This document shows, piece after piece, positions 1-64,000 of a stretch of DNA of 64,000 nucleotides. Positions within the stretch are counted from its first letter, which is position 1, and each line of letters begins with the position of its first letter. This stretch comes from Thuidium tamariscinum. Taxonomy: Eukaryota; Streptophyta; Bryopsida; Hypnales; Thuidiaceae. A model generated the notes under the pieces. It saw nothing but the letters and a program-made list of their open reading frames with translations. It was not told where the DNA came from and searched no databases. Made by a program: the position numbers and the translations under genes. Where the stretch lies: positions 16,197,501 through 16,261,500 of the forward strand of contig OX344749.2 of assembly GCA_947034885.2 (NCBI GenBank), in the 5' to 3' direction.

Positions 1-1530
1 AAAACAACTGAATAAAAAAGCATCAACAACAAGAATAACGAAGACAATCAAATAATGACAATAATACAACTATCATAAAATGTCAACATTCAAAATTTCA
101 AACATACTCTAATACTAAATTCCTTATTCAAAATTCACAAGCACTTCATTCAACCACAATTCAATTAAAAGACTCAACATGCTTACAAATCGAGGTACAA
201 ATTGCCAAACCCTAAATCTTCTAATTCACCTCCAAATACTACACGTAGTGATGCAAATTGCTTAACATGACATTGTAGTGCAAAATCTTTTTCTACATGC
301 ATCAAGTTGGTTTTCTACTTTCGAAAATGATATCAAAATTACAAGCAAATACAAAACAATAGGTAGTTGGCTCTTCCAAAAGAATATAATAGCTAACAAC
401 TTAGTGAAACACTTAAGGTCCTATGTTTCATCTTTGCCTTACCTTTTGTATTTTGGTTTGCTTTGTCTCCTTCCATAAAGAGCTTAGTATTGTTTGGCTT
501 ATTGCACAATAAGAAAAAATAAAAAATCATAGGTCATAGCATGTTGCATTAAAAATAGCTTTCAAAAATTAAAAACTTCAAATAGTACTTGCAATGAAAT
601 ATTGCTTGTTTAGAGGATCATTGCCATGACATTTGAACTCTCTTTAATGATTACAAAGAAGAACATATTCATCACTCAAATGTACTCTACATTAAGTAGC
701 AACATCAACAATAATTAAAGCAAGAGCAATGATCATGTACTAATAGGGAAGAAAGATGTTAAAAAAGATTTGAATAGTCAAGTAATGTTAAGGAAAGAAT
801 GTGCATCCTTTGAACATTAAATCGTATATTTGTAAAACCTTTGATTAGTATCCTCCCACCAAAATCTTCTCATTGATAAGAAGACTTGAATGCACCATGG
901 ATGGTAACATCAACGGCCACCAAAATCTTTTCATACTTTGCAAGGAGGGGGGGAGGACGCGGTTTGTAAACACCATAGATAGTGACTTAATTCAAATATG
1001 TTGCATAATTTTATAAAATTAAGTTTCAAAGTGGAAAATCTACTTTGAAAATTTTCTTTTATTATTTAAAGCCAATGTATTGACTGTGCCGTATAGGTAC
1101 AATATATGTTGATATGGTAGTCAGGCTTGTATGGTGGTTTTTGCCTAAGTGGTAACTTATTTGGCAAATTTTTGAATAAAAATGACTTGACTAAATCAAG
1201 TAAACACATACAACTCTAGAATCTTCTAATAAGATAGTATGAAAAGATGTGGAAAAATTTTCAAATTTTTTTACCATACATGACTTATTTGTAAAGTCCC
1301 CCCCACTTTGGGTATGACTTTTTTTGAAGTTGAGAAGGCAACTATAGTTGAAGTGTCAAACTTTTTTGCAAGATACTTATATCACACGACTTCAAAAGTG
1401 GGGACCAAACTTTTTTTAGGCACCATTTTGATGGAAAAATAAGTTTCATACCCACTTTTATTTTGATTTTTTTAACTCAACCAGCTTTTTCACAAAACTC
1501 ATGGGTTTAAACCTTGGTTTAAGTACTTTA
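1..1530. other. AT-rich intergenic, no gene seen
   Basis: AT-rich DNA with only short chance ORFs. I see no coding pattern, RNA gene or clear transposon end here. Confidence 0.5.
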
Positions 1531-1534
1531 CGAA

Positions 1535-1717
1535 TAACTCAATAGATTGGAAGATATTAGCATTTGAATTTTAAAAAATCCATTTTTTGACCTTGCAAAA
1601 AAATTGGCAACTTACACTTCATAAAGTTACATTTGTATGAAAAATTTCCAAAATGGTAGTAGTTCTTTAGATTTATGTTTCAAAGTAAATTGGCTACATG
1701 CTTAAAAAATTTCAAAC
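1535..1717. repeat. Dispersed repeat, inverted partner at 21.2-21.4 kb
   Basis: This stretch, which contains 'gaagatattagcatttgaa' and ends near 'ggctacatgc', matches the reverse complement of 21220-21432 with many substitutions and small gaps. Both copies carry the block 'cacatttgtatgaaaa' (variant 'ttacatttgtatgaaaaa' here). It looks like an old dispersed transposon fragment. The family is unknown. Confidence 0.55.
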
Positions 1718-1989
1718 CATCTGGAATGGTGTAAGAAAAATTAGTAAATAGAAAGAAGTAGAAAATGATTGAAACGTTGAAATTGTTAAGAATTTAGTTA
1801 TGGAATTGAAAAACACCAATTCCAGTAGTAGTAATATTTTACTGAACAATCTACATCTAGTGTCTTTTTCTAATTTTTTTTCAAATTATACAACTCCTAA
1901 TAACTTGTATTTCATTAATGAAAATGGAATGATTCAAAGCTTTCTATATACATATATATTTGGAAAACCAATTTCAATTTTTAGTTCTT

Positions 1990-2225
1990 AAAAAAGTGAT
2001 CTTTTTCAAATTTTTTTAATCTACTTGAGTTGCCTACAAATTAAAGAAAACTACATATCATATTATAACTTTTAAATCATGTAGTCAAAACTTATGGAAA
2101 TTCTTGAGCTTTAAAGCTATTCCATCAATGGATGTTGTATGAAAATTTCAAAGGAAAAAACAGGAAAATTTCATTTGTAGTCAACTACCCTAAATTGCTA
2201 TGTTATCTAAAAATGCACTTTGGTA
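1990..2225. repeat. Diverged arm of the TTAA/CCCCTAAA element family
   Basis: The order of words here ('acatatcatattataact', 'tttaaagctattcc', 'catttgtagtcaactacc') parallels 55270-55465 and both arms of the palindromic element at 58204-58942. It is strongly diverged and no intact terminus is visible, so it is probably a decayed copy. Confidence 0.55.
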
Positions 2226-2229
2226 GACA

Positions 2230-3276
2230 ATAAAATCAACATAAAAGTGTTGATTATTGTGTGAACCAAAACATTCTAATATATATTTCATATTGGTTTG
2301 GAAATTGTTTTTTCTTGTATTGAATCATTGTCTACAACAAAAGATGGAAAAGAGACAATGACTTGCAAAGGGACTTGGAAAAAACATGTAGATGATCATA
2401 ATACATGAAAATACTAAAAACATTGCTATACATACTTTTATATGCCATATTTTGGTACAATGACCTTCTCATCAATCTACACATGCCATCTTCTTGTTTG
2501 CTTTCCCTTTTCCAAAGGCACCAATGTTGTTCATGATGCAAGAAGGGACATATTCTTCACACTTCTTTCCAAGTATTGTATAAAGGTAGACATACATGCC
2601 CATATACTAATATAGACAATTTGTTGCATTTGTATATTCTAGATTTAATTGTTTCAATTCATTTTCTATCAAATGAATTAATACCTTTTATATTTGGCCT
2701 AATTCACTCTCAATTCTTTTCAAATGAAGAATAATTTGGTGTTTTCAGTTCTTGGATTTTCATTCATTACACCTTCAAAGAAACTTTGTAAATTAACTTA
2801 GTTTTATCAATCTCTAATATAAACCAACCTAATTTCGTTTGCACCCCATTTTTATCACTCCATATATTTGGCCCTATTTTTGCCCATTCTACCAACCAAA
2901 TTTGTCTAGATATGATCCAAATTTATCTACAAATTTGCCAAAATCAATGCATCAATGTCACTTAGGGTATTGTGACAATAGGTGATTGGTGAATAGTAGG
3001 TACAAGTGAAGGTAATTATGGGTTGTTATTAGCATGTTCATAACCTTAGTCTATGGGTACTATTGTAATTTTAGGGTTGAATACTTCAAAAACTCATAGA
3101 AATTACAATATTTATTGAAAAATTATAATTTCACTTGAGTTTGTGAAACATGCTCACAGCTCTGAGAAATATGTGCTCCTCTTGAAATTGGCCCCAAGAT
3201 AGTCAGATTGCAAATCACGGTGGTAAAAGGCTTGTCTACCTTAGTTGAGCCAGTTCTCCAAATCTCCAGCAAAGAA
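2230..3276. other. AT-rich intergenic, no gene seen
   Basis: AT-rich spacer. No convincing ORF or repeat end was found. Its right edge becomes GC-richer where the small ORF at 3277-3489 begins. Confidence 0.4.
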
Positions 3277-3489
3277 TTAGGGTTTGGCGTAGCCATCATC
3301 CAACGAAACAAAAGTGGTCTGATCCTCGACGCCCGCCGGTCGCAGCAATTCCTGCGACTCGGATAACCATGGAATTCTTTTTTTAGTCTCCCTCACAAAC
3401 TTCATGCTTTTCTCGACGGCGACCTCGGTCTCGTCGCCCACCAGCGAACCAATCACTAACTTTACTCTCCATATCAATTCCAACATCAT
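3277..3489 (-). CDS. Small unknown ORF, head-to-head with pyruvate kinase
   Basis: A 70-aa ORF starting at tandem ATGs (MMLELIW...) and ending ...GYAKP-TAA. I do not recognise the family. It looks coding because it is GC-richer than the spacer and has a mixed charged composition: a hydrophobic start (residues 1-16), an acidic patch (DETEVAVEKS) and a basic segment (RETKKR). No transmembrane segment is obvious. It lies 206 bp from the divergent pyruvate kinase start, so the two could share a promoter. It could also be one exon of a larger gene or an antisense shadow in a 5' UTR. No RNA evidence is available from sequence alone. Confidence 0.35.
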   Translation of the reverse strand: MMLELIWRVKLVIGSLVGDETEVAVEKSMKFVRETKKRIPWLSESQELLRPAGVEDQTTFVSLDDGYAKP

Positions 3490-3695
3490 CCTCAGGTTGA
3501 AGTTTTTTGCAACGCAGAAACTCCTGCATTGTAAGCTCCGCTCCTGTACGTACGGTACAGGAGACCTAGCATTTTCATCAGTACAATAGCTCTTGGCGTG
3601 CGACGGAGTTTCTCATGCGGCTCCCCTGTTTATGAAACTATTTGGAGGCGATCAGTGGAGGCACATTAGGGTAGGAATTGATCGAATTGAGAGCT
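3490..3695. promoter_or_regulatory. Possible bidirectional promoter / 5' leader of pyruvate kinase
   Basis: Short interval between the divergent ATGs at 3489 (minus) and 3696 (plus). It must contain the 5' leader and at least part of the promoter of the pyruvate kinase gene. No clear TATA box is visible. The call rests on position only. Confidence 0.3.
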
Positions 3696-6600
3696 ATGGC
3701 GCACGCACTCGGAGTTTACTCGTCTCGGGGCGTGGAGCTCGTTGGCGCATTTGATCAGGGCGCGAATGGCGGCGGCGGGGCATTGCGATCGAACAATGTG
3801 GGGCCGTCGAAGCTATGGGGAGGAAAAAGAAGAACAGCAACGAGGTCGTTGAAGCTGCTTGGTCGTCGCGGAGCAGCTCCTGTGACGGCGATTGTGAGCA
3901 GCAACGACAGCGCGGTGAATGTGAAGACGACGAAGGTGGAGGAAGTGCAGGAGGAGGCGGCGGCGGAGGTTCCGAGGTGGCCGGCGAGGGGTCGGGGATT
4001 CGAGGTGGACGCGCGCATTGAGGAGGAGTTGAAGGGGGCCGGTGGGTTTCGCAATGTGAGGAGGACGAAGCTGGTGGCTACCATTGGTCCCGCTTGTTGT
4101 AGTTACGAGCAGTTGGAGGTGCTGGCTTCCTCCGGGGTGAACATTGCCAGGGTCAATATGAGCCATGGGACGCACGAATGGCATCGGGAGGTCATCCGGA
4201 ACTGCAGGAAGTTGCAGCGCGAGCAAGGCTATGGCATTGCTGTCATGATGGACACTGAGGGCAGTGAGATTCATATGGGTGACCTCGGCGGGTTGTCGTC
4301 TGCGAAAGCCGAGGTGAGTTCAAACCTCGTCCTTGGAAATCGAAACAAGTTTTGAATCTCTTTCGTTTTTATATGCTGCATTCATCATTATTGACATATG
4401 TGTCAGGTAGTTCGCCAGTATTTTTAGCTGAAAAAAGAAGTTTATTTACTCTTGTCTTGGAGTGTGAAGGATGGGGAAGAGTGGTGTTTTACTATGCGAA
4501 AGTTTAGCGGTGCATTACCTCCTTTCACTCTCCCAGTTAACTACGAAGGTTTTGCTGAAGGTAGTATTTTCACAATTTCTCTGCAATTAGGTCATTAGGA
4601 TACATGTCCGAAACTTCTTCCCCGGTTTTAGAGCACGGTGGACGCACGTAATACTTGCTTCTTTTTTGTAATGCTTGTTGTTTGTCGATGCGTTCTCACT
4701 CAGTTATCCCTTGAGGACCAAGATTTCTTGACTTATATTGATCAATTTGTTCGATCTTATGGGAAGAAAATGATTTCGGTGCGACCAAACTTTAAATCAC
4801 TAGAATCAGTGAAGAACATTGGATGTGTTGGTCAATAACAAATAAAAGTGGGCAACTCACACGACCTCCTGAAACTGCGAAAATCTGCATGAGTCCCGAT
4901 TTGAACTTTTGGACTTGTAGGTTTAAGGGCATTTGAGCAAATATGCTAGTTTTTCCTTCCAGCAATGATGGTGCATGAAGGACATTTGGGATGGTTCTGT
5001 TATTTTCAGACGTGAGGACCGGCGATGAGTTGGTTGTTGATGGAGGAATGGTGAGGTTTGAAGTTTCAGAGAAGGTGGGTCCAGACGTGAAGTGCAAGTG
5101 CATTGATCCTGGAATGCTTCTGCCGTGTGCCAATCTGACTGTGTGGCGTGATGGCCACATGGTGAGAGAGAAGACTGCTGTGCTTCCCACAATTTCTGCT
5201 AAGGTAATCTTATCCCCTTAATTTTTTTTTATTTCACCTTCTCTACTTTTAAATGTTTATCGACCATCGCCAATGTTGATTATTTCATTTTGGGGAGGGC
5301 CTGTTGTTCCCCCCTCCTTTTTTTCAGCATCATAGCGACCAATTTGCACCTTTTCTCTTCTTTTGGTGCTCATAAAATAATTTTTCTACTAGTATTGAAT
5401 GGAAAAAAATGCATGAATGTAACTTAAAAGTGGCTTTTTGCTTTAATGATGGATAAAATTAGAAATACATCGCTTCACCAGTGTATCAGGGATCGTCCAC
5501 TTGGTCTGGTCTTGACAGAACCATTCAATAGATTGTAAGACTCAAGTTTAAATCAATTTTCCACAAGCTTGCGAATGGTTTGCAGGATTGGGTTGACATC
5601 GACTTCGGTATATCTGAGGGCGTGGATTTCATCGCCGTGTCTTTCGTGAAATCCTCTGAGGTCATCAAACATCTCAGGAGTTATGTTGCGGCACGGTCCC
5701 CAGAGAGGTATTATTTGCCGAGATGAGGTGTCTTTTTAGATGAAAACCTAAGAGAATCCATAAAAAGGCTAGCGCAGACGATTCATTGTATGCCTATCTC
5801 TTAACTCCTAAAACTCTTATGACCTCCAGTGCAGTCAAATGAAAACCTTGTAATTGTTGAATTTTGAGACCTAACCTTTGGATCTCATTCTCACTTTTAT
5901 ATATGTGAATTGCTAGATATTTTCATGAATATTGGCCTCTTGGATTCAAAGATTATAACCTTTAAAATAAAACTCAAAGTTTTTTGTGTTGTCTTCTTTG
6001 ACTATATTGGTAGACTTTGCCATTCCATTTTAAATGATGTGTAAGGGCTAGAAATTGCGAAATTATGTTGAAGTGTAGGTAATTGAGTTAAAGATCAAAG
6101 CCCTAAAGTTGAAAAGAACTTCAAGTGTCTAATATTTTTGAAAAAATTATCTAGTAAACAAGGCACTTTAAACTGCAATTAAATTAAATTGAAAATAGGT
6201 ATGCCATGAAATTGACAAATATCAATGGTGACAATGTTTTAGCAAGTGTCCTGTATACAGGAAATTTTTTATTTCATAAAATTATCAAAATTTTGCTAAA
6301 TTATGAATTTCTTATGTTATTTTTGTAAGAGACGATGTAGTTTTCCGGAATCTAAAAATCTTCATATCCGTCATCTCACTAACGCTAATGGAATGAATCA
6401 AAGTCTTATATGCAGACATGGATCTAATCAACCAAAATTTCAGGAAATATTCTTTAGCAACTTTAGAGGTTTTTGTAGCCCAACTTGAGCTTTAAATGAA
6501 AAAACCTCGAACTTTTTATTCATTTAAGAGATGTCCATTAAATTTTAACGCTGTCATACCTTCACAACAAAATTCACCTTAAAATATTAGAAACTTTAAC

Positions 6601-8616
6601 CACAGCAAGCTGCTCTAAATAGCCAGCAATCCACTTTGGGTCTCTTGGAATTTGTGGGAATAAATTTCCTGCAACCAAATTTTTACTGTTCATTCATGAA
6701 TGCAATTGCATAGATTGATTCAAAAGCTGTTCTTTTGGTATTTTAATCCACAATAATTTGCAACCATATGCAGGGCGATTGGTATAATTGCCAAGATTGA
6801 AGATGTGGACTCTCTCAAATGTTTGGATGACATTATCCGTGTTTCGGATGGAGTAATGGTTGCGAGAGGAGATTTGGGTGCTCAGATGCCTTTGGATCTT
6901 GTTCCATCTGTGCAACAAGACGTCGTAGATGCATGTCGCAACCTTAACAAGCCTGTGATTGTTGCATCACAGCTACTGGAGTCAATGATCGAGTATCCTA
7001 CACCCACTCGAGCAGAGGTAAGGACTTCTCTTTCATTTCGGTTGATATTGTCATCGAACATGAAGGCTAAGTGGAGCTCTATGTGTACGTATATATTTCC
7101 TCTCATGTTCAGTCCCTTTTCTTACATGCTTTTATATCTCAAAGTGCCTCTTTCCGCTTTTTCCTTGACAAATCTGGTGTAGTTTTGATTGAATTTTATG
7201 TAATAAAATTGGAGTTGACAAATACATCCTTTTTATTACAAACTCCACCTATATGTAATAAAAAATAAATTAGCAGATCGTTTACTTATCTCTGCCTTTT
7301 CTTTTCGACCTTCCAGCAGCTTCATCTGTGTTCAGGAAATCCTGTCCAATTCAGTCACAGTGCGTCGATCTTGTCAATTGCAGGTGGCAGATGTATCGAA
7401 TGCTGTGAGGCAAAAGGCCGATGCCCTGATGCTGTCTGGGGAGTCAGCAATGGGCCTGCATCCTCAAAAGGCTATTGAGGTCTTACGGGGAGTGAGTCTG
7501 CGCATGGAGCAATGGTGTCGTGAGGAAGGCCATGCTGAGGCAGTTCCGTTACCAGAGATTTCGACATCTGAAACTGGAAGAACGTCCGAACAGATATGTA
7601 ACTCTGCGGCTCAGATTGGTACGCTTTTGATATCTTCATTAAATATCTGTCAAGTTACACTCATTTTGTTTTCAGTTGTGGACAAGGAAAAAAAATCCCT
7701 TGACAACGCATCACTATCCCATGGTTGACTACTTTGGCTTCCTTCAGCACCACAAGGATGCTAAAGTCGTCATCAAAGTTATCAAAGTGGTGCCAAACTT
7801 AGCCAGAAACAAGAACACTGGATTACCGTAAATGAATAACGATGCATTACTCTTCCCAAAAGGTTATTGAGGTCGTAGAAGGAGTAATGCGTCGCTTTTC
7901 ATCTACAGTAATCCAGTGCTTTTTGTTTCTGGCTGAGTTTGGCACCACTTCGATAACATTATTACGAGCTGACTGAGCTCCCTTGGAATCATTGAAAATT
8001 GAATCAAGAAGAATGCAGGCTCCTTTGTGTTCAGCCTTGAGCTTTTGTTATGAAGGTGGACGTAGCTTATGTTAAAATCAAGTATTTCCTTTTATCCAGT
8101 CCTTGATCAACATCTTAACGTGTGCACTCATATTCTTTTTTGGTGGGATGTTGATAAAACTACCATTGGCTGGAGTTTGCCGTTCCCTCAGCTACTTTTG
8201 AAAAATGAGCAATAAGAATACCCTCTTTTGTGCTTGTGTCGCACTGGAGTTTGTTAGGATGCTGACGAGCTCTGTGGTTGTCGTGTACAGCCAACAAGTT
8301 AGGGGCAGATGCCATATTTGTGTATACACGTCGAGGCTACATGGCATCCCTGCTTTCAAGAAACCGCCCTGATTGCCCCATTTTCGCATTCACTGAATCC
8401 AACGATGTCATGCGGCGCATGGACCTGAAATGGGGCGTCACTCCCTTCCAATTCCCGTTCAGAAAAGACTTGGAGAGCAACCTTCTGCAGTCTCTGGCTC
8501 TTTTGAAGGCGCACGGAATGGTGAAACCTGGAAACCTTGTGGTTGCTGTTTCGGACGTCTCCTCATCCTCGCAATCAGGAATACTGCAATCGGTTCAGGT
8601 CCACATTGTATCTTGA
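3696..8616 (+). CDS. PKP1: Plastidial pyruvate kinase (PKp1/alpha type), 7 exons
   Basis: Pyruvate kinase converts phosphoenolpyruvate and ADP to pyruvate and ATP. The plastid isozyme feeds pyruvate to fatty-acid synthesis. Exons: 3696-4313, 4470-4560, 5010-5203, 5586-5707, 6774-7017, 7384-7618, 8291-8616. All introns are GT-AG, the frame is continuous, and the product is 609 aa. Residues 1 to about 100 form a Ser/Arg/Gly/Ala-rich extension resembling a transit peptide. The core follows: [15 protein letters not shown] (122-136), RVNMSHG (152-158), [12 protein letters not shown] (185-196, the plastid PKp1-like form), the active-site signature IIAKIED with Lys349, [35 protein letters not shown], and a C-terminal domain ending SVQVHIVS. 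The ATG at 3696 was chosen because the longer open frame begins with TTG. Length fits the plastid alpha subunit (about 600 aa). In the plastid enzyme family, alpha subunits work with beta subunits, which are not in this window. Confidence 0.95.
7778..7957. repeat. Long hairpin in pyruvate kinase intron 6
   Basis: Two arms of about 76 nt (7778-7852 and 7882-7957) are inverted complements with roughly nine mismatches and one gap. They share 'aagtggtgccaaact' and 'cactggatta'. The 29-nt loop region holds 'caaaaggttattgaggtc' (7857-7874), which differs at one base from exon 6 of the same gene (7465-7482). On the plus strand the transcript would fold into a long stem inside the intron. It may be a young foldback element or an inverted duplication able to produce small RNAs. 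No TIR or TSD family is recognised. Confidence 0.85.
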
Positions 8617-10230
8617 GCTGCTCTGATTGCTTAGAAATTCCAGTCTACAATGTCGGCTCTCTTTGTGCTTGAGGAACTTCCTCCTCCTGAGAAAAGTTTC
8701 GCCTCAGGGCATGAGTTTACGCCAGCATGATCTTCATTAGACATGGTTCATTATTTGAAGAACCTCAAGAGGGGGATTGGTTTGAGCTTGCAATACATGC
8801 AAGCCTCCGAGGATCAATTTGCCAAGCTCGTATGGTGAATAGCAAGATGTTGAACAGGGACAAAGACGTCCACTACAAGTACGAAACTTTCGTGTTCATG
8901 AGTTTCGCAATTGAATGTGTATCGTGGATGTGTTTGTTTTCCTGGTAGAACTGACTTAAGTAGCATGTGTACTAAGCGAATTGCGGCAATGGAAGCCGTC
9001 TGAACAAATTTGAAATGCAGTTACGTTTCTCGTAGATGATCAAATTACTGAAATTCATTTTCCTTTGGAAATAAGACAGGTTTGGAGTGGGCAGGCCACT
9101 TTTGTTGTTTGTGTCCTGCTAGAGATGGTCACCAATTAGTCGCAGCTGGTTTCCCGAAAGAAAAGGAGGGACGGCTCGTCATTTTTAAGCCTCGAGGGAA
9201 ACTTTGCAGAAACAGTCAAATTCTTCAGTATTGAATGGAACTGAGGAACCTGTTCTGCGCAGTTCTCTTCTATGAAAATTTTGACTAACTTAATCCGTTC
9301 AATTGTGTTCATTGTTCCATAAGAGGTGATCAAAATTCCATGTGTCAAAAAATCATGCTGATCAAGACTTCGTGTCATGTAGTAAACCAGGCCATGTTCT
9401 TAAAGGGTTTTGTTCAAGAACTAAGGGCCTGTTCTCTCGGGTTGGAAATCTTTCTGTTTGGTATATTTTGTATCATCTACTTAAAAAAAGTCATTGGAGT
9501 TCAACTATTGTGCACAATCTTTCCTTTTCAAATGAAATTTCAAAGATGAACAAATGTACTTCTAACTAATGTAGAAGAATTCTTGGTCACCCTAGTCCTT
9601 CCAAGGTTGAGTTGTTAGGATATAGCCCCCCAAGACCAAGATAGTCACCAAAATGTTCTAATTATTGGATCAACAGTACATGTATTGTTTGGGAAGCCAC
9701 CCATTAGGTTTTCAACCTTGTCCTTACAAGGTAGCCTCATATTAATGCTTTCCTTTTCACACTACGACAAGCACTCAAACTTGAGGGCTAACTAAACTGA
9801 TGTACTTGCTTGCTTTCTATTTGGTTACCCCATGTGAAGGTCACATTTAGTAAATGATAAGTAATTTTGGAAAAAAAGAACTGCCTGCCACAAGTCATCT
9901 TGTGAATGGTGTGAGTAATGTAGACCCAAGAGAATCTGATGTAGAAATTCAATTTCGACACCCAAGTTCCAAATCAAACCTTCCCGGTAGGGAGACATAG
10001 AAGCGCTTGGTGAGGAACTGCGATAGAAGAAATACCTACAATCATTCCAGCCACAGGCAACCCTACACAACAGTGATCCCCAAAACCCAATCAGGTTTGT
10101 CAAACTGGGCTCCTTGAAACAAGCGAGCTTTCTGTTCTGGTACACGTTGCTGGATTCATTTCCAGATTTTTAAAGTAGTTCTGTACCGAAACTTCCTTTG
10201 GCAATGGATAGAATTGTGGGTAACTGAATG
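8617..10230. other. 3' flank of pyruvate kinase, no further gene seen
   Basis: Holds the presumed 3' UTR and spacer. The short ORFs in this interval have no recognisable content and overlap in several frames. I see no clear repeat end. Confidence 0.4.
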
Positions 10231-10283
10231 TTTCCAGATTGAGTTCGAATGTTGCGTCACTCATGTAGAGTGCACGGAACCGA

Positions 10284-10680
10284 TTGAGGGCCCGAGTGAG
10301 CGAGATGATGCGCATCCTGTTGGTTGATGGAACCCTGCTTACGGCAGCAGATTCAGAAGCAGGGAATCTTCCTCGAAACTCTCTCCAAACTCTCTCCGAA
10401 CTCGGGGCACGCAACATCCAGGATGGTGCCGGAGTCTTTGCCAATGGAACTCTCCATTCCAGGCCAACAACAATACGGAACGCCGCCGGCTTTTCGTGGT
10501 CCAGGAATCTTCGGAAGAGATGGACTTGTTGCGGAGGAATCAGACTTGGCCAGATTGCTTTGAAGTGATTTGAAAAGTCAAGTTCTGGGGCGCTCTTCTT
10601 CTTCGGCTTCTTCTTCTGTGCGAGTGCCAGCAGCCATGGAAGTTAGGCGCGGTGGTACTGTAATGGCAAGGAACGAAAAG
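10284..10680 (+). other. GC-rich ORF-bearing island, unassigned
   Basis: This GC-rich stretch is open in several frames on both strands. On the plus strand, one frame ends at 10563 with ...GPGIFGRDGLVAEE... and another covers 10284-10568. An ATG at 10636 in good context (gcagccATGG) opens MEVRRGGTVMARNEK and runs into a GTGAGC splice-donor-like site at 10681. It could be the remains of a gene or a first exon whose partner exons I cannot identify. I do not recognise any protein family. Confidence 0.25.
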
Positions 10681-10688
10681 GTGAGCTC

Positions 10689-10831
10689 AGGGCCTGTTTA
10701 CACAAAAAAAAAATTGGGTTGGGGTGTAGAGGAATGGAATCTTCTGATTGGACCTTTGGATTGGTACCATAGCTATCTATACTCCATTCTTTTGGGCCCT
10801 AACCTTAAGTTTTTGGGGGTAAACAGGGCCT
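10689..10831. mobile_element. Short MITE with AGGGCCTGTTTAC ends
   Basis: A 143-bp element with inverted ends AGGGCCTGTTTAC (10689) and GTAAACAGGGCCT (ending 10831). The terminal sequence is of the kind common in plant MITEs related to hAT or PIF/Harbinger elements. I could not define a target-site duplication with confidence, so the superfamily is open. It lies just after the GC-rich island. Confidence 0.7.
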
Positions 10832-12881
10832 TAGAAGCTCCCAAATGGAACATTGGTGGTTTATAAACACCTAGAAAAGAATCTAAATCCAAGTGCAAGT
10901 GAACCCAAAGAGGACACGTGGAGGTCTAAAATAGGCAAGTGAGGTTCCAAGAAGTTGTCACTCTTCCAAAAAGTGGCCAATCATTAATATAGAATTCAAA
11001 GCTAGAGTGTGTTGCTTTTGGGTGTTTTTGTGCCCACTTTGGTGTTAGTCTAGTGTTTATAGTAGATGCACCTTTACAATTATTTCAAAAATTCATATTA
11101 TATTCATAGAAGCTATGACCAAAGGTACTACATTTTGATGTGTATCAAAGAAAGAGGAGTAATAGTAAAAAAATTAGAAACAATAAATTAAAGTCATAGT
11201 TAGAAGGCTTTGGAAGTTGTTTCAAATCCATCAACAATCAAATATCAATTTAATACTAATTCATCCAATCAACAAAACATTTGTTTGATTTTAGAGCACT
11301 TTTTCAAGTTTTAAAGAACGGTTTAGAGCCAAAACAATGTTGTTGGATGTAGATGAGTGTGGCACATTCCCTTGGGAATTATAGGTGCAAAATTGTGCTT
11401 GGCAAAGCGGATAAAAGGATGGTTGGACAATTGTTTACACCTCAAATTTATAATACATTTTTTCTTTCCTTACTCAAATAGACTATTTTGCTTGCATCTC
11501 TAGTTAGAAAAGAAATAGGTGCTTGTTGTATTTGTAGTGGCCACTATCCTACCCTCAATCATTCAATGTGCCCCTATCGTCAAAGCCTTCAATATCTTCT
11601 TCATGTTGCGATCCATTTGCTATTGAGACAAATTATAGATTCATAAACTTTCTTGAAGTGTGTTTTAATAAGAGATGCCCTAAGTTTCAAGAGCAAGGAA
11701 AGGGTTCATTGCTATTGTTCTATTGTTGTTGTTATATTCAAGTTACAATTCAATTGTGGATGTTAGAGATTGATTGATAGTTCCACCAAAACATTTACAA
11801 AAATACTAACAAAAAGAATTATCTTTGCATTCACCAACCTCCTATTTGTTGCATATACTTTGCTTAAAACCAAAACAATTTTTATAGAACATTGAAAGCA
11901 ATTGAATGGATTGCTCACAAATACACAAATATGAGATGAAGCACATTGAAAATGATGAAGAATGAGAAAAAAAAAGTAAAGAATGTTGCATGGGTGAAAC
12001 TAGTATAAAAATGATGGAATTATAACAAATTTTAAGCCTCAATATGACTATTTCTTGTAGATTTATTGCAAATTTCAAATATTTTTTTCAAGTCATTTGC
12101 TATAATAAAGTGTGATGAAAATAAATATTACTCTATAATACAAAGAAGTTATAGTTCATATGAAGTGATTTTTTGTGAAATAAACTCTTGAAACTTTGGT
12201 AGTAAGTTATATACTTAATAAATCAAAGCATTGAGATTGTTCTGGTAACATGAAAGTATATTATAGTCTCCTTGAAAAAAATTTGTATGGCTCCTAGACA
12301 TGTTTGTATTTTAAAAAAGTAAAACAATCCATTATGATCATAATTACTAGACAATTTGCACTCATACCATTGTTCAATTTCTTAATTTTTTCCCCACATA
12401 AAGACAAGTGCAAAAAATTGCAAGAGCAATTGAAATGATATTTTTTTCAATAAAGTATCAATGATTTGCTATGAAGTTTTACAGTACTCTTCCCAAAAGA
12501 GTTTGTAGACTACTCCAAAACCAATGCGCAACTATATTCATAATGCTCACCTTACTCTTTTAAAGTAGTTACAATATTTTTTAAGTTGAAGACTTTTAAC
12601 CTTGGAAGGACGCAAGGGACCTCTGCAAAATTTATGATTTCTAAAATCGTGGGAATTATTGTTAATAAAATATTCAAAAAAACTCATTTGAAGTCAAAGA
12701 ACTATAGAAGATCTCTACTTTCCACTTCTAAAACCAAAGATGAATGATTGCAATTCTATTTTACATGCAAGAATTTTATTTTACAAGCAAGAATTCCTTG
12801 TCATCCATCAGACGTCTCTGGTCCGCCGCGGCATTCCAGGGTTAAAAAGTCACTTCCTACAATGATTCTCAGTGACATCAC
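10832..12881. other. AT-rich intergenic, no gene seen
   Basis: About 2 kb of AT-rich spacer with short unrelated ORFs. I see no clear repeat structure or gene. Confidence 0.45.
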
Positions 12882-12883
12882 TA

Positions 12884-13156
12884 AGGGAGGTACACCCAAA
12901 AGCGCCCTATTCCTAAAAGCACCATCTACAGTGCACATACATTTCCAAAATCAGTCATGTTCAGAGGCTGTAGATGGTGCTTTCAGAGACAGACTTTGAT
13001 CGTTAATAACTTCTGCATACGGTATCCAAATCCTACGTTCTTTGGTGCGTTGGAACATGCTTTCACTTGCCAACAAGATTGTATAAAAATCTGAACTAGC
13101 TAATGACAGGAACTAGGCACAGTATGAATAAGTGACACTTTTGGATGTACCTACCT
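12884..13156. mobile_element. 273-bp MITE, copy 1 (TA target site)
   Basis: Ends AGGGAGGTACACCC and its complement ...GTACCTACCT are flanked by TA on both sides (12882-12883, 13157-13158). This suggests a Tc1/mariner-like non-autonomous element. The interior carries a second hairpin around 'ccatctacagt' and 'ctgtagatgg'. An equal-length copy in the opposite orientation lies at 54553-54825. The short ORFs inside are chance products of the repeat. Confidence 0.85.
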
Positions 13157-13787
13157 TAATCACTCTATGATTGTCAGGTAAGTAAGATAATTGTGATATC
13201 AAATCTCATGAATTATGAAAAACTATTGTCGGTGGTCTTCATGGGTCATTTCTCCATGATGGGTTGCTCTACCTTAGATTGTTTACAGTCAAAATTCTGA
13301 TCTGGTTATGAGCTTCAAAATTTTAAAAGATGTGCGTTTTACAAATTCAGCAGTTGACCTGCAGTTATGTGTAGCTACTTCACACCCTTCGTTATTAAGT
13401 TAGCACATCCAGTTTCACCATTTTGATTTGAAGGAATCTCAAAGGTTTTCCTCAAAGGATCTCAATGGCGGGATATCCAGTCAGGTATTGTTGAAAAACT
13501 TGCAAAGTAGGCAAAATTCAAGTGCCTTTGCAAAATCGTCATTATTTTTAGTTTCAGTTATTTTTTTTAATTTTTAATGTTTTGGAACGTGAAAATGAAT
13601 CCACCTATGTGACGAAAGGCTGATTTCACAAATGAAAATGATGATGGAAGTTATAATTATTGATATTCACACCAGCCCATCATAGAGGAATCGAAAGGAA
13701 TCGAGAGTCTGCCGGAGCCAAAATGTAGCTTTTGAAACATCAACCGAATTCTGCAAATTGAATTATACTTTATTTTCGTATCAGGAA
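13157..13787. other. Spacer between two transposon copies
   Basis: No gene is visible. It separates the 273-bp MITE from the TIR element at 13788. The corresponding spacer in the 54-kb copy (54152-54552) does not align convincingly. Confidence 0.4.
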
Positions 13788-14774
13788 GGGAGGAGGCTCA
13801 GAAACCGCTCATTCAAGGGCTGGTCCACCTTTATCATATAGTTTTTTAGATGGTAATATTTTTGGCTTATTTTTCACTGAAAGGAAATAAATGAGGAATC
13901 TAATGCAAGTCGTTTCATAATTTTTGGAGCATTTATGAATTACTTATGAATTTTCAATTGAAATTTGGCATAGGTCCCTATTTGTGATCAGTAGGCTTTG
14001 AAAATCCACACATGTTTGGTTTGGAAAAGAATATGGCTTTGTTCAAAAACTAAGGTAGAACCACCTATTTCCAATCAAGGACTCATACCCAACCTATAGG
14101 ATGTGGCTATTTCCAACCAAGGCTAGAAGAGATTTACAATCATAGCTTGGAATGTACGTACTTTTTCCTCGTTTTCAGGATTGGGACTAATAAGGTCATG
14201 ACACATGTTCCAAAGTATCATAAAGTTTGTGGGAAGTACCGATTGGGAAAGTAGTCTTGGCTATGATCCAAATTAGAAGACTTTAGATATTGGCTATAGA
14301 TTCAAAGCACTTTTTGGCTTCTAAAAATCATAGTTATTTTAGTTTTGGGAATAAAATTATGAAAAATTTGCAATCTTCATCTTTCTTATCTTGCTACATG
14401 GGAAAAATTTGCATAGCCTTATATTCCTCATGATCTATTCCAGAATTGCTTAAGTGATCAAGTATAGATGGTTCTACCTTAACATTGCAACATGTAAAAA
14501 GTAATTGAGATGATTTCAAAATGCAACCCTTTCTAAAACTGAAATAAATGCTTGAATCAATCATTATGTCAAAAAAAATTTAACACTTGAAAGAAGGTAG
14601 TTCAACAACCAATTCTTATTTTGAATATAATCAGTAGACACCTATCTACTTAGTTAGGAATGAATCCATTTACTCTGAAACCATCCATTCAATTAGGAAA
14701 AAACTAATCTTAGCATGCTTCAATGTAATCCACAATTCGTTTTCTCACAATCAACTATCCGTTTTAGAGCCTCC
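13788..14774. mobile_element. TIR element, copy 1 (GGGAGGAGGCTC ends)
   Basis: Begins GGGAGGAGGCTCA and ends with a diverged complement (...TTTTAGAGCCTCC). Much of it is the reverse complement of 53549-54151, including 'gaaagaaggtagttcaaca' and 'gaatctaatgcaagtcgtt'. About 385 bp (roughly 14010-14510) is extra in this copy. There is no coding capacity, so this is a non-autonomous DNA element. The superfamily was not determined. Confidence 0.7.
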
Positions 14775-16440
14775 TAGTGGACAAGTGCAAAAGCCTACAC
14801 AATTTATGAGCCTTCTTCTATATATCATTTCTTCTCTGCCAATCTCATATGGAGTAGATTGGGTTCCTTTTTATTGGCAAAATTTTGCTAGATTGTCAAA
14901 ATTTGACTTCTTTGTTTGTCCTTCCTAAAACTAGCCTATAGAGTATAGAGTGAGGCCAATCAAGGGGATAGTTGTCCAAAAAAAAGTCCTAATACAAAGT
15001 ATCAAAATGCAATATCCATATTTGGGTACAATAAAAAGGGCCCTACTTGTCAAAAAAATTCATTTGAAATGCTTTGATATTTGATATATGGCATTTCTGG
15101 TATTTCAAAATTGACATTATATGATACAAAAACAAAAGTATACTATGTGGTAGACAAAAGTAAAAGTAAAATTACTTACATTCTTTTCCAATTCCAATTT
15201 GGTACCCTTTGAAAATAAATGACATAATTACAAAACAATGTGATCATTCTATGAACATACTAGAAAAGTTGGAATATATTTGAAACAATATGAACTTCAA
15301 TCTCTACACACTCAATTAAGAACATCACAAAATCAATACAATTTACAGATGTGTCCAATGGTTTATACACTTCAAATTAAATTTAAGTATACTTATTATT
15401 AAATGGCAAGATTTGTTTCTATCATGTAGAATTGATAAATGAAAATGGATTCGAACTCAATTTACAATACATCATTAGGACAATGTAAAAATAAGCTAAG
15501 AATTTTCTAAGCCCTAATGATAGGTATTAGTACAATAAATTAATACAAAAATGGTTATGTTTAAACCTTGTACTCCTAGAAATTAATGCCTTCATTCAAG
15601 AGAAGAATTTAGAAGGGGTGTTTTCTAGTTGATAATGAAATTAAATGCACTTCTTTTACAAATACAAGTAAGAAGGTTGGAGCTAGTGTAAAACTAATGA
15701 GACTTTGCATTGGGATTGCAAGAAAGACTGTGGAGATTTTAAATAAAAATTTTGTTTTTTGTTTTTTCAATTTTACATAAATTCTTTCTTGTAATCATTC
15801 AATTTTCACTTCAAATTTGTAAACAAAAAGTAAAAGGCAAATATTTAAATAAAATAAATTCCTATTAAATTTTTGCAATTATCAAAATATCCTCCTAATT
15901 TTAAATCACTTTCTACAATGGGTAGAGATTTAAATAAGAACTTACCTATTTAATTTTTTGCTAATCTCAAAGATTGGCATCCTAATCAACTAATCATGTA
16001 TTATTTATGAAATTGATTTTGAATTAGAAAAATTACAAATAGATATTTAAGTAAGAAATTCACCATTTATCTCTTGTAATTCTTCTAAACTCCTTACTCA
16101 TTATTTTCCAATTTGAAAATAAAAAATAAAAGGTAGAAATTTTAGTATGATCAACCTTCATATTTTCTTACAATTTTCAAAAAAACTCATTCTAAGTACT
16201 TTTTCTCACAATGATTTGAAATTGAAAATATTTGATTAACAATTAAGTGAGAACTTTTACTATTAAATTTTTGCAATTCTCAACTAATCCTCATCATAAT
16301 GAATTATTTCTCAGTTCAATTTACATATTAAAAAACTAAAGGTAGAATTTCAATAAGAACTTCTTCATTTATTATTCTAAATTTTAAAAAAATCATCCTA
16401 ATCTTGTATTATTTGGCATATTGATATTTATAATAAGAAA
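14775..16440. other. AT-rich intergenic, no gene seen
   Basis: AT-rich spacer without a recognisable gene. Near 15712 there is a degenerate terminus 'gggattgcaagaaagact' of the GGGTGATTGCAAGAA family. Its possible partner is at 18523-18545, but the pairing is uncertain. Confidence 0.4.
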
Positions 16441-16445
16441 ATATA

Positions 16446-16925
16446 GGATAAACATTTGACCCCTATAGTCCTATGGCCTTTTATCATCAAATGCTAGTAT
16501 CAATTGCCATTATATTGCAAAGTGAAAAAGAAACTTACAATTATATTTTTTGCATATCTAATAGCTAGAAGGATCTTGTACTAAACTAGTATAAAAATGT
16601 GTAAAATTTCTTTTAGAAATTTTAGCAATGGGGATTGCAAGATATTTGCATTTGAATATCAGGAAACCAATTTTGGTGCCTTACTTGTCTAGAATTTAAC
16701 CCCTAAAGTCCTAAGGCCTTTTTCTCATTAAAAATCACTTACAATTGTCATTTCTATTGCAAAGAATAGAAAACTTTAAAACTTAATTTTTTTGCATAGC
16801 TAATTGTAGGATCTTGTACTAGATTAGTTAAAAAATGTGTGGAATTTTTTTCAAAACTTTGACTTGGGTGACTGCAAGATATTTTTATTTTAAATAAATA
16901 AAAACTTTTTTTTTGCACCTTCATC
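16446..16925. repeat. Tandem duplication, about 240-bp unit, two copies
   Basis: Two consecutive units share 'acccctatagtcctatggcc' / 'acccctaaagtcctaaggcc' (offset exactly 240 bp) and 'aggatcttgtacta'. The second unit opens with TTAA (16696-16699) followed by CCCCTAAAG, a terminus of the TTAA element family; the first has TTGA at the equivalent place. Related sequence lies near 57.5 kb and 63.3 kb. Confidence 0.65.
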
Positions 16926-17394
16926 AACTAGATTTTATCTAGCTTTGAATCTTTTTAATTTACAAAATTATGCATGATTAATTTTGATTTTGTATTTTTT
17001 TATGTTGAAGAATTGAGTTGAAAGTATTTTAAAAAAAATTTAGAAAAAAAAAACTACATTTTTGCTTGTAGAAAAATTGTTAAATAGAAGTATGTTCAAA
17101 ATTGAAGGCAAAACTAAATTGTTAATAACTCTAAGATGGAATTGAAACATACTAACAACAATGGTGAGATTATTCTAGCAAGACATAATAACTATGTGAA
17201 TTCTTTTTAAGAATTAGAAAAACTCAGTTTAGAAATGAATTCTTTAAATTATTTTTTCTAAATGATGCTTCAATTGTCCAAATTTAAACAAGATTGTCCA
17301 TAACTTTCACACAAAAATTCAAATGAAATGAAAAAAAAAATTTATATGGATAAAAATGCAATCTATGAAAATAAATATTGAATTTTTTTTATGG

Positions 17395-17625
17395 GTTCTT
17401 TGTTTTGCCCATCAACTTAAAATTTGGACTTGTTGTGCCATATGTTTTTTTGTTAGCATTAATTGAAATAAAAATTACATTTCTAGAAAGCTAATGTGCT
17501 TTTCAGTTTTGACAATTTTTTTAAGAAATCATGACAAACATTGAGATCATGGTAGAAATGTCCATGAACTAACCCATTCTATCTTCTAAGGGGACAACAA
17601 GACTTTAGGAATTAAGATTTTGAAT
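17395..17625. repeat. Unoccupied homologue of the flank of the 58.2-kb TTAA element
   Basis: This block aligns with 57990-58203 ('gaaataaaaattacatttc', 'gaagctaat'-like words) and ends 'ctttaggaattaagat'. At 58.2 kb the same context reads 'tcttaggaattaa', followed by the element and then 'ttaagat'. It therefore looks like a pre-insertion site with a single TTAA (17611-17614). Confidence 0.5.
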
Positions 17626-17699
17626 TTTTCTTAGCATAAAGCTATTGTTTTGCATTTAAATGAATGTGAGGTAACTTTTTCGATAATCAACTCTAAAGT

Positions 17700-17815
17700 T
17701 GACTTTATTAGATAGATGGGGGTCTATTAGATATCTTAAATGTCAAGTTAGATGTCTTAAATGTTGTAGTAAATGTCTTAGATGCCATATTAGATGTCTT
17801 GGATGTCATATATAA
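17700..17815. repeat. Short tandem repeat, 'ttagatgtctta' type
   Basis: Several degenerate units of about 26 nt, such as 'gttagatgtcttaaatgt', 'gtaaatgtcttagatgcc' and 'attagatgtcttggatgtc'. It resembles the related array at 18557-18990. Confidence 0.7.
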
Positions 17816-18556
17816 GGTCATTGTAACAAACACCATTCTATTTTGTAGCGTAGCACAATACCTATGATTTTTTGGAATACTTTATAATTAGAAAAATAAA
17901 TTTTAAAACATGTAAAAAATATTCTCAATGTATACACCTTCAAGAAAAAGGACACTAGGAAGGAGAAAAATTCTCAAAGGAGGAGAACTAGAAAGTATAA
18001 AATCTCCTTAAATAGGTATTTTGAATTTTGAATTTGTAAAAATAGAAAAAAATATGTAAAGAATCTTAAAATTAGCCATATGGGAAGACTTCATGGTGAA
18101 GGTCTAGACTCTAGATTTCACCAAAAGAATGATCTTGAAACCATTATCAATTTTTGGAACTATACATGTAAAGGAACCCTAATTACATGAATATAGAGGA
18201 CATCAAATAATATTTTTTTATGTGATCATTGGTAGGCATGTGCTTGCCTAGTGTGACAATAAACCACATAAATTTTACCTTTACATCATTAATTTGGATA
18301 TTCTCTAATTCTAAACCCCCCCCAAAGTGCAAAATAAAACAAATTGGTTAAATATAAAATAAGTTTTGAAGTTTTTTGAAAAATAAGGAATTTGATTACT
18401 ATCAAATTCTAATCCATCTCTAGTAAATATTTCAAGTTATTCAGGTTCATCAATTCATACTTCAAAAATTATAGCACGTAACAATTTTATCACTCTAAAT
18501 GTGATGCAAAGTAGTACAAGTCTTTCTTGCAATCACCCAATAATCATCTTTAGCAT

Positions 18557-18990
18557 TGTGTTAATTGTATTGGACATCTTAGACGTCATGTTAGACTATG
18601 TGCTAGACACTTTAGACATATATTGTTCTAGATAGACATCTTACAAAATAGTATAAGTCTTTTAGATTGCAATTACCCAATAATTGTCTTTTGCACTATC
18701 TTAATTGTGTTATATTAATTGTATTAGACATCTCAAACGTCATGTTAGACTTCGTGCTAGACACTTTAGACATATATTGTTCTAGACAGACATCTTACAC
18801 GTCGTACTAGACATCATGCTAAACACCTTTGGCATTGCTCTAGCTAGACATATTAGACGTTGTGGTGTACAATTTACAAATTGTTCTAGAGACACATCTT
18901 CCATGTCGTGTTAGACGTTTTGGGGGTTACAGCAACCGTCAGTCGTCTCAGATGTCGTGTGGCTGGTCTTCGTTGGTCGTCTCAGACGTC
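18557..18990. repeat. Degenerate tandem repeat rich in GACGTC-like cores
   Basis: Repeated words such as 'agacgtcatgttagac' and 'ctagacactttagac'. One long unit is duplicated at an offset of about 161 bp (18557-18640 against 18718-18800). GACGTC or near variants recur about seven times. The array ends where a GC-richer segment begins. Confidence 0.7.
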
Positions 18991-20430
18991 TTAGACGCCA
19001 GGACACGAGTTTGGAATAGTTTGTGTTTCCATCCACGTCGGGATTGACCAGCTCGCCGTCCTTCGAGAATCCGAGAATAAACAATGAATAAACTTACATA
19101 TATGGTAGTTTAGTACCAGCAACCGGAAACTGCAGCAGCAAATACTCACAGTACGTTACATCCACTGCACATTTCCGTCACCGAAGCTCCGAAACTGGTA
19201 GCCGCAACGCCGCGAACCTCCCACTGTGGTCAGTCCACTTCTACTGTAACTTAGGGTTGGAGTTCGCAGTACATTCTACAGTGCCGGCTGCAGAAATTAA
19301 TTAACCGGATGGCCTTTCCAGCCAGCCGGCAGGATCCGTCAGCGCATCAGGGTCCACAGAATATCCCATTGAGCGGATCGGAGCATCCAATCGACATCGC
19401 CACAGTACAGTACAGTAAACTTTCTGTTTCGAATACCCAAGCCAGTGGGGCGCGTGGATCGTGGTAACTGGTAATAAGTTGTCCTTCCCAGTTCCCAAAC
19501 TGAAAGGACTCCAGAAAGTGCGGGAGATTTCTATATTTCGATCTACCTTCACAAGGGCCGGGGTGAACTGACCCCCTCGCTCGGCCACTTGTGAAAACGC
19601 TGAATTTTTCTTTTTCTTGCAAATTCTGAATTCATATTTGGAATCCGAGGCCCCACATTAGCTGTGAGGTGCATACAACGTAACTTAGTTAAGTACAAAA
19701 TAGGGGGCTTTTTGTTTTACTTGCATCCCTGGAAATACTTGGAGTGGCCGAGCGAGGGGGCCAGTTCACCCCGACCTAAACAAGTCAGTCCAGTCTAGTC
19801 CACTTGGGGCTGCCGAATATCGATTACAGGATACCAATCAGAATACTATACGAACAGCGCGAGGGCGGCAGGCTAGAGGGCCCAAGTGTGTCGTGGACGG
19901 CGTCCGCCATGGCAAATTGGCAAAAGTCCACTCACAACACCGCTGGGATCAGTCGATTCAAGGGATCGATCTCAAGGTTACCGATTACGCCTACAGTAGC
20001 CGGCTGTATCGAATTGAAGTCAACCCCAAGTTGGAGGGCCTAAATCTGATGAATATGGTACTCACAACCAACTGAATCCATAACCGATTACCATATATGA
20101 ACAGTGTTACCGGTAGTATGCACCTGATCATGTACGTAACCTACTGTATGTTCCTATTATCGTGAGGCCCCAAAATTGGGGCCACCTGGAAACTAGTTTT
20201 CACTACAGTGTTTTTTGATTTTGGGGGGAAAATTAGGAAATTACTGGACTGTACAGTACAATGAGTGGGTGGTGGTATCTCAACCGAGCTGCACTTATTT
20301 AAGAGAGTTTGACTTTGGTACGTTGGTGCCACGTGCAGCAACAGGGGAAATCAGTGTCAAGTGGTCAGTGGGGGTGTTGCCAAATTGTTCATGTGGTGAT
20401 CAAGTATAACATCAAATCGTCTACTTATAG
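18991..20430. other. GC-richer island without a recognisable gene
   Basis: Composition differs clearly from the AT-rich surroundings. ORFs up to 95 aa occur on both strands (for example 19301-19588 minus), but none has a recognisable domain and they overlap each other. It contains the inverted-repeat element at 19554-19777. It may be transposon DNA or a decayed gene. Confidence 0.35.
19554..19777. mobile_element. Inverted-repeat element with 'ggggtgaactg..ccccctcgctcgg' ends
   Basis: Ends of about 33 bp are inverted complements: the left includes 'ggggtgaactgacccc' and the right 'ggccagttcacccc'. The interior words 'gaattcatatttg' and 'agggggcttttt' also occur in the element at 52615-52857, so the two are probably one MITE family with diverged termini. 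No TSD was assigned. Confidence 0.65.
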
Positions 20431-20540
20431 AATTACAAAAGAAATACCCCTCTATTTGGAATTTTGGATTACATAATTTACTCATTTACTGTAACCTGAG
20501 AAGAATACGCTCATGACCATTGGTTTCAAGCATCACTCAA

Positions 20541-20762
20541 GTAGGCAAATCCAATACCAACCATTGACCTAATACCACTCAAATGTAGGACCCTTGTTGA
20601 TTTCAAAATGAAAATCTATAACAATAGTAAATGCCTTACCTTCACAAGAAGTGAAGTTAAGGCTTGTGCTACTATAGTAGACTTTGACTTCTTAGTGTAG
20701 AATCAATGATGGCCCTACATTTGGGTGGTATTAAGTCCATGGTTGGCATTGTATTTGCCTAC
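20541..20762. mobile_element. Foldback MITE, copy 1
   Basis: Arms of about 54 nt ('gtaggcaaatccaatacc...' and '...ggcattgtatttgcctac') are inverted complements and share 'accactcaaatgtagg' / 'cctacatttgggtggt'. A second member lies at 21708-21888. There is no coding capacity. Confidence 0.8.
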
Positions 20763-21219
20763 CTTAAGTCCTTAGTCATCAATTACTTTATTTGCTATCA
20801 TTTTGTAACTAGATATGAATGAAAAAAAGATTCATATTCATTTTTTAGATATGGATTCTACATATATCATTATGTCTATTGTAGGTCATAAAATTTCACA
20901 TTTTTTAGAAACGATTTGAAATCATTGTGATTATTTATTTATCTTAAAACAAGAAGAAGATTTATACTAAATGCAAAATGTAATAAATGTTATAGAATCT
21001 TCTGCTCTCCAAAAAAAATTGAAATCCTTTATTTAATTCAATTTTTATATTTTTGAAAAAAAATTAAAAATTGGGTGAAGATTTATTATTGAAATATTAC
21101 AACCATTGGGATTGGAATTTTTCATTTCCACAAATAAATTGTTAGCAATTTAGTATTTTGAATCATTTTCTATTTCTTCCTACTTACCATTTTTTTCCCT
21201 ATACGTTGTACAATTCCAA

Positions 21220-21432
21220 ATGCTTTGAAATTTTTTGAGCATGTAGCCAACTTGCATTGAAGAATGAATTTAAAGAGTAACTACCATCTTAAACATTTTT
21301 TCATACAAATGTGACCTTGTGAGGTGCACTAGTCCGGGTTTTTGTAGGGATAAAAAAAGCATCTTTGTCAATTCAAATGTTAATATCTTGCAATTTGCTC
21401 AATGGAAAGTTTTGAAATTTCTTCGACATCTT
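21220..21432. repeat. Dispersed repeat, inverted partner of 1535-1717
   Basis: Reverse-complement match to 1535-1717, including 'catacaaatgtgacc' and 'ttaatatcttgcaattt'. The element type is unknown. Confidence 0.55.
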
Positions 21433-21707
21433 CTTAAACCCCCTTACTACAAGATCCTATGGTTACATTTATAAAAGAAAAGTTATTTCTAAAATTTTGC
21501 ACTTGTATTAGAAATCACATTCTTAGAGCGTTTTTGATGAAAATATAGTTAAAAACCTTTAGCGGTTAAGAATGTAGTTCTAAGGGAATATAGAATCCCC
21601 TTTCACTACCAACTTTACACAATTCAATTTTTTTTCTAGTTCAATAATAGAAACTATATTCAAATTCTTATTCAAACAATAATAATTATAGCAAATTTCA
21701 TTAAAAT

Positions 21708-21888
21708 GGCCTAATACAGCCCAAATGTAAGACCCTTGTTGATTTTAGAATGAGAATGTAAAATAGTACATGCCTTAACTTCACATCACAATAAATGAAG
21801 ATAAGGCATAAAGTTAAGGCGTGTCATGTTGCTATAGATTCTCACTCTAGATTCACCAACACCCTTACATTTGGGTGGTATTCGGTCA
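21708..21888. mobile_element. Foldback MITE, copy 2
   Basis: Arms 'ggcctaatacagcccaaatg' and 'catttgggtggtattcggtc' are inverted complements. The interior keeps 'gacccttgttgatttt' and 'atgccttaacttcaca' in common with copy 1 at 20541-20762. Confidence 0.75.
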
Positions 21889-22429
21889 ACAAATTGGTTT
21901 AAGCTACTTTAGTGTTTAATCCTCGAGTACTACTACACATATTAAGTGTCCGATGGATGACAGAGAATTCTTATATGTGATACAAAAGTGCAATTGTTCA
22001 TCCTCGAAGTTTTGTGCCAAAACAGAGGTGAAGAACAATAGTTTGGTCTCCGATGTCTTCTTTTGAATGTTTTTAGTAGATGACTCTCACGGCTCAAAAC
22101 CCATGATTTCAAAGGAAAACAACCCATTCTTCTAGGGTAAAATGGCATCAATACTATTCAAGTAGGTCAGTTTCAGCATGAACCTGCCTAAATATTTTAA
22201 TTTTAGCAATTCGACAGTTCGGTAGACAATAAGAATATTTTTATTTTTGTCACTTTAAGATGATATTTCTAATTTTGGATTGGTTCTTCTATTCACGTGC
22301 AAATGTGTTCCTCTTTCTAATTTTTCTGAAAACAATTTTTTCAGATTTTTAGAAATAGTTATAAATAATTTTCTAAATTTCGACGCCTTCCAAAATTTCC
22401 CAAGTTATTTGCAAAACTGACCTACACGT

Positions 22430-23160
22430 ATGGTAGTTCTAGTTGATTCAAGGCCATGGTCGGCAACTCGGCACTGACATGCCAAAGCAGTAGAAAACTA
22501 CTGTACCGCACATCCAAATGCCTGAACCTCCGGAGTATTTGGCACGTTTCTAATTACCGTATCCGACCATCGAGAAGTAAACTACAGTAAGTGATTCCTG
22601 AGAATCATGAAACCCCGGGCGTCCTCCCTCCCTCTCGTCCATGTTCAGTTCCACCGCATGGCATTTGCTGTTGCAAGGTACGCGGTTTTAATAGTTCACA
22701 TACAAAGACTGTTTCAAGCTTGAACTGCTGTCGGTTGGTCTGTCTCAGGTTTTGGAGTCTTTGAGATGAAGTTCGATTACAGTAATAAGTTAGAAGACCC
22801 AAATAAAGAGGTGGGTTGCAGAAGAGAATCTGAACGGAAAGCGCATGAGAACTGGGGAAGGCAAGGCAAGGCTGGCGCCGGCCCCCTTCGGAAGCCAATC
22901 CAGCTTGGCCACCACAGGAGGAAACTCCGGTGCTCGCACCGCTCGAATCAGGGTGGGCATGCCCGGGATTAGTAGCATTGGCCGCGTGGAAGATTGAACC
23001 GCCACGGAGGGGCTGCCTGGGCGCCACATACCAGTACAGCGACTCCTCTCTAATGTCACGGCAACACACGTGATTCTATGGAGTTTCGGAATATTTTGGA
23101 GTGAGGCACATTTGGGGCAGAAATTGTGAAAAAAGGCCACTTTCTAGAGGAGTGAAAAAA
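22430..23160. other. GC-richer island with unassigned ORFs
   Basis: Two overlapping minus-strand ORFs (22605-23069, 154 aa; 22790-23140, 116 aa) lie in different frames, and a plus ORF overlaps both. Composition is unlike the neighbouring AT-rich DNA. No domain is recognised and no splice structure is evident. It could be a decayed gene, a captured gene piece or part of a large transposon. Confidence 0.3.
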
Positions 23161-23810
23161 AAAAAAGTTTTATTTCAAAATTCAATTGTATGAATTTGAA
23201 CTAGACTACTACAAGAATGTGTAGATTTTTTTTTTTTTAACTTTGACTACAACGATTAAAAGATTATAATGTTCAAAGTTAAAAGAATTTTTTTTCCAAC
23301 CTTGTCTGATAGGGTGAGTAGTTTTTAACTCCTTAAGTGAGATTTTTACACTACACATGGTTAATTTTTTTGACATTTTCATCTTATGTCATGTACTTTA
23401 CATACCTGCCAAATTTCAGAAGTAAAGAAGTGAATTTCTCCAAAAGCTACCTAAGCTATCCAAATTTTGGGGGGCATCATAACTTTTGATCCAAGCACCC
23501 AATTGGAAAGAAAAAATAGATTTTCATGAAGGGGTACATGTTTATGCATTGTGTCTGTTCAATGTATGTATGAAATTGATCTCAAGTAGACACCTTGTCT
23601 CTATTCTCAATCTTCAAAGAATAAGGACATAGTACTCTCTTCTTGAAACTGTACTCAAGGCTTGTTTTTTGAAAATCAAGAAGTTTTTTTCTTTTCCTCT
23701 AAGGTGAAGAATAGGTGTGACGATTCAAAAATTGTAGAGAAGATTAAACAAGTAACTATGTCCATTCTCATTCTTGAACAAAGGAAAGTCATACATTTTT
23801 CATGCACAAA

Positions 23811-24037
23811 GATGGTCAATTTGGTTAAAATGGTGGTATTCTGAGTGCCACTTTAACAAGTTTCAAGTGCCATTTTGACATATTTCATGTACCATTTTGA
23901 CATAGAGGCCTAGAGGTAGAGGAAGAAAATGTGCCATTTTAATGGAATGTTGTGCCATTTTAACGGAATGTTATGCCATTTTAATGGAATGTCATGCCAT
24001 TTTAATGGAATACTGCCATTTTAACAAAATTGACCAT
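23811..24037. mobile_element. MITE of the TTTCGTTAAAATGG family, copy 1
   Basis: Ends 'gatggtcaatttggttaaaa' and its near complement ('ttttaacaaaattgaccat') enclose about 227 bp. The interior holds a tandem array of roughly four 20-nt units, 'gccattttaatggaatgt' (about 23931-24015). The family also occurs at 35301-35618 and 36161-36526. Confidence 0.75.
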
Positions 24038-24039
24038 AA

Positions 24040-26184
24040 AGGCTCCAATTGACTCCTCTTTTCATTCCTCACCTTTTCATTTGTCATAGAAGTTTTGTTC
24101 TTGGAGAAGGTATGACAACTCCTAATAGCAAAACAAACCAAGATATAAACTATAACTCCAAGTAAAGACCTATCCAAGTCGTGTTACCTACAAGAAATGT
24201 TGATTTGCAATTGTTCTTAATGATGTAGAATTCTTTGTCATTTTGTGACATGATCATCATTGTGCTAATAAGTTTGAACTATTTGATTGCTTTGGGATCT
24301 CAAAACACTCTTTTGAAGAATTAAGCAAAAAAATGAAATTCTAATTTTATAGCTCTATATCCATTAGAGAAGAATTGAACCTCTAAAGAGGCTGCTTTGT
24401 AATGCAAGTGATTGGGTAGGAAGAGCCATTTGGGTGCACTTGAGGTAACATGAGCCACGGACGACGTGCTTTGGGTCCTTTTTTGAGGCCTTTTTGGAAT
24501 ATTTTGTAGAATATTTCATTCAAAAATGTCTCCAATTGCATTGAAAATAATTCAAAATATATTCAATTGAAATATTGATGGCAAATTCTATTCAAAAGTT
24601 CAAAAATTTCAATGAAAAGGTTTGTTATTCATCAAATAAAGCACACCACTAAGGAGTACAAAGGACTGGTTACAATACCTTTGTAAGTCCTTTTGATGTC
24701 CTGTTTTTACTTAGAATGCATTCATATTTTGACACATAATATGTCTATATATATAAAACATTGACATATAATTTTTTTTCATTCTTTTGAATATTTTTAG
24801 TTGTTATAATGAAGATTCCATGGAAAAAAGCATTGGTTACGAGAATAGTAGCTCATGTTACCTCAAGTGCACCCATTTCAACTTATTAATTGGGCCAAGA
24901 ATTGCATGTTGAATTCAAAAATTTATCATCATTACCCAATCCTCTTTATAGTCGCATAACTATTTGGCAAGAAAGAGCCTTTTTATTTCACTAATTATGC
25001 CAAAAATTACATGATAAACTCAAAAATTGTCATCATTATCTAATCCATCTTCCAAATCTCCTAAATCTCCCAAATCTCCCAAATCTCATGATCTTTCAAT
25101 TATGAAAGATGGAGCACATGCTTCCTACAAATATCTATAAGCCAAGTGGATACATGCAATCCCACATGGAAGTAGTAATGATGATATGGGCACTCTCATC
25201 CTTATATAATTTGTATTAAAATTAGTAAGAAAGCTCAAAGCCTTTTCAAGGGTTCAATTTTCCCCTAATAACTATTTGGTTACTTAATCCCATTGTACAT
25301 ATAATTAAGACCCATTGTTAGAACTCTAGTATTTTTTAGTCTTCACTTGGCTCTTCTTTGCCAATTACCACATGTTGTAGCTGTAAAACTTGTATGCTTT
25401 GAGATTATTCGTCAATCTTGGTCTACTCTAAAAATAACTAACTCTGTTCAAGTACAGTTGAAATTGTTTTTTCTTCTTTGATTCTAAAAGATGTATTCTT
25501 TTTCCTCTACTTTTGGTTAGTGTTTTTATTTGTTTCAATAGGCCCACCTCCTGCATGGGTCACATTCACAAACAAACCAAACTAGCACAATACAATTTTA
25601 TAAATTGAAGACACTATACAATGTTGCAAAGTCTTTGTGTACCTTTAGTGAGATTCTCAAATTCTAGTTGACTTTTGTGACAATGGGAGATTTATCATTT
25701 CAAAAAATTGGCTACGTCTTTGAAGAAGAAAAAAAGCACCTTCAATATTCCCACTACAGTATTGGATTAGTCATTCACCGAGCTGATCTGGCAGTCAATC
25801 AGTGGAAGTTGATCCTTTGCAGTCCACTCATATCCTGTGGCCCCGGCATGAGAAAAGAGATGGGATGTGATATAAGAGAAGTTGGTAGAACCTCTTTTCC
25901 GCATCCCCATTCACACCGCACCGGTCGAATTAGAGGCGCACTTTCCGGCTCGTCTCCGCTACAACAGTAGTAGAGCCCTCGCGTTGTCCTCGCGTCGCTA
26001 CAAGTATCACGAATGTCGAATTTCACCAAGATATTGTGTCGATCCACCTCGCCCTTCCGAGTCGTTGGAATTCATCAAGGAAAACCTTCGAGAAGAGCCT
26101 GAGAACCGGATACTCTTGGGGTGATGAGAGCGTGGAGGCTTGAATTTGCAGGGGATTCTTGCTTGCGAGAGGGAGGCGAGAGCG
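24040..26184. other. AT-rich spacer and 5' flank of the hydrolase gene
   Basis: No gene is visible up to about 25.8 kb. A short microsatellite of 'ccaaatctc' units lies near 25056-25090. The last 350 bp or so is GC-richer and is probably promoter and 5' UTR of the hydrolase gene at 26185. Confidence 0.4.
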
Positions 26185-28885
26185 ATGGGGCGATCGTGGA
26201 TAGGTAGACCGATGGTGAATGTGAAGCTGAGTTATGTGAAGCAGCAGTTTAAAGCGAACGATTTGAAGTCGGAGGTCGTGGAGGTTGACGGTGGCGCGAC
26301 GAGGCTCCGTTGCTGGGTGCCGTGGCAACAGCCGGAGCGCGGAGTGTGGTCTTCAGGAATCGCGGACAAACCCGTGCTCTTGTTTCTTCATGACTTCGTC
26401 GCGGATGGGACTGTCACCTGGGAGCACCAGATCGCCGCCTTCACGAAGGATTTCAACGTGTACGTGCCGGACCTGGTTTTCTTTGGTCGCTCCTCGTCGC
26501 TCCTGGCGGACCGAACCGAGGCTTTTCAAGCGGATTGTATGGTCAAGATGCTTCATGCTCTGGAAGTTTACAACGAGGTGAGGCGTGGGTTCCGGGGCCG
26601 TTTAATACATTTCCTGTGCCGAGAGCACGAATTGGGATACTGAGAATGGTTTCTTTGTCAAGAAATATTTCCACCGCCACCGAAATTGCGTAGAATGAGG
26701 ATGGAAACCCTCAAGAGAACCTGAAAATTTCATGACGATCTTTGATGCATGGGGAAGTGTTCTTTGGAACAAAAAAAATCTGTAAAAGCGCGCGCATTCG
26801 AAACACGGACTGAGAATGCGAAGTGGTGTGTGTTTTCTTCAGGTCACAGTGGTGGGAACTGGCTATGGCGGAGTAGTGGCGTTCTGGATGGCGCATCTAT
26901 ACCCGAAGCTGGTGGAGAGGGTGGTCTTTGTGGCGGCGGGGACGCACGCGACACCCACGTCGCACAAGCCGTTGCTGGCAGAGCTTGGCTACGACGATGT
27001 TTCGGAGTTGCTGTTGCCTACGACGGTTAAAGGATTGCGGAGCTTGGCGTCCGTGGCGACTAACAAGCGTGTTTACAGGCTGCCGAAGTTTGTGTGCAAT
27101 GACATTTTGGAAGTGAGTGTCTCCTGAAACAGATTCTCTGAGAATCGTCCATGAGAAATGTCAGCATATTAGAGCTATCCTTTCACTCACAGCAGTACGA
27201 ATCCAGTGATTTTCTAACTCTACTTGCCGAGAATTTTCTGGAGGGAGGAATGAGCGTAACGTTCTTTTGAGGAGAGAATGAAGTTACAATTCTTTAGAGG
27301 CCTAATGTTGAACTCAACAAACTGGAGCCATCAATCTGGTTCCATCAAATGTTTATATGCTGGCTTGATATTTTGCCAGTAATGACATTGCAAAGGGCCA
27401 ATAGGAGCAGGATGGAAATGGACCAATCTTGGGTCAGTCATGTCAGAATGTGATTCTGATTCTGATTGTTTTTTAAATGATTTGAGAGATTGATGGCTTT
27501 ATCTATTGAACTGTTTGGGTACTCAGGTTTTCTTTGCGAAACAGCGGCATGAGAAAGTTGAGTTGCTGAAGGAAATGGTCTGCGGCGCACGTGGAGCTCC
27601 CCCTCTCCCACAATTATTGCAGGTAACCATCACAGTACATACTTTTACAACTATTTGCTTCTTGCCTATGTGGTCCTTGTAACCGTGATTGAGTTAGTGG
27701 TAGTTTTAAGACTGTCTAAGCAATGGCTCAAGATTGTAGAAAAGTGAAAAAGTGAGGCTTGTGCTGAAATTAATGGTAGAGCACTTATTTTCAGAATGTC
27801 GATTGCTTATTTTGAGCAGAATTGTTACATGATTACAAACGTTCTGATAATCCAAGGTGTTGAATAAGGTTTTCAAAAAGATAATCTTCAATTTTATGGA
27901 TTTCAAACAATTAATTCAAGAGTAATATTGAGAGAGATATAAGAAACTGATTATGCATTCTGTTTCGGGTGGAGCCACCTGAGATTAGTTGCATTTTTAA
28001 TCAACATTTTCTTAAATAATTTAAAATTGCCCATTATGGATACCTAGGGAATGACCCCATGGAAGATTTTTTGAGTTCATGAGATTTGGTCACAATCAAT
28101 GTCATACTAAATACCAATGGAGTGATTAGTGACCTCATTAGGAACACCTAGCTTTTTTAGTGTAAATTATTGTAGGAAGTGACTTTTGATGGCCTTCCAC
28201 CTATGAAATTATTGTGATTGCTCTAGGTGAGTAAGATGAGCATATAACTTATTGGGTACAACTTTTGTTGGTTCTTGGGTAGCCTAGAGACTTTTTTGGG
28301 TAGAACACTTCAAAAATTCTTAACAAATTTGTACTTGTCTAAAAAATATGTTTTCAATTGGTCTCACTATTTCTCACACTTGTCTTTATGTGGGGAATTC
28401 TTTTTAAATTTCAGCAATGGCATGAGGGCAAACCCCTAATTCTGACCGTCGGATGGGCTGTTTTACCTTAGTTCCATCACAATGTTCACGAATTTCTCAT
28501 CTGATCATATTCTCTGTTGCGTTCTCAGGAGAAGAGTTTGATAGTATGGGGTGAAAACGATCAAGTCACGAGCCTGGGTTTGGCCCATCAGTTAAAGCTG
28601 TAAGTGACCTCGACAGTAGTGTTGAAATGACGGAAATATCCTTCTGTTTGTTAATCAAAATGCACGTCCAATTGTTGTTTCCAAACACCGTAGCTTATCA
28701 GTGGACATTCAAGGATTTTGTTTAATAGTTAGATTATGAGTGATACTGATATGACTATTGGTTAATGCAACAGGCATTTAGGCAATGCGGCAGACCTGGT
28801 GGTGCTAAACAAGTGTGGGCACTTTCCCCATGTTGAGAATCCTTCTTCTTTTAATCGGATCCTACGCAACTTCTTGAATAGCTAA
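26185..28885 (+). CDS. Alpha/beta-hydrolase-fold protein lacking the nucleophile Ser, 5 exons
   Basis: Exons: 26185-26577, 26843-27112, 27527-27622, 28529-28599, 28774-28885. All sites are GT-AG and the frame is continuous, giving 313 aa. The ATG at 26185 was chosen because the longer frame starts with TTG. The fold follows plant hydrolases with a GTSYGG nucleophile elbow (monoacylglycerol lipase/epoxide-hydrolase-like): the beta3 motif LLFLHDF, PDLVFFGRSSS, the elbow VVGTGYGGVV (134-143), the acid segment WGENDQVTS (Asp264) and GHFPHVENP (His293). Two key positions are altered. The nucleophile is Gly138 (codon GGC) where Ser is expected, and the oxyanion HG is HD. Asp and His remain. A classical serine-hydrolase reaction is therefore unlikely. 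A non-catalytic or ligand-binding role is possible, as in other hydrolase-fold receptors. There is no transit peptide or membrane segment. The frame is intact, which argues against a pseudogene. Confidence 0.9.
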
Positions 28886-29287
28886 GCACGTCAGTGATCG
28901 GAGAGACAAAGATTATTCGACCATCTACTAGCCAAGGAAGTTTTCTATCACCCCATCCTTGCTGCATCAAAATTGGCTTTACAGGAACAGCGTCAACATC
29001 TTTCGGTGGAGACAGTTCGAGTCAATTCTTGATCTTATACTACCAGCTTGACCCATGATCGATGGACACCAGCTGGAAACCAAGTTCGTGCAAACCTCCA
29101 ATTCCATGCGGAAGCGTCCTCACAATCAGACATACAAGGATACAACAAGACCCAGGCCTGGTCTTGTAAAGATTTTACAAAAGCCCCACGATTTTGGCGA
29201 ATAATGATGGAACTCTCCAATCACACAGGCAACGAGAGCTTTGCCGTGATTCTGATACTCTAGGAACCATTTGCAGCAGACTGGTGA
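28886..29287. other. 3' flank of the hydrolase gene, cut by piggyBac insertion
   Basis: Presumed 3' UTR and downstream flank. Its last 12 bp before TTAA (gcagactggtga, 29276-29287) also precede the unoccupied TTAA at 39616, which marks it as the pre-insertion context of the transposon. Confidence 0.55.
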
Positions 29288-29674
29288 TTAACCCTGAAAC
29301 GCCGGGCGGGTCACCGCGTGCTCAAAGTGCTGTCGGGACCTACTACCGCGAGGAAGAAGAGAATCTCATGCAGCAACTACAGATGAGGCTACAGTGATGA
29401 ATCGAGTGTGCAGGCCTGAGGTAGTGGCGAATGTGAGGCACAGGACCGTCGAGAATCACAGAAAAGAGCAGGGGCTCGGAATCTTTGGCATGATTACTGC
29501 CGAGGTTTGAGCTTGTCCTCATGCGGGCAGAGGTCTAAATTAGCTAAAATCATGGACTCAAGGAATGACACGGAAGATTCAGATGCTCGAAATGGAAGGA
29601 CCGTGGAATAGCAAGTGGCACATGAGTTGAAAGTCAGAATCTCCGCATGAAAATGCAAGCTGTAAGCCTTGTAA

Positions 29675-30136
29675 TTACATAGCGTCACTATACAAGAAAA
29701 AACAGAACAGTATCCTCATACTACGGCATGGGTGTCCCTCTGCAAGGAAAACGACGGAATTTAGCCATGGGTGTACAGCTGTGATGTAGAAGTCGACGTG
29801 AAACAAGTAGGAATTGTTGAGTACAACAAAGGTGATTGAATCCGCTGGGGAAATCACACCACAGTGGTTGACGCTGTGGGCAGGCAAGAGAACGAACGGG
29901 CTGGCAGCTCCACATCCTCGGGCACAACTGTAGCACTGTTGCGGGCTTCGGGCAGGCAGCTGACAGTGCCTGCAGAGAAGCGTGTGGCCCGGTGGTGACC
30001 TGACGACGCTGGCAGGTCTTGGAAGCCCAACCGCCAGCCTATTCTTCCGCGCGCTGGGACTTGGAGGTTGCAGACCTTCAGCAACTTCAGCGTTCGTCAC
30101 AGCATGACATGTGCCACAGAGAGTGATGTAGGACAA
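29675..30136 (-). other. Open frame downstream of the transposase inside the element
   Basis: A 153-codon minus-strand frame without an early ATG (its first codon is TTG). It contains Cys/His spacing such as CRHCQL and CYSCARGC. It may be chance, a transposase 3' exon, or captured sequence. The transposase already has its own Cys/His C-terminus, so an extra exon is not needed. Confidence 0.2.
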
Positions 30137-30295
30137 GGTAGGGAACGTCTTGGAAGTCCAGAGAAATAGAGCTTCCCAGAAGTGAAAGTAAAAACCTATA
30201 GAATGTGCCGAGTACTGTACATGCAGATGCTACATATGAAACTTGAGATCTATACTTTTTTTTTTGAAACATGCTGATGGTGGATACAGAGAAAG

Positions 30296-33200
30296 TCACC
30301 AGTGCGTGCTCCAGTAGCAAGCTCCCTTACAAACATGTGCATGGCATCCTGGACAAGCTTGATTTGTGCGTTGTCCACACACGATGCAATTCCCTCTTTT
30401 TGTGCCCATACTCTTCGTACCGTGGACTGCTGCAACATAGGGTGCTCGTTTGGAGAATCCATGAGTGCGTCCACTCCATTTCGCCACGAGCTCCTTCGCC
30501 AACTGCAACTGAAAAGATAAGTGCGTCATGGGCTCCTCCATGAACCGAAAACTGATGTCACTATGCACAATCCAAGCATTACAGATGGTTGTGTCTAATA
30601 AGTACGAAAACAAACGATGCCACCATTTGTGGCTCCTTGTGAGACATGAATATAAGCCTCTCAATTGATCTGCTGTGTCCACACCCCTCATATTCTCCGT
30701 GTATTGCAGATGCATGGGTCCTGTGATAACTTTTTTCTTTTTCCCATGAAATCTGCGGTACACAAACTGGCGAGTTCTAGGTGCTGATTTCGCCTCTGCA
30801 TGCGTGGATAGGAGGACCACTGCATTGCGATCCTTCCACACTGAACAACAAATGCGACCTTCCTGGTGCATACGGTAATCAATCCAGCCAAAATCTTGGT
30901 TTTTTGTGGCATCCTTCGCATACATAGATCGTGGGACATACTTCCTATTGGCTTTGAGTGTTCCCGTCGCCATAATCCCCACATCAAGTAAGTCCAGAAA
31001 CAAGGGCACGGATGTGAAGAAATTATCGGTCGTGACAATATGACCTTTGCCTCCGAGGTCACTCATGAGATGCTTGACCACATGCCTGCCTTGCAAACCC
31101 TCTCCCTTTCCACTACGCTCTGGAAAGGATTGCATCATGGTCTCCATGGCATCGCTATCGTCAGAAGAGGAGGAATTATCATGTGGATTGCCAAATTTAC
31201 CACAGTACACATTGAAATTCCATACATACTTTGAAAGAGCGTCTGCAGCTACCCATATTTTCAAACCGAAGCGCACAGGTTTTTTAGGCATGTACTGGCG
31301 AATTGGTGAGTACTTGCCTTTGTACATCACCATGCTTTCATCCACTGTCATCTGCTGGTTGGGGAACCAGAAGCTACGAAAAGCACTGCTGACCGCATCC
31401 AATAACCACCTGACCTTGTGCAACTTGTCATACAAAGGACTGTCACGGTCTTGGACTTCCTGTGGGGCAATTGCCAAATGCAGACAACGTGTGAGGCGTT
31501 CAAATCTATCTCGTTTCATGACCTGCCCTATTACTGGACAGCTGAATAGAGCCTCCGTTCTTGACCAGTAAAGGCGACGGTTGGGGAGTTTTTTTATCCC
31601 CATTCGCAGGTGAATGCTCAAGAAAGCTCCAAGCTCCGGAACAGTAAGCGGATACCAGTCCTGTCCTCCACGTGTCTGCCCTTTCTTCTTCACAACCTCT
31701 GATGCATATAAATTCGTCTCTCTGACAATCCTTCTCAACATTTTGGGCGACCAAAATTTATGGAACAAGCCAAGCACTGAGGGCAGGCGGCCATAAGGAT
31801 GGGTACAGCCTGGAGTGGGGCCAGTGAAAGGCAATGCATTATCCTTGTAATGTGGCACGCCAGGTAGCCAAGTCTCTGGTGCAAAACGAGACAACAGAGG
31901 GTCCACCTGCTTCCCTGATTTCTTGCGAGTACTTTGATCTTTGCGTTTACTCCTCTGACGTGCCTTAGATTGAAGCAATCTTTTCCGTGCATCCAGCCAG
32001 TCCTTCCCTTTATACCATGAATCACTACTGGAATCAGCGGACCCGCCCATGTCAGCTTCGTTCTGAACGTGACCGTTATGGTCTGTTCGAAAATGGCTTG
32101 CAGTACCCGCGCTCCCGCCCGAATGAGGTCCGCCTTCCTCAGCTGGAGCTCTCCTTCTTCTTCGTTGCGGTGGATTACTAGCGGCCATATCAATCTCTGC
32201 GTCCGCTAGCATTCGACCTTGCTGTCGCTTTTGATTGTTGCGAATGACGCCGGACCTTGTACTTCCGCGTCTATTACAGTTCTCAGTGGATGCAGGTGCA
32301 TGGCGTCGATGCCGTGGAGGTCGCGGTCTCCCCGCTGCAACGAATGCACCCTCGGACAATGTGTCCTCCGAGTCTAGATCATGCTCACTTGCAGGTCCAT
32401 GAGCGGTCGTTGTAGCACCGATCTGCCTTCCCGAATCGACGTCCGTATCAGCATCAGTGGACACACCGGAGGTGGACGTCGTACCTTCATCGATGTCAAA
32501 GAAATCGTCAGCAGAGGAGGGGTGGCCGTCATAGGGTTCATCAGGTACGTCGTCACTTCCTGATTCCTCATGAAGTCTAGCTGTTGAGGTCGATGCTTGA
32601 GCGCCTGTAGGGTTCATGGGTTTCCGGGTACGGGGAGGAAGAACAGCACTGGGACGGAGCACTGCCCCCGCACACATTTCCTCGATGTGGCCATCCTCGT
32701 ACCTCAAAACTAGAAATTTCTGCTGGCTAGTTGGGTGGATTCCCTCCGCAAGAACATGCGCATTTGTGTACACGTCGATGTCGACATCTCCGTCATCATG
32801 AACGAGCCCTCTCTGGACGGAGACTACTTCTAAGTGAATGATGCTATTATGCGACGGTTGAATGTCAGCATGCGATTCGTGGCTCACCTCAGTTGACATT
32901 GTTGTTGTCGCAGGCGCGGTCGGTGCTGGAGTCACACATGCCGAGGACGAGCCGAGCACCGTCGTAAGCGGCGGACAACTGCTCCGGGTTGATTCGGCCG
33001 TTTCTCCGGGTCTTTCTGATCCCTTGTCGACGTCGATCGCTCCGGCGGTCATCAGCGGATTGCGCCTGAGTCGGGGTGCTGGTGCTTCCTTCAACGGCTC
33101 GTTGATCGCTCCGGTTGACATCGACGGACTGCGCCTGAGTCGGGGTGCTGCTGCTTCCTTCAGCGGCTCGTCCATCTGCTCCGGCGGTACTGACGGGAAA

Positions 33201-33325
33201 TTGGGACTGCCGACTGGTCCTGCACGTGATTCTTTGCGCCTCGACACTCCCTTGCGTGCTGGTGCTGGCCCGCCTTGCATTCGTGCTAGTCGTTTCATGC
33301 TCCTCATCGACGCCATGCTCGTCAT
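30296..33325 (-). CDS. piggyBac-type transposase
   Basis: A 1,009-aa ORF from the ATG at 33325. A second in-frame ATG at 32899 would give 867 aa (MSTEVSHES...). Order of parts: a low-complexity, Pro/Ser/Arg-rich N-terminus with a 23-residue duplication; an acidic region; basic stretches that could be nuclear signals (RRRRRAPAEE, KARQRSKRKD); and the DDE_Tnp_1_7 domain from about residue 498 to 905. Catalytic Asp candidates are Asp662 in QMTVDESM, Asp767 in VTTDNFF and Asp883 in MRGVDTADQL, matching the DDD triad of piggyBac. The C-terminus is a Cys/His cluster beginning CIVCGQ (Cys980, 983, 991, 994, His995, 997, Cys999, 1003), like the zinc-binding cysteine-rich domain of the family that reads the terminal repeats. 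The enzyme cuts at TTAA through hairpin ends and rejoins without a footprint. No premature stop or frameshift is seen. Confidence 0.93.
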   Translation of the reverse strand: MTSMASMRSMKRLARMQGGPAPARKGVSRRKESRAGPVGSPNFPSVPPEQMDEPLKEAAAPRLRRSPSMSTGAINEPLKEAPAPRLRRNPLMTAGAIDVDKGSERPGETAESTRSSCPPLTTVLGSSSACVTPAPTAPATTTMSTEVSHESHADIQPSHNSIIHLEVVSVQRGLVHDDGDVDIDVYTNAHVLAEGIHPTSQQKFLVLRYEDGHIEEMCAGAVLRPSAVLPPRTRKPMNPTGAQASTSTARLHEESGSDDVPDEPYDGHPSSADDFFDIDEGTTSTSGVSTDADTDVDSGRQIGATTTAHGPASEHDLDSEDTLSEGAFVAAGRPRPPRHRRHAPASTENCNRRGSTRSGVIRNNQKRQQGRMLADAEIDMAASNPPQRRRRRAPAEEGGPHSGGSAGTASHFRTDHNGHVQNEADMGGSADSSSDSWYKGKDWLDARKRLLQSKARQRSKRKDQSTRKKSGKQVDPLLSRFAPETWLPGVPHYKDNALPFTGPTPGCTHPYGRLPSVLGLFHKFWSPKMLRRIVRETNLYASEVVKKKGQTRGGQDWYPLTVPELGAFLSIHLRMGIKKLPNRRLYWSRTEALFSCPVIGQVMKRDRFERLTRCLHLAIAPQEVQDRDSPLYDKLHKVRWLLDAVSSAFRSFWFPNQQMTVDESMVMYKGKYSPIRQYMPKKPVRFGLKIWVAADALSKYVWNFNVYCGKFGNPHDNSSSSDDSDAMETMMQSFPERSGKGEGLQGRHVVKHLMSDLGGKGHIVTTDNFFTSVPLFLDLLDVGIMATGTLKANRKYVPRSMYAKDATKNQDFGWIDYRMHQEGRICCSVWKDRNAVVLLSTHAEAKSAPRTRQFVYRRFHGKKKKVITGPMHLQYTENMRGVDTADQLRGLYSCLTRSHKWWHRLFSYLLDTTICNAWIVHSDISFRFMEEPMTHLSFQLQLAKELVAKWSGRTHGFSKRAPYVAAVHGTKSMGTKRGNCIVCGQRTNQACPGCHAHVCKGACYWSTHW

Positions 33326-33710
33326 CCACGCCGTGCTCCACTTTAGGAAAAGGGAAAATTCGCTCTCTCAGTGCTCTGTAGACTTCAGCAGAGAATCCGC
33401 GGGCATGACCCTCTGGTCGCTGCGAAATCCAACCCAAAATGCGTGAAGCCCACGCGCACCACAATGACCTCAAATTCTGTGGCGATCTGTCAAAATGAAA
33501 AGCAGGAGTACTATCCTGAGGTAGTTTGGGGAGACTGATGAGGTAATTCTCATCTAACATGGACATTATGTATCGCACTTGCCACATGGAAGCATTGTGC
33601 TCCGTCAGTAGATGTGATGCTATAATGCAAGCATCAGTGGTACACCAACTAGGATGTGCATGAGGTAGCGGAAGATGGTCAAATTTTTTTTTGGTGCTGA
33701 GTCTCGGCAT
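32889..33710 (-). CDS. ORF1 of the piggyBac element, overlapping transposase out of frame
   Basis: A 273-aa frame from the ATG at 33710 (MPRLSTKKKF...) ending ...DNNNVN. Its N-terminal 120 residues look globular, with Trp-rich segments such as RSLWCAWASRILGW. The rest is Ser/Thr/Gln/Arg-rich and overlaps the transposase ORF in another frame for 437 bp. Its TGA sits inside ATGTCAACTGA, where the ATG at 32899 is the second in-frame start of the transposase. It may be a separate accessory protein, or the true 5' exon joined to the transposase by splicing. I do not recognise the protein. Confidence 0.5.
   Translation of the reverse strand: MPRLSTKKKFDHLPLPHAHPSWCTTDACIIASHLLTEHNASMWQVRYIMSMLDENYLISLPKLPQDSTPAFHFDRSPQNLRSLWCAWASRILGWISQRPEGHARGFSAEVYRALRERIFPFPKVEHGVDDEHGVDEEHETTSTNARRASTSTQGSVEAQRITCRTSRQSQFPVSTAGADGRAAEGSSSTPTQAQSVDVNRSDQRAVEGSTSTPTQAQSADDRRSDRRRQGIRKTRRNGRINPEQLSAAYDGARLVLGMCDSSTDRACDNNNVN
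33041..33178. repeat. 69-bp minisatellite, two units, inside the transposase N-terminus
   Basis: Two consecutive units share 'tgcgcctgagtcggggtgct' at an offset of exactly 69 bp (33061 and 33130). Because 69 is a multiple of 3, both overlapping frames stay open. It encodes the repeated EPLKEA..APRLRR in the transposase frame and ST.PTQAQS in the ORF1 frame. Confidence 0.8.
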
Positions 33711-34383
33711 TCCTATCGCTACTCTCTTCAATTCGTGATGAATTGTTCAACAGCGGAACTCATCGATTTCAGTTCACTTCCTACTGCAACATCAATCAAA
33801 GATAACGATGACCTATTTCCAATCGGTGCAACAACAGAAGCGCTTCATGTTTGAGTTCGAAGAAGGCGGCAGCACTGTTTTGATCAGTAGACCGTAGGGA
33901 CGAGCGATAACTCCAGGCCATGCATGCGGCGGCGGCGACGCAAAAATTCCAGCCATGGGCTCGTTTGTTACTGGATCTGCCTTCCTGTCACCTCTGTGAC
34001 ACACTGAACTCTGTCAACAGGGCCCGCCACAGCGCTGACAAGAAAGTCGGGCAGCTTTGTCTGACCACGTTCTCCTCCACCTTCTCTCTCCCTGGGCAGC
34101 ACTCATAACTGTGAACAAATTCTTTTTCACCTTCCCAAACAAATATTCGGTCAGGGTGCGAACACTCTTTGCAAGCGTGTCCTCTCCCGTTTTCATTACA
34201 GCAATCAATATCTTGTTTACAAAAACGACTGCGCTACTCTACTGACAACGCGTACATCTCCCTAACTGGACCTACCATGCTCTTAGTATTAATGCGGATG
34301 AAACTTCTTCTCCAACAATCATCTACACAGTAGATTCTTCATCGAAACGCCACAAATTGGCGCTGCCGGCGTTTAGGGGTTAA

Positions 34384-34971
34384 CACCTAAAAATGCTTCA
34401 TCAGAGATCTTGAGGAGGTTCCATGATTGCTCCGATCCAATGGCTTGATTCCGTCTGGCTGGTTTCTGCTGCAAGGGAAGTGGCTCTTAACAGTGAATCG
34501 ACTTGGGAGTCAGTTTGGACAGGCACCCAGGAACTACCTCGAAGGTAAGAATGAACGGCGGAGTTTGGAGGATTTTGTGAATCTAGAAATGTAAATTATT
34601 ACGCAGATTATTTCGCCGCATGAGTCTGGACTGCGAGGTTAGAGCTGTCAAGCTATATGTGTTTGGAATATAGAAGAAGTAGATAGAATGTAACGTACGG
34701 TTGAGTACAGAGCTGGAAATGGGAGGACCGGAGGACCCTTTCTGGAGAGGAAGAGCAGGGTCTAATTCTTACTGACAGTGTAACTGTAAGATACGTGACT
34801 GAAACATCAAAGTAAGATTTATTTGGCCGCATGAGATGCGCACCTTAGCCTAAGGTTGCCTCTAAACATGTTGGTCCTTTAGTGTTTTGCAATTTCCTTG
34901 CATACACATTTGAGGCAAAGGTTATGAATTTAAAAATTTCAACAAACACAGTATCATTAGAAAGCTGTAGT
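34384..34971. repeat. Dispersed repeat copy A (interrupted by piggyBac)
   Basis: Nearly identical to 39620-40190 from 'cacctaaaaatgcttcatca' to 'gaaagctgtagtgggtga', with short indels (for example 'gcacccaggaa' is present here only). The piggyBac element separates its first bases (29276-29287) from this part. The composition is richer in GC than the surrounding spacer. Origin is unknown. Confidence 0.85.
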
Positions 34972-36013
34972 GGGTGATTGCAAGAAACATTTGTCCTATT
35001 TTGTGTGTTGAATTGTTTTTTTGCTATAAATTTTGTATTTTGGCTTCAAATGACTAAAGATTTATAGGAAAGGTACTCATGACTATCATACACGTTCTCT
35101 AATTTTTTCATAATTTTCAAAAATAATTTACTATCCAAAAATAGACCTCGATTGGATGTCACACTTTGTAGTTTAGGGGGGTTTAGTACTAGTTAAGGAG
35201 TACCTTTTTTGTAATGATTTTGAGATGAAATTTGGATGAGATGGCCTTCTAGTGGACTTCTATCTCTCCAAGGAAGGATTTTTAGAAATAGTTAATTTTA
35301 TATATAGGAAATTTCGTTAAAATGGCGCCATTTCGTTAAATTGGCGCTTTTGAGCAGTTTAGACTGCGCGGTCTGAACCGTTTTTTCTATCCTAGGATCT
35401 ACACCTGTACTAGATTTTGGAAATCTACAACTCTCCTAGATTTCTGAAATCTATACCAATCCTAGACTTTTTAGATTGTTTGGTCTAATATCTATGCTTG
35501 TCATAGATTTCAAAAATCTAAAAGTGTCCTAGATATTAGCAATGTATACTTGTCCTAGATGTCAAGGTGTGAAAATGGCATGTGGAATACCGCCATTTTA
35601 ACGAAATTCCCCATATATGGTGTCGAAGTCTACAAAGGGAGTTTCTTCCTACTTGTATTTTGAAACATATAAAATATTATTTTGGTGAGTTTTTTGGTGA
35701 TTGACCATCTCCATAGAGTTGTTGTAAATGTACACTTTTTATTTTTTGTATTTACTTATTTTTACTATTTTTCCCTAATTAAAACATAGTGGTATGTATT
35801 TTTTTTACATTTGGCACTTTTGGCAAGTTCTCCTACATAGAGAATTTTCTTATGCAATTCCTTCCATGGGAACCTTCATCTTAAAGGTGTATACATGAGT
35901 CATATATATATATTTTAATTTAATTAATTTTCTAATTTCAAAGTACTCCAGAAAAACTTATAATTATTGTTGGAAAATGCAACAAATAGTACAGGTGTCT
36001 CTTGCAATCACCC
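34972..36013. mobile_element. TIR element of the GGGTGATTGCAAGAA family (TAGT duplication)
   Basis: Begins GGGTGATTGCAAGAAACA and ends with the complement (...TCTCTTGCAATCACCC). TAGT lies directly on both sides (34968-34971, 36014-36017). It is 1,042 bp with no transposase. Another MITE (35301-35618) sits inside it. The family recurs at 36943-37688 and 48240-48975, and single termini are seen near 18523, 40184 and 62392. Confidence 0.75.
35301..35618. mobile_element. MITE of the TTTCGTTAAAATGG family, copy 2
   Basis: Ends 'ggaaatttcgttaaaatggc' and complement 'gccattttaacgaaattccc'. The interior has repeated small hairpins such as 'tagatttcaaaaatcta' and the palindrome-like 'agactgcgcggtctgaacc'. 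It is nested inside the TAGT-flanked element. Confidence 0.8.
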
Positions 36014-36160
36014 TAGTACTCTAGAAGCCTACTATAATATGAATTTTACATTTTGTCTTGCCTACTAGCAACTATTTTGCAATGTAATTGTATGTTCGCT
36101 ACTATCCATCAAGTACTACCACCATGACCTACTATTGTAGCTTCTACTTGATTTGGCATT

Positions 36161-36526
36161 ATAGTGAATTTCGTTAAAATGGTGGTATTCCATTAGTTTG
36201 ACACTTTTGACAGTTCAGACCGTGCGGTCTGAAATCTACATTTGTCATAGGTTTTTGAATCTATATGCGTTGTAGATGTCTAAAATCTAGACCTATCCAA
36301 GATGTTTCAAACCACGTGGTTTGAAATCTAAACATGTCATAGATTTTAGAAATCTATATGGCTCCTAGATATTTGAAAATCTATAGCAGTCATAGATTTT
36401 AGAAATCTATATGACCCTTAGATGTTTGAAAATCTATACCAATCATAGATGCCAATTTTCAATTCAAACCGTGTGGTCTGAAAATGGTATTTGGAATACC
36501 TCCATTTTAACGAAATTCACCATTAT
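36161..36526. mobile_element. MITE of the TTTCGTTAAAATGG family, copy 3
   Basis: Ends 'gtgaatttcgttaaaatgg' and complement 'ccattttaacgaaattcac'. The interior contains 'cagaccgtgcggtctg', 'accacgtggt' and several 'gatttyagaaatctata' hairpin units of about 32 nt, as in copy 2. Confidence 0.82.
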
Positions 36527-36942
36527 TGTAAAAATAAACTTTTAGGTACTTTCTTGGGTTTGAGTGAACTAAACTCCTCACTTGGCCCCTACAAATCATT
36601 CCAAGGGTACAAGTAAGAAAAAGAAAAAGAAAAAGAAACTATTTTGTGCTTGATTAATTTACCTTCTACACCCCTCCTAGCTAGTTTGAATCCTATGATT
36701 ACAAATACAAATTGAAAATTTGAAAATTTTATCATGTGTGGAAAACAAAAAAGTTCAATGTTTTTCTAAGGGGATGAGCAAGGAAGTCAATTCACCTTGG
36801 CCCTTTCTTGAGGTATATCTTCCCATACAAAATTTATTAATGTCTACATTTGGTCTTTGTTATGGATCTACATCTTTTGTGCACTTGATCTTTGTTTGCT
36901 TCGATATGTTTTCTCTGGGATTGAGGTCAAAAGAATTGTTGG

Positions 36943-37688
36943 GGGTGATTGCAAAAAACACTTGTACATCTAGATAGTCAATTGGATTTCAAATCTAGAA
37001 TTTAAACAACTTATAATGTTCATTAGTGAATAGCAAGGATAAATGGCAATACTTAATTTTGCTCTAAGTAAATAAGTTTCATGAACAAATTGAAGGCATT
37101 ATAGGTCCCTAGTAATACTATTGAGTCTTTTATATACCCTGAAATACTATTTTAAGCCACATGCTAAAATTTCCAATAGAAAATGAGACTTCTACATTTC
37201 TATTTTTAAAATTAGAAAATTCATGTGAAAAATTCATTTGAAAAATAGTCATTGTTGCCAACTAAGGTCAAAGATAGAATATCAAAGCTAGAATTAAAAA
37301 AGCTTTTTAAATTCAACCTAAATAAAGCACGCTTTAGGTCAATATAAAACACACTTGGAACATGATTTTGGGAAATCCCTCTAGTAAGAAAGTGTATTTC
37401 AATTAGAAGACCTAATCTACCAAATTTCACAATGTTATTGTTCAAAAAAGGTACTCAATAGTAGAAAAAACCACCAAAACCACATGTGACATATGTTCAA
37501 AATTCAATCCCCTCTACTTTATCAATTTTGAAAATTTTGAAAAAATTCAAGGAAAATCTTTCATGCTTAAGGAAGCTTCATTCCAAATTTTACATTCATT
37601 TGATCATTTTCACAATACTTATGGCATTAAACAACTTTTGCATCCAACATGTGACTCAAAATAGGACAAGTGTTTCTTGCAACCACCT
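36943..37688. mobile_element. TIR element of the GGGTGATTGCAAGAA family
   Basis: Left end 'gggtgattgcaaaaaacact' and right end 'acaagtgtttcttgcaacca' are inverted complements. It is about 746 bp with no coding capacity. No target duplication is evident, so its limits may have been altered after insertion. Confidence 0.6.
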
Positions 37689-39600
37689 ATGCCCATTCAA
37701 TAAGATTTACACTATGTCATAACACAAAGTTAACTAACACTACTAAAATTTTCACAAAGTTTTGCTTATAGAACTAGGCAATGGCACGATATGGGTTCCA
37801 AAAAGGACTGTTTCACTAAAACAATGTCATTTTTTGACTCATTCAATGTGTGCTAGAAATTACACATCTTGTGTTTCAATGAATTTAATGGCAAATTCAT
37901 GTGAAAGATATAATATTCCTTCCAAAATACTATTGAATAAGAAAAATTGAAGAATTTTGGTATTCCTTTTTATTCTTTTGTTGTAAAATCCAAAACTGTC
38001 TCAGTTTCAGATTTGAGGCAAAAGGAACAATCCGGGATACCAATTCATAGTTAAATTGTTCATAAATATGATAATAAGCTAAAACAATGTTTGAGAGTTA
38101 TGTCCATGTTTAATTTGAACTTTTAATTTGATGTCCTACTATATTTCTTTATTTATGAAAACTTTCAAAAATCACAAATTTTTACACAATTTAAAAGGAC
38201 TATGATTTCATAACATCTTCCTCTTAAAACCATATGATATATTTAAATACAAACTTAATAAGGTGCATGCCTAGTTTTTAAAATAGAAAACCTTAAATAC
38301 ATAGTCCTTTCACTACTATAATGTCATTAGATGATGAATATGTTAAATTAGAAAAAAATTCAATTGTTGAATTAGAGCTATATAGTACATGATTATAGTG
38401 TACTAACATGCCTTCTATAACACCATGTAATTTTTGTAATTTTCCAATATTGTTTTCATTTCCAGAAGGACATTATTCAAAAGTCCGGAGAGTCCTAAAA
38501 GTGATACCTATATCAAACCATTCTCCTAGAGACATCACATAAATAATATTATAGGCACACGTCAATTTTTTCTCACATAAATTCTAGGCTACATTTGCAA
38601 GCAACCACTGGAAGAAAATGAGGGGCTTTGCAACTATGGAGGACAATTGTTTTTTGGGTTGCATTAGACTTCTACAATTGGTGATAATTTTGAGGCCTCT
38701 AGTCTCTACGAACAAGTCATATGTCAAATTGTAGTGTCAAAGCAAATGGGGTTGTTTCTCATCGTGTAGCTTACTTAGAACTTTGTTGACAAGCTTTTCC
38801 AACGTGATTGCTAATGTGGTATTTGCCACCACAATTCAATCAATGAGTTCTACAACTTGTTGGTGACTCATTTGCGACTTCATTGTGATTTATTTGTGAC
38901 TTCATTGAAACTCACCTACAACTTCATTGGAACTTATCAATGACTTCATTGTGACCTATTTGCAATTTATTTGCAACTTGTAGATTTTGAATTTTTAATC
39001 TCAATGATTTGTAAATTTGTAAATTATTTGAATTTTAAGTATTTTAAATTCTATAGATTGTAAAAGTCTACTAATTGTAAAAGTCTTAAAATTTTATTAA
39101 GATAATTCATTACAAGCAACCACAGAGGGGACACTTCCTGCATTTTAGCAACCCACGTGTGGCAGAATATAGGGTGGATCTAATTCATTTTGTGTAATAT
39201 TTATAAGTATTTATTAAAAAATTACATATAAAATAGGGGACATGAAAAGTTGCAAGTCCTTTATAAGTAATGTAGGTAGCCAATAAATAGGTCCATTAAT
39301 TTTTAGATACATGTAATTCAGGGCAAGGGAATTCAATTCAAAGAATTTTATTTAATAGGGTTAGTTTGTACTATGTCAGAGTACTGTACATTAAAGTTAC
39401 AATACAATAAACAGATGAAAGTACAACTTCAATACAAATGAGGGTGCAATTTTAGAATTTAGATACTTAGGATTCTTTTTTTTTAAAACAAATGAAACGG
39501 AATTAACTTAGGATTTTTGAAGGTAGCCGTTGTGTGTTTTGAGTTCTCAGAGGTGTGAGTGCATGTGATGTGTTACAGCAGTTTTCAATTAGAATGAAGT
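37689..39600. other. AT-rich intergenic, no gene seen
   Basis: AT-rich spacer. A short degenerate tandem repeat of about 24 nt ('gacttcattgtgacctattt' type) lies at 38840-38970. I see no gene. Confidence 0.45.
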
Positions 39601-39603
39601 TTG

Positions 39604-40190
39604 GCAGACTGGTGATTAACACCTAAAAATGCTTCATCAGAGACCTTGAGGAGGTTCCATGATTGCTCCGATCCAATGGCTTGATTCCGTCTGGCTGGTT
39701 TCTGCTGCAAGGGAGTGGCTCTTAACAGTGAATCGACTTGGGAGTCAGTTTGGACAGACTACCTCGAAGGTAAGAATGAACGGCGGAGTTTGGAGGATTT
39801 TGTGAATCTAGAAATGTAAATTATTAAGCAGATTATTTCGCCGCTTGAGTCTGGACTGCGAGGTTAGAGCTATCAAGCTACATGTGTTTGGAACATAGAA
39901 GTATCTAGATAGAATGTAATGTATGATTGAGTACAGAGCTGGAAATGGGAGGACCGGAGGACCCTTTCTGGAGAGGAAGAGCAGGGTCTAATTCTTACTG
40001 ACAGTGTAACTGTAAGATACGTGCCTGAAGCGTCAAAGCAAGATTTATTTGGCCGCATGAGATGCGCACCTGCCTAAGGTTGCCTCTTTAGTGTTTTGCA
40101 ATTTCCTTGCATACACATTTGAGGCAAAGGTTATGAATTTAAAAATTTCAACAAACGCAGTATCATTAGAAAGCTATAGTGGGTGACTAA
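39604..40190. repeat. Dispersed repeat copy B with unoccupied TTAA
   Basis: Reads gcagactggtga-TTAA (39616-39619)-cacctaaaaatgc without interruption, whereas copy A is split by the 5.1-kb piggyBac at the same TTAA. The remainder closely matches 34384-34971. Its right edge runs into 'gggtgactaaaaaaaacag', a decayed terminus like that of the TAGT-flanked element. Confidence 0.88.
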
Positions 40191-41841
40191 AAAAAACAGT
40201 TGTCCAAATTTATCATGTCATCCTAAAATCATTCTCTAAGGTTTAAGGTCTATAGAACAATCATTTACAAATTGATGATATTTGGAAAAGTTAAACTCCC
40301 TCAGCTATATCTCTACAATTTTTTTGTTGAAAGACAAAGAGAATTAAGTATCTAAACTAAGCATCTAGCTAAGCATCCAATTATTTCATGTATTTTGAAC
40401 TTTTGTGGAAAAACTTAAGAATTTTTGAAGGATTGACTAGAGACCATGGAAATGATCTCTTTTGCTATAGTCCGAATGATTGAATTAACAAAATGCAAAA
40501 ACACTTATTCGAATTCAAACTACTATACAAAGACCTTCTTTATTCACAACAAAATTAGTGGATGAACGATTGCATTTCTTGTCCTATATAGAAGAATCTT
40601 TTGCCATCCATCACACAAAAAACATTTGCTTCAATCTTTGAGGGTCAAAAGCATTATGCTTAGCATTGATACATTCAAAACTTCAATATGTAGCTCTTGT
40701 TAATTAGATGGCATTTGAAAAAAACTCAACACTTTATAGCCCTCCTACTTTATTTCAAATGTACCATGGAATGATTAAAAGACAATCAAATAGCATCTTT
40801 GCATCACAACAAAAGACCAAGATACGACACTTTCTAGTAACACATATAAGAAGTCAACACGCTAAATAAAATTGCTACCAAAGTTTGTCAAATTGCACTT
40901 TGTATTGGACACATTTCTTTTCAAACTTTGTTGCAATCTCTTTCTATAAGTTCAATTTTTCATTAGATTGTGACTATTGTCTCAAACAACCTATATATAT
41001 ATATTTCAATCATTTTAGAAAATTTTGAATACAAATATGTACACAACTTTTGTTTACTCTAGTAGATTTTTGGATATTCTATGGACATGGGAGTTCTACT
41101 TGATTAAAGAGGTAGAGAGAACCATATGCTTTTAGAAATTCTCACATATTTTTTATTGACTCTTAAAGGGTTGATTTTTCATTTTGAAAGTCTATCCAAT
41201 TAATTTCTTACTTTCAATGGCATTATGCTCATATTAAATTATTAACTCCCTTTAAAACTCTAATTTTTTTTCTCGATTAAGTTTTATGAAATATTCAACT
41301 TACACAATGATGATTGGAAGGATCTATCCATTGAAAATGCATGCATAGATTTTATTTCAAGAAATTAAGTATTCTACAACTAAACCTACACTAAAGACAA
41401 CCAATAGTCCAACCTCTTGCTACCTACAAGAAGACATTGTGGAGATTTCACCTATTACCCCAAAAGATTTCAAGAAAGATTTAGACATTAAGTATTCATT
41501 ACAAGTAGTCTAAAGATAGCTTATATTGCTCCACCTATGTAGTTACTTTCAATGTTTCAAAGGCTAAGATTATATAAAAAAATATTGATATTAATAATAA
41601 AGTTCCAACTTTCTTCAATATATGATTTTGTAGTTGATTCTCTAGGGTCCACATATCTTGTTTAATTTTGAATGAAAAGCCCTTTCCAAAAATTTGTGGT
41701 ATATAGACAGGTATGATTCTATATTATGTGGATTATGTTGGAATATATGGAAGATTTTTGCAATACTAAATGACCACATTTTGAAGGTATTATTATACAA
41801 TGATCTGAATCTTGATAAGATTAGGGTTTAATATAGATTTA

Positions 41842-41876
<35 letters not shown>

Positions 41877-42820
41877 TTGTCTAGCACCTTAAAAAAAATT
41901 CTACCTTCATTATCGGCAAATACAATTACATCATAATTTTTGCCACATTATGCAAAGTTCAAATGTTTTATTGATATGAAATTATCAATATCATAAATCA
42001 TCAACCAATGTTGAATTTATAAACTTGTGTATTGGTAGACTCTTGGTGTAATAGGGACATAACAAAATAATGTACAACTTTAGCACTATTTGTGAAAATA
42101 AAGCTCAAATGTACAATGTGATGACTAAAAGCTACCCTACAAACATTTGGCAAAAATGCCCAAAATGTGATGTCTAGGAAGCATGTCCAAATTATCAAGA
42201 AATCAACTCCATTATTGTTCACTCCTAAACTAAAGGTCACCATTGAAGAGGTTGCCCTAACTAGAAGATATCTTTTATAGTATATGCCTATTAGTAGTTG
42301 CCCTAGGGAAAGTCACCAATACAAATGAAAGTATGAGTACTCCTAGTTATGGCACATGGTTGCTACATATATGGCATATTACAAGAATAAGTATAAATAT
42401 GGGATAACTTTTATACATGTCAAAAGGTAAAAATGAGCATACTTCGATTGACAAGGCTTCAACAAGCTATGAAACTTGGTATATTAGACTTCATGTCCCC
42501 ATATTGAGGGTACCAATCTATACACAATCATGCAAATTGAATATATAATCAACACATTAAATTATCAATATCACTTATAGATGCTTGAAGTGAGAGCAAT
42601 TATGGAATGCAATGTTATTAAAACCAACAAGTTATAGACTTTAATATATAACTACTCTTCAATTCTTGTATATAGTAATTGTCTAAATTCAAAATCACTA
42701 GTATATTATAATATTTATTTCCATTCAAATAACCATTTGAACTTCTTGTTTTATATAAGACATGTTTGTAAGGGAAATCTATAATGTGACACAACCTCAC
42801 ATACTTTGTTCAATTCAATT
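40191..42820. other. AT-rich intergenic with a (TA)n microsatellite
   Basis: No gene is visible. A pure (TA)n run of about 30 bp lies near 41845-41874. The rest is AT-rich spacer with scattered short ORFs. Confidence 0.45.
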
Positions 42821-42821
42821 C

Positions 42822-43107
42822 ATTGTACCACAAGTCCTCAAGTTGAATGTATGGTTTGCCTAAACCTCATCTACTTTAATCAAGTTAATCAATGCACCTT
42901 CAAAATCCCTCAACATTAGTTTCACCACATTGCATGTGTACAAGATAAATGCATCATTTGATTCCATGCATCTCCCTCACTTTGGTAGACTCAACCAATG
43001 AACCTTTATAATCACTCAACATTTATTTCACTACACCACAAGTGTTTAAGGTAAATGCATCATGTGGCTCTACCTCATCTTCTATATTCAAGTAAACTAA
43101 AGCATCT
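42822..43107 (-). pseudogene. Decayed TPR-repeat units beyond the stop codon
   Basis: At least two to three degenerate 102-bp units continue on the minus strand past the TPR gene's stop. They keep words equivalent to AFTL..TCGVVK, then a stop, then MLSDYKGSLV, and contain in-frame stops and indels. They show that the coding array was once longer, or that repeats are lost at this edge. Confidence 0.7.
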
Positions 43108-46100
43108 TTATAATTCCTCCAATTTACTTTTGATGAATGCATAGTTTGGCTCCACTTCACTTCCATAATCTTTCAACATTCGTCTCACATCACTACGAGT
43201 ACTCAAGGAGAATGTGTAGGTAGGCTCTACCTCATCAGCTCTAATAAAGTCAACCAATGCACTTGCATGATCTTTTAGCATTCGTCTCACATCACCACGA
43301 GTATTCAAGGTGAATGCATTACTTGGCTCAACCTCATTTGCCTTGTTCAAGTCAACCAATGCACCTTCATAATCTTTCAACATTTGTTTCACAGCACCAC
43401 GAGTGCTCAAGGTGAATGCATCATTTGGCTCTACCTCATCCGCTTTGTTTAAATCAAGCAATGCACCTATAAAATTACTTAGCATTCGTTTCACAGCACC
43501 ACGAGTACTCAAAGTGAATGCATCATTTGGCTCTACCTCATCTGCTTTGTTCAAGTCAATTAATGCACCTTTATAATCACTCAACATTCGTTTCACAGCA
43601 CCACGAGTGCTCAAGGTGAATGCATCATTTGGCTCCATGTCATTTGCTATGTTCAAGTCAACCAATGCACCTTTATAATCACTCAACATTCGTTTCACAG
43701 CACCACGAGTGCTCAAGGTGAATGCATCATTTGGCTCCACCTCATCCGCTTTGTTCAAGTCCATCAATGCACCTTTGTAATCACTCAACATGCGTTTCAC
43801 CACTCCACGAGTCCTCAAAGTGAATGCATAGTTTGGCTCTATTTCATCTGCTTTATTCAAATCAACTAGTGCACCTTTATAATCCTTCAACATTTTTTTT
43901 ACATCACCACGAGTCCTCAAGGTGAATGCATCATGTGGCTCCACCTCATTTGCTGTGTTCAAGTCAACCAATGCACCTTTATAATCACTCAACATTCGTT
44001 TCACAAAACCACGAGTGCTTAAGGTGAATGCATCATTTGGCTCCACCTCATCCGCTTTGTTTAAGTCAATCAATGCACCTTCATAATCACTCAACATTTG
44101 TTTCACTACTCCACGAGTCTTCAAAGTGAATGCATAGTTTGGCTCTACTTGATTTGCTTTATTCAAGTCAACCAATGCACCTTCATAATCACTCAACATT
44201 TGTTTTATATCACCACAAGTGGTCAAGGTGAATGCATCATGTGGCTCCACCTCATTCGCTTCGTTCAAGTCAACCAATGCACTTGTGTAATCCCTCAGCA
44301 TTCGTTTTACAACACCACGAGTTCTCAAAGTGAAAGCATCGTGTGTCTTCACCTCATATGCTTTATTCAAGTCAATCAATGCACCTTCATAATCCCTCAT
44401 CATTAATTTCACATCCCCACGAGTGCTCAAGGTAAATGCATCATTTGGCTCCATTTCATTCGCTTCATTTAAGTCAGCTAATGCACCACTATAATCATTT
44501 AACATTCGTTTCACAACACCACGAGTGCTCAAGGTGAATGCATCATTTGGCTCTACCTCATTGGCTTTGTTCAAATCAAACAATGCACCTTTAAAATCAC
44601 TTAGCATTCGTTTCACAGCACCACAAGTACGCAAAGTGAATGCATCATTTGGCTCCACCCCATCTGCTTTGTTCAAGTCAACCAATGCACCTTTATAATC
44701 CTTTAACATCAATTTCACAGCACCTCGAGTGCTCAAGGTGAACGCACTATGTGGCTCCACTTCATCCGCTTTGTTTAAATCAGCCAATGCACCTTTGTAA
44801 TCACTCAACATTCGTTTCACATCACCACGAGTGCTCAAGGTGAATGCATTATTTGGCTCCACCTCATCTGCTTTGTTCAAGTCAATCAATGCACTTTCAT
44901 AATCTTTTAGCATTCTTTTCACAACACCACAATTTCTCAAAGTGAATGCACTATGTGGCTCCACTTCATCCACTTTGTTCAAGTCAACTAGTGCACCTTT
45001 ATAATCACTTAAAATTCGTCTTACAACACCACGGGTGCTCAAGGTGAATGCATCATTAGGCTCCACTTCATTTGCTTTGTTCAAGTCGGCCAATGCACCT
45101 TTGTAATCACTCAACATTCGTTTCACATCACCTCGAGTGCTCAAGGTAAATGCATTATTTGGCTCCATCTCATCCGCTTTATTCAAGTCAACCAATGCAC
45201 TTTCATAATCTCTAAACATTCGTTTCACATAACCACGATTCTGCAAGGTGAATGCATTATTTGGCTTCCCGTCATCATCCCTCTTCAAGTCAACCATTGA
45301 AGCTGGATCATAAACATTGGAAACATGTCAGATTTAGAAGAATACTAGCAATAACATATTGTTATGTTCATTTTCAAAGTTGAATCCTTTCATTTAACTT
45401 ACCAATAATTCATATTAAATGACAACATCTTTAATGAACTAGATTTCAAATGTCATGTTGAATTGCATATTATTGTACTAACAATGAATTGTTTGATATG
45501 AACTGTTAAGTAGGCATGTACATTTAATGAGGTCTTAAAAAGCTCAAAACACAATGTTCAATAGAAAGACAAAGATATTGAATTAATATGGTTATTCAAT
45601 AATACTATATACCTCATGGAAATTTATAAAGTATTGAATTTCAAGACATACCTTCTGATGAATTTGAAAAATTTGATAGATAAGTCTTCAAAACAGGTGT
45701 TGCAAAGTAGGCCGTGAGACTAGAAAATGTAGGTCTTTTCAAAGGTTCAAATTGCAAACATCTACATATGAAGGAGTTGAGTAGCTCTGGACATGATGGA
45801 GGCAACTTTGGTCTAAAATCATCCAATTTTTTACTTTGAAATTGTATCAATCTCAAATTTGGATGTATGAACTCTCCGCCCATAATATATAAGCATAATA
45901 GTCCAAAACTATAGACATCCGCCATTAACAACTTGGCCTTTTCAAAATTAGTCAAACTCCTTCTTTTTGTAGATTCATTTTCAATGACATCTTCATCTGT
46001 ATCAGAGTCAGTGAAGGAATTATTGAAATACCTAGTTGAGGAACCTAGAAGTTCATCCAAAAGTTCTGGAGCTTTCCACATCAATACATCCAAATGTTGT

Positions 46101-46780
46101 CTATGTTTTGAATCCAATCTACTATATTTTTTTGTTCCAATAAGACCAAAATCATTGATCTTTACTTCAAACTTGCCATATGATCCTTGATACACCAAAA
46201 CATTATTAGGTTTTAGGTCTCCATGGACAATTGCATTATCATGCAAATACTTCATACCACTTGCAATTTGGAATATGATGCCACAAGCCTCAGATAAATT
46301 AAAAGGGATAGTACTTCCAATACCTATACTTCCTTGAAATTCAACCACAATCTCCTTTTCTTTACTTGGACTTGATAACAACCCTTTGATCTTGTCAATG
46401 CTCAAGACTCTTGAGGGCAAAGAGCTAGAGGAATCTTCCTTTCTTTGTAACTCAATCTTTTTTTGTATGATACTTTGGAGATTGTCATCCACATACTCTT
46501 GGAGAAGTGAACATACATTCTTCCCAATAGTGTATCCAAAACATTGCACGATATTTAGATGATCAAGATCAAATAGATATTTTGCTTCATTCTCAAAAAT
46601 AGATTTGCCTTCAACTGATCCAATTGGAAAGTCTTTTCTAGAGCATTTTTTTCCTTGCCATGTTGATTCATATATAAAACTAGATAGACCTCTTGCCAAT
46701 CGTCGCAAGACTGGAAAATCCTTTGGTTGTAACTTCCATGGAAGATCAGTTGCTACTTTTGGATAAGAGGTAGATGCCAT
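43108..46780 (-). CDS. Protein kinase fused to about 20 TPR-like repeats, 2 exons
   Basis: Exon 1 is 46780-45652 and exon 2 is 45302-43108 (minus strand). The 349-bp intron has GTATGT and CAG borders and joins the frame as GAA-GCT-TCA-ATG. The product is 1,107 aa. The kinase domain covers about residues 25-360: a degenerate glycine loop (ARGLSSF), Lys49 in CSRKDF, Glu65, VHGDLKPNNVL (HGD at 186-188, Asp188), DFG at 210-212 and APE at 237-239. It is therefore probably an active Ser/Thr-type kinase of the HGD class. From about residue 390, twenty 34-residue repeats of the form FTLSTRGAVKRMLSDYKG-ALVDLNKADEVEPNDA follow, fitting TPR spacing and forming a protein-binding solenoid. A last shortened unit follows. 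BSK kinases also carry C-terminal TPRs, but far fewer and more varied. If the intron is retained, translation stops three codons in, giving kinase alone. A 15-codon upstream ORF (ATG at 46800) overlaps the start. Confidence 0.88.
43135..45297 (-). repeat. 102-bp coding tandem repeat array
   Basis: About 20 head-to-tail units of 102 bp, each encoding one TPR-like 34-mer. Units are very similar in DNA sequence, recurring around 'ctcaaggtgaatgcatcatt' on the plus strand. The last complete-looking unit near the stop has lost about 12 codons in frame. Confidence 0.92.
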
Positions 46781-46792
46781 ATTGATCCACAA

Positions 46793-47128
46793 TTATTCAT
46801 CTTCTAAAAGTCAATTCTGCATCAAAGATAAAAGATCATTAAAATCAATGAATATACTGTGTATCTCTTTATCAAATCCAATTCTATAAGCCTTTACACA
46901 TTGTTTTCAAATACAAACAACATTTAAATCAACTTCAAAAAGATGAATAATTGAACATAATTAGTATTGTAGTAGCAAAAACCTTAGTCATGCTAACATT
47001 TCCTATAGACTTTGTTCAACAATATATGGCAATGCTAAAATATGAAATGTACTACATGACTGAAATGAGAGTACCAAAAATAGACACACAAGTATTCAAC
47101 CAAATGAATGTCATCATTATCAAATAAT
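46793..47128. other. 5' flank of the kinase-TPR gene
   Basis: AT-rich sequence upstream of the minus-strand start. It is presumed to contain the promoter and leader. No specific site is recognised. Confidence 0.4.
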
Positions 47129-47432
47129 CATTAGGAGGGATTTGGGGGTTCCAAAGGGCCGTTTTGAGACTATTCCCGAAACTAGTCTAGGAATGGTTGG
47201 TCGCTGTTAGGCCATCATTTTTCAAAAAAAGAATTTAAAAAAATAAAAATTGGGGGGGGGTTCTGAAATATGAAAAAAAGTCCTAAATTTTTTTTTCAAA
47301 AAAAGAGAGTTAATGATGTGGCAATTGCTTGACCACATAGGATTCTTGCAAAACTGTGTTCCCACGGCACATTACACAATTTTGGATTGTGGGAACTCAC
47401 GGGCTCTTAGAGCCCTCAAATCTCTCCTAATG
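47129..47432. mobile_element. 304-bp MITE with CATTAGGAGGGATTTG ends
   Basis: The left end 'cattaggagggatttggggg' and the complement of the right end ('cattaggagagatttgaggg') form an inverted repeat of about 21 bp. The interior is low in complexity with runs of A, T and G. No family transposase is present. The target duplication is unclear. Confidence 0.75.
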
Positions 47433-48235
47433 AGGTAGGTTACTAGTTAGTTTTTCAAATTGCACTACATTGCAAATTCTAGCCATTGGAAGAATTTCTA
47501 TATGTATTTAAGTTGGACTATTCAAAATTGTTCTATAGTTGTTTTTGTGAGGTAAATTTATCTAATTCTACTCATCTAACTAAAAGAGGACACACCTATA
47601 AGCACTTTGTTGGTCCTTCACTCTATATGCTCCCTTTTGGCAACTTTATTTGAATGAAATCTATTATGAAAGTATTTATCCTCAAGATATAATCACATGT
47701 CATAAAAAATTCAAAAGTTCTTGTGAAAATCATAAAAGTATGATGAGATTTTTGAATAGGAAGTGAAAGGAATAATATCAATTAGACAATATACTTATAA
47801 AAATCTGAAAATTTCTCTGAGTACATGTATATAATGGAATAAATCAAGTTATCATATAAGCCTAAGATTAGGAAATCAAAAGACCATGACCATAGTCATA
47901 GGTCTAAAGTTTAAATTGTAAGAAAATATTTGAATTGTAGGAACTCTTCAAAATTTCAAATTAAACTAGAAACTAGACTTGATGTATTCCATTTCACTAG
48001 TTGGGCTCAAATTCAAGAAATATATTCTTCTGGCTAAAATTCAAAAAAGAACATTTATAGGGCTAAAACTCAAATTCAAAATAAAGAGCCAAAAGACACC
48101 AAATAATGATCGACGGATTAAGTGTCTTCTAATGTACAAGGTCACAAAATTGACAGAACCCAATGGCAATGGACTATTCACAAGGAAAGTGTTGAAAAAA
48201 ACTCCTTTCAAAAGTAGAACAAGAAAGCAATGAAT
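47433..48235. other. AT-rich intergenic, no gene seen
   Basis: AT-rich spacer. A short ORF (47979-48233, 84 aa, Lys-rich) is probably chance, given the A-rich sequence. Confidence 0.4.
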
Positions 48236-48239
48236 GTAT

Positions 48240-48975
48240 GGGTGATTGCAAGAATGACTTCATGGTTTTGTGACTTTTGTCTCAAAATGGCTTGAGTACT
48301 GTAGTATTGTGACTTTTGGATTAAATTTTTTTTTAATGAAATAAAATATGGATACTCTAAAGAGCACTCTAAATAGTATGTGGGTGAAAATTTTAACTTA
48401 GAAAAATTTATCTCTAAAAGTTATGTTCTCTCAAAGAGTGATGAAAAATACAAGAAAATAGGTAGTTTGGAATTTGATTTTAAAAAAATAATAAAATATT
48501 CAAAAAAATCAACAAAAAAAATTCATTTTTCTTAACTTAAAGGTTGTTGTTTTTGCCAAATTCCATCTTCAAAAAAAATATTTTGTGTTCTCTACAAGTG
48601 TACTTTGGTAGTGCACTTTGAGCACATGTGGAAGATGAATACTTTACTATTTTTAGAAAATCTCTTCACAAGCTTGTGTAACTATAGTAGAAGTCTTTGT
48701 ATTCCAATTTTCACCTTCAAATTTGAAATATGGATTGGAAATAGTACGAAAACCCCTCAAAATGGCCAAGCTAGACATCTGATCGGGGTCACTTTAAAAA
48801 TAGTAAACTAATTTTTAAAAATTTCAAAAAATTATAGAATGTCAAAAACTTTAGTGTCTACCTTTGTTCCAAATTTCACGGCAAACAAAGACACAATGCA
48901 AAAGTTATGAGCAAAAAATCACTTGTCCAAGGCTTAGGGGACAACAAATAGGACAAGTCATTCTTGCAACCACCC
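48240..48975. mobile_element. TIR element of the GGGTGATTGCAAGAA family (GTAT duplication)
   Basis: Left end 'gggtgattgcaagaatgact' and right end 'agtcattcttgcaaccaccc' differ at one position across 20 bp. GTAT flanks both sides (48236-48239, 48976-48979). It is 736 bp and non-coding. It is the clearest member of the family and supports a 4-bp target duplication. Confidence 0.82.
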
Positions 48976-48979
48976 GTAT

Positions 48980-49650
48980 TCATAGTCAAACTAATGAAAA
49001 CAATTAGTATCAAAAGTGAAAATTATTGACAAATTATTATTGAAAATATATTTCATAATGTATTCGAGAAAAATTACTATCTATGATTATCTATGACTTA
49101 GGTAATAAAATAAGGAGGTGGATAAATAGCAAAGCAATCAAGTAGGGTTTGCAATTAGTTGTACACACCTTACTACCTCCATCTTTTAATCCTCTTTAAA
49201 TCACCTATGAGAAACTGAAAACCTTCACCAAAAAAGCTTTAATACTTAAGAGTGATGCTAGCCCATGTAAATAGTTGTAGGCATTTCACAAAGACGATTT
49301 AAGGCGATGCTGGTATGCTCCAAAAGACCCCCAACATCCTAAATAACAAAACTGGAGGCCAAATGGATATGGACACTTCTCCGTTAAGTCTGTTTGGTTT
49401 CACGAGACAATCCTACTGTACAGAGAGAGCGGATAAGATAACGTACGTTGTTTTGCTTCTCGAGGCAAACGGTGGAGAGACCCACGTAAGAGAGTGATGC
49501 CACCACCAGCATCTCCACGAAGAAATTGTAGCGTCCTTGGACCAAAGAGGGTATAATTAGTTCCGTGCTCAGATTTGATGGAGATCGTGTGACAGAACGA
49601 AATACATGAATACTACTTCACCTCGTTGCAATTCAAGGAAGGTAGATCGA
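48980..49650. other. Intergenic, no gene seen
   Basis: AT-rich at first, then increasingly GC-rich toward the tandem duplication at 49.8 kb. No gene is recognised. Confidence 0.4.
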
Positions 49651-49782
49651 CTGAGGCAGAACAATGATTCAGCACATAATTACGGAGATGGAGGAACGAG
49701 AAGGAAGCCCAAGAAGCGAAATCAGGCTGAATGAGATGATGCACCTCAGATACCTGAATCGAAAAGAAGTAGCCCGTGGCGC

Positions 49783-50893
49783 ATTCTTCAGCGTCGCGAA
49801 GCTCCCGACGTTCGACCTCAAAGACCACCCAAATCGAACACCCACGCGAACGAGACACTGTTTGAAGATGATGGACTATGATCGATCAGGAAATTCGAAC
49901 AGAGCTCAGGTTTCGGAACGAAGTGATCGATTTCCTGTCCACACATCACTGCTTCAATTCTTCGCACCGGAACGAAGGGGAGGAGGAATTGCAAAGGCAG
50001 AGACTCCGGCGTACAGCTTCAGGAAAGGTATTAGTGAGGAGGTTCGAGAAGAGCGTCGCTGGAACCACTGGTAGGGTAGCTACTCGAAGGTGCCGTGCTC
50101 ACTTTGCAGATCCGTACGCAGTGGGGCAGGGGCTAGCTGCAGCATCTGCAATGTAGACTCGTTGACTTTAACAAGCCTTCTAACGGTTAACCCCTCACCG
50201 CCCACAGCCCCACACTCAAACGCAGTCACTGCTGCTTTTCGAGAGAGGTACAGAAAATATAGCTTTGCGGGAGATGGAGATAGAATCACGGGAAAGGAAC
50301 AACACGGATTGAAAGTAGTGTTCTTGTTGAAAGCAAAGCATCTTGCTGATGTAAATTTGACATGATGTGGCGCATTCGGCGATTCTTCAGCATCGCAAAG
50401 CTCACGACGTTCGACCTCAAAGCCCACCCAGATCGAACATCCACGCGAACGAGACACTGTTGGAAGATGATGGGCTGTGATCGATCAGGAAATTCGAACA
50501 GAGCTCAGGTTTCGGAACGAAGTGATCGATTTCCTGTCCATGCATCACTGCTTCAATTCTTCGCACCGGAACGAAGGGGAGGAGGAATTGCAAAGGCAGA
50601 AGCACAGGCGTACATCTTCAGGAAAGGTACTAGTGAGGAGGTTCGAGCTGGAACCACTGGTAGGGTAGCTACACGGAGGTGCCGTGCTCACTTTGCAGAT
50701 CCGTACGCAGTGGGGCCGGGGCTAGCTGCAGCATCTGCGATCATGTAGGCTCGTTGAATTTAACAAGCCTTCTAACGGTTAACCCCTCACCGCCCACACT
50801 CAAACGCACTGTCACTGCTGCTTTTCGAGAGAGGTACAGAAAATATAGCTTTGCCGGAGATGGTAGAATCACGGGAAAGGAACACCATCAATG
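49783..50893. repeat. Tandem duplication with 599-bp period, GC-richer
   Basis: Unit 1 starts at 49783 and unit 2 at 50382; both read 'attcttcagc.tcgc.aagct'. They share a 92-codon frame in unit 1 (49878-50156, MIDQEIRTELRFRNE...). In unit 2 that frame is broken by a 10-nt deletion near 50650, and most changes between units alter amino acids. It is therefore probably not a conserved coding sequence. It may be a captured gene fragment or a transposon interior. No family is recognised. Confidence 0.75.
50299..50361. repeat. 63-bp block repeated inverted at 55015-55077
   Basis: Contains 'gaaagtagtgttcttg' and 'cttgctgatgtaaatttgac'. The reverse complement at 55015-55077 differs at only about two positions. 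It lies between the two 599-bp units, in sequence that unit 2 lacks. Confidence 0.8.
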
Positions 50894-52614
50894 TTGAAAA
50901 AAACACTGCGTGAGATGGGCTGGAAAATGATTCTGGTGACTTTTATATCTTACCCTCGCAATGGAAGCGCTTCATTTGTGCCACGGAAAGAAAAAAAAAA
51001 AAATAAATGATTCTGGTGGTAAGAGTCCAAGCAATCATATCTCGAGCCGGGTGCTTTGTCCGGAGCGCAGGACGTGATTCACGTGAACCAGTCGTGGTTC
51101 AAGACTGACTCACTCACTGACTCAAGAGTGCACAATTGGTGAATCTGACGGAGTATTAAATTAATTTTGACTGCCACTTGCCCTCTTTCCTGAGCAGCTT
51201 TTTTTGGGGAACAGGAACTTACCTGCTACAAGCCTTCATAGCACAAATCAGTGGGGTTTTTTTTAGGCGATTTGGTGCAAAATTGCACCACAATTTTTGG
51301 CCTGGCACCAAGCGTATAGAAAATAATCAGCATAATTGTGGATGAAATTGTCAATAAACTTCAAATTTTTAAAAAATAATGGATGAAGTTGTTATATAAT
51401 GGATGAAAAGAAAATGATAGATATATATTGTGTCCTAATATGATATTTTCTATTCAATATATGAATCAAAGTTGAGATTTGGAGCTCCACAATAAAATGA
51501 AGTACTGCCATTGTGGCACTTCATAAGAAATGAAAAAAAAAACACTTGGACAAATGACAGAGTACAAAATTTTGGAACAAGACGCTAACCATTTTTTTTT
51601 GGAAAGAAATGAAATTGGATGCTAACTTTAAATACTCCACTAGAAGTGGCCCAATACAGTGGATTTATCTCAGGGGAAAACACACAAATTTTTATCCTAA
51701 AGAACCCAAAATTTACAATGTTGAACCTACTTTGAATGGAAGATTTAGTTTTCTCCAATTTAGGGCCTCTTTTAAAAAAAACACTTGCCTTGAGACTAAG
51801 CTACATTGCTCTTGGCTTCCAAAACAATATCAACACTCTGACTATTGTTTGGAAAGTGGTTTGAAATTAAATGAGTGCTCCAATGCAACCATTATTGTCA
51901 GATGCAATTTTATAGCGTCTTGGTGTGCAACCATATAGGATGGATATTTGGTATTTTTGCCTATGTCTCAAAACATCTTTGCTACTATGAAATTTGAAGG
52001 TCATTATAAAGACAACTTTGGCTTCATGCCGTAGATAAAGATTGAATACTATGTACAAAAGACTAGTTGGGAATTTGAATCTTGAATATAGAAGAGATGT
52101 TGGATTGGAGTTTGCTTAATGCCCGCATGTGAATTATGACTACAAACAAAATTTTGGAATATTGAATTGTGTCAAAAAGAATACATTGTATACTTATTGG
52201 ACCAAAAAAAACCTTGGCATTGTATTGGCCTCATCAAATGCCTTGCATCTTCACTAGCTAAGCCACTCGGTTTCAATAACACTTTTTGCTTATTGCTCTC
52301 AGTTTGAAAAAATGACTCCAAATAGTACCTTGTCATATTAAAGGTTGTGCTATTCCTCCCATTACTACCACATTTGTTCAACAAAGAAGGGCCTTCATAG
52401 TAGGCAATTTTACACTCACACCAATTTGGTCAACTTTGACTATGACTTTAGTAAAAAACGTAGAGGTTAGTAAGAGGTGTGAGAAGATGGGTTTGTTGTT
52501 GTAGAAAATCGACTCAATTGAATCTTGAGTGCAGTGCCACATCTCATAAGGCAATAAGTCTTTAACCACATCTTCTTGCTATGGTTCAAGGGGGGTGGGT
52601 GGGCGGTTAAACTC
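50894..52614. other. Intergenic, no gene seen
   Basis: Mixed composition grading into AT-rich spacer. ORF 51609-51938 (109 aa) has no recognised domain and a composition expected by chance. No other structure is noted. Confidence 0.4.
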
Positions 52615-52857
52615 GTCCCACAAAGTGAGACCAACAGGATGGATTTATCCCAGGGATAAACTTTTAATTTTTTAATTTTTTGCACAAATTCTTTTTTTCA
52701 AAATTTGAATTCATATTTGCAATCAGAGACTTCAAATTTGCTCGTGAGGTTGGGGGTGAAGAACATATCCAAAATCAAGGCACAAAATTAGGGGGCTTTT
52801 TTTACTTTTGCCCCTAGACAATATGAGTTTTATCCTACAAGATCCACTTTGTGGGAC
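52615..52857. mobile_element. Inverted-repeat element with GTCCCACAAAGTG ends
   Basis: Ends GTCCCACAAAGTG (52615-52627) and CACTTTGTGGGAC (52845-52857) are perfect complements. The interior shares 'gaattcatatttgcaatc'-like and 'agggggctttttttac' words with 19554-19777. It is a non-coding MITE. Confidence 0.78.
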
Positions 52858-53548
52858 ATATTTAACGTCATGCTAGTTCAATCTTGTAGAACTCCTGACA
52901 ACACTCTTACAGTGGAAGCATCCAAAACTGTTCAAATAAGGAATTTAGTATGGTTGGAGGGAGATTTTCCTAAAATTGATATTTTTCTAGTATTAGCGAG
53001 TGAAAATCATGAATATTAAAAAAAAGAAATAGAATTTTCGTACATTGAATGTAATTTCTATATTATTTTGAAGTGATGGCTTCATGGCTCTCTAGACCAC
53101 TAAAAGTATGCAATAGGTGCACCCAAAACTAAACCCTGCGAAAATCAACACTCAACCAACCAGATTTTCCTATCCATCCTTCAATTGTATCAACAAATTA
53201 CAATTACATATGTAGCAATACATTAACTGCATTGTACGGACATATTTGAGTGACTCTACAGTCCACTGCAAGGTACATGGACGGAAATGGGTGTTTCTCC
53301 CTCAACCCCTCACCGCCCAAAAGGCCCAAAATTATCCACAGCAGATTGGATAGATGTAGGGCTGAGGTAGGGGGCAAGGAGGAAATTGTAGCGCCAAGTG
53401 CACATCCCACATTAGGGTTTTGTGTGGGACATGCCTTTCCCATTTTGGAGTGTTGCGATTGTACAATTCACAAGTTCTATCATTTTGATTCGGAGGATGG
53501 CCATAATTGGACATGCCATTTTTCGGAAAGTGACCGACGTTTACTATA
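52858..53548. other. Intergenic, no confident gene
   Basis: Contains ORF 53250-53549 (99 aa plus) with no recognised domain. A short word 'cccctcaccgccca' near 53304 also occurs in the 50.2-kb duplication. I cannot assign a gene. Confidence 0.35.
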
Positions 53549-54151
53549 GGAGAGAGCTCATAAACCGCTCAAGCTTTAGCACCTGCCCACTAGGAAGCTC
53601 TGAAAATAGATCATTTACTGTGAGAAAATGAATTGTGGATTATATTGAAGCATGCTAAGACTTTGTTTTCACTAATCGAATGGATGGTTTCAGAGTCCCA
53701 ATGGCTTCATTCTCAACCAAGTGGTTAGGTGTCTCTTGATTATATTTAAAATAAGAATTAGTTGTTGAACTACCTTCTTTCAAGTGTTCAAAAATCTGAA
53801 ATATGATTTATTCAAGAATTCATTTCAGTTTTAGAAAGGAACACATTTAGAAACAAATTCGATTACTTTTTACAAAATTGTAGTGCTAGTTTTTGAAGCA
53901 AGCCAATTTTTTTTCAAATTGCACATGTATGGGTTTGCAAGGCCTATTGATCACAGATAGGGCCCTATGCTAGAATGTGTTTGAAAATTCATAACTAATT
54001 CAATAATGCTTCAAAAAAATATGAAACGACTTGTGTTAGATTCCTCATTTATTTCTCTTTCACTGAAAAATGACTAAAAAATATTACCATCCAAAAAATA
54101 TATGAAAAAGGCGGACCAGCCCTTAGACGAACGGTTTATGAGCCTCCTCCC
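53549..54151. mobile_element. TIR element, copy 2 (GGAG..GCTCATAAACCG ends)
   Basis: Left end 'ggagagagctcataaaccgc' and right end 'cggtttatgagcctcctccc' are inverted repeats. It is 603 bp, non-coding, and the reverse complement of most of 13788-14774. Confidence 0.8.
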
Positions 54152-54550
54152 TTAGGGTCAAACCATTGGCTGTGCATCCCGCTGCACAAAGTGAGCTGTG
54201 TAGTACGCAGCTTGTGCCTTGTGGAGCCAAGTGCGTAGTACCCAATCACAGAAGTGTGGTGAACCAGTCACCGTGGAGATTCTCAAGCTTTTCTTCTGCT
54301 CATGAAATTTGCCTCATGATCACATTTAACCTTAAACGTCGAAGAGTACATTTTTCTATTCAGATTGAGAGAGAATCTTCCCTTGTAGAATGGAAGTGCA
54401 ACTATTGGTCCTTGGTTTTAGGGGTGGAAAGGGGAAATCTTCTACAGGGCTTTGACTTCCAATGAATATATTTGGCTTTTCCAAAGTAGATGATATCACA
54501 CGGAATCAAAATGCATGATTTCCACGGTCACTAGTCTGTTGTTCAAGGGT
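54152..54550. other. Spacer, no gene seen
   Basis: Lies between two MITEs. The 99-codon ORF at 54166-54465 has no recognisable content. Confidence 0.4.
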
Positions 54551-54552
54551 TA

Positions 54553-54825
54553 AGGTAGGTACACCCAAAAGCGCCACTTATTCATACTGAGCCTAGTTCC
54601 TGCTATTAATTAGTTCAAATTTTTATGTAGTCTTGTTGGCAAGTGAAAGCATGTTCCAACGCACCAAAGAACGTAGGATTTTGATACCGTATGCAAAAGT
54701 TATTAATAGGCAAAGTCTGTTTCTAAAAGCGCCATCTACAGTCTGTGAACATGACTGATTTCGGAAATGTATGTGCACTGTAGATGGCGCTTTAAGGAAC
54801 ATGGCGCTTTTGGGTGTACCTACCT
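54553..54825. mobile_element. 273-bp MITE, copy 2 (TA target site)
   Basis: Ends AGGTAGGTACACCCAAAAGC and its complement, flanked by TA (54551-54552, 54826-54827). The length equals copy 1 at 12884-13156, in the opposite orientation. An inner hairpin, 'gcgccatctacagt' with 'actgtagatggcgc', is better preserved here. Confidence 0.88.
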
Positions 54826-55014
54826 TATGCATATTTTATTTTGCAATTTCAGGAAGTCACTCAACTAGTCTTAGCCATGACATACAACAATTCTTGAGTT
54901 CTGTGAATGAGAGCTCTACTTGCTAGAGCCGCCGAAATACTCACTACCTTAGAAAAAACGACAATTTTTTCAAATTTGCACGCGATCAAACCCTCTTCCA
55001 AAAAAATCTAACCG

Positions 55015-55077
55015 GTCAAATTTACATCAGCAAGATGCTTTGCTTTCAGCAAGAACACTACTTTCAATCCATGTTGT
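55015..55077. repeat. 63-bp block, inverted partner of 50299-50361
   Basis: Reverse complement of the block between the 599-bp tandem units ('gtcaaatttacatcagcaag' at its left edge). It lies directly before a member of the TTAA element family. Confidence 0.8.
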
Positions 55078-55087
55078 GCTAGATTGG

Positions 55088-55479
55088 GCCCGGGTAGGTA
55101 TGGTTTTCAAAAATTCCATACCTATGTGCAAACTAAAATTGCTCATAACTTTTGACTTCTTAATCTAAATGGGATGAAACAAAGCTTCCTATGTCTGTAA
55201 AAACCTAAAGAATTAATTTGAATTTTCACTTTTGAAAAAAAAGTTTTCTTAAAGAAGTTTTTTTAGCTGCCCAAGCTGCCCTCCAAGTTAAGAAAACGAC
55301 ATATCATGCCATAACTTCTTAACCACAAAGTGAAAAGTTGCGAAAATTGTTGGGCCTTAAAGCTACTCCTTGAGCACATCTTGTGTAAAAGTTTCAGCGG
55401 AAAAAAATAAAAACTCCATTTGTAGTGAGCTGCCCAAAAAATTTATAATGCCAAAAAACGCACCTCAGGGCTTTAGGGG
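55088..55479. repeat. Single-arm member of the TTAA/CCCCTAAA family
   Basis: Matches one arm of the palindrome at 58204-58942, from 'gggtaggtatggttttcaaa' to 'cagggctttagggg', and is followed by TTAA at 55480-55483. The other terminus is not found, so this copy is truncated or rearranged. Confidence 0.7.
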
Positions 55480-55483
55480 TTAA

Positions 55484-56981
55484 ATTGCTTGGAGTAGCTG
55501 AGTGAAGGGACCCACACCTTTCATAGATGCTCCACTTGTTCATGCTCAATGGAGACTATTTTTCACTTATTCTAGGAATATCCACATACCGAGGAGGTGT
55601 GGATGAAAGACAACCTCCTAGCACGATCAACAGTCAAACTAGAGTTCCAAGACTACAAGCAAGCACTTCTAAAAAGGTTTCAAGTGAATTAGACTGGGAC
55701 GGTGAGCAAGTTTGTCTATGAAAATCAGCCTCACTAAAACATCCTTAGGACATTCTTGCTTTAGTACATAACTGTGGACTAATCAATGTTAGAAACGATA
55801 CACTACCCAAGCATTGAATCGGGAGCGTCCACTTGGATCTCCACTCTTCATTCCGATATTGTTGTTTGGTGTCACATTCACGCAGTTTCTAGAAATCTTG
55901 AATCCTTATCTGATAATTTTGAGTTAGAAGGTGTTTTTCACACTAAATGGACTCCTCTCTTTTACATCATGAGTAATGGGAGGAGGAATTACACTGTTCC
56001 TCCCATCCTTCTCAATTGTAACACTTGATTTTATTTATTTTTTAAATGCAAAGAGGCTTCTCCCCCCCCCATCCCAAGCCTTCTTTGGCTTTTACAGCTG
56101 AGCAAGGGTCAATTTACCCCAACCCCAGATTGCACCATTTCAAAATAAATTTTCACTTTTTGTCAAATAAAAATAATTCTTTTTTGGCCAAAATGTTTTC
56201 ATTTCTTTTCAAAATATAGATTAAATCACCAAATTTGAATTAAAAAATAAGTAGATAAATATGATTGAAAAGTTTTTTTGTTCCAAAAGATGGGTGGGAG
56301 TAAAAATTTAATGTTCCACCAAATTTTAAATGTTTCCATCTTGTCACTTTCTCAAAAAATTAAAATTTTAAAAAGAAAACAACTAAATGCTTATAGCATA
56401 TGCAACTTTTTGAACCAATGCCACACAAAGGATTATGAATTGATGAAAAGTAATAATTTCATCTACTAAAAATAGAAAAATATATTACCTTGTAGTTTTT
56501 GAAAAAGTTTGTTCTTCACTTTTGTAAAAAATGCTACTAAAAGAGCTCACTTTGCTAGGTTCTAAAGAAAGAGCATCCACCTCCATAGAGCTACACCAAT
56601 GCAAGAATGGAAATATAGATAGCTTTGAGATTTTGAAGTGCAAGGAGGGACTTCATTTGGTTTTGGTGAATTTTTTTCTTAAATGATCCAATGTAAAGCC
56701 CGCAATCCAAACTTCAAATGGCCTTTTTTCATTATAAAAAGAAGGAAAATAAAATATTCTTTATTAAAAGAAGGCCTCTCATACAAAATTCTAATTCTAA
56801 TTTAATGGCACACATAATGAAGCTTGAAAAAATATGACATTAAAGACTTTTCTAGTTGTGAAGAGTGATTTTTTGAAGGCATTTTGTTGCTATGGGTGAC
56901 ACATTTGGGCCAATATATACAAATCCCTCCAAAATATTAGCCAACATAAAGACACCCCTTGATAGTTCCTATCACAACAAT
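55484..56981. other. Intergenic, no gene seen
   Basis: ORFs of 60-80 codons have no recognised content. A stretch near 56103 ('gagcaagggtcaatttaccc') resembles the ends of the 19.6-kb element and may be a decayed copy. Confidence 0.4.
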
Positions 56982-57205
56982 GCTAGTATGTCAGTATAGA
57001 AGTGTGAGCCTATGAGCCTTGAGCCTAAGTATAAGTAAGTATTCTACAGTCATTGAAGGTGTTTATAACATAAACACCTACAATATAGGTGTTCAGAATA
57101 TAAATACACTATAATCATTGAAGTGTCTTTAATATAGACACCTATACTATAGGTGTGTAGAATTCTAGGCTCATAGGCTCACACTTTCTATGCTCACATA
57201 CTAGC
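56982..57205. mobile_element. Foldback MITE with GCTAGTATG ends
   Basis: Left 'gctagtatgtcagtatagaa' and right '...tgctcacatactagc' begin inverted arms of about 40 nt that both include 'gtgtgagcctatgagcc' or its complement. The interior has smaller palindromes ('aggtgtttataacataaaca'). It is non-coding. Confidence 0.8.
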
Positions 57206-58199
57206 AACCATGGTTCCCATTAAAAGATTATTGATTGGAAAAAAAATGGCATATCCAAATAATAAAAAGAGACCAATGCAAGTTGCAATAAGGGTTGTTT
57301 TCTAGTTGTTCTATCATTGTAATGTTGATGTGATGCTTTTTAGTTAGATTGAAGCTATTCTTAGAGCATCATTAATAGAACAATCTAAACACTTTAGTAA
57401 ATACAACGCTATCTTTTGCTTGGTATAAAATTAAACTAGTGAGTACTATTTGGTGAACCCACTATTTTTATTTTTAAGGTGTTTATTTGGATATTTGATG
57501 TGGGTTTAATTATACTGATTATTGTATTTAATCTATACATGCCTAAGGCCATTTTTCTACCAAAACCACTCAAAATTACCATTTTTGTTGCATTCATTCA
57601 AGAGAACAAAAAAATGTATTTTATTTAGAATCTAATTATAGGATCTTGTACTCTATTTATCGGAGATAATGTGTTAAAAATTTCATAAAGTTTGACCATA
57701 CAAATTGGAAGATATGAACATTTAGAGTAGGAAAAAAGAGTTCTTTTGAATTGATTGTTATGCAAGCAAACTTAACCTTGTCAAAAAAATTTGTAATATT
57801 GTGAAAATTGCATTTAGAAATGAATCCAATAAGTTATTTTTTCAAGAATATGCTCAAAATGCCCCCAAAACAAGATTATTCATGACTATCACATCACTAA
57901 TCTAAATGGAATGAATCCAAGCTTCATATATAGACAAAGATATAATTTATAAGTAAAAAAAAAGTATTCAAATTTCAAATTTTTGTGGATTTATTTTTCT
58001 ACCCATTGAGTTGAAATTCGGGCTTTTTATCATATAACTTTGCTCCCAATCTCCAATCGAAATAAAATTTATATTCCCATGAAGCTAATCACTTTCCCTG
58101 TATTATGAAAAAGTTTCAACTAATTTCACTAAAAATTAAGGTCATCAAAATGTGCCCTAAATCCAAATTGTATCTTGAGAAGACAATGGGTCTTAGGAA
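57206..58199. repeat. Diverged dispersed repeat, homologous to 16.6-17.6 kb
   Basis: Ordered similarity to the 16.5-17.6 kb region ('aggatcttgtact', 'gaatccaagcttcatatata', 'gaagctaat'). It forms the left flank of the palindromic TTAA element. No gene is visible. Confidence 0.5.
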
Positions 58200-58946
58200 T
58201 TAACACCTAAAGCCCTGAGCTACATTTTTTGGCAACATAGTGATTTCGGGCAGCTCACTATGAATGGAGTTTTTATTTTTTTCTTTGAATTTTTCACACA
58301 ACATGTATCCAAGGATTAGCTTCAAGGCCCAACAATTTTCATAACTTTTGATTATATAGTTAAGAAGTTATGACATAATATGTTGTTTTGTTTGAACATT
58401 CGGCAACTTGGGTAGCAAAAAAAACTTCTTTAAAAAAATATTATTCTTAAAAGTGAAATTTCAAATTGATTCTTTAGGTTCATAAAAATATGGAAAGATT
58501 TGAATCATTCCATTTGGATTAAGGAGTCAAAAGTTATGAGGAATTTTAGTTTGCGGGTAGGTATGGTTTTCAAAGACTCCATACCTACCCACAAACTAAA
58601 ATTCCTCATAACTTTTGATTCCTTAATCCAAATGGAATGATTCAAAGCTTCTCATCTTTTTATAAATCTAAAGAATCAATTTGAAGTTTCACTTTTAAAA
58701 AAAATATTTTCTTAAAGAAGTTTTTCTTTTGCCCGGGTTGCCCGATGTTCAAACAAAACAACATATCATGCTATAACTTCTTAACCATGTAATCAAAAGT
58801 TATGAAAATTGTTGGGCCTTGAAGCTACTCTTTGGACACATGTTGTGTGAAAAATTCAGAGAAAAAAACCAAAAAACTCCATTCATAGTGAGCTACCCAA
58901 AATCACTATATTGCCAAAAAACATAGCTCAAGGATTTAGGGGTTAA
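58200..58946. mobile_element. Near-palindromic TTAA-flanked element, 739 bp
   Basis: TTAA at 58200-58203 and 58943-58946. The ends are CACCTAAAGCCCTGAGC and, by complement, CCCCTAAATCCTTGAGC. The two halves are inverted copies of each other for about 360 bp each, meeting near 58570 in 'gggtaggtatgg' / 'ccatacctaccc'. It has no coding capacity. TTAA duplication and the CCCCTAAA end resemble the piggyBac element at 29292-34379, so it is probably a piggyBac-type MITE or a foldback derived from one. Confidence 0.82.
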
Positions 58947-59495
58947 GATAACCATAATTACTTATAAAAGCTATGAGGGAAAAAATTCTAGTACCTTATG
59001 TTTTTTTGTAAATTCATTCATTTTTTTATTTTAAAAATAGGATTATTTTACATAGAAAATTTAATTGTCAAATTTTTTTTTGCCTCTATCCTTCTTCACA
59101 AATTTTCTTTCTATCTACTACATATATGTAAGGGGATTAGATTATAAAACCAACAATAATCAATTCAATTCAAGTACATTGATGAAGTGATGGTTTTTAA
59201 TAACTATTTTATCATTGAATAATATAAAATCTCTATTAAAAGTATCCAATGCACATCCCAATCAATATGAGGGTGGTTGACACATGAGGTATCAAAAAAT
59301 GAGGTGTAGAAGTGTTTGTTCACTAGAAGAAAACTACATTAGAAATCACCAAAACGCATGGGCTGAAATTTGTTGAATTCCACGTTTCTAGTGCAAAAAT
59401 CTACGTTGGAATACTCACATTTGTCCCACATATATTGGAACACCTTCTCCCACTCCAAGAGGATGTAGTGAGCTCCACTCCTTATGGAAATTCAT
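58947..59495. other. AT-rich intergenic, no gene seen
   Basis: AT-rich spacer between the palindromic element and two short hairpins. Nothing else is recognised. Confidence 0.4.
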
Positions 59496-59498
59496 ACC

Positions 59499-59607
59499 TT
59501 CCTCCATCCACATGAAGTGGATGGAGGGAACACATCCTTTGAGGTCTTTCATTTTAGAGACCCCAAAAGATGTGTTCCCTCTACCCACTTCATGTGGATG
59601 GAGGAAG
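59499..59607. repeat. Short hairpin locus H1
   Basis: About 109 bp. The arms 'ttcctccatccacatgaagt' and its near-exact complement ending 'catgtggatggaggaa' enclose a loop around 'ggtctttcattttagagacc', itself a small palindrome. It is non-coding and adjacent to hairpin H2. Confidence 0.85.
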
Positions 59608-59614
59608 AAGTGAG

Positions 59615-59821
59615 TTTGCAATTGCAGAAGGTTTCTTATATCCCCATGGGGTGGTGGGAGGAGCCCCAACCCATGTGGGATATATGATTTCCAACAAGTT
59701 GGAACTAAAAATTCAAAATTTGAATTCTTAGTTCCAACTTGTTGGAAATCATATATCCCACATGGATTGGGGCTCCTTCCACCACCCCATGGGCATATAA
59801 GAAACCTTTTGCAATTGCAAA
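59615..59821. repeat. Long near-perfect hairpin locus H2
   Basis: 207 bp. Arms of about 100 nt differ at only a few positions. They run from 'tttgcaattgcagaaggttt' to the complementary '...aaccttttgcaattgcaaa', with almost no loop (centre near 59718, 'attcaaaatttgaat'). Such low divergence implies a recent origin. It could be a foldback MITE or a source of small RNAs. Confidence 0.9.
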
Positions 59822-60677
59822 TTCAAATCATTTTGAGTTCTTCTCATGGTAAGAGAAAGAGAGCTCAAACAATAGAAAAGCAAAGTTTTTGGTATTCAAA
59901 TTTAAAACAAAAGAAATTGGAAACTTTGGTAGCAGTGTTTGTCCCTTTTAGAGGGCTGCCTTCAATGTTTAGCTGTGGGGCAAGCCTCTCTCACACGGCC
60001 CGGCCAAAATTCCAACGCCCTTCAAAGGGTCTGATTTTGAGTTGTTTGGCGAGTCCAGCTGTGGGGATGCTCTCAACTGACAAGTAGGCTCGTATACACA
60101 TTTCCATAAGAGCCACTATGTGGATGCTCATAGTAAAACGCTTCCAATGAAGCCCCTAAGACCACCACTTCAGAGCAAGTCTGTGAGTACCTTAACGGTT
60201 ATGGATGCTTCTACCTTATTACCTCAAGTTCTGTCTTGCACTGCACAGTAGGATCCGCGGCGTCCTTCTGCGGTAGAGTTTTTGTAGTTGTCCGTGGCTT
60301 TTTCTGGGCTGTTCTTCTGGAGATCGGGCACTTGTCTTGCTCGACCAGTCCGACATCTGGGATTTACAAGAATCAGGTCTGTGGTGTCTGTTATCGGATG
60401 TGAAGCTCTATCGGTGCATTCAGAGGTAGACAATGGAGGGCTCTCGTTACGCGTTCGTAGGGGTCGTTGAATCTCCACAACCTTCGAGCGGTCTTGGTTG
60501 GTTAATGGGGTTGCAACTCTTCGCTTAGAGTTCCGATTTGACTCTGACTCCTGGATTCTTTAGGGAGACCGAAAGGCTCATGAAATTGGATCGGGAGTCC
60601 TCCGATCCGCTCAATCGAATCCTTCACTTTCAAGGATTGTGCTTCGAACTGTCGAGAGATTGTCCCACACAATCGAG
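59822..60677 (+). promoter_or_regulatory. 5' flank and probable leader of the 60.7-kb kinase
   Basis: Composition becomes GC-richer toward the kinase. A 32-codon upstream ORF starts at 60433 (MEGSRYAFVGVVES...). An in-frame TAG at 60561 separates this region from the kinase frame. No TATA box was confidently assigned. Confidence 0.35.
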
Positions 60678-62093
60678 ATGGCTCGTATGGAGTTTTTGCT
60701 AGAACTTGCGCGCCTGAGAGGAGCAGAGACTCTGCAGAGTTGTGTCAGTCCTCTTGACGAGAAATTGCAGTTCCTTCGGTTTCTTGCGGGTTCTTCTGAA
60801 AGACTGCCCGGGTGCATACGTCAGGCCGCTGCATCCCGAAGCTTTTACAGAAGCAACCGTGCACAGCAATGGCTTTTAACAGTTCTAACGTCACAGGACA
60901 CTGCTCTGGAGTCTGACCTTACAATTCAGAGCAACGTAGTCCCCAGCCGCGCGTACTTGTCTAGGCTTGAAGGCGTGAGGGCCACATGTCGTGGACACCA
61001 ATGCACGGGAGGGTTCGTCGTGACTAGCGATATCGATCCTGCACTAGAAGGGCAACTCCCACATCAGTCTTGTAATAATTGTGCCCTGGCTGAACAACTG
61101 AGGATCAGATTGCAATTGGAAGGTCGCATAGCTGTCGATGAATTAGCCAACTTACTGAACCTCTGGTTCTTGGAGGCGAAAGACGTACAGTCGGTAAGGT
61201 ACATGGGTGGAGGAACCGATGGAGATGTTTACACAATATTATGGCGAGAGGGCACTTTTGCCAGGAAACGATTCCACTGCGGTGAGGATATACGTAGCAA
61301 GTTCGAAAATATCAAGTTCAACAGAGAACTGGAGGTTGCTTTGCATGTCTCTCATCCGAATATCGTACATTGTTTTGGGTGCTCCACCGACTGTGACTTA
61401 TTCATGGAAGTTTTAGACGAAGACCTCGAAAGTTTCTTGAGTAGATCGACAGAGATGGATCCACCATTTTCACTGAGAGATGCGCTTGAGATGTTGCTGC
61501 AAGTGGCAGAGGCAATGAAACACCTTCACGAGAACAACTTTGTACATGGAGATCTGAAACCGGGCAATATTCTTATGAGTCAGTTGGCCATGCCTCACCC
61601 GAATGTCCCATTTTACCTGGTGAAGGTGGCCGACTTTGGTTGTGCCCAGCGCTTCCATTCTTCCGGAGCAGTAACAAGGGAGAACTTCGACGTCAAGATT
61701 GGCACTTACGATTATCTTGCACCCGAAGTGAAACGATGTCGCAAATTCCGAAAGAAGGAGGACCTCCAAGAAGCTGTCCAGAACATCAAGCCCCCCAAAG
61801 TGGATGTGTTCAGCTTCGGCGTTTTAGCTAACGAGGTCGTCTCAAATGTCCACGAGGACCCAATTTCAGATGGTGACCACTTGGCTTCTCTTAATGGTTT
61901 TCTTCTCAGGTGTGAAGATCCAGAACCTGGAGACCGGCCCTCTTTCGAAGAGATATGCGTGACTCTCATCAAGTTCCATGACTGGGGGCTCCGCGCGACA
62001 GGAGGTACGCTTAGTACACGCTTTCTTGAACCCTCTGATAATTTGTGCTCCGCAATCCGCACCGCCTACATGCTTCAATTTTCTGGTGCTTGA
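60678..62093 (+). CDS. Intronless protein kinase, HGD type
   Basis: 471 aa from the first in-frame ATG (60678, MARMEFLLEL...). The frame is open further upstream to 60564, but only through a GTG. The N-terminal region (1-170) is unknown, with Cys-containing segments (CRGHQC, CNNCAL). The kinase domain runs from about 174 to 435: MGGGTDGDVY glycine loop (176-185), Lys197 in ARKRF, Glu217, HPNIVHCFG, FVHGDLKPGNIL (HGD 290-292, Asp292), ADFG with Asp319, GTYDYLAPE (342-350) and GDRPSFEE. All catalytic residues are present, so it is probably active. The exact substrate and pathway are unknown. It shares HGDLKP and NIVxCFG motifs with the kinase-TPR protein at 43-47 kb, so both probably belong to one expanded kinase family. 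Absence of introns could mean retroposition. Confidence 0.88.
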   Translation: MARMEFLLELARLRGAETLQSCVSPLDEKLQFLRFLAGSSERLPGCIRQAAASRSFYRSNRAQQWLLTVLTSQDTALESDLTIQSNVVPSRAYLSRLEGVRATCRGHQCTGGFVVTSDIDPALEGQLPHQSCNNCALAEQLRIRLQLEGRIAVDELANLLNLWFLEAKDVQSVRYMGGGTDGDVYTILWREGTFARKRFHCGEDIRSKFENIKFNRELEVALHVSHPNIVHCFGCSTDCDLFMEVLDEDLESFLSRSTEMDPPFSLRDALEMLLQVAEAMKHLHENNFVHGDLKPGNILMSQLAMPHPNVPFYLVKVADFGCAQRFHSSGAVTRENFDVKIGTYDYLAPEVKRCRKFRKKEDLQEAVQNIKPPKVDVFSFGVLANEVVSNVHEDPISDGDHLASLNGFLLRCEDPEPGDRPSFEEICVTLIKFHDWGLRATGGTLSTRFLEPSDNLCSAIRTAYMLQFSGA

Positions 62094-62391
62094 GGTTTTG
62101 AAATCTTCCGCTTCCTTCTGGGGAAAACTTCTTTCTGAGGTGGATCAGCCTATTAGCACCCGGATCTGCTGTCTTGGTAACTTAGAGATTGAGAAGTTTG
62201 AGGAAAGCCACTTGCAAGTAGCATGAAGATATTATAACAAGCATGAATTTTTTTTGGTTGTTGGGGCTAAATTGGTAAAGCATGGGTAGCTCCATGCTAA
62301 AGTCCACATTGACATTTACCATCCCATGTACATTGTCATGATGTTGAAAGGTATCTAAGATTGTGGTGGGGTGGGGATGGGGTTTGATTTC

Positions 62392-62481
62392 GGGTGATTG
62401 TAAGAAACATTTGTATTATTTTGCATCACATTTTTCATGTTGATTTGTTTTTTGGCTATAATTTTTGCATCGTGATTTTAA
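62392..62481. repeat. Terminus of a GGGTGATTGCAAGAA-family element
   Basis: 'gggtgattgtaagaaacatt' matches the left end of the elements at 34972 and 48240. No matching right end is seen in the window, so the element may extend past 64000 or be truncated. Confidence 0.5.
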
Positions 62482-63393
62482 TCCCTAAAGGATTGTTTAT
62501 CTCTTTGGGGAACAATTTGGATCTAAGAAGGTTCCTATTGTCTTAATTTTTTTGAATTTTTTTGAAATTCTTTGAGGTTGTGTATTTTTGCAAGAGCTTT
62601 ATAGATATATAAGTTTTATTCCAATTGGTGCCATGGAGCAAAAGTTATAGTACAATAAGCAGAAATGGAGTTGCGTAGACAATACAAAAAGAATCACAAA
62701 ATTCAAATTTTTTTTTAAAATTCCTCAAATATTATGTTTTTGTTTACATGTAAAGCTTTGATTCATTCTATTTGGACTAATAATGAGAATGTTATGGACA
62801 CTCCTAGTTTTTTGGGCAATCTTAGCATCTTCTTGAAAAAATAATATCATAGAATTCATTTTTTAATGCAATTTTCAAAATTTCTCAAAAGAAAATTGTT
62901 AGAGAGGGCTGGGTTTGTTTGTTAGAACAATACCTCTATTGAGATTATTCTAATTCAATTCCATCTTAAAGCTATTAACATTTTAGTTTTCACTTCAATC
63001 TTGAAACTATTTCTATTTAACAATTTCTTAATGAGTGAAAATTAAGTGTTTTTTTCCTAATTTTTTTTGTAGATTGTCAACTCAAATATTTAATATAAAT
63101 AAGTAAAAAATCAAAATCATTAGTGCAAAATTCTTGAACTAAAAGGATTCAAAGTCAAATTTTCTCATTTGGCCAAGAGCAAAAAAATTTGCTTTTTTAA
63201 AGTTTGAATGCAAATATCTTACAATCTACATAGCGAAAGCTTTGAAGTTTCTTTTACATATTCATATTCTAGTCAAGTATAAGATCTTGCAGTTTGATAT
63301 GTAAAAATAGTTTTCAAAGTTCTTTTCTTTTTGCAATAGAAATGACAATTTTGAGTGGTTATTGAAAAGAAAATCACTTTGGTTCTTTAGAGG
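62482..63393. mobile_element. Possible TTAA-flanked element of the CCCCTAAA family
   Basis: TTAA at 62478-62481 followed by TCCCTAAAGGATT. The right end is TTCTTTAGAGG followed by TTAA at 63394-63397. The ends are imperfect complements. It is 912 bp and non-coding, with interior words shared with 16.6 and 57.6 kb. It is weaker than the 58.2-kb element. Confidence 0.5.
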
Positions 63394-63397
63394 TTAA

Positions 63398-64000
63398 ATG
63401 TTTTATTGTTCAAAAGTAGCCTTTGATTCTATACCATACTTGGCTATTTGGAGGGTTTTAGTAATATTTAGTATCCAAATAAATGAATTTGAGGTGAAAT
63501 TTTGAAGGGATGGTCTTTTGATATATCTATAGTTGTTATTTGAGGAATTCAATAAATAGTTAATTATGTGTTGTATAGAAGTCTACAAAGTGAGGTTCTT
63601 ATCCGGGGAAATCACTCTTTTTAATTTTAAGCATACACCTGAGTTAAGAGGGTATTTAACATAGGGCTATTTACCTTCATTTTAGTAATTAAAATGACCG
63701 TATTTTTACATATAAATTCAATCATTTGGTTTTTATAGTTAGGCTATTTTATATACAAAATTTATGTGTCCTATTTTTTCATATCCATTTACAACACACT
63801 ATAAAAGTAGTGTCTTACATATACACTATTTTTTTTTAATATAAACACTACTTGTATTGTAGTACAATTTCAAATGACAAATAAAAATGTGAAATGCAAC
63901 AATAGTTTTAAATATTCTAAATTCTATGCCATGTATTCTAAACAACCTAATATGGTGAATAACAAACATCATAGAAACATTAAATATAGTTATGATACTA
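63398..64000. other. AT-rich intergenic, no gene seen
   Basis: AT-rich spacer to the end of the window. Nothing was recognised. Confidence 0.4.

Follow-up and report, generated by a model that had tools for sequence, protein, structure and literature searches.

An intact piggyBac-type DNA transposon with near-identical dispersed copies in a plant genome

Structure of the element and its transposase

Examination of the 64,000-nucleotide stretch of DNA analysed here (the window) revealed a TTAA-flanked element carrying a transposase open reading frame on the reverse strand, together with a second site in which similar flanking sequence is uninterrupted. The features are as follows, with the basis of each in brackets where one applies.

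29288..29291, no strand: left TTAA target-site copy (sequence)
29292..34379, minus strand: body of the piggyBac-type element, 5,088 bp (identical in 8 of the 11 full-length copies of the genome)
29292..29305, plus strand: left terminal inverted repeat CCCTGAAACGCCGG, 14 bp (end comparison)
30296..33325, minus strand: transposase ORF, 1,009 aa, frame B (ORF list)
30302..30388, minus strand: C-terminal cysteine-rich segment, residues 980-1008 (sequence and alignment)
30572..31771, minus strand: DDE_Tnp_1_7 catalytic domain, residues 519-918, with D662, D767 and D883 (Pfam, 5.7e-79)
32883..32891, minus strand: junction at which the frame changes, TGAGGTGAG (AG-GT in all 11 sequences compared)
32889..33710, minus strand: frame A, from ATG to the TGA at 32891-32889, overlapping the 1,009-aa ORF
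33327..33710, minus strand: conserved N-terminal block MPRLSTKKKF...FPKVEHGV, frame A (comparison with relatives)
34366..34379, minus strand: right terminal inverted repeat CCCCTAAACGCCGG, 14 bp (end comparison)
34380..34383, no strand: right TTAA target-site copy (sequence)
39604..40211, plus strand: paralogous empty site, made of 12 bp, a single TTAA (39616-39619) and the right-flank repeat

The initial annotation of this DNA had described TTAA on both sides and matched ends, and this was borne out: the outermost 14 bases of the two element ends are equal at 12 of 14 positions. With up to three mismatches allowed, the end pattern occurs four times in the window against 0.07 expected, and its two exact matches are both ends of the 29288-34383 element.

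A 1,009-codon ORF with three catalytic aspartates and a Cys/His C-terminus had also been reported, and all of these residues were confirmed. DDE_Tnp_1_7 is the single Pfam family found for the ORF at E 0.001 (266.4 bits, cut-off 22.4, E 5.7e-79), and only two PDB sequences match it at E 0.01 or better, those of piggyBat (3.2e-27) and piggyBac (1e-22), in agreement with the membership of the piggyBac superfamily first proposed. The motifs holding D662, D767 and D883 align with those of piggyBat 9c0f and piggyBac 6x67. The C-terminus contains Cys 980, 983, 991, 994, 999 and 1003 and His 995, 997 and 1008; the three aspartates and the six C-terminal cysteines are invariant across eight aligned sequences, namely the window transposase and seven sequences of the same genome, of which L058 and L059 look identical in the alignment. 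The match of this segment to the piggyBat tail is below threshold and zinc binding is putative. Single-sequence structure models from the window were unusable (mean pLDDT 32.8, for the C-terminal Cys segment, and 43.2).

Some other features of the window and the assembly are recorded here for completeness. A 729-aa ORF at 43108-45297 (minus strand) is built of TPR repeats 102 nt (34 aa) long and is adjoined by a protein kinase ORF at 45641-46792. Inverted repeats lie side by side at 59485-59825, one with 107-nt arms 1 nt apart and 94% complementary, the other with 63-nt arms 10 nt apart and 86% complementary. The 115-kb contig C19 carries two uninterrupted genes of the PsaA/PsaB family; the top PDB matches of its plastid PsaB are 7ksq, 6l35 and 8htu (about 1,665 bits), which are from Physcomitrium patens, and the next score 1,630 and 1,601. 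The host is therefore likely to be a moss.

Full-length copies, empty sites and age

The initial annotation had suggested looking for other TTAA-flanked copies. A search of the window's own assembly (363,211,507 bases in 19 contigs) with a 5,096-bp query, in which 40 of 119 candidates were scored, yielded eleven full-length copies including that of the window, located on contigs C1, C2, C5, C8 and C9; the next best of those scored matches part of the element at 70% identity. All eleven have TTAA on both sides, and their printed 30-bp flanks are all different. Compared base by base, eight copies are identical, two (L009 and L010) have one difference each and one (L011) has two, which amounts to four differences in 11 x 5,088 bp, or 7.1e-5 per site. 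In every copy frame B runs through 1,023 codons with zero stops.

The plant mutation rate is near 7e-9 per site per generation (Arabidopsis), and that of the host may differ. At the Arabidopsis rate the divergence between copies would correspond to an age on the scale of ten thousand generations at most, an estimate to be read with the caveat that gene conversion or assembly consensus could make the copies look younger. From the identity of the copies we infer a very recent burst of the 5.1-kb element, possibly continuing, and the presence of eight identical copies at different sites suggests that it may still be mobile today.

An empty site had been claimed at 39604-39640. Its single TTAA and its right side stand, the site reading GCAGACTGGTGA-TTAA-CACC and then about 600 bp that are 91.5% identical to the right flank of the element, while the match to the left of the TTAA extends over about 12-13 bp only. 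A better empty site, on which both sides match, lies 194 kb further on in the same contig (L062, C1:16425250-16426150); it is 84% identical over positions 1-457 of a 700-base query, the match covering 300 bp of the left flank and 157 bp of the right, and has TGAA at the position of the element's TTAA. This second site came from a genome search with the joined flanks of the window copy, for which four of four candidates were scored. For the other ten copies, one concatenated flank query was used and 40 of 3,837 candidates were scored, many of these places being taken by a repeat; site-spanning paralogues were found at three places for L002 and at one place for L011. Altogether, three of the eleven copies have paralogous empty sites, six in total, three with TTAA and three with one base changed, and all six are paralogues, not alleles. 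For the remaining eight copies no empty site was found among the 40 flank candidates scored. The flank copies are 91.5% identical and the elements show the four differences given above, and the insertion is therefore much younger than the duplication of the flank, as had been supposed.

The surroundings of two copies deserve a brief description. L002 lies in a repeat context with at least three uninterrupted relatives in about 110 kb (L065 at G000:C9:5222920, L063 at 5318880 and L064 at 5345000). The left flank of L010 (G000:C2:19453545) reads CCTTTAGGG-TTAA, and sixteen other matches to this flank, among 40 scored candidates, stop at or near the insertion TTAA; L010 seems to have inserted in a TTAA that bounded another piggyBac-like repeat.

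A conserved block in a second reading frame

The single-ORF picture of the initial annotation holds in so far as the 1,009-aa ORF exists, but it missed a conserved upstream block in another frame. This N-terminal block was found in all eleven related elements having 5' sequence, at 60-73% identity. A genome search in which 150 of 243 candidates were scored placed it at 149 loci, with about 27-30% identity in the weakest; among the eleven full-length copies it is 100% identical. Comparison with Pfam and PDB gave no convincing relative (best Presenilin, E 1.5; PDB, E 0.72). Codon-position counts show that frame A is coding between about 33710 and 33330 and once more immediately before 32922, and that frame B is coding from about 32830 on, with the change at 32891.

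At the junction between the two frames, the bases AG-GT occur in 11 of 11 sequences, followed by G at +3 in 8, A at +4 in 10 and G at +5 in 9; the AG-GT was first noticed in a 12-sequence alignment and later located by a pattern containing AGGT, so that its presence in L053 and L057 is partly by construction. The distance from the junction to a conserved E codon is exactly 61 nt in 12 of 14 sequences, the exceptions being badly placed anchors (no candidate in L020, 70 in L021) in two sequences that both have 61 in the 12-element alignment. In 11 of 12 aligned elements (all except L019) the frame-A distance is divisible by three, though it ranges from 351 to 492 nt. A UGA stands at the junction in 6 of 14 sequences, the window family included.

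To survey the relative offset of the two frames, 40 block-A matches out of 149 and 40 block-B matches out of 50 were used; the other ten members of the window family were omitted, as were, on the block-A side, matches dropped by eye for want of a partner. Among 39 block A/B pairs the offset is +1 in 30, +2 in six and 0 in three. The +1 pairs show 16 different lengths, and because some pairs nearly duplicate one another the p-value of the offset is optimistic. In 22 pairs of distant relatives picked by eye the offset is not fixed, being +1 in eleven. Over the 20 codons past the junction, frame B is open in all ten families examined (no stop among 200 codons; P 0.00095 by shuffling), as against two families for frame A and none for frame C. 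Substitutions in the 54 nt past the junction are without codon-position bias in five close pairs, and strong coding constraint on this stretch is therefore disfavoured.

How the two frames are brought together can be approached through several readings. Joining by an intron or by alternative splicing stands at somewhat less than an even chance: the junction resembles a 5' splice site, as its AG-GT in all eleven sequences suggests, and against this are the near-constant 61-nt spacing to the E codon and the openness of frame B past the junction in every family. A plain intron also misfits because the TGA of the window family precedes the donor-like site, and splicing would leave it in place. Translation of frames A and B as two separate ORFs is possible, with a rather smaller probability; no conserved frame-B ATG was spotted by eye in the 12-element alignments. 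A +1 frameshift at the conserved junction, on UGA in the window family, in a plant piggyBac group that is currently active, would account for the net offset of +1 in 30 of 39 pairs of the window's clade despite 16 linker lengths and for a frame B open for 20 codons, but the splice-site-like junction, the restriction of UGA to 6 of 14 sequences and the half of the distant relatives lacking the +1 offset make it improbable. Some other way of joining the frames would be more improbable still.

Related and non-autonomous elements

A search of the genome with profile PF13843 gave 659 candidates, of which 116 were scored; all 116 are transposase-domain matches above the cut-off, spread over contigs C1 to C10, and the eleven copies are among them. 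Many related transposase loci contain stop codons. The same profile had no matches in 14 control genomes, and relatives outside this genome were found neither in viral-contig scans (534-aa query, alignment A1) nor in a genome-contig scan (A1).

Eleven related elements encode transposases 52-68% identical to that of the window in the main match. With up to four mismatches, their right end was recognized in 11 of 11 and their left end in 8 of 8 testable cases, the expected left end of L014, L015 and L021 lying outside the fetched DNA; L013 and L019 have two left-end candidates each, and there were no matches inside genes.

The end pattern TTAACCCYKAAACGCCGG, with at most two mismatches, has 1,534 + 1,533 matches in the genome against 14 + 12 for the reversed control. 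The first 30 of these loci were cut out; all lie on contig C1, and they form a positional sample. In 18 of them an end pair 700-760 bp apart was present, representing 16 elements, since L039/L040 and L049/L050 are each one element seen from both ends. Seventeen short-element sequences are 80-97% identical to L023, and a genome search with one short element gave 3,142 candidates, of which 40 were scored. These non-autonomous elements of roughly 734 bp have only their terminal 18-45 bases in common with the 5.1-kb element. Transposases of this group probably moved them, and the family responsible need not be that of the window element: the short elements sampled differ more among themselves and have interiors unrelated to it. 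In the window itself, two weaker TTAACCC ends (12828-12845 and 55466-55483, minus strand), with three mismatches each, have weak partner ends matching 21 and 18 of 30 bases at 250 and 1,158 bp; they are possible old piggyBac-like MITEs.

Interpretation and rival explanations

The insertion between TTAA copies, its inverted ends, the catalytic domain with its DDD triad, the scattered near-identical copies and the paralogous empty sites are together best explained by a full-length autonomous DNA transposon of the piggyBac superfamily, belonging to a plant, probably a moss, at 29288-34383; from these sequence comparisons we put the probability of this reading at roughly 0.93. In piggyBac, the transposase binds the ends, excises the element through hairpin intermediates and reinserts it at TTAA, with the donor site restored seamlessly. 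By analogy, the window transposase would bind the ends of its element, which would leave through hairpin intermediates and reinsert at TTAA, with seamless repair of the donor site. Related elements large enough to be autonomous have similar ends, as do the elements of about 734 bp, the latter being probably passengers of this transposase group.

The identity of eight copies over 5,088 bp would also be expected from duplication or from a copied consensus, in which case all would go back to a single insertion through segmental duplication or copying in the assembly. The different 30-bp flanks of all eleven, each with TTAA on both sides, and the empty sites of three of them render this very unlikely. 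Even less credit can be given to an origin from a contaminating fungus, animal or protist, which we hold to be extremely improbable. The element does have a G+C content of 50.6% against 37.1% for the window, and piggyBac elements are best known from animals, but the eleven insertions sit in different flanks on five large contigs, the 116 scored transposase-domain matches are dispersed over ten, and the GC3 of the transposase (0.51) falls inside the range of 0.28-0.68 of four window ORFs taken as host genes. The plant host originally assumed holds, accordingly, for the assembly as given. A more serious objection is that the family is recent yet now dead or silenced, its burst being the work of a transposase whose expression has since ceased; the TGA that ends frame A at the junction and the stop codons of many relatives are in line with it. 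The stop-free frame B and the invariant N-terminal block of all eleven copies speak in the other direction, and we regard a dead family as less likely than not.

Comparison with known piggyBac elements

The inverted ends of piggyBac of Trichoplusia ni begin with CCC. That element (PDB 6x67/6x68), piggyBat of Myotis lucifugus (9c0f) and the window element have in common the TTAA target, the DDD domain and short inverted ends starting with CCC; a C-terminal Cys/His segment may be a further likeness. The window element differs from both in its plant host, its long N-terminal region and its conserved block in an overlapping frame, and its transposase has low similarity to the two solved ones. It is also larger, at 5.1 kb against the 2,472 bp given for IFP2 in the excerpt of PMC10803768.

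The name of the superfamily has already been applied in land plants, as here. In the excerpts concerned, PiggyBac is placed among the superfamilies present in all groups studied (PMC4438587), 1,230 PiggyBac elements (122 kb) are counted in a table for the fern Ceratopteris (PMC6890710) and PiggyBac is named among angiosperm MITE superfamilies (PMC10004981). Unlike the present case, these are counts or groupings, and the excerpts describe no intact autonomous element with identical dispersed copies. One 75-bp piggyBac annotation appears in the excerpt of PMC8319324, the wording 'piggybacking' alone in that of PMC10619864, and no mention of piggyBac in that of PMC12477314. For bryophytes, our searches of the open-licence PMC literature found no account of an autonomous piggyBac that is intact and recently amplified, though one may exist. 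The window element is a new member, in an unusual host, of a superfamily already listed for land plants.

For plant biology, an intact and lately multiplied piggyBac of a land plant would be a home-grown relative of a transposon widely used in genome engineering. If the host is a moss, it would offer a haploid-dominant organism in which to study plant control of a superfamily mostly studied in animals. As the positions of the eleven young insertions are known, activity at the present day can be tested directly, and the thousands of matching ends suggest that this superfamily has long shaped the genome.
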